Assembly: GCA_021325525.1 (NCBI GenBank)
Contig: JAJPHB010000082.1
Span: 1-35,528, forward strand
Source of the DNA: Alphaproteobacteria bacterium
Lineage (GTDB): Bacteria > Pseudomonadota > Alphaproteobacteria > ATCC43930 > CGMCC-115725
Direction of reading: 5' to 3'
DNA length: 35,528 nt
In this document: in pieces, positions 1-35,528 of the stretch
Position numbering within the stretch: position 1 is the first letter of the stretch
How the letters are laid out: each line of letters starts with the position of its first letter
The notes under the pieces: generated by a model
What the model saw: the letters and a program-made list of their open reading frames with translations, nothing else
Told to the model about the DNA's origin: nothing
Databases searched by the model: none
Translations under genes and position numbers: made by a program

Positions 1-932
1 TCGCGGATGAGGCCGTCGATGAGCGGCACCGCCTTGGCGAGGTTGGGAACGCGGTAATAGGCGATGGCCCGGGCGTAGCGCGCCGCCACCGAGGTGTCGC
101 TCTCCTTGTAGTCGGTCAGCACCTTGCTCGGCGGCTCGAGGAAGCCGTTGAGCTTCGCCAGCATGCGCCGGTGCATCTCGATGAATTCCGGCTTGTCCTG
201 GGCGTGGCTCCAGGGCGAGCGCGAGACGAAGTCGGCGACGTAGTCGATGCGCTGGCTGGTCAGCGGATGGGTGCGGAGATAGGGATCCTGGCGGACCGCC
301 GCGATCAGCTCCTCGCCTTCGAGCATGCGGAAGAAATCGAGGAGCCCCTGCGCCGATTGGTGCGTCGCATCGAGGAAGCGGAGCGCCGCCTGGTCGGCGC
401 GCGCCTCCTGCTCGACGGAGTAGTGAAGGAAGGATTGCAGCGCGACGCCCTCGCCGCTCGGCAGCACGGCGCCCGCGCCCTGGCCATGCGCCAGCACCGC
501 GGCGCCGGCGCCGAGCACCGTCGCGATGATGCCCTTGATCGTGTCGTTGCGCAGCTCCTCTTGGCTGCGCGCCAGATGACCGCCGGCGATGTGCCCCGTC
601 TCGTGGGCGATGACGCCGATGACCTGGTTGGGGTTGCGGCTGCGGGTGAGGAGGCCCGTATTGATGAAGACGTTCTGGCCGCCGGCGACAAAGGAGTTGA
701 TGCGCGGGTCGTTGACCAGATAGATGTGCACCGCCGCGGCGTCGAGCCCGGCCGCCGTGAAGACCGGCGTGACCCAGAGCCGGATGGCGCCCTCGATCTC
801 GGCATCGCGAATGAAGCCGATCCCGCCGCCGGATCCGGATTCCTGCGCGGCGGCGAGGCGCGGCGCCGCGCAAGCGAGGATCGACAGAGCGCAAAGGGCG
901 CGGCGGAAGATGACGGAGAGCGGCAAGGGCAT
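1..932 (-). CDS. M48 family zinc metalloprotease, exported (C-terminus beyond window)
   Basis: Reading the reverse strand from ATG at 932 gives about 310 codons open to the window edge. The N-terminus is a signal peptide (hydrophobic residues about 12-29, ending AAAQ). The zinc site HETGH is at residues 110-114, and a downstream EARAD gives the likely third ligand, Glu176. This is the arrangement of the periplasmic M48 proteases related to BepA/YfgC, which degrade or assist misfolded outer-membrane proteins. The residues after about 215 look like the start of the TPR-type helical C-terminal region seen in BepA, but it is cut. The gene is divergent from the GGT-like lipoprotein, and the two predicted starts overlap by 23 bp, so each promoter must lie within the other's 5' coding region unless a start is wrong. 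Family assignment is firm; the client proteins are unknown. Confidence 0.88.
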   Translation of the reverse strand, partial: MPLPLSVIFRRALCALSILACAAPRLAAAQESGSGGGIGFIRDAEIEGAIRLWVTPVFTAAGLDAAAVHIYLVNDPRINSFVAGGQNVFINTGLLTRSRNPNQVIGVIAHETGHIAGGHLARSQEELRNDTIKGIIATVLGAGAAVLAHGQGAGAVLPSGEGVALQSFLHYSVEQEARADQAALRFLDATHQSAQGLLDFFRMLEGEELIAAVRQDPYLRTHPLTSQRIDYVADFVSRSPWSHAQDKPEFIEMHRRMLAKLNGFLEPPSKVLTDYKESDTSVAARYARAIAYYRVPNLAKAVPLIDGLIR

Positions 933-2448
933 TCCCGAGGATCGCCGTACAATTGGCCCGAGTTGGGCGCGGCGTCAATGCGCGATCCTGCTCGCGGCGA
1001 GCCTTGTCGCCTCCTGCGCGAACAGCGGCTCGCCCGTGAAACTCGCGGGCTCGACGCCGGTCGCCTCGGGCTTCGTCGCCGCCGACGAGCCGCGCGCCGT
1101 GCGCGTCGCCCGCGACATCTTGACCGCCGGCGGCGATGCGACCGACGCGGCGGTAGCCTTGGGCCTCGCCCTCGCCGTGACCTTGCCCTCGCGCGCCGGG
1201 CTCGGCGGCGGCGGCGCCTGCGTCGCCCGCCCCGCCTATGTCGAGAACAAATCGCTCTTCGGCATTCGCCGCCAGGCGCCGGCGCCGGTGACCGAAGCGC
1301 TCGAATTTCTGCCGCGCCCGCCGCGCGAGGGCGCCGCGATCGGCATGCCGGCGCTGGCGCGCGGGCTGTTCGCGCTGCACGCCAAGTACGGCAAGCTGCG
1401 CTGGGAGCAGCTCGTCTCGCCGGCGGAGAATCTGGCGCGCTTCGGGATGCCAGTCTCCCACGCCCTCATCCGCGACATCGCGGCGGCGCATGCCGACATC
1501 ACGGGGCCGAGCGGAAAACCGCTCGCCGAGGGCGAGACGCTGCCGCAGGGCCAGCTCGCCGACATCCTCTCGGCGCTGCGCCAGCACGGCGCCAACGGCA
1601 TCTATACGGGCGCCGTCGCTGATGCCATCGCCGCCGGCAGCAACGGCGCCATCGATGCGGCGGCGCTGCGCGACTACGCGCCGGCCTGGACGAAGCCGCA
1701 GGGGCTCGCCTTCGGCGACGATCGCCTCTACTTCACCCCAGGACCGGGCGGCAACCTCGCGCGCCAGCTCTGGGAGAAGGTGAACGGGACGGCGGGCACC
1801 TCGCTCTATACCGAGGTGCTGCGCACGATCGCGGGATCGGGCCGCGCCGACGCGGCGGAGATCGGCCGCCGCGAGCTCGCCGTTGCCGATGCGGCGGCGG
1901 CGATGCTCCCGGCCGCGCCCGCCGTCGATCCGGAGGAGGGCGATGCCGCGACTGGCTTCGTCGTCGTCGACTCCGGCGGCGCCGCCGTCGCCTGCGCTCT
2001 GACCATGGGCCGCAAATTCGGCGCCGGCCAGGCGCTCGGCGGCACCGGCATCCTGGCGAGCGCCGCCGTGCCGAGCGCGCGCTCGGACGGCCTCTCCGGG
2101 GCGGCGATGTTGTGGGCCAACGACAATACCGGCAAGCTGCTCGCCGCCTTCGCCGCGGGCGGCGACCGCAGCGGCGCGCAAGCGCTGGTCGAGGCGGCGT
2201 CGAACGCCTTGAAGACGCGGCAGTCGCTCGATGGCGCGCTGTCGGCGCCGCGCCTCTTCGCCGCGGCCCCGGGCGCGCTCTACGCCGAATCCGGCGTGTC
2301 GCTCCCCGGCCGGCAGGCGAGCGCGGCGAAGGGTCTCGGCGCCGTCAATGCGGTGCTGTGCCCGAGCGGCCTGCCCGCCAGCAAGCCCGATTGCGCCGTC
2401 GAAGCCGACCCGCGCGGCGCCGGCCTCACGGCGACGATCGTGCGCTAA
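910..2448 (+). CDS. Gamma-glutamyltransferase-like lipoprotein, probably catalytically degenerate
   Basis: A 512-residue protein from ATG 910, with GGAAG just upstream. A hydrophobic stretch ends in the lipobox LVASC, with Cys36 as the lipidation residue, so it is predicted to be a periplasmic lipoprotein. Large-subunit GGT features are present: VRVARDILTAGGDATDAAVA, a GLGGGG loop, and the SPAENLARFG region. The small-subunit start aligns as ATGFVVVDSGG against the TTHYSVVDKDG of E. coli GGT. A gapless alignment puts Ala347 at the nucleophilic Thr391, with Thr348 at Thr392. The Thr409 equivalent is kept, but the Asn411 equivalent is Gly, and the Glu430/Asp433 substrate-binding segment reads SAAVPSAR. 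The fold is therefore GGT-like (Ntn hydrolase), but autoprocessing and transfer activity are doubtful. It is convergent with the GT4 gene 33 bp downstream. Confidence 0.8.
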   Translation: MTESGKGIPEDRRTIGPSWARRQCAILLAASLVASCANSGSPVKLAGSTPVASGFVAADEPRAVRVARDILTAGGDATDAAVALGLALAVTLPSRAGLGGGGACVARPAYVENKSLFGIRRQAPAPVTEALEFLPRPPREGAAIGMPALARGLFALHAKYGKLRWEQLVSPAENLARFGMPVSHALIRDIAAAHADITGPSGKPLAEGETLPQGQLADILSALRQHGANGIYTGAVADAIAAGSNGAIDAAALRDYAPAWTKPQGLAFGDDRLYFTPGPGGNLARQLWEKVNGTAGTSLYTEVLRTIAGSGRADAAEIGRRELAVADAAAAMLPAAPAVDPEEGDAATGFVVVDSGGAAVACALTMGRKFGAGQALGGTGILASAAVPSARSDGLSGAAMLWANDNTGKLLAAFAAGGDRSGAQALVEAASNALKTRQSLDGALSAPRLFAAAPGALYAESGVSLPGRQASAAKGLGAVNAVLCPSGLPASKPDCAVEADPRGAGLTATIVR

Positions 2449-2481
2449 CTAACGCCGTCGCCCGTCCGCGCCCAAAGGCGA

Positions 2482-3696
2482 TCATCTGCGTAAGGTCTTA
2501 GTGGGCTGCACTGGAGACCGCCGAGCCACCGCGCAGCGCGGCGTGACGCGGACCGCCCATTTCCCGACCTCTTCGTAGACGGCGGAGACCTTCTCCATCA
2601 CCACCTCGTTGGCGAACTCCGCGACCACCTTGGCGCGACCGGCCTCTCCCATGCGCGCACGCAATATCGGCGACGTCGCAAGCCGGTCGAGGGCAGAGGC
2701 GAGGGCCTGCGGATCACGCGGCGGGACAAGCAGCCCAGTGATGCCGTCGGTCACCACCTCGCGGCATCCCGGGACATTCGTGGTCACGATCGGCCGGGCG
2801 CAGGCGGCCGCTTCGAGCAATGCCTTCGGCAATCCCTCCCGATGCGAGGGCAGCACGGCGATGTGCGCCTCCTTCCAGATTTCGGCGATGTCGTCGCGCG
2901 CGCCGCGCCACTCGATCAGCCCCTGATGGTGCCACGAGAGCAGCGTCGCCTCGCGGATTGCCCCTGGGTTTTCCTCGTCGATCGGTCCGACAAGGACGAT
3001 GCGCAGAGCACTCCCACGCTCTTTCAGCAGCATCGCCGCCTCTACGAGGTCGCCCACCCCTTTCTCCCAAAGCATGCGTCCGACGAGGACGGCAACCGGC
3101 GGCGGCGCCGGTTCGGGCGTTGGAGTGAAGTGGCGTACATCGACGCCCGAGCCGCGGATGATCCGCAGCCCCGCTCGCGGACCGCGCCTGAAGATCAGCG
3201 CCGCGTCGTCCTCGTTTTGGCAAATCGTGATCACTCGCTGCGAGCGCGACAACAGACGCAATAGGTGCAAGAGACAATATCCAGTGGCGCTGGCGACGAT
3301 CTTGCCCGACGCGAAGAGGAAGCCGAAGCCCGTGACGGAATTAACGATGGCGGGAATGCGGGTGAGTTTCGCCGCGATCGTGCCATAAATGGCCGGCTTC
3401 AGCGCGACATTGTGGACGACGCTCGGTCGATGCGCGCGCAGCAGCCGCGCCAGGGCAAGGATCGAGCGCAGCTCGGAAATCGGGCCGAGCCCGGCGCGTC
3501 GTACGGACCAGGGAACCACCTCGACTCCCACGGCCCGGATGCGGTCGCGATAAGGGCCGACTCGGGTGATGAGCACGACCTCATAGCCGAGCCCCTGCGC
3601 CGCGCGCGCGCTCGGCAAGCGATGTGACCAGAAGTACCAATCCTCCGTGACAATGAAAGCGAGTTTTGGGCGCTCGCATGGGGCTGGCGCGCTCAT
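2482..3696 (-). CDS. Glycosyltransferase family 4 (GT-B fold)
   Basis: 404 residues from ATG 3696. The start is set by a four-base ATGA overlap with the stop of the upstream fusion gene, so the two are translationally coupled. The N-terminal acceptor domain begins KLAFIVTEDWYFWSHR, and the GFGFLFASGK segment follows. The C-terminal Rossmann domain has VLVGRMLWEKGVGDLVEAA and the GT4 donor-site E-x7-E motif in REGLPKALLEAA. It closes with TDGITGLLVPPRDPQALA. The family transfers NDP-activated hexose or N-acetylhexosamine to lipid-linked acceptors on the cytoplasmic face. Its place directly after a flippase/ligase-like membrane protein and near an AsnB-type amidotransferase points to cell-surface polysaccharide synthesis. 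The donor sugar cannot be read from sequence. Base composition looks milder than the flanking genes. Confidence 0.87.
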   Translation of the reverse strand: MSAPAPCERPKLAFIVTEDWYFWSHRLPSARAAQGLGYEVVLITRVGPYRDRIRAVGVEVVPWSVRRAGLGPISELRSILALARLLRAHRPSVVHNVALKPAIYGTIAAKLTRIPAIVNSVTGFGFLFASGKIVASATGYCLLHLLRLLSRSQRVITICQNEDDAALIFRRGPRAGLRIIRGSGVDVRHFTPTPEPAPPPVAVLVGRMLWEKGVGDLVEAAMLLKERGSALRIVLVGPIDEENPGAIREATLLSWHHQGLIEWRGARDDIAEIWKEAHIAVLPSHREGLPKALLEAAACARPIVTTNVPGCREVVTDGITGLLVPPRDPQALASALDRLATSPILRARMGEAGRAKVVAEFANEVVMEKVSAVYEEVGKWAVRVTPRCAVARRSPVQPTKTLRR

Positions 3697-5942
3697 CCGG
3701 CTTCGTCGCGAGCTGGTACTTGGCGCTGCGCCGTACGACGAGCGAGGGCCGCGCCGAGAAGAAGCCAAGGCGCACGCTGATAGAGCAGGTCGTGAGCGAG
3801 CCCCATTGTACCGAAGGCGAGGAGGGCGAGGATCAGGAAGTTTCCGGCCGGTTCCCGCGGTTCCCGCTGATGGAACTCGCGCATGAGCACGCGGATCGCG
3901 GGAATGGCGATTGCGGCGAGCCCGATGAGGCCCAGCTCAGCGGCAAGCCAGAGGGGCGTCGAATGGATGACAAGAGGGATGCCGTGCGCGCGCGTGTAGC
4001 CTTCGATGAAGGTGCCGAGTCCGGCGCCGAAGATCGGGTGGGCAATGAAGAGCCTCCATCCTCCGATGAGGCTGATCATCCGTTCGGCATTCGCTCCTTC
4101 GTATCGAGATGCCGCATTGGTGAAGACGGAAGCAGGTGTGAGATTGATGGCGCCATCGTGACCGAACATCGCGAGCAGATGATGGACCGCGACGAGCAGC
4201 AAGGTGACGATCGTGGGCAGATACGCAAAGAGCAGCGTCGCCAGCACGGTGAGGGCGACGGCGACGAGCATGCGACGGGCCGTAACAGCGTGCACAAGAA
4301 CGGCGGCCAACGCTGTAACCAGCAGCGTTCCCCAGCCAGCACGCGACGAGGTCAGCCAGATCGCGAACATCGCTGCGGACAAAACCAGGAGCTGCGTTCG
4401 TCCAGCTCGAAGTGCGGTCGCGGCAGCGGCGAAAACCAGCAGCAATTGTAGTGCGAAAGCGTTCGGATTCTGCGACAGCCCCTCGAGGCGGTAATGAGTA
4501 ATCGCGGCCGGTAGCTGTGCGCCTGCCGTCAGGACAGAGAGCAGCGCCGTGTCAAGCGCGGCGATGGCGAGCCCTACCGCGACATAGGTGCGCAGAAGCA
4601 GGGAAAACCCGCTCTCTCCGGCACGTAGGACGAGGAGCGCGCCAGTCGCACCATAGGCGAGGAGGATGAACCAACCGATCGTACGATTGACAAAAGCCCA
4701 ATCCGTCCAACCAATGGATGACCACCCGTGCAGGAAGGAAAGGAGCAGCACGCCGGTCGCAAAACAGATGTGAAGGTTGAGGCCTGGCAAGCGCCACAAT
4801 GGTGCGTGTCGCCGCGTCACGTGGATCGCGGCGAAGACCACGGCCCCGATGATCGCCGGCGGATCGGCGAGGTTAACATTGAGACGCGCGTTCGCGAGCG
4901 GGACGAAAACCTGGAAGAAGACGGCCGTTGCGGCAGCTATCGGCATGACCCAAACGAGTACTGCCTCGTAGTCGAGGCGATGCGCGGCAGCGGGGACGGT
5001 TGCGACCGAAAGGGTACGGCGCCGCCCCGTCAGAGTGAGCGAGAGCAGTGCCATCAGGGCGGTGATGGCGATGGCGATCGAGCCGATAAGGATCGCGACG
5101 ACCACGGCGTCGTCGCTGGCGAACCCGACCAAGCCCAGTGCATAGACGGTGCTCAGTTCGCGAATGCCCCAACCAGCAAAGCTCACCGGGAGCGCCGCGG
5201 CCAACATGACCACTGCCGATGCGGCGGCAAGGTTTGTCACGGCAGATTCCGGCATCAGCGCTCGAGCCAGCGACACGTAAGCGCTCATCGTCAAGAGCTG
5301 AACGCCGGCGCTGAGCACCAGGGTGCGCGCGATACGCCTGAGCGCGCCGCCGCCGAAGGCCGCCTCAATGAAGCGCTGAGCCGACGCGCCCCAGCCGAAC
5401 GCGGCGCCGGCACCCGCGGCTAGGGCGATCCCGCCGAGGACTTCCGCGAGGACGGCCCCATCGGCGTCGAGATCCCAGGTGATCCTACCAAAAAGAAATA
5501 ATCCGCCCCAGAGGGCAAGCCCGAGAGAGATCGCCACGGCGCAGAGCCGCTCGTAACCGGTGAGGACAATGGCGCCCGCCACGGGAACACCGTGGCGGCC
5601 AAGAAAGGCGCTTCGCGCAATCGTTTGCCCGACCACCTGGAAGAACGCGCTGCCGCCAAGCTGGCCGAGACTCAGCGCCGCCACTGCATGCCGAGCGGAC
5701 AGACGATAACCGAGATCGCTTGCCGCTAATTTGATGCGCAGACAGGAAAGCGCAAAGCCGCCGCTCAGAGCCGTGATGGCGATGGCCATATGGCCCGGGT
5801 CGATCCTGGCGAACGAATAGCGGAGCCCATTCAGATCGATGCGATCGATCACGGCGATCACGCAAAAAGCCGTTAGGAGCAGGACCGAGGAATAGCGCAG
5901 AAACGGCGCCGCACCCCCGAATATCCGGTCAACAGGCCGCAT
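3693..5942 (-). CDS. Fusion membrane protein: UPF0104/LPG-synthase-TM flippase-like domain plus O-antigen ligase/polymerase domain
   Basis: 749 residues from ATG 5942, with a purine-rich AGGTGGGAA upstream; a longer in-frame start at 6041 is not needed. Residues about 15-310 form a polytopic domain of the UPF0104/lysylphosphatidylglycerol-synthase TM type. The evidence is GQLGGSAFFQVVGQ, a Y-ER pair at 130-132, and GWGIREL at 258-263, a position where this family carries a conserved G-x-G-x-R-E motif. Residues about 325-735 form a second polytopic domain with Wzy_C/WaaL character: GLSQNPNAFA, TSSRAGWGTL at 531-540, then HPIFGAGLGTF and IHSTPLWLAAELGLIGL, which carry the conserved Arg and His of the large periplasmic loop region. 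Family knowledge suggests handling of lipid-linked glycans in the inner membrane. Putting both domains on one chain is unusual. It is coupled to the GT4 gene by an ATGA overlap. Confidence 0.75.
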   Translation of the reverse strand: MRPVDRIFGGAAPFLRYSSVLLLTAFCVIAVIDRIDLNGLRYSFARIDPGHMAIAITALSGGFALSCLRIKLAASDLGYRLSARHAVAALSLGQLGGSAFFQVVGQTIARSAFLGRHGVPVAGAIVLTGYERLCAVAISLGLALWGGLFLFGRITWDLDADGAVLAEVLGGIALAAGAGAAFGWGASAQRFIEAAFGGGALRRIARTLVLSAGVQLLTMSAYVSLARALMPESAVTNLAAASAVVMLAAALPVSFAGWGIRELSTVYALGLVGFASDDAVVVAILIGSIAIAITALMALLSLTLTGRRRTLSVATVPAAAHRLDYEAVLVWVMPIAAATAVFFQVFVPLANARLNVNLADPPAIIGAVVFAAIHVTRRHAPLWRLPGLNLHICFATGVLLLSFLHGWSSIGWTDWAFVNRTIGWFILLAYGATGALLVLRAGESGFSLLLRTYVAVGLAIAALDTALLSVLTAGAQLPAAITHYRLEGLSQNPNAFALQLLLVFAAAATALRAGRTQLLVLSAAMFAIWLTSSRAGWGTLLVTALAAVLVHAVTARRMLVAVALTVLATLLFAYLPTIVTLLLVAVHHLLAMFGHDGAINLTPASVFTNAASRYEGANAERMISLIGGWRLFIAHPIFGAGLGTFIEGYTRAHGIPLVIHSTPLWLAAELGLIGLAAIAIPAIRVLMREFHQREPREPAGNFLILALLAFGTMGLAHDLLYQRAPWLLLGAALARRTAQRQVPARDEAG

Positions 5943-6109
5943 CAAGTTCCCACCTGGGCACGCGTTTCGCCGATCATAACGACAGGATTTCGCAGGTCGA
6001 AGCAAGAAACATGCTGTGAGGAATTTCGGCACCGGTGCCACTGTCTCGGGCTAGGCTGTGCCGACAAATGCTGCTATGCCGTTGGCGAGCGTGACGGCGG
6101 GTTAACCAG

Positions 6110-8068
6110 GTGTGCGGACTGGCTGGCATCTTCGATCGTCGGGCGCGGGCCGACGCTGCGGTGCTAAGGCGACAAGCGAGCGCAATGGCAGGTAGCTTGC
6201 GTCACCGCGGACCCGATGGCAGCGGTTCCTGGGTCGACGGCGAGGCCGGCATCGCTTTGGGCCATCAGCGTCTCGCCGTGATCGATCTGTCTTCCTCGGG
6301 CGCGCAGCCGATGGTTTCGGCAGATGGCCGCATTGTGCTCGTATATAACGGCGAGCTGTATAATTACCGCGAGTTGCGGTGTGCGCTAGACGGCGCGCGC
6401 TCGCCGCCCTGGCGCAGCCAATCGGACTCAGAGGTATTGGTCGAGGCGATCGCCGCCTGGGGCGTCGAGAGAGCACTTGAGCGCGCCAACGGCATGTTCG
6501 CCTTTGCCGCATGGCATCGGACCGAGCGATGGCTTGCGCTGGCGCGCGATCGCCTGGGCATCAAGCCGCTCTATTGGGCGCGCTTTGGCGAAATCTTCGT
6601 GTTCGGGTCCGAACTTCGCGCTTTGCGGGCGCATCCCGCCTGGCGGGCAACCCTCGACCCGACGGCGATCGCACGATTCCTGCGGTACAGCAACGTGCCG
6701 GCGCCGGCCTCGATCTTCGCGGGCGTCTACAAGCTGGAGCCCGGCACGCTGCTCACCATCAACTCCTCCGGCGAGGTGCGGAGCCACCGCTACTGGGACC
6801 CGGTGCGGCTCTGCGAGCGCGACGCGGGCCTGCGCAGGGCGACGCTCGGTGAGGCGGCCGAGCGCGTCGAGAATTTGCTGCGCGATGCCGTGCGACGCCA
6901 GATGACAGCTGATGTGCCGATCGGCGCATTCCTTTCGGGCGGCATTGACTCGAGCGCCGTGGTCGCGATGATGCGACAGGTGCAACCGGGACCTGTTAGC
7001 AGTTTCACGATCGGCTTCGCGGAGTCCTCGCACGATGAATCCGCCCATGCGCGCCGCATCGCTCAGCATCTCGGAACATATCACGAATCACTGGTGGTGA
7101 CGCCGGCGGAAGCGCTCGCGGTCATTCCGCGCCTTACCGAGATCTATGATGAGCCCTTTGCCGATTCTTCGCAGATTCCGGCGGTACTCGTCGCCACGTT
7201 GGCGCGGCGCCATGTCAAGGTGGTCCTTTCGGGCGATGGGGGGGACGAGGTCTTCGCCGGCTACAACCGCCATCGCCTCGCCGCGCTCCATTCGACGCTG
7301 GCGATGGCGCCGTCGCTGCTGAGGCGCGCCTTTGCTGCAGCCTTGCGCGCAGTCCCTCCGACGGCATGGGAGGGCCTGGCCGGCTTGGTTCTTGCGCACC
7401 ATTGTCCGCCACAACTAGCGGACAAGCTCACCAAGCTGGCGGCAGTGCTGGCTACGGCGACGCCAATCGATGCTTATCGCCGCCTCACAGGCGTGGGGCC
7501 GCTGAGCACGGGCGAGGAGTCCTTTGATGCTGTTGCAGCGGCTCTCTCGGCCGAGCGCGATCCTGTACGCCTCATGCAATGTCTTGACCTTGCCTGGTAT
7601 TTGCCCAACGACGTCCTCACAAAGGTCGACCGAGCGAGCATGGCTGTCGGCCTCGAAGTTCGGGTCCCCATGCTCGACCACCGCCTCGTCGAGCTCGTGT
7701 GGAGCCTTCCCCGTCGCCTCCTCCTGCACCGCGGCGCCGGTAAGCGCGTCCTGCGCTTGATCCTCGCTCGCTACGTGCCACCAAATCTGACGGCACGTCC
7801 GAAGAGCGGCTTCGCCGTGCCGCTCGGCGCTTGGCTGCGCGGCCCACTGCGAGACTGGGCAGAGGAGTTCCTCGCCACCTCGCGCCTGCGCCAGATCCCG
7901 TCTCTCGATGTGGCCGGGGCGAGGGCCGCCTGGGCGGCGCACCTCACCGGCCGTACCAACCGCGAACATTTCCTTTGGAACGTGCTGATGCTCAGCACCT
8001 GGCTCGATCGCGAACGACGAACGCAGCGATCGGCATCGTCGCCAGCTGTGGGCGCAAGCGCATCATGA
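6110..8068 (+). CDS. asnB: Asparagine synthase (glutamine-hydrolysing) type amidotransferase
   Basis: 652 residues. The start is GTG 6110 because the class II glutaminase needs Cys as residue 2 (MCGLAGIF) and no other start gives that. The N-terminal domain has LRHRGPDGSG, LGHQRLAVIDL and YNGELYNY, the set expected for an active glutaminase. The synthetase domain has the ATP-pyrophosphatase P-loop SGGIDSS at 276-282 and LSGDGGDEVFAGY. The family converts aspartate, glutamine and ATP to asparagine. Copies in exopolysaccharide loci often act instead on sugar carboxylates or other surface substrates. It diverges from the fusion membrane gene across a 167-bp intergenic region, which supports a role in the same polysaccharide cassette (inference). 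Its stop lies 33 bp from the convergent stop of rne. Confidence 0.88.
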   Translation: MCGLAGIFDRRARADAAVLRRQASAMAGSLRHRGPDGSGSWVDGEAGIALGHQRLAVIDLSSSGAQPMVSADGRIVLVYNGELYNYRELRCALDGARSPPWRSQSDSEVLVEAIAAWGVERALERANGMFAFAAWHRTERWLALARDRLGIKPLYWARFGEIFVFGSELRALRAHPAWRATLDPTAIARFLRYSNVPAPASIFAGVYKLEPGTLLTINSSGEVRSHRYWDPVRLCERDAGLRRATLGEAAERVENLLRDAVRRQMTADVPIGAFLSGGIDSSAVVAMMRQVQPGPVSSFTIGFAESSHDESAHARRIAQHLGTYHESLVVTPAEALAVIPRLTEIYDEPFADSSQIPAVLVATLARRHVKVVLSGDGGDEVFAGYNRHRLAALHSTLAMAPSLLRRAFAAALRAVPPTAWEGLAGLVLAHHCPPQLADKLTKLAAVLATATPIDAYRRLTGVGPLSTGEESFDAVAAALSAERDPVRLMQCLDLAWYLPNDVLTKVDRASMAVGLEVRVPMLDHRLVELVWSLPRRLLLHRGAGKRVLRLILARYVPPNLTARPKSGFAVPLGAWLRGPLRDWAEEFLATSRLRQIPSLDVAGARAAWAAHLTGRTNREHFLWNVLMLSTWLDRERRTQRSASSPAVGASAS

Positions 8069-8101
8069 CGCCGCGCTTCGCCGGGGTCCCAATCGCTCGA
8101 C

Positions 8102-11047
8102 TCAGGACTGCATCAGCCGCTGCCACCAGCCGCGCTTGGGGTTCGCCGGTTTCTCGGTGACGAGCGTCGGCTCCGGCATGGTCGATCCGCTGCCGGGCGG
8201 GGCCGGGTGAGGTTCCGTTTCGGCTGAGGGGGCGGCCGGCGCGGCTTCGCCGGCCCCGGCCTCGGCGGGAGCAGCGTCGCCGGCCGGCGGCTCGGCCGGC
8301 TGCGGTGGCTGGTGCGAAGCCTCGCCGTGCCGGGTGTCGGCGCCGTCGGCAACCGGCGCCGAAGCGGCGCCGATCGCCTCCTCGGCGACGCTCACCGGCG
8401 AGACGGAGAAGGCGGCTGCGATCGACTGCTCGGCCGGCTCGTCCTCGCGTCCGACCGGCGCCGGGACGATCTCGATGGTATCGGCCGCAGCATGGGGCGC
8501 CGCGCCGGGTTTCGAGGCGGAAGCGGGCGCATGGCCGTCTTCGCCGCCCGCCGGCGCCTCCCCGTGCATCCGCCGCCGGCCGCCGCGCCGGCCGCGCCGC
8601 CGGCGGCGGCGCCCCGCACCCTCGTCCTCCGCCGCGGCGCCCGGAGGCGCCGCCTCCGCGCTCTCGGCCGCCGCCGCCTCGGCATGGGCCGCGCCGGCTT
8701 CGTGCCCGCTCATCGCCATTTCCGTCGCTTCGCCTTCGCCCGCACCCGGCGGGGGGTGATGCGCGAATCCGGCCTCGTGCTCCTCGCCCGGCCGGCGGCG
8801 CCGGCGGCGCCGGCGGCGGCGGCGGCCGCGCTCCTCCTCGCCCGCCGCCTCCGGCCGCTCGGCGGCGGACGGCGCTTGCTCCGCCGCCTCCGCCTCCTCG
8901 TCCTCCTCGATCTCGGCGGGCGGCGGAATCTGGGCCACCGCGGCGGGAATCGCCGCGGCTTCCGCCGCCGTCAAGGCGCGCAGGCGCTCGAGGCGGAAGG
9001 CGGGCGGGATGAGGCTGTCATCGCGCCCCAGCGTGACGCGGAAGCCGTAGCGCTGCTCGATCTGCGCCAGCGCCTCGCGCTTCTGGTTGAGGATGTAAAG
9101 CGCGACATTGGTCGGAACGTAGAGGCAGATCTCGGCCGAGCGCCGGCGAATGCCTTCCTCCTCGATGGCGCGCAGCACGTGGAGGGCGGTCGATTCGGTC
9201 GAGCGGATATGGCCCGTGCCGTTGCAATGCGGGCAGGGCTGGGTCGAGGCCTCGACCAGCGACGGGCGCAGGCGTTGGCGCGACAGCTCCAGGAGGCCGA
9301 AGGGGCTGATCCGGCCCAATTGGATGCGCGCCCGGTCGTGCCGCATCGCGTCTTTGAGGCGGCGCTCGACCGCGCTCTGGTTGCGATGCTCCTCCATGTC
9401 GATGAAGTCGATGACGATGAGCCCGGCGAGGTCGCGCAGGCGCAACTGGCGCGCGATCTCCTCGGCGGCTTCGAGATTGGTGCGGAGCGCCGTCTCCTCG
9501 ATATTGCGCTCCTTGGTCGAGCGGCCGGAATTGACGTCGATCGCGACCAGCGCCTCCGTCGGGTTGATGACGATGTAGCCGCCGGAGCGGAGCTGCACCA
9601 CCGGCGAATGGATCGCGTCGATCTGGGTCTCGACCTGGAAGCGGTGAAGGAGGGGGATGGCCGGGTCGCGATAGGGCTGGACGCGCTTCGCATGGCTCGG
9701 CATCAGCATCTTCATGAAGGCTTTCGCCGTCTTGTAGCCTTCCTCGCCTTCGACCAGCACCTCGTCGATGTCGCGCGTATAGAGGTCGCGGATCGAGCGC
9801 TTGATGAGGTTGCCCTCCTCATAGATGAGGGCCGGCGCCGTCGATTGCAGCGTGAGGTTCCGGATCTCGTCCCAGAGGCGGAGCAGGTATTCGAGGTCGC
9901 GCTTGATCTCCGCCTTGGAGCGCTCGCTGCCGGCGGTGCGGACGATGACCCCCATGCCCTCGGGCAGGTCGAGATCGTCGAGAATCTCCTTGAGGCGCCG
10001 GCGGTCGGCGACGCTGGTGATCTTGCGCGAGACGCCGCCGCCGCGCGCCGTGTTGGGCATGAGGACGCAGTAGCGCCCGGCGAGCGAGAGATACGTGGTG
10101 AGCGCCGCGCCCTTGTTGCCCCGCTCCTCCTTCGTCACCTGCACCAGCATGATCTGGCGCCGCTTGATGACCTCCTGGATCTTGTAATGCCGCAGCGAGC
10201 GCGAGCGCTGTCGCGCCGCCTCTTCGAACTCGTCGCCGCCGACCGTCTCGATGGTGTGCGCCTCGCCCGCCCGTTCCATCGACGCTTCATGCGCGACCTC
10301 GGCGGCGGCTTCCACCGCCTCGGCCGCCGCATCCGTCTCCGCCGCCGATGCGGCTTCGCTCGAGGTCGTCTCCGGAACGGCTCGGGTCAGGACATCGTGG
10401 GGGCTTGCCTCCGCCTGGCTCCGCGGCTCCGGGGCTGCGGCCTCGGCCGTGTCGGCGCCGGCGGCCGGCGCCTGCGGATAAGCTGCCGCATCCGCCTCCG
10501 CCGCCGCGAGCGGCGCCGGTGCGGGAGCGCTCGGCGCGTCCTCGGCGGGCGCAGGCGGGTCCGGCTCGACGGCACCACGATCGGCGGCGCCGTCCTCGGC
10601 CGGCTCGTCCTCGCTTCCGCCGCCGGGCTCCGCTGCGACAGCGGGGGCAGCCGGTTCCTCATCCCAAGGCAGCCTTTCCTCGGCGGCGGCGATGCCCTCC
10701 TCGAGCGCGTTCGACTGGGGCTCCGGCGGCGCGCCCGCGGGCTCATGCTGCGCCTCGTCGCCCCCATCATGGTCCTGCTCGCGGTGCGGGCGGTCGCCGA
10801 CCGGGATGCGGTAGTAGTCGGGATGGATCTCGCTGAAGGCGAGGAAGCCGTGACGGTTGCCGCCGAATTCGACGAAGGCGGCCTGCAGCGACGGCTCTAC
10901 GCGCGTCACCTTGGCGAGGTAGATGTTGCCTTTTACCTGTTTCTTGGTCGAAGTCTCGAAATCGAACTCGTCGAGACGGTTGCCGTCGAGGACGACGACC
11001 CGAGTCTCCTCGGAATGCGTCGCATCGATGAGCATGCGTTTTGCCAT
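8102..11047 (-). CDS. rne: Ribonuclease E
   Basis: 981 residues from ATG 11047 (MAKRMLIDATHSEETR), with GGAG upstream. The S1 RNA-binding domain (from about residue 38) is split by a roughly 200-residue Ala/Glu/Pro-rich acidic insertion (about 84-285) and resumes at KIQEVIKRRQIMLVQVTKEERG. The catalytic DNase I-like subdomain has both Mg-binding aspartates: AIDVNSG (Asp504) and IDFIDM (Asp547). CPHC at 605-608 is the Zn-link that joins protomers into the tetramer. The small domain ends near residue 700. A disordered tail follows with arginine runs near residues 760 and 850, the degradosome-scaffold/RNA-binding style of alphaproteobacterial RNase E. It cleaves single-stranded AU-rich RNA and matures rRNA and tRNA. 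A long antisense frame over this gene is a GC artefact. Confidence 0.95.
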   Translation of the reverse strand: MAKRMLIDATHSEETRVVVLDGNRLDEFDFETSTKKQVKGNIYLAKVTRVEPSLQAAFVEFGGNRHGFLAFSEIHPDYYRIPVGDRPHREQDHDGGDEAQHEPAGAPPEPQSNALEEGIAAAEERLPWDEEPAAPAVAAEPGGGSEDEPAEDGAADRGAVEPDPPAPAEDAPSAPAPAPLAAAEADAAAYPQAPAAGADTAEAAAPEPRSQAEASPHDVLTRAVPETTSSEAASAAETDAAAEAVEAAAEVAHEASMERAGEAHTIETVGGDEFEEAARQRSRSLRHYKIQEVIKRRQIMLVQVTKEERGNKGAALTTYLSLAGRYCVLMPNTARGGGVSRKITSVADRRRLKEILDDLDLPEGMGVIVRTAGSERSKAEIKRDLEYLLRLWDEIRNLTLQSTAPALIYEEGNLIKRSIRDLYTRDIDEVLVEGEEGYKTAKAFMKMLMPSHAKRVQPYRDPAIPLLHRFQVETQIDAIHSPVVQLRSGGYIVINPTEALVAIDVNSGRSTKERNIEETALRTNLEAAEEIARQLRLRDLAGLIVIDFIDMEEHRNQSAVERRLKDAMRHDRARIQLGRISPFGLLELSRQRLRPSLVEASTQPCPHCNGTGHIRSTESTALHVLRAIEEEGIRRRSAEICLYVPTNVALYILNQKREALAQIEQRYGFRVTLGRDDSLIPPAFRLERLRALTAAEAAAIPAAVAQIPPPAEIEEDEEAEAAEQAPSAAERPEAAGEEERGRRRRRRRRRRRPGEEHEAGFAHHPPPGAGEGEATEMAMSGHEAGAAHAEAAAAESAEAAPPGAAAEDEGAGRRRRRRGRRGGRRRMHGEAPAGGEDGHAPASASKPGAAPHAAADTIEIVPAPVGREDEPAEQSIAAAFSVSPVSVAEEAIGAASAPVADGADTRHGEASHQPPQPAEPPAGDAAPAEAGAGEAAPAAPSAETEPHPAPPGSGSTMPEPTLVTEKPANPKRGWWQRLMQS

Positions 11048-11195
11048 AGGGGCCGAACTCCGGGAGGCGCCGGGCGGCCCGCGCGAATGACGGGCGGCCG
11101 CGCCTTCCTGTCTAGGGCGAAGCCGGCTGCGCATCCGGGTAATCCGTCGAAAGGCCCATCTCGCGATGTCATGGCGGAACTCACAGGGCAGCCGC

Positions 11196-11214
11196 GATCC
11201 GAGTGTCTCGGATC
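11196..11214 (-). promoter_or_regulatory. Perfect inverted repeat in the rne leader
   Basis: GATCCGAG at 11196-11203 and its exact complement CTCGGATC at 11207-11214 are separated by three bases. In the rne transcript this folds into an 8-bp stem with an ACA loop, about 150 nt upstream of the start codon. In E. coli the rne leader folds into hairpins that mediate autoregulation by RNase E; the same role here is only an inference. As DNA, the 19-bp palindrome could equally be an operator. Confidence 0.45.
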
Positions 11215-11365
11215 AAGCTTCGGGGTTTCATCCAATCCGCACTGTCGAAGCGCCTCGGGAAGGCCGGCCGGCGACGCCGGTCGGCGTCGCTCCGCGGGGC
11301 CCATCGCGGCGCCGCCGCCCGGCCGCCGATGCGGCCGATTGGCAGACTGCGGTGTTCGCGCGGCT

Positions 11366-11394
11366 ACGATACCGTGACGGGCACCGCCCCACAA
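11366..11394 (-). promoter_or_regulatory. Putative housekeeping promoter for rne
   Basis: On the reverse strand, TTGTGG (11394-11389) and TATCGT (11371-11366) are separated by exactly 17 bases. The -10 matches the sigma-70 consensus at four of six bases and the -35 keeps TTG. Transcription from here would give an rne leader of roughly 310 nt, in line with the long autoregulatory leader known for E. coli rne. Confidence 0.35.
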
Positions 11395-11401
11395 TGGCTT
11401 C

Positions 11402-11429
11402 TTGATCCGGCGCCGATCCCCCTTATGTC
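11402..11429 (+). promoter_or_regulatory. Weak putative promoter for mrcA
   Basis: TTGATC at 11402-11407 and TATGTC at 11424-11429 have a 16-base spacer, in an otherwise GC-rich stretch. Transcription would start about 120 nt before the PBP1A start. It lies back to back with the rne promoter candidate. The match is only partial. Confidence 0.25.
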
Positions 11430-11556
11430 TCACCCGAAGGAAGCGCCGCGGGCGAGGGCGGCAACCGGAATGCTCATACCGCTGCACTGGCGAAGGGACT
11501 AGAATGCGTCTTCGGCCCGTACCGGGCGCTCCTCGATTGCGGCGGCGTTCGCGACC

Positions 11557-14028
11557 ATGAGAGTGATCAAGGTCCTTGTCGTGCTGGGGCTCGTCCTCGG
11601 CATCTTCGGCGCCGGTCTCGCCGGGCTCGCCTATTGGCATTTCAGCCGCGACCTGCCCGACTACAAGCAGCTTGCCGATTACGAGCCGCCGATCGTGACA
11701 CGCGTCCATGCCGGCGACGGGCGGCTCCTCGCCGAATATGCGACCGAGCGGCGCATTTTCGTGCCGATCAGCGCCATCCCGCCGCGCGTCATCGACGCCT
11801 TTCTCTCCGCCGAGGACAAGAACTTCTATTCGCATCCCGGCATCGACATTCCCTCGATGCTGCGCGCCGCCGTCAGCGACCTCCTGCATCTCGGCTCGAA
11901 TCGCCGACCGGTCGGCGCCTCGACCATCACCCAGCAGGTCGCGAAGAATTTCCTCCTGACCAACGAGGTCTCGCTCGAGCGCAAGATCAAGGAGGCGCTG
12001 CTGGCGCTCCGCATCGAGCGCACGCTCTCCAAGGACCGCATCCTTGAACTCTACCTCAACGAGATCTATCTCGGCGGCGGCTCCTACGGCGTCGCGGCGG
12101 CGGCGCTCAATTATTTCAACAAATCGCTCGACCAGCTCACGATCGAGGAGGCGGCGTTTCTCGGCGCTCTGCCGAAGGCGCCCAACAACTACAACCCGCA
12201 GCGCTTTCCCCGGGAAGCCAAGGCGCGGCGCGACTGGGTCATCGGCCGCATGCAGGAGGACGGCTACATCTCCGCCGCGGCCGCGGCGGCGGCGATCGCC
12301 GCGCCCTTGGAGACGCGGCGGAGCGAAGCCGGCGACACGGTGGTCGCCCCCTATTTCGCCGAGGAGGTGCGGCGCCAGCTCCTCGCCCGCTTCGGCGAGA
12401 AGGCGGTCTATGAGGGCGGCCTCTCCGTCCGCACCAGCCTCGATCCCAAGCTTCAGGCGATCGCCGACCGCTCCTTGCGCGACGGCCTCGTCAATTACGA
12501 CCGCCGCCACGGCTGGCGCGGCGCCCTCGCGCATCTCGACCCCGCGGCGCCGGATCTCATCGCCAAGCTCGCCGCCGTGCCGGTGCCGCCGGGGGCGACG
12601 CCGTGGCGCCTCGCCGTCGTCCTCGCCGATGACGCGGAGGGCGCCGCCATCGCCCTCGCCGATGGGACGCGCGGCCGCATTCCCTTCGAGGAGCTGCGCT
12701 GGGCGCGGCCCGAGCTGGCCGACCAGCGGGTGGGCCCGCCGCCCAAAAGCGCCGCCGATGTCGTGAAGGCGGGCGATGTCGTCCTCGTCGAGCCGCTCGG
12801 CGCCGACAAGGCCGGCCGCGCCGCCTTCGGGCTTCGCCAGATCCCCGAGGTCTCGGGCGCGCTTGTCGCGATGGATCCGCATACGGGCCGCGTTCTTGCC
12901 ATTACCGGCGGCTACAGCTACGAGATGAGCCAGTTCGATCGGGCGACGCAGGCAAAGCGCCAGCCCGGCTCCTCCTTCAAGCCGTTCGTCTACATGGCGG
13001 CGCTCGACAACGGCTTCACGCCGTCATCGCTCATCCTCGATGCGCCCTTCGTCGTGGATCAAGGGCCGGGCCTGCCGAAATGGCGCCCGCACAACTACAA
13101 CGCCACCAAATTCTCCGGACCGACGACGCTGCGCGTCGGCGTCGAGGATTCGAAGAATTTGATGACGGCGCGGCTCGGCCAGGTCGTCGGCCTCGACAAG
13201 GTCGCGCAATACGCGGCGAAGTTCGGCGTCATCGACAACATGCCGCTGCAATATTCGATGCTGCTCGGCGCCGGCGAGACGACGCCGCTCCGCATGGCGA
13301 CGGCCTATGCGATGATCGTCAATGGCGGCAAGCGCGTCACCGCCACCTTCATCGACCGCGTCCAGGACCGCAACGGCAAGACGATCTTCCGCGCCGACGA
13401 GCGGCCCTGCCCCGACTGCAGCAATGTCGACTGGCACGGCCAGGCGCCGCCCGAGCTGCCCGACACGCGCGAGACGATCGAGGATCCGCGCACCGCCTAT
13501 CAGATGGTCTCGATTCTCGAAGGCGTCGTGCAGCGCGGCACGGGTCGCATCGTCGCCTCGGTCGGCAAGCCGCTCGCCGGCAAGACCGGAACCACCAGCG
13601 ACTTCAAGGACAATTGGTTCGTCGGCTTCTCGCCCGATCTCGTCTGCGCCGTCTATGTCGGCTTCGACGATCCGCGCACTCTCGGCGAGCACGAGGAGGG
13701 GGCGCACAACGCTGCCCCCATCTTCCGCGACTTCATGGCGGCGGCGCTGCAGGACCAGCCGGCGACCGAGTTCCGCATTCCGCCGGGGCTGCGCCTCGTC
13801 CGCGTCAACGCCGCGACCGGCCAGCCGGCGCGTCCCGGCGACCGCAACGTCATCTACGAGGCCTTCAAGCCCGGCACCGAGCCCACCGGCGACAGCGTCG
13901 TCGTCAACGGCTATGGCGAGAGCGATGCCGCGGTCGAAGGCGCGGCGCCGGCCGCCGCGACGGCGGCGGGGCTGCCGGCTCCGGTCCCGCAACCGGCGCC
14001 CGTCACCGGCACCGGCGGGCTCTATTAG
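11557..14028 (+). CDS. mrcA: Penicillin-binding protein 1A (class A, bifunctional)
   Basis: 823 residues, typical length for the family. A single N-terminal membrane segment (about 4-27) anchors it in the inner membrane. The GT51 glycosyltransferase domain has the catalytic Glu86 in LSAEDKNFYSHPG, the GASTITQQ motif at 120-127, and LELYLNEIYLGGGSYG. An OB-like insert follows. The transpeptidase domain has SSFK with nucleophile Ser472, SKN at 532-534 and KTG at 676-678. It polymerises lipid II into glycan strands and cross-links them in the periplasm. The tail after about residue 775 is Pro/Ala-rich and probably disordered. It is followed by prfB on the same strand, the conserved alphaproteobacterial order. 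No strong Shine-Dalgarno is seen; the start is chosen because it precedes the basic-hydrophobic anchor. Confidence 0.95.
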   Translation: MRVIKVLVVLGLVLGIFGAGLAGLAYWHFSRDLPDYKQLADYEPPIVTRVHAGDGRLLAEYATERRIFVPISAIPPRVIDAFLSAEDKNFYSHPGIDIPSMLRAAVSDLLHLGSNRRPVGASTITQQVAKNFLLTNEVSLERKIKEALLALRIERTLSKDRILELYLNEIYLGGGSYGVAAAALNYFNKSLDQLTIEEAAFLGALPKAPNNYNPQRFPREAKARRDWVIGRMQEDGYISAAAAAAAIAAPLETRRSEAGDTVVAPYFAEEVRRQLLARFGEKAVYEGGLSVRTSLDPKLQAIADRSLRDGLVNYDRRHGWRGALAHLDPAAPDLIAKLAAVPVPPGATPWRLAVVLADDAEGAAIALADGTRGRIPFEELRWARPELADQRVGPPPKSAADVVKAGDVVLVEPLGADKAGRAAFGLRQIPEVSGALVAMDPHTGRVLAITGGYSYEMSQFDRATQAKRQPGSSFKPFVYMAALDNGFTPSSLILDAPFVVDQGPGLPKWRPHNYNATKFSGPTTLRVGVEDSKNLMTARLGQVVGLDKVAQYAAKFGVIDNMPLQYSMLLGAGETTPLRMATAYAMIVNGGKRVTATFIDRVQDRNGKTIFRADERPCPDCSNVDWHGQAPPELPDTRETIEDPRTAYQMVSILEGVVQRGTGRIVASVGKPLAGKTGTTSDFKDNWFVGFSPDLVCAVYVGFDDPRTLGEHEEGAHNAAPIFRDFMAAALQDQPATEFRIPPGLRLVRVNAATGQPARPGDRNVIYEAFKPGTEPTGDSVVVNGYGESDAAVEGAAPAAATAAGLPAPVPQPAPVTGTGGLY

Positions 14029-14166
14029 CGTTTCGCGCTTTGCCGGCCGTTGCCGGTGTCGTAGAACACCGCCGCGCCGGCCTGCCCGCCCTGCGGCGGC
14101 GAGCCGCGGCCCGCCGGAGCCATGCCGGACAGGACGACAAGCGACGAATTCCGAGAGGATCTGATC

Positions 14167-15292
14167 ATGCGTGCGGAAATTCAAGCGGTGGCCGAGGAGA
14201 TCAGAGGCTCCCTCGCCCTGCTGAGGAGGCATCTTTGACTGGGATCATGCGACGCGCCGGCTCGACGAGCTGAACGCCCGGGCCGAGGATCCGAAGCTCT
14301 GGGAGAAGCCGGAGGAGGCGCAGGCGCTGCTGCGCGAGCGCAACAAGCTCGACCGCGCCATCTCGGGCTATCGCAAGATCGAGCGCGAGCTCGATGACCA
14401 GCTCGGCCTTGCCGAGCTCGCCGAGGCCGAGGGCGACGAGGCGATCATCGCCGAGGCCGCGGCCAGCCTCGACAAGCTGCGCGCCGAGGTCGGCAAGCGC
14501 GAGCTCGAAAGCCTGCTCTCGGGCGAGGCCGACGGCAATGACTGCTACCTCCAGGTCCAGGCCGGCGAAGGCGGCACCGAGGCGCAGGATTGGGCCGAGA
14601 TGCTGCTCCGCATGTATGTGCGCTGGGCCGAGCAGCACGGCTACAAGGTCGAGTGGCTGGAGGAGAGCGCCGGCGAGCAGGCCGGCATCAAATCGGCGAC
14701 GGTGAAGGTCGTCGGCGAGGACGCCTATGGCTGGCTGAAGACCGAGAGCGGCGTCCATCGCCTCGTCCGCATCTCGCCCTTCGACGCCAATGCGCGGCGC
14801 CAGACGAGCTTCGCCGCGGTCTGGGTCTCGCCGGTCATCGACGACAAGATCGAGATCGAGATCCTCGACAAGGATGTGCGCACCGACACCTACCGCTCCT
14901 CCGGCGCCGGCGGCCAGCACGTCAACAAGACCGACAGCGCCGTGCGCTTGACCCACCTCCCGACCGGCATCGCCGTCGCCGTCCAGAGCGAGCGCTCGCA
15001 GCACCAGAACCGGGCGATGGCCTGGCAGATGCTGCGCGCCAAGCTCTACGAGATGGAGCTGAAGAAGCGCGAGGCGGCGGCGGATGCGGTCAACGCGACC
15101 AAAACCGATATCGGCTTCGGCCACCAGATCCGCTCCTACGTCCTCCACCCCTACCAGATGGTGAAGGATCTGCGGACCGGGGTCGAAACCAGCAACACCG
15201 GTGCCGTCCTCGACGGCGACCTCGACCGCTTCCTCTCGGCGGCGCTCGCCGCCCGCATCAAGGGCTCGGACGCGCTGAGCGAGGCGGAGTAG
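14167..15292 (+). CDS. prfB: Peptide chain release factor 2, made by programmed +1 frameshift
   Basis: The first frame starts at ATG 14167, with GAGAGGA upstream, and runs 23 codons to an in-frame TGA at 14236-14238. The slip site is AGGAGG (14224-14229), CAT, CTT, then TGA followed by C, the classic prfB arrangement: an internal Shine-Dalgarno-like element a few bases before CUU-UGA-C. After a +1 slip on CTT the message reads GAC from 14237, and the second frame encodes 351 residues ([13 protein letters not shown]...) to TAG at 15292, for 374 residues in all. RF2 hallmarks are the stop-recognition tripeptide SPF in [16 protein letters not shown] and the catalytic GGQ in [16 protein letters not shown]2 releases peptides at UGA and UAA, so low RF2 raises frameshifting and its own synthesis. 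A caller limited to ATG starts would report only the fragment from 14600. Confidence 0.94.
14224..14239 (+). promoter_or_regulatory. prfB: prfB programmed +1 frameshift signal
   Basis: The sequence is AGGAGG, CAT, CTT, TGA, C. AGGAGG at 14224-14229 can pair with the 16S anti-Shine-Dalgarno while CTT occupies the P site and the poorly terminated TGA-C waits in the A site. Continuation resumes at GAC 14237. This is autoregulation by RF2 level, established for E. coli prfB. Confidence 0.93.
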
Positions 15293-15365
15293 GGATTTTA
15301 CCCGGAACGTTCGGCCGGCTTTCGGAGTTTGCTGGCGCCCCTCGCGCTCGCGGCGAGGCGCGGTC

Positions 15366-15707
15366 ATGCGGAGCTCCGAACCCGCCATGTCGATGCTCTT
15401 CCGTCGTGCCGCCCTGGCGGCCTGCCTCGTCCTTCCCGCCCTCGCCACGGCGCGCGCCGATTGCGCCTACGACATCGGTCAGGCGAAGGCGCGCCTCGCC
15501 TTCGAGACCGACAAGGTGCGGGCGGCGCTCGTCCGCAAGCTGCTGGCGAAGGCCGAGGACGAGCGGCGCGTCGCCGAATCGGAGTGCCGCAACGACGTGA
15601 CGCGCGCCTGGCGGGTCCTGAAGGCGCCGCCGGAGGAGGTAGCGCGGCAGCCGAACCAGCCGAACTACTCCACCCTCAACCGGCCGAACGGCCTCGCCAA
15701 TCAGTAA
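15366..15707 (+). CDS. Small exported protein of unknown function
   Basis: 113 residues from ATG 15366, preceded at good spacing by GCGAGG; ATG 15387 is an alternative. A signal peptide is clear: arginines at 14-15, a hydrophobic core, and probable cleavage after ATARA at about residue 31. The mature part is about 80 residues, charged and helical, with two cysteines (33 and 74) that could form a disulfide in the periplasm. The C-terminal end is Asn/Pro-rich (QPNQPNYSTLNRPN). I do not recognise a family. It follows prfB by 73 bp. Its last 32 bases overlap the 3' end of the convergent DUF455 gene. Confidence 0.6.
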   Translation: MRSSEPAMSMLFRRAALAACLVLPALATARADCAYDIGQAKARLAFETDKVRAALVRKLLAKAEDERRVAESECRNDVTRAWRVLKAPPEEVARQPNQPNYSTLNRPNGLANQ

Positions 15708-16566
15708 GGGCGCCTGCGGGCTTCGCCGCCGCGGGCGCCGGCATCGGGGCGGCCTCGTAGAAGGCGGGCGGAAGGCCGGCGGCATCGCGCGCGGCGCGGT
15801 TGAAGGGCGGCTTGAGCCCGCCTTTGAAATGCCGAAGGACGAGGCTCCGGAAGGTCTCCGCCGGCGGCAGGCCGCGCGCGGCGCAGAGCCGGGCGAACCA
15901 GCGCCGTCCCGTCGCCACATGGCCGATCTCGTCGGCATAGATGCGGCGCAGGATGGCCGCGCTCTCGCCGTCGCCGAAGCCGTCGAGGCGGCGGATCATC
16001 GCGGGCGTCACATCGAGGCCGCGCGCCTCCAGCACGAGCGGCACGATGGCGAGGCGCGCCAGCACGTCGTGCGCGGTCTCCGCCGCCGCCTGCCAGAGCC
16101 CGTCATGGGCCGGGAGGTCGCCATAGGCGGCGCCGAGCGCGGCGAGGCGCCCCGACAGGAGCGCGTAGTGCTCGCCCTCTTCGGCGGCGACGGCGAGCCA
16201 CTCCGCGCAGAAATCCTGCGTCAGCGGCGGGCGGGCAAAGCGCGCGATCAGGTCCCAGGCGAGGTCGACGGCGTTGAGCTCGATATGCGCGAGGGCGTGG
16301 AGGAGGGCGATGCGGCCCGCCCGCGCGGCGCCGGCCCGCCGCTTCGGCATGAGGCGCGGGGGGAGAAGCTGCGGCCGGTCGGGACGCGCCGGCCGGTTCG
16401 GCGGGAGCTCTTCGCCGATCTCGCTGAGGCCGCCGCTGCGCCACGCCGCGGCGGCGGCGCGCGTTAGGCGGATCTTCTCGGCCGGCGCCGCGGCGCGCAG
16501 AACGGCGACGGCGTATCCTGTGAGGCTTCGAGGCGCAGGACCGGCGCTTTCGGCGCGGCCGCTCAC
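15676..16566 (-). CDS. DUF455 family ferritin-like protein
   Basis: 296 residues. The start GTG 16566 overlaps the bcp stop as GTGA, which fixes it as the third gene of the glnE-bcp unit. The fold is a predicted four-helix ferritin-like bundle. Carboxylate and histidine positions in helical segments fit a di-iron site: AHIELNAVDLAWD, EWLAVAAEEGEHYALL (E-x2-H), LVLEARGLDVTPAM and DEIGHVATGRRWF (E-x2-H). The family is annotated as DUF455, distantly related to MiaE-like di-iron oxygenases; its reaction is not established. Coupling to a thiol peroxidase suggests an oxidative-stress or iron-related role (inference). The C-terminus is Ala/Pro-rich and overlaps the convergent small secreted protein by 32 bp. 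Confidence 0.82.
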   Translation of the reverse strand: MSGRAESAGPAPRSLTGYAVAVLRAAAPAEKIRLTRAAAAAWRSGGLSEIGEELPPNRPARPDRPQLLPPRLMPKRRAGAARAGRIALLHALAHIELNAVDLAWDLIARFARPPLTQDFCAEWLAVAAEEGEHYALLSGRLAALGAAYGDLPAHDGLWQAAAETAHDVLARLAIVPLVLEARGLDVTPAMIRRLDGFGDGESAAILRRIYADEIGHVATGRRWFARLCAARGLPPAETFRSLVLRHFKGGLKPPFNRAARDAAGLPPAFYEAAPMPAPAAAKPAGALTDWRGRSAG

Positions 16567-17027
16567 GCCGCCTGCGCCGCCGCCAGCACCTCCTCGACAT
16601 GGCCCGCGATCTTCACCTTGGGCCAGAGCCCGCGGATGATGCCCTTCTCGTCGATGAGGAAGGTCGTCCGCTCGATCCCCATGTATTTGCGGCCATACAT
16701 GCTCTTCTCGACCCAGACGCCGTAGGCTTCGCAGACCTTGCCCTCGGCGTCGGAGGCGAGGGTGAAGGGCAGCGCGTACTTCTTCTTGAACTTGTCGTGC
16801 GCGGCGACGCTGTCGCGCGAGACGCCGATGACGGTCGCCTTCGCCTCGGAGAAATCCGGCAGCGCGTCGCGGAAGCCGCAGGCCTCCTTGGTGCAGCCCG
16901 AGGTGTCGTCCTTCGGATAGAAATAGAGGATGACCTTCTTCCCGCGCAGCTTCGAGAGCGTGACGGTGCCGCCGCCATCGGTCGGCAGCGTGAAGTCCGG
17001 CGCGGCATCTCCGGTGCTGAGGCTCAT
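16563..17027 (-). CDS. bcp: Thioredoxin-dependent thiol peroxidase (peroxiredoxin, BCP type)
   Basis: 154 residues, the normal BCP length. The thioredoxin fold has FYPKDDTSGCTKEACGFRD with the peroxidatic Cys in SGC and a second Cys five residues on, the BCP arrangement for an atypical 2-Cys mechanism. Downstream are VIGVSRDSVAAHDKFKKKY and an ERTTFLIDEKG strand. It reduces H2O2 and organic hydroperoxides in the cytoplasm using thioredoxin. The start overlaps the glnE stop as ATGA, and its own stop overlaps the DUF455 start as GTGA, so the three genes should be translated from one message. Confidence 0.95.
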   Translation of the reverse strand: MSLSTGDAAPDFTLPTDGGGTVTLSKLRGKKVILYFYPKDDTSGCTKEACGFRDALPDFSEAKATVIGVSRDSVAAHDKFKKKYALPFTLASDAEGKVCEAYGVWVEKSMYGRKYMGIERTTFLIDEKGIIRGLWPKVKIAGHVEEVLAAAQAA

Positions 17028-20000
17028 CGTGGCGTTCCGTCCTCTTCCAGTCTCGCCCGCGCCGCCGCGGCCGGCTCCTCGATGATGCGGCGGTAGTGGC
17101 CGAGGACCCGCCGGGCGGCGGCGTCCATATCGGCCGAGAGGCGGGCGAAGTCAACCGGATCGGGCCCGCGTGTGAGCGCCGCCTGCAGCGCCGGCGCCGC
17201 CGCCTTCTCCTCGACGGCATCGCCCAGCACCAGCTTCAACAGACCCTGGACGCGGCGCCAGAGGCGCAGCGCCGCGACGATGTCCGCCGCCGCCTCCGGC
17301 GCGATGAGGCCCGCCTCGGCGAGGGCGGCGAGCGCCGCGCCGGTATTGGCGCGGACGAGGTCGGGGCGCCGGCGCGCATGGCGCAGCATCAGGTACTGGG
17401 CCACGAACTCGGCATCGACGAGGCCGCCGCGGCGGTGCTTCACGTCAAAGGGCGACGGCCGCGGATGCTGCGCCGCCACGCGCTCGCGCATCTCGGCGAT
17501 GTCGCGGACGAGGCGATCCTCGTCGCGCGGCCGCGTCAGCACCTCGCGGATGAGGCCCATCGCGCTCTCGGCGAGGGCGGGATCGCCGGCGACGGGGCGG
17601 GCGCGCGTCAGCGCCATGTGCTCCCAGGTCCAGGCGAGCTCGTCATGGTAGCGGCGGAAGGCGGCGAGGCTCGAGGCGATGGGGCCGGCGCTGCCCGACG
17701 GACGCAGGCGCATATCGACCTCGTAGAGGAGGCCCTCGGCCGTCGGTGCCGTCAGCGCGTTGATGTAGCGCTGGCTGAGGCGGGCGAAATAGGTGACGGC
17801 GGGCAGCGGCCGGGCGCCGTCCGACGCGGCGTCGTCCGGCGCATCGTAGAAGAGGATGAGGTCGAGATCGGAGGTGACCGTCATCTCGCGCCCGCCGAGC
17901 TTGCCGAGCCCGATGACGGCGAAGCGGCCGCCGGGCACGCCGCCATGCGCGCGGGCGAATTCGGCGGCAACGCGCGGCAGCAGCCCGGCGAGGACCGTGT
18001 CGGCGATGGCGGCGAAGGCGGCGCCGGCGTCCTCGCCGTCGATGCGGCGGCGGAGCAGGTGGACGCCGATCTGGAACTTGCGGTCGTTCGCCCAGCGCCG
18101 CGCCAGGTCGAGGACGTCGGAATAATCGCGCGCCGGCGCCAGGACCCGTTCGAACTCGGCGGCGAGCGCCGGCGGCTCCGGCGGCGCCGCGAAGAAATCC
18201 GCCGAGAGCACGCCGTCGAGCAGCAGCGGGTGGCGCGCGAGCTGCTCGGCGAGGCGCGGCGCGCCGCCCATGATCTCGGCGACGAGCTCGAGGAGCGCCG
18301 GGTTGGCGTGGAGGAGCGAGAAGAGCTGCACGCCCGCCGGCAGGCGCGCCATGAACTGGTCGAAGCGGAGGAAGGCGAGATCGGGGTCGGCGGTGGCGCC
18401 GAGCGCGCGCAGCAGCGCCGGCACCAGCTCGGTCACGATCTCGCGGGCGCGCTGGCTGCGCATCGCCCGGTAGCGTCCATGGTGCCAGCCGCGAATGGCG
18501 GCCGCCACCGCGGCGGGCTCGGCGAAGCCGAGGCGGCGCAGCGTCGCCAGCGTCTCGGGGTCGTCCTCGATGCCGGTGAAGACGAGGTTGCCGGGGCCGG
18601 CAAGGCTCGGCGCCTCCTCGAAGAGGCGGGCATAGTGCTTCTCGACCTGGCCCAGATGATGGCGGAGGTCGTCGGCGAAGGCGTCGGCATCGGCATAGCC
18701 GAGGAAGACCGCGAGACGGCGCAGCCCGTCGGCGTCCTCGGGGAGAGTATGCGTCTGCGCGTCCTCCACCATCTGGAGGCGGTGCTCGACGCGGCGCAGG
18801 AAGACATAGGCGGCGCCCATCTCGGTCGCGACGAGATGCGTCACCCGCTCGGCGCGCGCCAGCGCCTGCAGCGCGGCGCAAGTGCCGGAGAGGCGCAGCT
18901 CCGGCATCCTTCCGCCCCAGATGAGCTGCTGCGTCTGCGCGAAGAACTCGATCTCGCGGATGCCGCCGCGGCCGAGCTTCACATTGTGCCCGGCGACGGC
19001 GATGCGGCTGCCGCCGCGATGCGCGTTGATCTGCCGCTTGATCGAATGGATGTCCTGGATGGCGGCGAAATCGAGATGCTTGCGCCAGAGGAAGGGGCGC
19101 AGCTCGGCGAGGAAGGCGGCGCCCGCCGCGAGGTCGCCGGCGACGGGCCGCGCCTTGATGAGGGCGGCACGCTCCCAATTCTGGCCCGCGCTCTCGTAAT
19201 AGGTGAGCGCCGCTTCGAGTGAGAGGGCGGGCGGCGTCGAGGCAGGGTCGGGGCGCAGGCGCAGATCGGCGCGGAAGACATAGCCCTCGGAGGTGCGCTC
19301 CTCGAGGATGCGGACGAGCTCGCGCGCGAGCCGGGCGGCGCATTGCTGCACGCTCGTCCGTCCGCGATAGCGCAGCTTCTCGGCGTCGAAGAGAATGATG
19401 AGGTCGATGTCGCTCGAATAATTGAGCTCGCGCCCGCCGAGCTTGCCCATGCCGAGAATGACGAGGCCGCTGTCGCGCGCCGGGTCCTCGGGGTCGCCGC
19501 GCTCGATCTCGCCGGCGGCCGCTGCGGCTGCGAGAAGATGGCGTGCGACGCGTTGCAGCGCCGCATCGGCGAAGCGGCTCAGCGCGCCCGTGACCTCGTC
19601 CAGCGACCACAGCCCGGTGATGTCGGCGAGGGCGACGAGGAGGGCGACGCGGCGGCGCGCGATGCGCAGCGCCTCCATGAGCGCGGCGCGTTCCGCCGGC
19701 TGGGTGGCGCGCGTCAGCGACGGACGGCGCTCGACGCGGCGGATGAGCCGCTCCAGCGCGGCCTCGGGCCCGTGCCGCACGAACTGCCGGACGAGGCGCA
19801 CCTCCTTGAGGCAGCATCGCGTCAAGAAAGGCGAGTTGCCGAAGACCGCCTCCAGGATGCGGCGTCCCGCCGCATCCTCCGCAAGTTTCCGCGCGAAGCC
19901 GGCGAGATCCGCGCTATCATCGAGGGCGATCCACTCCTCGATCCCGCGCCGCGCCTGCGCCGCATCGGCGGGCGCCGGCAGGCTTGTCGGAGGAATGCGT

Positions 20001-20029
20001 CGAGAGAGCGAGGATAGCGATCGAGACAT
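17024..20029 (-). CDS. glnE: Bifunctional glutamine synthetase adenylyltransferase/adenylyl-removing enzyme
   Basis: 1001 residues, near the usual length. Two nucleotidyltransferase domains are intact. The N-terminal deadenylase has GMGKLGGRELNYSSDIDL (about 193-212), and the C-terminal adenylylase has GLGKLGGREMTVTSDLDL (about 704-722), each with the paired metal-binding aspartates. Other family segments are GGIREIEFFAQTQQLIWGG and HRRGGLVDAEFVAQYL, the latter near the PII-responsive helical region. It adenylylates GlnA under nitrogen excess and reverses this when nitrogen is short, under PII control. The start ATG 20029 has a weak Shine-Dalgarno. It diverges from the AsmA-like gene across 73 bp that can form a long hairpin. 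It leads the coupled bcp and DUF455 genes. Confidence 0.95.
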   Translation of the reverse strand: MSRSLSSLSRRIPPTSLPAPADAAQARRGIEEWIALDDSADLAGFARKLAEDAAGRRILEAVFGNSPFLTRCCLKEVRLVRQFVRHGPEAALERLIRRVERRPSLTRATQPAERAALMEALRIARRRVALLVALADITGLWSLDEVTGALSRFADAALQRVARHLLAAAAAAGEIERGDPEDPARDSGLVILGMGKLGGRELNYSSDIDLIILFDAEKLRYRGRTSVQQCAARLARELVRILEERTSEGYVFRADLRLRPDPASTPPALSLEAALTYYESAGQNWERAALIKARPVAGDLAAGAAFLAELRPFLWRKHLDFAAIQDIHSIKRQINAHRGGSRIAVAGHNVKLGRGGIREIEFFAQTQQLIWGGRMPELRLSGTCAALQALARAERVTHLVATEMGAAYVFLRRVEHRLQMVEDAQTHTLPEDADGLRRLAVFLGYADADAFADDLRHHLGQVEKHYARLFEEAPSLAGPGNLVFTGIEDDPETLATLRRLGFAEPAAVAAAIRGWHHGRYRAMRSQRAREIVTELVPALLRALGATADPDLAFLRFDQFMARLPAGVQLFSLLHANPALLELVAEIMGGAPRLAEQLARHPLLLDGVLSADFFAAPPEPPALAAEFERVLAPARDYSDVLDLARRWANDRKFQIGVHLLRRRIDGEDAGAAFAAIADTVLAGLLPRVAAEFARAHGGVPGGRFAVIGLGKLGGREMTVTSDLDLILFYDAPDDAASDGARPLPAVTYFARLSQRYINALTAPTAEGLLYEVDMRLRPSGSAGPIASSLAAFRRYHDELAWTWEHMALTRARPVAGDPALAESAMGLIREVLTRPRDEDRLVRDIAEMRERVAAQHPRPSPFDVKHRRGGLVDAEFVAQYLMLRHARRRPDLVRANTGAALAALAEAGLIAPEAAADIVAALRLWRRVQGLLKLVLGDAVEEKAAAPALQAALTRGPDPVDFARLSADMDAAARRVLGHYRRIIEEPAAAARARLEEDGTPR

Positions 20030-20038
20030 TCAAGACGA

Positions 20039-20088
20039 GACCCTGTCGCGCGCGGCGGCGCAGCCTGCGCGCCGCCGCCGGCAGGGTC
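20039..20088. promoter_or_regulatory. Long imperfect inverted repeat between glnE and the AsmA-like gene
   Basis: The outer arms GACCCTG (20039-20045) and CAGGGTC (20082-20088) are perfect complements, and the inner arms GGCGGCGC (20054-20061) and GCGCCGCC (20069-20076) are also perfect. They nest around a seven-base loop. The element fills most of the 73-bp divergent gap, so it lies in or near the leaders of both genes. It could be an operator or a leader structure, but GC-rich DNA yields such repeats by chance. Confidence 0.3.
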
Positions 20089-20102
20089 AAGCACACCCGC
20101 CC

Positions 20103-23100
20103 ATGCGCCTGACGCGCCGCATCGCCGCCCTGGCGCTGAAGTCGGCGGGGGCGGCGATGGCGTTCATCGTCCTGGCGCTGGGCGTTCTCTTCCTTCGCCT
20201 CGATTATGCGCCGCTGTCGCTGTCGCTCCTGACGCCGGCGCTCGAGCGCGCGCTGTCGCCGGCGGACGGCGCCTTTCGCCTGCGCATCGCCGGCACCGTG
20301 CTGTCGCTCGCCGAGGACCGGCGCAGCGTCGAGCTTCAGGCGCGCGGCATCCGCTTCGAGGATGATCGCGGCGCCGCCATCGCCTCTGTTCCGGATTTCA
20401 TCCTCGGCCTCAGCCTCGATGCGCTCTTCCACGGCATGCTGGCGCCGACGCGGATCATCGTCGATGCGCCGCGCCTTCACGTGGTGCGCGGCGGCGATGG
20501 AGCCTTCGAGCTCGGCATCGGCGGCGGCTCAGGGACGAGCGGCGCGCTGACGCAGTTCTTCCGGCACGATTTTCTGGCGGCTCCCGACCGCGCTCGGCCG
20601 CTCGGCTACCTGAAAGAGGTGCGGATTCGCGGCGCCAGTCTCGACGTCGCCGATCGCTTTCTCGGCACGCAGTGGCAGGCGCCGCGCGCCTCGGCAACCT
20701 TTCTGCGCGGCCCGGCCGGCGCGTCCGGCAGCTTCGCGCTCGCCGTCGCCGTCGAAGGGAGCACCGCGGCGCTCAGCGGCGATTTTCGCTACGTCATCGC
20801 CGAGCATCGCCTGACGGCGCAGCTCGCCCTCGCCGGCTGGGATTTGTCGAAGCTGCGCCGTGTCGCGCCGGTCCTGACGCCGGCGGCGGGGCTGCGCGTC
20901 CCCATCGGCGGCACGGTGGTTGCGATCGTCGATACGGCGGGCGGCGGGCTGCGCGAGATGCGCGTCGATCTCACCTCTTGGCCGGGCTCGGTTCTCGATC
21001 CGCGGCTCGGACAGGCGCCGATCGCGGTCGGATACGGCTCCGTCCGCGCGCGCTACGAGGCGGCGGCGGCGCGCGTCACGCTCGAAAGCTTGGCGCTCGA
21101 TCTCGGCGGCCCCGCCCTCGCCCTCGCGGGCACGATCGACGGCGTCGATTCGCGGCAGCTGCTGCGCGATCCCGCCGATTGGCAAGACCGGCTCGCGATT
21201 GCCGTCGAAGCCACGGTTCGGCACATGCCGGCCGACGATCTCGCCCGCTTCTGGCCGCCGGACCTCGCCCCTCCTGCGCGCGACTGGGTGACGCGCAACA
21301 TCCGCGACGGCAGCGTCGAGGAGGCGCATCTCGCGGCGAAGCTCGAGCTGGATCCGCGCGCCGCCTTCGCCGCGCTCCCCTTCCCTGACCCTCCCCCGCC
21401 CCTCTCTAACCCTCCCCCGCTCCTCCCTAACCCTCCCCCGCTTGCGGGGGAGGGCAGGGTGGGGGCTGCCGCCGAGGAGGACAAGATGGGGGCGGCCGCC
21501 GCGGTTCGAACTGCAGGTGGCGGCCGGACCCCCGACTTCGTGGACGCCGTCACCCTCGACGAGCTCTCCGGCGCCATGACGCTGCGCGGTTTGACCGTCG
21601 ATTACCTGGCGCCGCTGCCGCCGGTGCGCGGCGTCGACGGAACGGCGGTCTTCGACCGCAGCCGCATGGTGCTGACGCCGACCGCCGGCGCGCTCGCCGG
21701 CATCAGGCTCCGCGCCGGCTCGGCCACGATCACCGATCTCGACAAGAAGGACCAGGACATCGACATCCAGCTCGATGTCGAGGGGCCGTTGCGCGACGCG
21801 CTCGATGTGCTCGACGCCAAGCCCTTCCGCTATGCGCATGAGCTCGGCATCGATCCGGCGCGGGTCGCCGGCGCCGCCGCCGCGCACCTCGCCTTCAAAT
21901 TCCCGCTCGACCACCGCACGACATTGGACCAGGTGGCCATCGCGGCCAAGGCGACGCTGTCCGGGGTTGCGCTCGGCGGGATCGTGCTGGGTGAGGACCT
22001 CAGCGAGGGCGAGCTGCGCCTCGATCTCGACCGCGCGGGGCTGCGCCTCGACGGCAAGGCGAAGATCGCGGGCGCGCCGGCGACGATCGGCTGGCAGCAG
22101 AATTTCAAGCCGGTCGCGGGCGTGCGGAGTCGCTACACGGTCGAGTCCGAGCTCGACGATGCGACGCGCCGCCGCCTCGGCCTGGCGCTCGACGCGGTGA
22201 AGGTCGCGGGGCCGCTCGCGGTCGAGGCGAGCGTCACGACTTCAGCCGATCGGCGCGGGGCGGCGCAAATCGCCCTCGATGCGGGCCGCGCCGCGGTCGC
22301 CGTCCCCGATCTCGCCTGGACGAAGCCCGCCGGCAGCCCCGCCACGGCGCGCTTCGATCTCGCACTTGCCGAGGGCCGCATCGCGGCGATCCGCGCCGCC
22401 ACGCTGGCGAGCGCCGGCGCCGATATCCGCCTCTCCGCCGCCTTCGACGCCGCCGCGCTGCGGCGCCTCGAGCTCCAGCGCTTCCGCCTCGGCGAGACGG
22501 AGATGACCGGCACAATCCTGCGCCGCGCCGAGGGCGGCTGGCGCGCCGATCTGCGCGGTGCCGCTTTCGATGCGAGCGGCCTTGCCGCCGGGCTGACAAG
22601 GCCGCGCGGCGCCGCGCCGGAGCCGCCCCTCGTTCTCGATGCCCAATTCGGCCGCCTCATCCTCGGACCGAAGCGCGAGGCGCGGGACGCCACTCTCCAG
22701 CTCTATAGCGACGGCAGGCATTGGCAGAGCGCCCGCTTCGATGCCGCGCCCTGGGGCGAGGGCAAGATCGAGCTGCGCTTCGGCGAGGCCGGCGGCAAGC
22801 GGCCCTTCACCTTCGAGACGAGCGATCTCGGCGCCGCCCTGCGTCTCTTTGACATTTCGGATCACCTCGCCGGCGGCCGCCTCGCCGTGACGGGCGAGGC
22901 ACAGGATGCAGGCGCGGCGCGGAAATTCGTCGGCCATATCGATGGCGGGCAATACCGCATTGTCCACGCCCCGGCGCTGGCGAAGCTGCTCGCCCTCGCC
23001 TCCTTCAGCGGGATCGCGAGCCTCCTCTCGGGCGACGGCATTCCCTTTGACCGCCTCACCGGCGATTTCACCGCCGAGGCGGGGCGCATCGCCGTGAGCC

Positions 23101-23435
23101 GTCTGCGCGCCTGGGGCGGCGCGCTCGGCGTCACAACAGACGGCAGCGTCGATCTCGGCCGCGGCACCCTCGACCTCGCCGGCACCATCGTCCCCGCCTA
23201 CCGCCTCAACAGCCTTCTCGGCAACATCCCGGTCATCGGCAACCTGCTGCAAGGCGGCGAGGGCCAGGGGCTCTTCGCCGCCAATTTCCGCGCCGCCGGT
23301 GCGCTCGATGACCCGGCGATCACGGTCAACCCGCTGAGCGCGCTCGCCCCCGGCTTCCTGCGCAACCTCTTCCTCTTCGACGCGCCGGGACAGTCTGCCG
23401 CGCCGGCGAAGCCGGAGGGCGATGCGGTGAAGTGA
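20103..23435 (+). CDS. AsmA/DUF3971-family (YhdP-like) envelope protein with repeat-derived insertion
   Basis: 1110 residues from ATG 20103 (MRLTRRIAALALKSAG). One N-terminal membrane anchor (about 17-35) is followed by a very long beta-rich periplasmic part. A DUF3971-like region holds RDWVTRNIRDGSVEEAHL and YLAPLPPVRGVDGTAVFD. The C-terminal AsmA-like region has DGIPFDRLTGDFTAEAGRI, TTDGSVDLGRGTLDLAGTI and IPVIGNLLQGGEGQGLF. These proteins are thought to bridge inner and outer membranes and help phospholipid transport; that role is by homology. Residues about 426-479 are low-complexity Pro/Gly/Ala sequence encoded by three 21-bp tandem units and a palindrome, interrupting the DUF3971 region without breaking the frame. 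The gene diverges from glnE. Confidence 0.83.
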   Translation: MRLTRRIAALALKSAGAAMAFIVLALGVLFLRLDYAPLSLSLLTPALERALSPADGAFRLRIAGTVLSLAEDRRSVELQARGIRFEDDRGAAIASVPDFILGLSLDALFHGMLAPTRIIVDAPRLHVVRGGDGAFELGIGGGSGTSGALTQFFRHDFLAAPDRARPLGYLKEVRIRGASLDVADRFLGTQWQAPRASATFLRGPAGASGSFALAVAVEGSTAALSGDFRYVIAEHRLTAQLALAGWDLSKLRRVAPVLTPAAGLRVPIGGTVVAIVDTAGGGLREMRVDLTSWPGSVLDPRLGQAPIAVGYGSVRARYEAAAARVTLESLALDLGGPALALAGTIDGVDSRQLLRDPADWQDRLAIAVEATVRHMPADDLARFWPPDLAPPARDWVTRNIRDGSVEEAHLAAKLELDPRAAFAALPFPDPPPPLSNPPPLLPNPPPLAGEGRVGAAAEEDKMGAAAAVRTAGGGRTPDFVDAVTLDELSGAMTLRGLTVDYLAPLPPVRGVDGTAVFDRSRMVLTPTAGALAGIRLRAGSATITDLDKKDQDIDIQLDVEGPLRDALDVLDAKPFRYAHELGIDPARVAGAAAAHLAFKFPLDHRTTLDQVAIAAKATLSGVALGGIVLGEDLSEGELRLDLDRAGLRLDGKAKIAGAPATIGWQQNFKPVAGVRSRYTVESELDDATRRRLGLALDAVKVAGPLAVEASVTTSADRRGAAQIALDAGRAAVAVPDLAWTKPAGSPATARFDLALAEGRIAAIRAATLASAGADIRLSAAFDAAALRRLELQRFRLGETEMTGTILRRAEGGWRADLRGAAFDASGLAAGLTRPRGAAPEPPLVLDAQFGRLILGPKREARDATLQLYSDGRHWQSARFDAAPWGEGKIELRFGEAGGKRPFTFETSDLGAALRLFDISDHLAGGRLAVTGEAQDAGAARKFVGHIDGGQYRIVHAPALAKLLALASFSGIASLLSGDGIPFDRLTGDFTAEAGRIAVSRLRAWGGALGVTTDGSVDLGRGTLDLAGTIVPAYRLNSLLGNIPVIGNLLQGGEGQGLFAANFRAAGALDDPAITVNPLSALAPGFLRNLFLFDAPGQSAAPAKPEGDAVK
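21389..21454 (+). repeat. Tandem 21-bp units ending in a REP-like palindrome, inside the AsmA-like gene
   Basis: The 11-mer CCCTCCCCCGC occurs at 21389, 21410 and 21431, exactly 21 bp apart, so each unit adds seven residues (PDPPPPL, SNPPPLL, PNPPPLA). The last copy forms a perfect palindrome with GCGGGGGAGGG (21444-21454) across a TT loop. The same palindrome with one paired base change lies at 26515-26538. It is followed by CAGGG in both copies, so this is a dispersed element and not a protein-driven repeat. Confidence 0.8.
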
Positions 23436-23466
23436 AAGTCCGACGGATCGATTTGAACCACAACGA

Positions 23467-23482
23467 CACGAAGGCACGAAGA
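23467..23482 (+). repeat. Short tandem repeat (CACGAAGR)2 after the AsmA-like gene
   Basis: Two consecutive 8-bp units, CACGAAGG and CACGAAGA, lie in a context (AACCACAACGACACGAAGG) that resembles dispersed intergenic repeats seen in many proteobacteria. It coincides with the point where homology of the reverse-strand WYL remnant ends. Recognition of the family is from memory and not from a search. Confidence 0.4.
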
Positions 23483-23490
23483 CGGAAGTG

Positions 23491-23931
23491 CAGCGCTGGT
23501 CGAGGACCAGGAGTTCGCCGATCCGGTCGGTGCGGAAATGGCGGAAATCCTGGCGCAGCTCGCACCACCCCGCGATCATGCGGACGCGCTCGAAGAAGCC
23601 GAGGGCGAACGGCCAGATGACGCGTTCCGAGGCGCCGCCGCTGCGGCTCCGATAGGCGATCCTGAGCTTGCGCTCGCGCCGGATCGCCTGGCGCACGAGG
23701 CCGAGGTCGATCGCCTCGGCCGCGCTCTCCGCATGGGCGCCGGCGACGAGGAGGCCGGAGGCATCGAGGCTCTCGGCGAAGTCGGGCGGCAAGACGGCGG
23801 CGATCTTGGCGAGCGCGTCGAGCGCCGCGGCGCTCGTCGCCCTGCCGTGCCACCCAGCGCGACCCCAGCACCAGCGCCTCGATCTCCTCCTCGGAGAACA
23901 TGCGCGGCGGCAGCATGAAGGATCGCGACAT
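23491..23931 (-). pseudogene. Remnant of a YafY-type WYL-domain transcriptional regulator
   Basis: The reverse strand encodes recognisable WYL-regulator sequence in two frames. From 23931 comes SFMLPPRMFSEEEIEALVLGSRWVA, matching the segment after the HTH (LPPLMFTPEEIEALVLG type). The frame is lost near 23835-23855. In the next frame it continues DALAKIAAVLPPDFAESLDASGLL, then AIRRERKLRIAYRSRSGG, ERVIWPFALGFFERVRMIAGWCELR, and DFRHFRTDRIGELLVLDQR. The N-terminal HTH (about 65 residues in intact members) is absent; the DNA upstream is instead a dispersed palindrome. The tail is cut by a short repeat. No intact start-to-stop frame covers it. Intact regulators bind ligands through the WYL domain; this one should be non-functional. 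Confidence 0.72.
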
Positions 23932-24011
23932 CGAGGCGAGAGTCCCGATTGCATGCAGCGGACGCAAGAACGCGTGACATTCGCTGCCATCGAGCCAGCC
24001 GCGTCCCGCCC

Positions 24012-24152
24012 CGTCATTGCGCGCGCGGCGAAGCAATCCAGGCCACAGCGCCGCCCGCTGGGTTGCTTCGCCGGAGCCTGTCCTTGGGCCGGCCTCCGGC
24101 CGGACCCGAGGGGCTCGCGACGACGCCGGCGGGATCCGCGAGAAATGACCTG
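24012..24152. repeat. Dispersed palindromic repeat (CATTGCG...CGAAGCAATCC type)
   Basis: The arms CGGCGAAGCAATCCAG (24026-24041) and CTGGGTTGCTTCGCCG (24058-24073) pair at 15 of 16 bases. A second hairpin built on GGCCGG lies at about 24086-24107. The outer ends GTCATTGCGCG and CGCGAGAAATGAC are also roughly complementary. This matches my recollection of a common intergenic repeat of Rhizobiales and relatives. It stands where the missing 5' part of the WYL regulator should be. Confidence 0.6.
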
Positions 24153-24236
24153 CAAGGTAATCGACGCCGGGCGCTCGCCGCGGAAGGATGGGCCGCCATC
24201 GCCAAGCTGGCACATCCATGAAGGAGACTGACTGAG

Positions 24237-24605
24237 ATGGTCGATTGCACTGAATTGGCGGACCGCTACATCGCGGTCTGGAACGAGGCCGATGCGGCGC
24301 GCCGCCGCGCCCTCATCGCCCGCACCTTCACCGAGGATGTCCGCTACCTCGATCCGCTGATGGCGGCAGAAGCGCCGGCTGGCATCGACCGGCTGATCGC
24401 CGGCGTCCATGACCGCTTCCCCGGCCACCGCTTTCGCCGCACGGGCGGCGTCGACTTCCATCACGACCGCCTTCGCTTCCGTTGGGAGCTCGCGCCGGCG
24501 GGCGGGCCGGTCTTCGCCGCCGGAACCGATTTCGCCATCATCGCCGAGGATGGCCGCATCAGCGCCGTGACCGGCTTTCTCGACCAGGCGCCCACTGCCG
24601 GGTGA
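24237..24605 (+). CDS. NTF2/SnoaL-like family protein
   Basis: 122 residues from ATG 24237, with AAGGAGA at good spacing. The cone-shaped alpha+beta barrel pattern is visible: an N-terminal helix ADRYIAVWNEADAARRRALIARTFTEDVRYLDP, then PAGIDRLIAGVHDRFPGHRF, then strands FHHDRLRFRWEL, AGTDFAIIAEDGRISAVTGFLD. The last strands are the usual SnoaL-like ending. Such proteins are small cytoplasmic isomerases, cyclases or dehydratases, or ligand-binding proteins. No substrate can be inferred. The WYL-regulator remnant lies divergently upstream and may once have controlled it (inference). A strong stem-loop follows the stop by 24 bp. Confidence 0.78.
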   Translation: MVDCTELADRYIAVWNEADAARRRALIARTFTEDVRYLDPLMAAEAPAGIDRLIAGVHDRFPGHRFRRTGGVDFHHDRLRFRWELAPAGGPVFAAGTDFAIIAEDGRISAVTGFLDQAPTAG

Positions 24606-24629
24606 GCTGGGCGACCAGCGCGAAACAGA

Positions 24630-24659
24630 GCGGCCGGCCCGTTTCAGCGGGTCGGCCGC
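24630..24659 (+). terminator. Stem-loop after the NTF2-like gene
   Basis: The arms at 24630-24641 (GCGGCCGGCCCG) and 24648-24659 (CGGGTCGGCCGC) pair over 12 bp with a single G-U, closing a six-base loop, 24 bp after the stop. No T tract follows, so it is terminator-like but not a canonical intrinsic terminator. Confidence 0.45.
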
Positions 24660-24804
24660 CGCGGGGCGTTGCGGCTCCGACCGGTTTTCGCTTCTTTGGG
24701 TCACGTTTTGTTCTTGCGGCGCTCTTTGGCATCGCTTATCTCTTCGCTGCACGGGGCGCGCATCGGTCCGCCGCCGCTCTATGCTGTCGGCCCGGGAGGC
24801 GTGC

Positions 24805-25041
24805 GTGAGCGATGCTGTCGATGCCTTGATCCTCGATCTTCTCGAATGGGCGGCGGGCAGAGAGCGCCGCTATGCCGAGGTGATGCAGGCTTGGCGCACC
24901 TCTTGCCCTGGGCTGCCCGTCTGGGAAGAGGCCTGCGATCGCGGCCTCCTCGCGCGCGAGCATGTCGCGGGCCGCGGCGCGGTGCTCCGCCTGACGCCGG
25001 CCGGACGCGCGCTGCTGTCGCAGCGGCGGAGCAACATCTAG
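24805..25041 (+). CDS. Small winged-helix-like protein of unknown function
   Basis: 78 residues from GTG 24805, chosen because GGGAGG lies six bases upstream; an in-frame ATG at 24781 lacks this. The sequence is SDAVDALILDLLEWAAGRERRYAEVMQAWRTSCPGLPVWEEACDRGLLARE, then RGAVLRLTPAGRALLSQRR. A helix-rich body followed by a strand, LTPAGRALL and a basic end is the usual close of MarR-like or PadR-like winged helices, so nucleic-acid binding is possible but unproven. It stands alone between the NTF2-like gene and the convergent tyrS. Confidence 0.6.
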   Translation: MSDAVDALILDLLEWAAGRERRYAEVMQAWRTSCPGLPVWEEACDRGLLAREHVAGRGAVLRLTPAGRALLSQRRSNI

Positions 25042-25112
25042 AGGGCCTCCTGTTATTCACCTGTAAAATACAGGCGGCCGCACAAGATGTTGATCGAAGG
25101 CCGTGCGGGCCC

Positions 25113-26366
25113 TCAGACTGGCTTCAGGAGCGCGTGCCGCTTCTTGCCGGCGGTGAGTTTGACGGCGCCGGCCGCCGCGACATCGGCAAGGGTGACGGGG
25201 CGCGTCTCCGCCTCGACCGGCTTGTCGTTGATGCGGGCGCCGCCGCCCTTGATAAGGCGCCGCGCCTCGCTGTTCGAGGCGGCGAGCCCCGCCCGCGCGA
25301 AGGCTTCGAAGGCCGGGATGCCGGCTTCGAGGGCGGCGCGCGGCAGCTCGAAGACCGGCAGCTCGCCGCCGATCGCGCCTTCCTCGAAGACGCGCCGCGC
25401 CGTTTCCGCCGCGGCGGCGGCGGCCTCGCGCCCGTGGCAGAGCGCCGTCGCCTCGGTCGCCAGCACTTTCTTCGCCTCGTTGATCTCGGCGCCGCCCAGC
25501 GCTTCGAGGCGCTCGATCTCGGCGAGCGGCAGCTCGGTGAAGAGGCGCAGGAACCGCCCGACATCGGCGTCCTCGGTGTTGCGCCAGAACTGCCAGTAAT
25601 CGAAGACCGAAAGGCGGTCCTCGTTGAGCCAGACGGCGCCCTGCGCGGTCTTTCCCATCTTGGCGCCGCTCGCCGTCTCGATGAGCGGCGTCGTCAGGCC
25701 GAAGAGAGCGCGGCCGTCGACGCGGCGCCCGAGCTCGACGCCGGCAATGATGTTGCCCCATTGGTCGGAGCCGCCCATCTGCAGGATGCAGCCATGCCGC
25801 CGCGCCAGCTCCAGGAAGTCGTAGGATTGGAGGAGCGCATAGTTGAACTCGATGAAGGAGAGCGGCTGCTCGCGTTCGAGGCGCAGGCGCACCGCGTCCT
25901 GCGTCAGCATGCGGTTGACCGAGAAATGGCGGCCGATGTCGCGCAGGAAGGGGATATAGCCGAGGCCGTCGAGCCAATCGGCGTTGTTGGCCTCGATCGC
26001 GTCGCTCTCGCCCTCGCCGAAGGTGAGGAAGCGATCGAAGGCGCGGCGGATGCCGCGCATATTGGCGGCGATGGTGGCCTCGTCGAGCAGGCGCCGCGTC
26101 TCGTCGCGCCCCGAAGGGTCGCCGATCTTGGTCGTGCCGCCGCCCATCAGCACGATCGGCCGGTGCCCGGTCTTCTGCAGCCAGCGCAGCGCCATGATCT
26201 GCATGAGGTTGCCGACATGGAGGCTGTCGGCGGTGCAGTCGAAGCCGATATAGGCCGTGACCCGCCCCGCCGCCGCGAGCGCGTCCAAGGCATCGAGATC
26301 GGTGCATTGATGGAGAAAGCCGCGCGAAACGAGGGCGTCGAGGAAGGCCGAACGGGGCGTCGTCAT
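25113..26366 (-). CDS. tyrS: Tyrosyl-tRNA synthetase
   Basis: 417 residues from ATG 26366 ([20 protein letters not shown]), the usual length for the bacterial TyrRS-I class. Class I motifs are HVGN at 50-53 (HIGH variant) and KMGKT at 236-240 (KMSKS variant). Tyrosine-site segments are [42 protein letters not shown] and TTPLIE. The C-terminal S4-like RNA-binding domain has [23 protein letters not shown]. It charges tRNA-Tyr in the cytoplasm. The leader shows no T-box features. It diverges from anmK across a repeat-bearing spacer. Confidence 0.96.
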
Positions 26367-26411
26367 GACCGGACCGGAGCGAGAGCTGCCGCCTTGGCGG
26401 CGGGGCGGCCC

Positions 26412-26440
26412 GTGTAGCACAATCGCGGGCGATGCGACAA
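26412..26440 (-). promoter_or_regulatory. Putative tyrS promoter
   Basis: On the reverse strand, TTGTCG (26440-26435) and CTACAC (26417-26412) have a 17-base spacer, about 46 bp before the tyrS start. The -35 matches consensus at four of six bases; the -10 is weak, but such -10 elements are common in alphaproteobacteria. Confidence 0.3.
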
Positions 26441-26514
26441 TTCGGGGAAGGGCGGTGAGGGATTGCAGATCTTTGTGCGCACCAAGGCGCCGCGGGACGA
26501 CCAATCAAACTTTG

Positions 26515-26538
26515 CCCTCTCCCGCTTGCGGGAGAGGG
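26515..26538. repeat. REP-like palindrome between tyrS and anmK
   Basis: CCCTCTCCCGC (26515-26525) and GCGGGAGAGGG (26528-26538) pair perfectly around TT. CAGGG follows, as in the copy inside the AsmA-like gene at 21431. The two copies differ by a compensated base pair (C-G against T-A), a sign of structural conservation. Confidence 0.8.
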
Positions 26539-26594
26539 CAGGGGGAGGGTAGCCCCCAATGCCGGCGCTGTCGCCGGTTTGAGCACCGAGCATG

Positions 26595-26630
26595 CCCTCA
26601 CCCCGACCCTTTTCCGCGAGAGGGAGAGGG
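26595..26630. repeat. Second half of the REP-like element next to anmK
   Basis: CCCTCACCCCGACCCTTTTCC followed by GCGAGA and GGGAGAGGG. The arms 26607-26615 and 26622-26630 pair with two G-T wobbles. With the palindrome at 26515 it probably forms one composite element of about 120 bp. The upstream in-frame ATG of anmK at 26592 lies at its edge, a reason to doubt that start. Confidence 0.55.
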
Positions 26631-26648
26631 CGATGCCGGGAGCGGCAA

Positions 26649-27725
26649 TTGAGCGACGCCTCCGTCCACCCGCTGCGGGTCGTCGGCCTCATGAGCGGCA
26701 CCTCGCTCGACGGCATCGATGCGGCCTTCATCGAGACGGACGGCGCGGCCATGGTGCGGCCGGGACCCTCGCTCACCATCCCCTATGCCGAGGAGCTGCG
26801 CCGGGCGTTGCGCGGCGTCCTCGGCGGCAAGGGGCCGGTGGCGGCGGTCGAGCGCGCGCTGACCGAGGCGCATGCCGAGGCGGTGCGGCGCCTTCTCGGC
26901 GAGCACCAGCTCGACGCCGAGCTCGTCGGCTTTCACGGCCATACCATCCTGCACCGGCCGCAGGAGCGGCGGACCTGGCAGATCGGCGACGGCGCCCTCC
27001 TCGCGCGGCTCACCGGGCTCGATGTCGTCTGCGACTTCCGCAGCGCCGATGTGGCGGCGGGCGGCGAGGGCGCGCCCCTCGTCCCGCTCTTTCATGCCGG
27101 GCTCGCCGCCGGCTTCGAGAAGCCGGTCGCCATCCTCAATATCGGCGGCGTCGCCAACGTCACCTGGCTCGGCGACGCGCCCGAGGCGGTTCTCGCCTTC
27201 GACACCGGGCCCGGCAACGCTCTCATCGACGATTGGGCGCTGCGCCATACGGGCGAGGCCATCGACCGCGACGGCGCCCTGGCGCGCGCCGGCACGGCCG
27301 ATGAGGCGCGCCTTGCCGCCTTCCTCGCCCATCCCTATTTCGACCGCCCGCCGCCCAAATCGCTCGACCGCGATGATTTCGCCGCGAGCCTCGCGGACGG
27401 CCTCTCGCCCGCCGATGGCGCGGCGACGCTGACGGCGATGACGGCGGCCGCCGTCGCGCGCGCCGCGGAGCATTTTCCGGCGCCGGCGCGGCGCTGGCTC
27501 GTCACCGGCGGCGGGCGCCGCAATCCGGCCTTGATGGCGGCGCTGCAAGCGCAGCTCCGCCTTCCGGTCGAGCCGGTCGAGACCGTGGGCTGGGACGGCG
27601 ATGCGCTCGAGGCGCAGGCCTTCGCGTATCTCGCGGTGCGCTCGCTGCGCGGGCTGCCGCTCACAGTGCCGGGAACGACGGGGGCGCCGCGCCCGATGAG
27701 CGGCGGCCGCCTCCACCGCGCCTGA
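26649..27725 (+). CDS. anmK: Anhydro-N-acetylmuramic acid kinase
   Basis: 358 residues if translation starts at TTG 26649, which has GGGAG six bases upstream and leaves a short lead-in to VVGLMSGTSLDGIDAAF. ATG 26592 would add 19 residues encoded by a dispersed repeat, so I prefer TTG. The ASKHA fold is visible: phosphate-1 MSGTSLDGID, GFHGHTILHRPQ, LNIGGVANVTWLG, FDTGPGNALIDDW and the adenosine motif WLVTGGGRRNPALM. It phosphorylates and opens 1,6-anhydro-MurNAc to MurNAc-6-phosphate in cytoplasmic peptidoglycan recycling. The pseudokinase gene follows 74 bp downstream on the same strand. Confidence 0.93.
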   Translation: MSDASVHPLRVVGLMSGTSLDGIDAAFIETDGAAMVRPGPSLTIPYAEELRRALRGVLGGKGPVAAVERALTEAHAEAVRRLLGEHQLDAELVGFHGHTILHRPQERRTWQIGDGALLARLTGLDVVCDFRSADVAAGGEGAPLVPLFHAGLAAGFEKPVAILNIGGVANVTWLGDAPEAVLAFDTGPGNALIDDWALRHTGEAIDRDGALARAGTADEARLAAFLAHPYFDRPPPKSLDRDDFAASLADGLSPADGAATLTAMTAAAVARAAEHFPAPARRWLVTGGGRRNPALMAALQAQLRLPVEPVETVGWDGDALEAQAFAYLAVRSLRGLPLTVPGTTGAPRPMSGGRLHRA

Positions 27726-27799
27726 GCCGGGGCCGGCATTAACCTTCTCTTGGTGCTCGCCGGGCTAGCCTCGCCGCGAACCGTTCCGGTGACTGTGCC

Positions 27800-29818
27800 A
27801 TGGCCAGAGAGGCGCGCAGCCGGGCCGCGCCCGAGGCGACGGTCGGCCTCGACGATTACGCGATCCATGCGGACCGGCCTCTCGCCGAGCTGCGGTCGGG
27901 CGCCAACATGGCCTATCTCGCCGATCGCGGCGACGGCGCCGAGCCGGCCTTCTTCGCCCTCATCTGCGAGCGCGCGGCGCTGCCGCGGGTCGATATCATG
28001 CCGCGGCTGCGGCGCCTCGAAGCACCGAACCTGCTGACGCCGCTCGCCTGGGGACCCGTCGACTGGCCGCTCAGCGGGCGGCGGCATCTCGCCATTCTCT
28101 ACGCGAAACCCGCGGGCGGGCGGTGCGTCGCGACGCTAGAGGAGACGACATCGCCGCTCGGCGAGGAGGACGCGCTTCGCCTCTTCCTCCGCCGCGTCGT
28201 GCCGGGGCTCAAGGCCCTGCACGAGGCCGGCATCGTCCATGGCGCCGTCAATCCCGCAAATCTGTTCTTCCGCGACGATGCGCGCCGGCAGTTCGTGCTC
28301 GGCGAATGCGCCAGCACCCGCCCCGCTGTCTCGCAGCCGGCGGCTTTCGCGCCGATCGAAATGGCGATGGCGGCGCCCGGGGCGCGCGGGCAGGGCCAGC
28401 CGGCGGACGACGTCTTCGGCCTCGGCGCGACGCTCGTCTTCCTGCTGCTCGGCCGCAATCCGGCGGCGGGCCTCGACGAGACGCCGCTGCTGCGCGCCCG
28501 CATCGACAGCGGCTCCTACACGGCGCTCGTCGGCGACAAGCGCCTGCCGGTCGGCCTCATCGAACTGCTGCGGGGCCTGCTCGCCGACGACGCCAAGATC
28601 CGCTGGACCATCGCCGAGGTCGAGGAGTGGCTGGCCTCGCGCCACGCCGTGACGCGCCAGGGGCTCGGGCTGAAGCGCGCGGCACGGCCCTTCGACTTCG
28701 CGGGCCGCTCCTATTTCACGGCGCGCGCGCTCGCCTTCGCCTTCGCCGGCAATCCGGGCGCCGCGGCCGCCGCGGTCCGCAGCGATTTCGAGCCCTGGGT
28801 GCAGCGGGCCCTCGGCGACGAGACAAGTATCAAGCTGCTGCGCGCCGCGCTCAACGAGCCCGGCTCCGAAAGCCGCACGGAAAGCCGCGATGCGTCGCTA
28901 GCGGCGCGCGCCGGGATCGCCCTCGATCTCCTGGCGCCGGTGCGCTACCGCGGCCTCAGCGCCATGCCTGACGGGCTCGGCGGCGCTCTCGTCGATGCCG
29001 TCACCGGCGGCGGCGACGTTCAAGCCATCGCCGAGGCGGTGGCGCAGCGCGTGCCACAATTCTGGCTGGCGGCGCGCAGCGCCACGGCACCCGAGCACGC
29101 GCAGCTCTACAAGCTCTTCGAGCGCCTCCGCCTGCAGCTCGACGACCGCCGCCTCGGCTGCGGCGTCGAGCGCCTGCTCTACGAGCTCAATCCCGGCCTC
29201 CACTGCCTCTCGCCGCTGATCGAGGCCGATTACGTCATGGCGATGAGCGAGGTGCTGCCGGCGCTGGAGAAGCGGGCGGCGAACGAGTTCGGCGGCCGCC
29301 ATCCGCTCGACCGGCATCTCGCCGCCTTCATCGCGGCGAAGCTGAAGACGATCGCCAATGACTGGATGGACGATCTCTCCAGCGACAAGCCGAAGGAGAA
29401 GCTCCTCGGGACGCTGCGTCTTCTCGTGCGCTTGCAGGCGCTGGGCGGCACCGCGGCCGTGCCGGCGCTGGCGCGCTGGCTCGCGCGGCAGGCGGCGCCG
29501 TTCATCGACGAGTTCCACCATCGCCCGACGCGCAAGCGCCTCGCTGCCCAGCTCGAGCGCGCGACGCAATCCGGGCGCTTGCACGACATGCTCTTCGCCA
29601 TCGACGATCCGGAAGAGAAGCGCCGCGATGAAGCCGGTTTCGCCGAGGCGCGCCGCGCCCACGCTGCGGTCGCCGCCGAGCTGAAGCGGGCCGCTGCCGC
29701 CGCCGAGGGACCGCAGCGCGCCAAGCAGATCGAGGCGCTCGCCGGGCAATTGGCGGCAGGGCTCGCGACCGCGCTGGCGGCGGCGGCGCTCGCCGGCTCC
29801 GCCGTGGTGCTGGGCTGA
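27800..29818 (+). CDS. Tail-anchored pseudokinase (Ser/Thr-kinase-like)
   Basis: 672 residues from ATG 27800. Residues about 18-280 have a protein-kinase outline: FFALICERA (51-59) where YALK would be, VPGLKALHEAGIVHGAVNPANLFF (134-157) for the HRDLKPxN loop, FAPIEMA for APE, and PADDVFGLGATLVFLLLGRNP (201-221) for the SDIYSLGxxLxxLLTGxxP helix. The three catalytic residues are missing: the ATP-site Lys, the HRD Asp (HGA) and the DFG Asp (GEC). Residues 300-640 are mostly helical with no family I recognise. The last 22 or so residues (LAAGLATALAAAALAGSAVVLG) form a C-terminal membrane tail. The stop overlaps the next start as TGATG. It is likely a membrane-tethered scaffold or nucleotide sensor; function is inferred only. 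Confidence 0.68.
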   Translation: MAREARSRAAPEATVGLDDYAIHADRPLAELRSGANMAYLADRGDGAEPAFFALICERAALPRVDIMPRLRRLEAPNLLTPLAWGPVDWPLSGRRHLAILYAKPAGGRCVATLEETTSPLGEEDALRLFLRRVVPGLKALHEAGIVHGAVNPANLFFRDDARRQFVLGECASTRPAVSQPAAFAPIEMAMAAPGARGQGQPADDVFGLGATLVFLLLGRNPAAGLDETPLLRARIDSGSYTALVGDKRLPVGLIELLRGLLADDAKIRWTIAEVEEWLASRHAVTRQGLGLKRAARPFDFAGRSYFTARALAFAFAGNPGAAAAAVRSDFEPWVQRALGDETSIKLLRAALNEPGSESRTESRDASLAARAGIALDLLAPVRYRGLSAMPDGLGGALVDAVTGGGDVQAIAEAVAQRVPQFWLAARSATAPEHAQLYKLFERLRLQLDDRRLGCGVERLLYELNPGLHCLSPLIEADYVMAMSEVLPALEKRAANEFGGRHPLDRHLAAFIAAKLKTIANDWMDDLSSDKPKEKLLGTLRLLVRLQALGGTAAVPALARWLARQAAPFIDEFHHRPTRKRLAAQLERATQSGRLHDMLFAIDDPEEKRRDEAGFAEARRAHAAVAAELKRAAAAAEGPQRAKQIEALAGQLAAGLATALAAAALAGSAVVLG

Positions 29819-30294
29819 TGGGAGAGGCCGTCGCCAAGGCCGAGCGGCGGACCGGCGCCGGAGCGACGAAGCTCGGCCTCGCCGCTCTCCTCGCCGCGGC
29901 GCTCGCCCTCATGCCGGTATCGATGATCCTCGTCCCCGGCATGATGCCGAGCATCATCGTCTACTGCATCGACCAGCGCCGGCCGCGCTATCTCTCCTAC
30001 GCCGTCGGCATCATGAATTTCGCCGGCGTGCTGCCCTTTCTCCTCGTTCTCCTCGCCGGCGACGGGCTGAGCCTCCTCGCCGCGGCGCGCCTGCTCTCCG
30101 ATCCTTTTGTCTGGCTCGTCATGTATGGCGCGGCGGCGGCGGGCTGGGGCGTCTTCCTGACCACCCCGGTTCTGGCGCGCATCTGCATCGAGATCCGCGC
30201 GAGCCAGGATCGGCGGACGCTCGAAGCGCTGTCCAAGGCGCTGCGCGATGAATGGGGCGAGGAGGTCGCTGGCGGCGCCAGGGAGGAAGGCTGA
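29818..30294 (+). CDS. Small multi-pass membrane protein coupled to the pseudokinase
   Basis: 158 residues, starting within TGATG at the pseudokinase stop, so translation is coupled. There are three or four hydrophobic segments: about 18-50 (possibly two, split near VPGMMPS), 62-81 and 97-122. They are followed by a charged cytoplasmic-looking helix, RICIEIRASQDRRTLEALSKALRDEWGEE. The motif MMPSIIVYCIDQRRPRYLSYAVG between segments is distinctive. No family is recognised. With the tail-anchored pseudokinase it probably forms an inner-membrane complex. It is convergent with rpoH, with only 13 bp between stops. Confidence 0.68.
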   Translation: MGEAVAKAERRTGAGATKLGLAALLAAALALMPVSMILVPGMMPSIIVYCIDQRRPRYLSYAVGIMNFAGVLPFLLVLLAGDGLSLLAAARLLSDPFVWLVMYGAAAAGWGVFLTTPVLARICIEIRASQDRRTLEALSKALRDEWGEEVAGGAREEG

Positions 30295-30307
30295 GCGGCG
30301 GATCGCC

Positions 30308-31195
30308 TCACGCGTTGATGAGGCGCCGCTCCATCGCCGCCGATTTGATCGCCTTCTGCAGCTTCTCGAAGGCGCGCACCTCGATCTGCCGCACCCGCTC
30401 GCGCGAGATGCCGTATTTCTGCGACAGGTCCTCGAGCGTCGTCGGCTGCTCCAGTAGGCGCCGGTGCGTCAGAATGTCGCGCTCGCGCTCGTTGAGATGG
30501 CCCATCGCCTTGACGAGGAGATCGCGACGCAGGCCCAGCTCCTGCCTCTCGCCGAGCTTCGTCTCCTGGCTCTCGCCTTCATCGACGAGCCAGTCCTGCC
30601 ACTCGCCCTCGCTGTCGGTGCGCAGCGGCGCGTTCAGCGAATGATCGGGGCTGGCGAGGCGCCGGTTCATGCTGACGACGTCAGCCTCCGGCACGTCGAG
30701 CTCGGTCGCGATCTTCTTTACGTTCTCCGGCGAAAGGTCGCCCTCCTCGATCGCCTGAAGCTGGCCCTTCAGCTTGCGCAGGTTGAAGAAGAGCTTCTTC
30801 TGCGCCGCCGTCGTTCCCATCTTCACCAGCGACCAGGAATGGAGGATGTATTCCTGGATGGCGGCCCGAATCCACCACATGGCGTAGGTCGCCAGGCGAA
30901 AGCCGCGATCAGGGTCGAAGCGCTTCACCGCCTGCATCATGCCGACATTGCCTTCGGAGATGAGCTCGGAGAGCGGCAGCCCATAGCCGCGATAGCCCAT
31001 CGCGATCTTGGCGACGAGGCGCAAATGGCTCGTCACCAGCCGTTGTGCGGCCTCCGGATCCTCATGCTCCTTCCAGCGCTTGGCGAGCATGTATTCTTCC
31101 TCGGCCCCCAGCATCGGAAATTTGCGGATTTCCTGCAGATAGCGGGCAAGATTGCCTTCCGAGGAGATGCTTGGGACGCGCGCGATGCTTGTCAT
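30308..31195 (-). CDS. rpoH: RNA polymerase heat-shock sigma factor RpoH (sigma-32)
   Basis: 295 residues from ATG 31195 with GGTGGAG upstream. The RpoH box QKKLFFNLR at 132-140 distinguishes it from RpoD. Region 2 has SEGNVGMMQAVKRFDPDRGFRLATYAMWWIRAAIQEYIL. Region 4.2 has LEDLSQKYGISRERVRQIEVRAFEKLQKAI for -35 recognition. It directs heat-shock transcription in the cytoplasm. It lies 114 bp after rluD on the same strand, in an AT-rich gap with its own promoter candidate. Confidence 0.96.
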   Translation of the reverse strand: MTSIARVPSISSEGNLARYLQEIRKFPMLGAEEEYMLAKRWKEHEDPEAAQRLVTSHLRLVAKIAMGYRGYGLPLSELISEGNVGMMQAVKRFDPDRGFRLATYAMWWIRAAIQEYILHSWSLVKMGTTAAQKKLFFNLRKLKGQLQAIEEGDLSPENVKKIATELDVPEADVVSMNRRLASPDHSLNAPLRTDSEGEWQDWLVDEGESQETKLGERQELGLRRDLLVKAMGHLNERERDILTHRRLLEQPTTLEDLSQKYGISRERVRQIEVRAFEKLQKAIKSAAMERRLINA

Positions 31196-31272
31196 GCGCT
31201 GTTGACTCCACCCTTTCCCACGAGATTCGAGCGACCGGCATCGTACCGTAAAAACGCCACGATTCCTTAATT

Positions 31273-31301
31273 ATCCTACTGCCGGACTCGGAATTTGTCG
31301 A
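31273..31301 (-). promoter_or_regulatory. Putative sigma-70 promoter of rpoH
   Basis: On the reverse strand, TCGACA (31301-31296, five of six to TTGACA) and TAGGAT (31278-31273, four of six to TATAAT) have a 17-base spacer, in the most AT-rich stretch of the window. The expected leader is about 70 nt. Confidence 0.45.
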
Positions 31302-31316
31302 GATTAAACTTAATCT
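31301..31316. repeat. AT-rich palindrome at the rluD stop codon
   Basis: AGATTAA (31301-31307) and TTAATCT (31310-31316) are exact complements around two bases. The element contains the rluD stop and touches the -35 of the rpoH promoter candidate. It may be an operator; it is too AT-rich and short for a terminator. Confidence 0.35.
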
Positions 31317-32314
31317 AAAATATCTAACAAATTAGTAATTTCCTTAGGCAAATCGCTCTCAAACACGAATGATTCGCCGCTTGCCGGATGCGTGAAGCCG
31401 AGCAGGCATGCGTGGAGGGCTTGGCGCGGAAACGCGCTGAGCCGGGCGCGCTGCTCCGCGCCGAGCCGGCTGGCCTGGCGCGCCTTGCGCGAGGCGCCGT
31501 AGAGCGGGTCGCCGACCAGCGGGTGGCCGCGATAGGCCATATGGACGCGAATCTGATGCGTCCGCCCGGTGGCGAGGCGGCACTCGACAAGCGCGACATC
31601 TCCCAGGAACGCGTTCAGCACACGGTAGCGCGTGAGCGCCGGTTTGCCGCCGCGCGTCACCACCGCCATCTTCTTGCGGTTGACGGGGCTGCGCCCGATA
31701 TTGCCGCCGATCTCGCCCGCGGCGGGCGCCGGCACGCCCCAGACGAGAGCGCGATAGGCGCGGCTGACGCGCCGGGCCGCGAAGTCCGCGGCGAGGCCGG
31801 CATGGGCGCGCTCGCTCTTCGCTACCACCATCAGTCCCGAAGTGTCCTTGTCGAGACGGTGAACGATGCCGGGCCGCCGCACACCGCCAATGCCGGCAAG
31901 CTCGGCGCCGCAATGGGCGAGGAGGGCGTTGACGAGAGTGTTCTCAGGATTGCCGGGCGCAGGGTGGACGACGAGCCCCGCGGGCTTGTCGATGACGATG
32001 AGATGGTCATCCTCGTAGCGAATGTCGAGGGGGATCTGCTGCGGCAGCGGACGGTCGGGCTGCGGCGGCGGCACGGCGACCGTGAAGACGTCGCCCGGTT
32101 TGACCCTCAGCGACGGGTCCGATATCGTCGCCCCGTCCTGGGCGATGCGGCCGTCGAGGATCAACTGCTTCAAGCGCGTGCGCGACATAGTGCCGAGGCG
32201 CGCCGCGAGCAGGCGGTCGAGGCGCTCGCCGGCATCGCCGGGACCGGCCGTCACCTGGCGCCGTCGCGCCTCCTCGGGCGCGGCCGGGCCGCGTCCTCCA
32301 TCACCATCGGTCAT
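31310..32314 (-). CDS. rluD: Ribosomal large-subunit pseudouridine synthase (RluD family)
   Basis: 334 residues from ATG 32314; an in-frame ATG at 32338 would overlap the divergent gene start. The N-terminal S4 domain (about 27-85) has RLDRLLAARLGTMSRTRLKQLILDGRI. The catalytic domain has IDKPAGLVVHPAPGN and HRLDKDTSGLMVVAKS with catalytic Asp155, then LVECRLATGRTHQIRVHM and HPLVGDPLYG. RluD makes the pseudouridines of 23S helix 69. A close paralogue of the RluA/RluC group cannot be excluded, but the length and S4 domain fit RluD. The neighbourhood of rpoH and a DUF6476-like gene is typical of alphaproteobacteria. Confidence 0.92.
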   Translation of the reverse strand: MTDGDGGRGPAAPEEARRRQVTAGPGDAGERLDRLLAARLGTMSRTRLKQLILDGRIAQDGATISDPSLRVKPGDVFTVAVPPPQPDRPLPQQIPLDIRYEDDHLIVIDKPAGLVVHPAPGNPENTLVNALLAHCGAELAGIGGVRRPGIVHRLDKDTSGLMVVAKSERAHAGLAADFAARRVSRAYRALVWGVPAPAAGEIGGNIGRSPVNRKKMAVVTRGGKPALTRYRVLNAFLGDVALVECRLATGRTHQIRVHMAYRGHPLVGDPLYGASRKARQASRLGAEQRARLSAFPRQALHACLLGFTHPASGESFVFESDLPKEITNLLDILD

Positions 32315-32336
32315 CGAGCGAGGGTGGACCCAAACC

Positions 32337-32645
32337 ATGCGGGCTCTCAAGGCCCTGGTGATCGTTCTCGGCGTGCTGATCGTCGGCGGCACCCTGGCGC
32401 TCATCGCCGCCCTCGTCTGGCGCGGCACGCATGGGACCGCTGTCCGTGCGCCTTCGGCGCCGTTGGCGGCGCCTTTCGCGGCAAGCCTCGATCTGCCGAG
32501 CGACGCGACGATCCTCTCGACCGAGACCGCGGGCGAGCGCTTTCTTGTCCGGGCGCAATTTTCTGACGGGCGGGACGAGGTCTTCGTCCTCGATCTCAAA
32601 TCGGGCGCGCGGCTCGGGACGATCGAATTGCGCGCCGCCCGATAG
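32337..32645 (+). CDS. DUF6476-like single-pass membrane protein
   Basis: 102 residues from ATG 32337 with GAGGGTGGA upstream. One membrane segment (about 6-27, VIVLGVLIVGGTLALIAALVW) is followed by a small beta-rich domain: FAASLDLPSDATILSTETAGERFLVRAQFSDGRDEVFVLDLKSGARLGTIEL. From memory, this architecture and the position divergent from rluD fit the DUF6476 family; the function is unknown. The tail should lie in the periplasm. The start lies 22 bp from that of rluD, so their promoters overlap. ltaE follows 27 bp downstream and may be cotranscribed. Confidence 0.75.
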   Translation: MRALKALVIVLGVLIVGGTLALIAALVWRGTHGTAVRAPSAPLAAPFAASLDLPSDATILSTETAGERFLVRAQFSDGRDEVFVLDLKSGARLGTIELRAAR

Positions 32646-32672
32646 GCGGCTCTCTCGCTGACGAGGCGGTCG

Positions 32673-33731
32673 ATGAATTTCAGCAGTGACAACGTCGCCG
32701 GCATCGCCCCAGAGATTCTCGCCGCCATCACGGCGGCGAATGCGGGCAAGGACGCCTCTTACGGGGAAGATGCCGTCAGCGCCCGTCTCGAGCGGCGGGT
32801 CGCCGAGGTTTTCGAGCATGAGGTCGTGGTGTTTCCCGTGGCGACGGGGACGGCTGCCAATGCGCTCGCCCTCGCGAGCCTCGTGCCGCCCTGGGGCACC
32901 GTCTATTGCCATGCCGAGGCGCATATCGTCGTCGATGAATGCGGCGCCCCGGAATTCTACACGGGCGGCGCCCGCATGGCGGCAATCGAGGCGCCGCATG
33001 GCAAAATCGGCGCCGGCGACCTGGCACGGCTGCTCCCGGGCGGCAAGGGCATCGTCCATCACATGCAGCCGGCGGCGGTCAGCCTTACCCAAGCGAGCGA
33101 AGCCGGCACGGTCTACCGGTCGGCCGAGATCGCCGCCATTGCCGAAATCGCGAAGAAGCACGGTCTCGCCCTCCACATGGATGGCGCGCGCTTTGCGAAT
33201 GCGGTCGCCTTTCTCGGCTGCGCGCCCGCCGATCTGACCTGGCGGGCCGGCGTCGATGCGCTGTCTTTCGGGGCGACCAAGAACGGCGCCGCCGCCGCCG
33301 AAGCGGTCATCTTCTTCGACCGCGCCAAGGCGGCGGAATTCGCTTTCCGCCGCAAGCGGGGTGGCCATCTCTTCTCGAAAATGCGCTTTCTCTCGGCGCA
33401 GCTCGAAGCCTATGTCGCCGACGAGCTCTGGCTGCGCAACGCGCGTCACGCGAACGCGATGGCGGCGCGTCTGGGCGAAGGGCTGCAGGCGGTTCCCGGC
33501 GCCCGGCTGCGCCACCCGGTCGAGGCGAACGAGGTCTTCGTCGAGCTGCCCGAGCCGGTGATCGACGGCCTCCTCGGCCAGGGATTCCAGTTCTACCGCT
33601 GGGTCGGCAACTGCGTCCGCCTTGTCACCGCCTTCGACACCGAAGGCGAAGAGGTCGAAGCGTTGATCGCCGCGGCGCGCGGCCTCGCTGGCGTCGGCGC
33701 CGCGCCCGGAAACGTTTCTTCCCCGTTATGA
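32673..33731 (+). CDS. ltaE: Low-specificity L-threonine aldolase
   Basis: 352 residues from ATG 32673 (MNFSSDNVAGIAPEIL). A fold-type I PLP enzyme: the N-terminal SSDN, YGEDAVSARLERRVAEVF, FPVATGTAANALAL (cofactor phosphate site), HMDGARFANA with Asp170 that pairs with the pyridine nitrogen, and SFGATKNG with the Schiff-base Lys203. It cleaves L-threonine or L-allo-threonine to glycine and acetaldehyde in the cytoplasm. Length and motifs are normal. It probably shares a transcript with the small membrane gene upstream. Confidence 0.92.
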   Translation: MNFSSDNVAGIAPEILAAITAANAGKDASYGEDAVSARLERRVAEVFEHEVVVFPVATGTAANALALASLVPPWGTVYCHAEAHIVVDECGAPEFYTGGARMAAIEAPHGKIGAGDLARLLPGGKGIVHHMQPAAVSLTQASEAGTVYRSAEIAAIAEIAKKHGLALHMDGARFANAVAFLGCAPADLTWRAGVDALSFGATKNGAAAAEAVIFFDRAKAAEFAFRRKRGGHLFSKMRFLSAQLEAYVADELWLRNARHANAMAARLGEGLQAVPGARLRHPVEANEVFVELPEPVIDGLLGQGFQFYRWVGNCVRLVTAFDTEGEEVEALIAAARGLAGVGAAPGNVSSPL

Positions 33732-34155
33732 ACAAGGCTCTGCGGCCTGCGACTCGCGAGGGGGGAGGGCGCATGCGCTGCCCGCGACCCCGCTCCAGCG
33801 GCGGATCGTCGCTCGCCGCAACGATATCGGTCCTATGACAGCCACGGGCACGGCTTCTCGCGTAGTCAGGGGCCCATTATCTAAGGCGCTGATTTTTCGA
33901 CTTGTTCCACCCAAGCCCTGGGCTGATCGGGGAGCGGATCGCGGCGTGCCTTTGTCGCGCCGCCGTCGCCGCGGCGAGGCTTGACGGCGCGCCGTCTAGC
34001 TCGCAATGTTTTTGACGTCGACGGCGATCGTCGCGGGCGTGCGCATCCGCAGCCCGAGGGGGGTAGCGCGACGGGATGAAGAACGGCCGATACGACGGCG
34101 CGTGCCGCGCTTTTCCTTTTCGATTACTTCCACCGCATCGAAGGTGAACGGCAAC
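33732..34155. other. Intergenic region (424 bp) between ltaE and the methyltransferase fusion
   Basis: No gene is supported. The first 150 bp keep a high GC content. Two perfect palindromes stand close together: TCGCCGCGGCGA at 33966-33977 and GACGGCGCGCCGTC at 33983-33996; they could be a terminator for ltaE or operator sites. The last 60 bp are T-rich and end in a good Shine-Dalgarno (AAGGTGA) for the next gene. Open frames on the reverse strand across it are shadows. Confidence 0.5.
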
Positions 34156-35528
34156 ATGGCCAAGAAGGCGAACGGACATGGCGGCGTGGTCAACCCCGCG
34201 GCAGCCAAGTCCACTGCCATCAAATCGGCGTTTGCGAAGTCCAGCTCTCCCAAATCCACCCCAGTCAAGAACAATGCTGTCCGGACCTTGGGGCCGGTCT
34301 CCGATCTCGAGCGGCATCTGCCCTCGGAATGGTGGCGGACGCTCTTCAATTCGCTCTACCTCGAAACCGACGGCGACGTCGTCGAGAACGACCGCAACAC
34401 CGAGCAGGAGATCGATCTCCTCATCCGCAGCGCCGGGCTCGAACCCAACGACCGCATCCTCGACCTCTGCTGCGGGCAGGGCCGCCATGTCTTGGAACTG
34501 GCGCGGCGCGGCTTCAAGAACGTCACCGGCATCGACCGATCGCGCTATCTCATCCGCCTCGCGCGCAAGCGCGCGCGGCAGCGCAATCTCCAGGTCTCGT
34601 TCCATGAGGGCGACGCCCGCCGCTTCCGTGCTGGCGACAGCACCTTCCATTGCGTGACGCTGCTCGGCAACTCCTTCGGCTATTTCGATCGCGAGGAGGA
34701 CGACATGGCGGTGCTCGCCGCCGTGAAGCGCGCCCTCGCCTCGAACGGCACGCTGGTCATGGATCTGACCGACGGCGAGTGGATGCGCACGCATTTCGAG
34801 CCGCGCTCCTGGGAGTGGGTCGACCAGAACCATTTCGTCTGCCGCGAGCGCGGCCTTGCCGGGGATGGCGAGCGGCTTATCAGCCGCGAGGTCGTCGTTC
34901 ATGCCGAGCGCGGCGTCATCGCCGACCAGTTCTATGCCGAGCGGCTCTATTCGCGCGCCCGCATCACCGAGCTGCTGGAGCGCGTTGGCTTCACCAATAT
35001 CCGCTTTCACGCCTTCCTCTCGCCCGATTCGGCGCGCAACCAGGATCTTGGCATGATGGCGCATCGCATGTTCCTGACCTGCGAGGCGCCGCGGAAGGCG
35101 GAGCGGCTGCCGCATCGCGAAGCGCTCTTCCCCGAGATCACCGTCATCATGGGCGATCCGCGCCTGCCCGATGCGGTCAAGCGCGACGGCCATTACAACG
35201 ACGAGGATTTCGAGACCATCAACCGCCTGAAGACGGCGCTCGGCGAGCTCTCGGGCTACAGCTTCCGCTACCTCGACAACCACGCCTCGCTGCTCTCCGA
35301 TCTCCGCGCCAACCGGCCGCGCTTCGTCTTCAATTTGTGCGATGAAGGCTTCAACAACGACGCCTTCATGGAAATGCATGTTCCGGCGATCCTCGAAATG
35401 CTGGACATTCCCTATAGCGGTGCCGGCGTCGCCTGCCTCGGCCTCTGCTACAACAAGGCGCTGGTGCGCGCGATCGCCGAGTCGCTCGATTTGCCGGTGC
35501 CGCTCGAGACCTATTTCAACCCGGACGA
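34156..35528 (+). CDS. Fusion of SAM-dependent methyltransferase and D-Ala-D-Ala-ligase-type ATP-grasp enzyme (C-terminus beyond window)
   Basis: 457 codons from ATG 34156, with AAGGTGA nine bases upstream, open to the window edge. Residues 1-45 are a Lys/Ala/Ser-rich disordered tail. Residues about 46-310 are a class I methyltransferase: motif I ILDLCCGQGRHVLELARRG (101-119), the acidic NVTGIDRSR, EGDARRF, and NGTLVMDLTDGEW. From about 320 the chain turns into the N-terminal lobe of D-alanine-D-alanine ligases: EITVIMGDPRLPDAV, FVFNLCDEGFNNDAFMEMHVPAILEMLDIPYSGAG, then CLGLCYNKALVRAIAESLDLPVPLETYF. ATP-grasp ligases of this type join amino acids or similar carboxylates and amines. One chain that both methylates and ligates suggests synthesis of a modified dipeptide-like metabolite (inference). 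The ATP-binding half is outside the window. Confidence 0.8.
   Translation, partial: MAKKANGHGGVVNPAAAKSTAIKSAFAKSSSPKSTPVKNNAVRTLGPVSDLERHLPSEWWRTLFNSLYLETDGDVVENDRNTEQEIDLLIRSAGLEPNDRILDLCCGQGRHVLELARRGFKNVTGIDRSRYLIRLARKRARQRNLQVSFHEGDARRFRAGDSTFHCVTLLGNSFGYFDREEDDMAVLAAVKRALASNGTLVMDLTDGEWMRTHFEPRSWEWVDQNHFVCRERGLAGDGERLISREVVVHAERGVIADQFYAERLYSRARITELLERVGFTNIRFHAFLSPDSARNQDLGMMAHRMFLTCEAPRKAERLPHREALFPEITVIMGDPRLPDAVKRDGHYNDEDFETINRLKTALGELSGYSFRYLDNHASLLSDLRANRPRFVFNLCDEGFNNDAFMEMHVPAILEMLDIPYSGAGVACLGLCYNKALVRAIAESLDLPVPLETYFNPD

Follow-up and report, generated by a model that had tools for sequence, protein, structure and literature searches.

The 35,528-nucleotide stretch of DNA analyzed here (the window) contains a two-gene unit that probably encodes a dedicated inner-membrane complex, in which a tail-anchored pseudokinase would serve as a noncatalytic scaffold or switch. 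The two genes overlap, and both reading frames are intact.

27800..29818, + strand: gene for the tail-anchored pseudokinase, 672 amino acids (intact open reading frame [ORF], AlphaFold2 [AF2] model with a pLDDT of 90.8, homologues)
29818..30294, + strand: gene for the membrane partner, 158 amino acids (intact ORF, co-occurrence with the pseudokinase)
29816..29820, + strand: TGATG stop/start overlap (sequence)

As originally predicted, the second gene starts inside the stop codon of the first, with the TGA at positions 29816 to 29818 overlapping the ATG at positions 29818 to 29820. With partner starts picked by rule, the start lies between -11 and +27 nucleotides from the end of the pseudokinase gene in 71 of 77 homologous pairs. 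Two Azospirillum records list the pair as "serine/threonine protein kinase" and "hypothetical protein"; the former annotation is probably wrong.

A kinase fold without catalytic residues

27833..28642, + strand: kinase-fold domain, residues 12 to 281 (structural matches to PknB and WNK3)
27965..27967, + strand: Cys56, at the position of the VAIK lysine (homologue alignment)
28238..28261, + strand: catalytic-loop remnant HGAVNPAN, residues 147 to 154, with Ala149 in place of the HRD Asp and Asn154 kept (homologue alignment)
28295..28303, + strand: DFG remnant V166-L167-G168 (homologue alignment)

A kinase outline had been proposed for the first gene from the stretches HGAVNPANLFF (residues 147 to 157) and DDVFGLGATLVFLLLGRNP (residues 203 to 221), and structure prediction of the pseudokinase alone bore this out. 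The AF2 model, based on a 72-sequence alignment (mean pLDDT, 90.8; pTM, 0.85), has the two-lobed fold of the protein kinase superfamily, and residues 12 to 281 match solved kinases, among them the PknB kinase domain (2fum_A; TM-score by target, 0.76) and the best structural matches, the WNK kinases (WNK3; Z, 23.6; rmsd, 2.7 over 249 residues). Pfam Pkinase (PF00069) matched residues 121 to 274 with an E value of 1.4e-6 and 28.3 bits, below the curated gathering cutoff of 31.7; when matches with E values up to 1 were admitted and the gathering cutoff was not applied, 69 of 72 members of the family matched this profile.

While the fold is shared with PknB-type bacterial Ser/Thr kinases, the catalytic residues of those enzymes are missing throughout the pseudokinase family. 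The window protein has Cys56, Ala149, and Val166 at the positions of the VAIK Lys, the HRD Asp, and the DFG Asp, respectively, in agreement with the predicted loss of all three. Homologues that keep these residues had been named beforehand as grounds for rejecting the prediction; among 141 distinct homologues, Lys occurs at position 56 in 0 (Cys in 77, a gap in 5), Asp at position 149 in 1, and Asp at position 166 in 0. The sole homologue with D149 (locus L051) lacks the other two catalytic residues, so that none of the 141 has the set expected of an active Ser/Thr kinase and the window protein is, by sequence, a pseudokinase (a kinase fold with at least one canonical catalytic residue missing). 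Residues that support the fold are kept, namely, D204 and R268 (137/141 each) and N154 (135/141). Gly168 is present in 134 of the 141 and is followed mostly by an acidic residue, R63 is nearly invariant (133/141), and residue 147 is His in 130 and residue 149 Ala, Ser, Gly, or Asn in 122.

Because the catalytic residues are absent family-wide while the fold-supporting residues stay, we rejected the explanation that the gene is simply a kinase in decay or an ORF that arose by chance. Its low similarity to known kinases would fit such an origin, but 131 of 387 genomes have homologues that share both the losses and the partner, and we regard this explanation, which has next to no probability, as already refuted.

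Alternatively, the kinase remnant might bind a nucleotide or another ligand via its altered residues and have acquired a new activity, for which SelO (AMPylation) and SidJ (glutamylation) are precedents in the passages of a 2025 review of bacterial pseudokinases (PMC12599244). The conservation of Asn154, of R63, and of a mostly acidic residue after Gly168 is consistent with this, as is the Cys at the VAIK position, which, according to the same passages, also occurs in WNK kinases. We nevertheless consider such an activity unlikely, since all three motifs are degraded and since SelO and SidJ are described there as keeping both the Lys of VAIK and an Asp of the DFG type, neither of which is kept in the pseudokinase family. 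A WNK-like migrated lysine was also rejected: at residue 37 in the glycine-loop region, which we ourselves took as the equivalent of the WNK lysine, Lys is found in 17 of 72 sequences and Arg in 4, and there is no conserved basic residue.

A conserved helical domain and a tail anchor

28667..29614, + strand: C-terminal helical domain, residues 290 to 605 (AF2 helix, conserved columns, profile matches)
29756..29812, + strand: C-terminal membrane anchor, residues ~653 to 671 (hydropathy)

From about residue 290 to residue 672, the pseudokinase model is almost all helix. This part contains the conserved motifs G453xGxER458xxY461, C469xS471, and D504RH506, and between residues 451 and 605, twelve columns, including E457, R458, Y461, C469, S471, D504, and H506, reach 95% identity or more across 137 sequences. 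A profile of the helical domain matched 20 of 397 genomes, the listed genomes being alphaproteobacterial whether matched or not, and in 20 of these 20 matches the kinase part was present as well. The structural matches listed for the whole model cover the kinase domain only, with alignments stopping at residue 282 or earlier. An internal repeat within the helical domain, considered because residues 288 to 356 and 376 to 450 look alike, was dismissed (profile comparison probability, 0.2%).

The near-identical columns, and a domain encountered only together with the kinase part, could mean that the helical domain is itself the working part, an enzyme or a ligand-binding module under the control of the pseudokinase and its membrane partner. 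We find this quite unlikely, as the structural matches are filled by the kinase domain and the conserved residues may equally be structural. In the scaffold or switch that we favor instead, the helical domain would be followed by a membrane tether: the hydrophobic C-terminal tail noted originally corresponds to a segment at about residues 653 to 671, is kept in 135 of 137 testable homologues by hydropathy, and is followed by a median of 3 residues in 72 sequences.

The membrane partner

29869..29970, + strand: partner residues 18 to 51, hydrophobic, broken at 31 and 42, a possible hairpin (AF2 helices)
29992..30060, + strand: partner transmembrane helix, residues 59 to 81 (AF2 helix 58 to 82, composition)
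30106..30177, + strand: partner transmembrane helix, residues 97 to 120, part of a long helix that extends to residue 146 (AF2, composition)
30253..30258, + strand: invariant Trp146-Gly147 in a C-terminal EWG(E/D)(E/D)V-like motif (partner alignment)

The AF2 model of the partner (pLDDT, 90.4) has helices at residues 14 to 30, 32 to 41, 43 to 51, 58 to 82, 86 to 93, and 96 to 146, compatible with the three or four membrane passes that had been proposed, and the loop formed by residues 52 to 58 is net basic. All 67 partner sequences have the WG dipeptide. At E values up to 1, matches to any one Pfam family were confined to 3 of these 67 members at most, and the best match to a solved fold in the PDB had an E value of 1.6; the lack of a match is also compatible with a known fold. 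A weak CARF match of residues 12 to 43 in PADLOC (E, 0.0034) probably arose by chance, as it covers 32 residues, most of them hydrophobic.

Distribution and co-occurrence

The pseudokinase family is large, uniformly degraded, and equipped with a partner of its own, and it occurs in roughly one-third (131/387) of the sampled alphaproteobacterial genomes. At E values up to 1e-5, the partner was found in 129 of the 131 genomes with the pseudokinase and in 0 of the 256 others. The two genes are adjacent in 125 of the 387 genomes; in line with the anticipated adjacency across alphaproteobacteria, of 150 listed kinase matches, 135 are followed by the partner on the same strand at a distance of at most 500 nucleotides, as are those in 76 of 80 named loci. 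Both genes are kept, though unlinked, in four genomes (G228, G298, and those containing loci L077 [Roseospira] and L110). Two or three complete pairs occur in each of eight genomes. Five genomes (G123, G158, G240, G309, and G372) have a second pseudokinase copy with no partner among the matches listed nearby, and two (G054 and G169) have three copies of the partner apiece, none of them close to a pseudokinase; pairing is therefore not obligatory for extra copies. Two loci lie in metagenome-assembled genomes labeled Stygiobacter (L079) and Anaerolineae (L107), which look like mislabeled or mixed bins.

A membrane complex is what the near one-to-one co-occurrence predicts. Of the originally proposed dedicated complex, the two-protein unit is well supported by this co-occurrence, while physical binding of the two proteins is something that we infer. 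The mirror-tree correlation between pseudokinase and partner (0.875; partial correlation, 0.58) was close to that between pseudokinase and PurA (0.869; partial correlation, 0.54) across 36 loci and, hence, does not demonstrate coevolution beyond shared ancestry.

Genomic context

26592..27725, + strand: anmK, upstream neighbor, a local arrangement outside the unit (NCBIfam E, 3.5e-149)
30308..31195, - strand: rpoH, convergent neighbor, conserved synteny outside the unit (downstream and convergent in 64 of 98 loci)

The gene upstream of the pair was correctly recognized as anmK, and its presence had been taken to make an envelope-sensing role possible. A sensor of envelope stress or of peptidoglycan recycling would also suit the membrane location of the pair. 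Besides the window, however, anmK is directly upstream in just 4 of 98 related loci, in three distinct places (L072, L073, and L075, the last being the same place as L031), a tally that leaves some close relatives with short flanks unjudged. Most relatives have hisZ-purA in that position, with purA upstream in 77 of the 98. Since anmK neighbors the pseudokinase in so few relatives, we rejected the envelope link made through it and regard such a sensor as very unlikely.

The usual neighbors, hisZ-purA upstream and convergent rpoH-rluD downstream, recur in many loci and could point to a function in purine synthesis or with the heat shock sigma factor. To this, too, we assign very little probability: rpoH is on the opposite strand, the purA match ends some 100 to 620 nucleotides ahead of the pseudokinase match in the 77 loci (except L121), and these neighbors look like ordinary housekeeping genes. 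Moreover, neither purA nor rpoH was within 2 kb in 18 of the 91 loci having both flanks, of which 11 had the partner adjacent and 7 did not. Among the flanking ORFs of the 80 named loci and in the neighbor scans, the only recurrent identified neighbors were purA, hisZ, rpoH, and rluD, with no third conserved gene; the ORF clustering merged overlapping frames, by which small genes may be missed.

A role in phage defense would have appeal on the basis of PADLOC matches in the kinase region (MkoA, E of 9e-13; PD-T4-6, E of 1e-11), a match to the NCBIfam defense kinase MADS6 (E, 1.1e-9), and the CARF match of the partner. The MADS6 match, however, covers only residues 113 to 280 and scores 37.4 bits against a cutoff of 460, which led us to reject membership; the pair lies mostly at one housekeeping-type locus, and phage records gave no match at E values up to 1e-5. 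With the CARF match probably being due to chance, a defense system is extremely unlikely. LanL, the class IV lanthionine synthetase, was rejected on similar grounds (53.6 bits against an NCBIfam cutoff of 650, residues 118 to 284 only).

Comparison with known pseudokinases

According to the 2025 review (PMC12599244), bacterial pseudokinases are largely unexplored by experiment, and none of the families whose motifs are given in its passages fits that of the window. EssB/YukC, the pseudokinase of type VIIb secretion, is described there as likewise membrane anchored, as having lost all three motifs, and as scaffolding a membrane machine. It belongs, however, to Firmicutes and acts within that secretion system, whereas the window pair occupies an alphaproteobacterial housekeeping locus whose identified neighbors (purA, hisZ, rpoH, rluD, or anmK) are not those of a type VIIb secretion locus; furthermore, the kinase fold of the window pseudokinase is followed by a long helical domain, its anchor lies at the very C-terminal end, and it is accompanied by a small partner in the membrane. 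ActPs3/MviN is similarly degraded and membrane linked, and its pseudokinase domain reportedly binds neither ATP nor Mg, but in these passages it is mainly actinobacterial, lies inside the peptidoglycan synthesis membrane protein MviN, and reads VALT/Lsidhpsr/Y-- where the window protein reads ALIC/HGAVNPAN/VLG (PMC12599244).

Two further families of the same review were rejected. GLW pseudokinases are defined there by GLW in place of HRD and LLLL/W on the lysine strand, with no such helical domain or partner mentioned in their description, whereas the family studied here has mostly H(R/G)(A/S/G/N) and ALIC-like sequences, with His at residue 147 in 130 of 141 and Ala, Ser, Gly, or Asn at residue 149 in 122. 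CP1 pseudokinases are described as having a COG3899 domain and no transmembrane region (PMC12599244); here, the tail anchor is present, and of the 25 Pfam families listed out of 27, none apart from kinase families matched more than 1 of 72 members. In the open-license literature of PubMed Central, as distinct from subscription papers and preprints, we recognized no description of the pseudokinase-partner pair.

A putative membrane complex

We propose a dedicated complex of the inner membrane, with one subunit from each gene. In the first subunit, the pseudokinase and helical domain would lie in the cytoplasm, tethered to the membrane by the C-terminal anchor. In the second, the small membrane protein, the N and C termini would both be cytoplasmic, and the long C-terminal helix that carries the invariant WG motif probably docks on the pseudokinase. 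The pseudokinase most likely neither binds ATP nor phosphorylates, and it may use its kept kinase C-lobe and the conserved helical-domain face to retain a client from the cytoplasm at the membrane. Binding, topology, lack of nucleotide binding, scaffolding, and cellular role are what we infer here, the best reading being a mode of working like that of EssB/YukC or MviN, with no claim of membership in either.

More speculatively, and with considerable doubt on our part, the pair might represent an unrecognized alphaproteobacterial inner-membrane machine. Its pseudokinase would gate a new helical domain, either active or client binding (the E-R, C-S, and D-R-H motifs are near invariant), its new-fold partner would sense the membrane and drive the switch, and even genomes of 1.4 to 2 Mb would keep the machine as a core unit. 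Of the 131 genomes with the pseudokinase, 25 are 2.0 Mb or smaller (rounded sizes), and this retention in small genomes, together with placement among housekeeping genes, suggests a core rather than an accessory role for the complex that we favor. Named genera in which the family occurs include Magnetospirillum, Thalassospira, and Azospirillum, and some of their species are amenable to genetic manipulation.

Gene pair and predicted structures

Both genes of the unit were found at the coordinates originally predicted, with reading frames intact, and the TGATG in which the first gene's stop overlaps the second gene's start is real at the sequence level:

27800-29818, plus strand: pseudokinase, 672 amino acids, with kinase fold, helical domain and C-terminal anchor
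29818-30294, plus strand: partner, a membrane protein of 158 amino acids

The pseudokinase matches the Pfam Pkinase family only weakly (28.3 bits, under the cut-off of 31.7). The kinase outline claimed for it was nevertheless borne out by an AlphaFold2 model built from 72 aligned sequences (mean pLDDT, 90.8; pTM, 0.85), in which residues 12 to 281 adopt a kinase fold when compared with solved kinases (TM-score to the PknB domain, normalized by target length, 0.76; WNK3: Z 23.6, rmsd 2.7, 249 residues). According to this model and hydropathy, the remainder (about 290 to 672) is nearly all helix, ending in a hydrophobic anchor. Of 137 homologues in which this tail could be tested, 135 have it, and the median number of residues after it is three in the 72 sequences. 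The partner was also modeled confidently (pLDDT, 90.4). Across 67 aligned partners, the N terminus is basic, loop 52-58 net basic, loop 82-96 acidic and the C terminus charged, a distribution that points to a hydrophobic hairpin and, after it, two membrane crossings, which would place both ends in the cytoplasm.

An old family of pseudokinases

The VAIK Lys, HRD Asp and DFG Asp (here Cys56, Ala149 and Val166) are each absent from all 72 aligned sequences, of which 71 come from named loci. When the comparison is widened to 141 distinct homologues, they occur in 0, 1 and 0 sequences, respectively, while fold-supporting residues are kept (D204 and R268, 137/141 each; N154, 135/141; G168, 134/141; gapped rows included in n). 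Since the catalytic residues are missing across homologues while the fold-supporting positions stay, their loss must be old and uniform, which rules out recent decay of a kinase; judged by sequence, the pseudokinase family is genuine. The sole homologue with Asp at the HRD position, at locus L051 (HGDIRPTN), lacks the other two residues.

A profile of residues 292 to 640 matched 20 of 397 genomes, all of which, matched or not, are listed as Alphaproteobacteria. The kinase part is present in all 20 of these loci, although in two pieces in L170 and starting at profile position 80 in L184. Columns at least 95% identical among 137 sequences cluster in two regions, with 10 in the kinase C-lobe and 12 between residues 451 and 605; the latter include E457, R458, Y461, C469, S471, D504 and H506. 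No recurring Pfam family was found outside the kinase part, nor in the partner (at most 3 of 67 members for any family), for which no solved fold matched either (best E, 1.6); its WG motif is invariant (67/67).

Seven bacterial pseudokinase families have been annotated: ActPs1 to ActPs3, GLW, CP1, DYD and DLHK (PMC12599244). As far as the descriptions available from that source go, our family falls outside the definitions of GLW and CP1, and its motifs (in the window ALIC, HGAVNPAN and VLG) differ from those of ActPs2, ActPs3, DYD and DLHK, so that it appears to be a new pseudokinase family of a known kind, one that has a helical domain and a membrane partner to itself. This placement draws on published definitions and motifs; ActPs1 is described as mainly actinobacterial.

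These findings are most simply explained if the two proteins form an inner-membrane complex; the pseudokinase would then bind no nucleotide and act as a non-catalytic scaffold or switch, and the partner would have the predicted topology. In the same review, EssB/YukC and the MviN pseudokinase domain offer precedents for such a way of working; neither showed kinship by any test made here (PMC12599244).

Co-occurrence of pseudokinase and partner

The pseudokinase has a dedicated partner. One set of 387 alphaproteobacterial genomes (completeness at least 90%) was searched with a profile of each protein. The pseudokinase was found in 131 (E up to 1e-20) and the partner in 129 (E up to 1e-5), all of which also carry the pseudokinase. 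No partner is listed for two of the pseudokinase genomes: G388, with a single kinase match (E, 3.1e-24), and G322, where a divergent partner is in fact present beside the pseudokinase. For 135 of 150 listed kinase matches, the partner follows on the same strand, no more than 500 nt downstream. By coordinates, the 15 exceptions comprise seven apparent fragments or contig ends (G271, G299, G332 twice, G146, G385 and G394), five second pseudokinase copies (G123, G158, G240, G309 and G372), two cases of separated genes (G228 and G298) and G322. Likewise, the partner adjoins the pseudokinase in 76 of 80 named loci; of the remaining four, L082 and L117 are cut off at a contig edge, and L077 (Roseospira) and L110 belong to genomes that carry the partner on a different contig. 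Such unlinked persistence of both genes is stronger evidence for joint function than adjacency is.

Complete pairs occur in two or three copies in eight genomes. The five second pseudokinase copies without a listed partner speak against strict pairing, as do G054 (L152 to L154) and G169, each with three partner copies and no pseudokinase nearby. In a mirror-tree of 36 loci, partner co-evolution was not separable from shared ancestry (r of 0.875 for pseudokinase-partner versus 0.869 for pseudokinase-purA).

At both L185 (a second pseudokinase copy) and L159 (a separated partner gene), the orphan member adjoins a gene that, by its start MGFNC, we take to be ychF-like, which may be coincidence. 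In a genome with a split pair (L158, 6243-8666), the pseudokinase has a PP-loop (tilS-like) gene on one side and a DUF3141 gene on the other.

Gene neighborhood

Among 98 loci, including a few duplicates and some contigs that end early, purA (77) and hisZ (68) lie upstream on the same strand and rpoH and rluD (64 each) downstream on the opposite strand. Within 2 kb, with flank requirements, purA was found in 77/101, anmK in 2/101 and rpoH in 54/95 loci. The upstream anmK, originally taken as a hint of an envelope role, therefore reflects a local arrangement, which the window shares with L072, L073 and L075, and loses its value as a functional clue. Of the 91 loci with sequence on both sides, 18 have neither purA nor rpoH within 2 kb; the partner adjoins the pseudokinase in 11 of the 18 but not in the other 7.

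The annotated order in Azospirillum thermophilum is hisZ, purA, "serine/threonine protein kinase," "hypothetical protein" and rpoH, while Azospirillum ramasamyi keeps the pair in a different setting; the "hypothetical protein" of both records matches the partner profile. Two records, L079 (labeled Stygiobacter sp.) and L107 (labeled Anaerolineae), have the hisZ-purA-pseudokinase-partner order typical of alphaproteobacteria, which suggests mislabeled or mixed bins. Finally, in L037 (2788-8936, minus strand; genome of 1.9 Mb), the pair adjoins six head-to-tail genes of about 330 to 350 amino acids; no Pfam family matched the two copies scanned, and all six start alike (MPESKAYELP-like).
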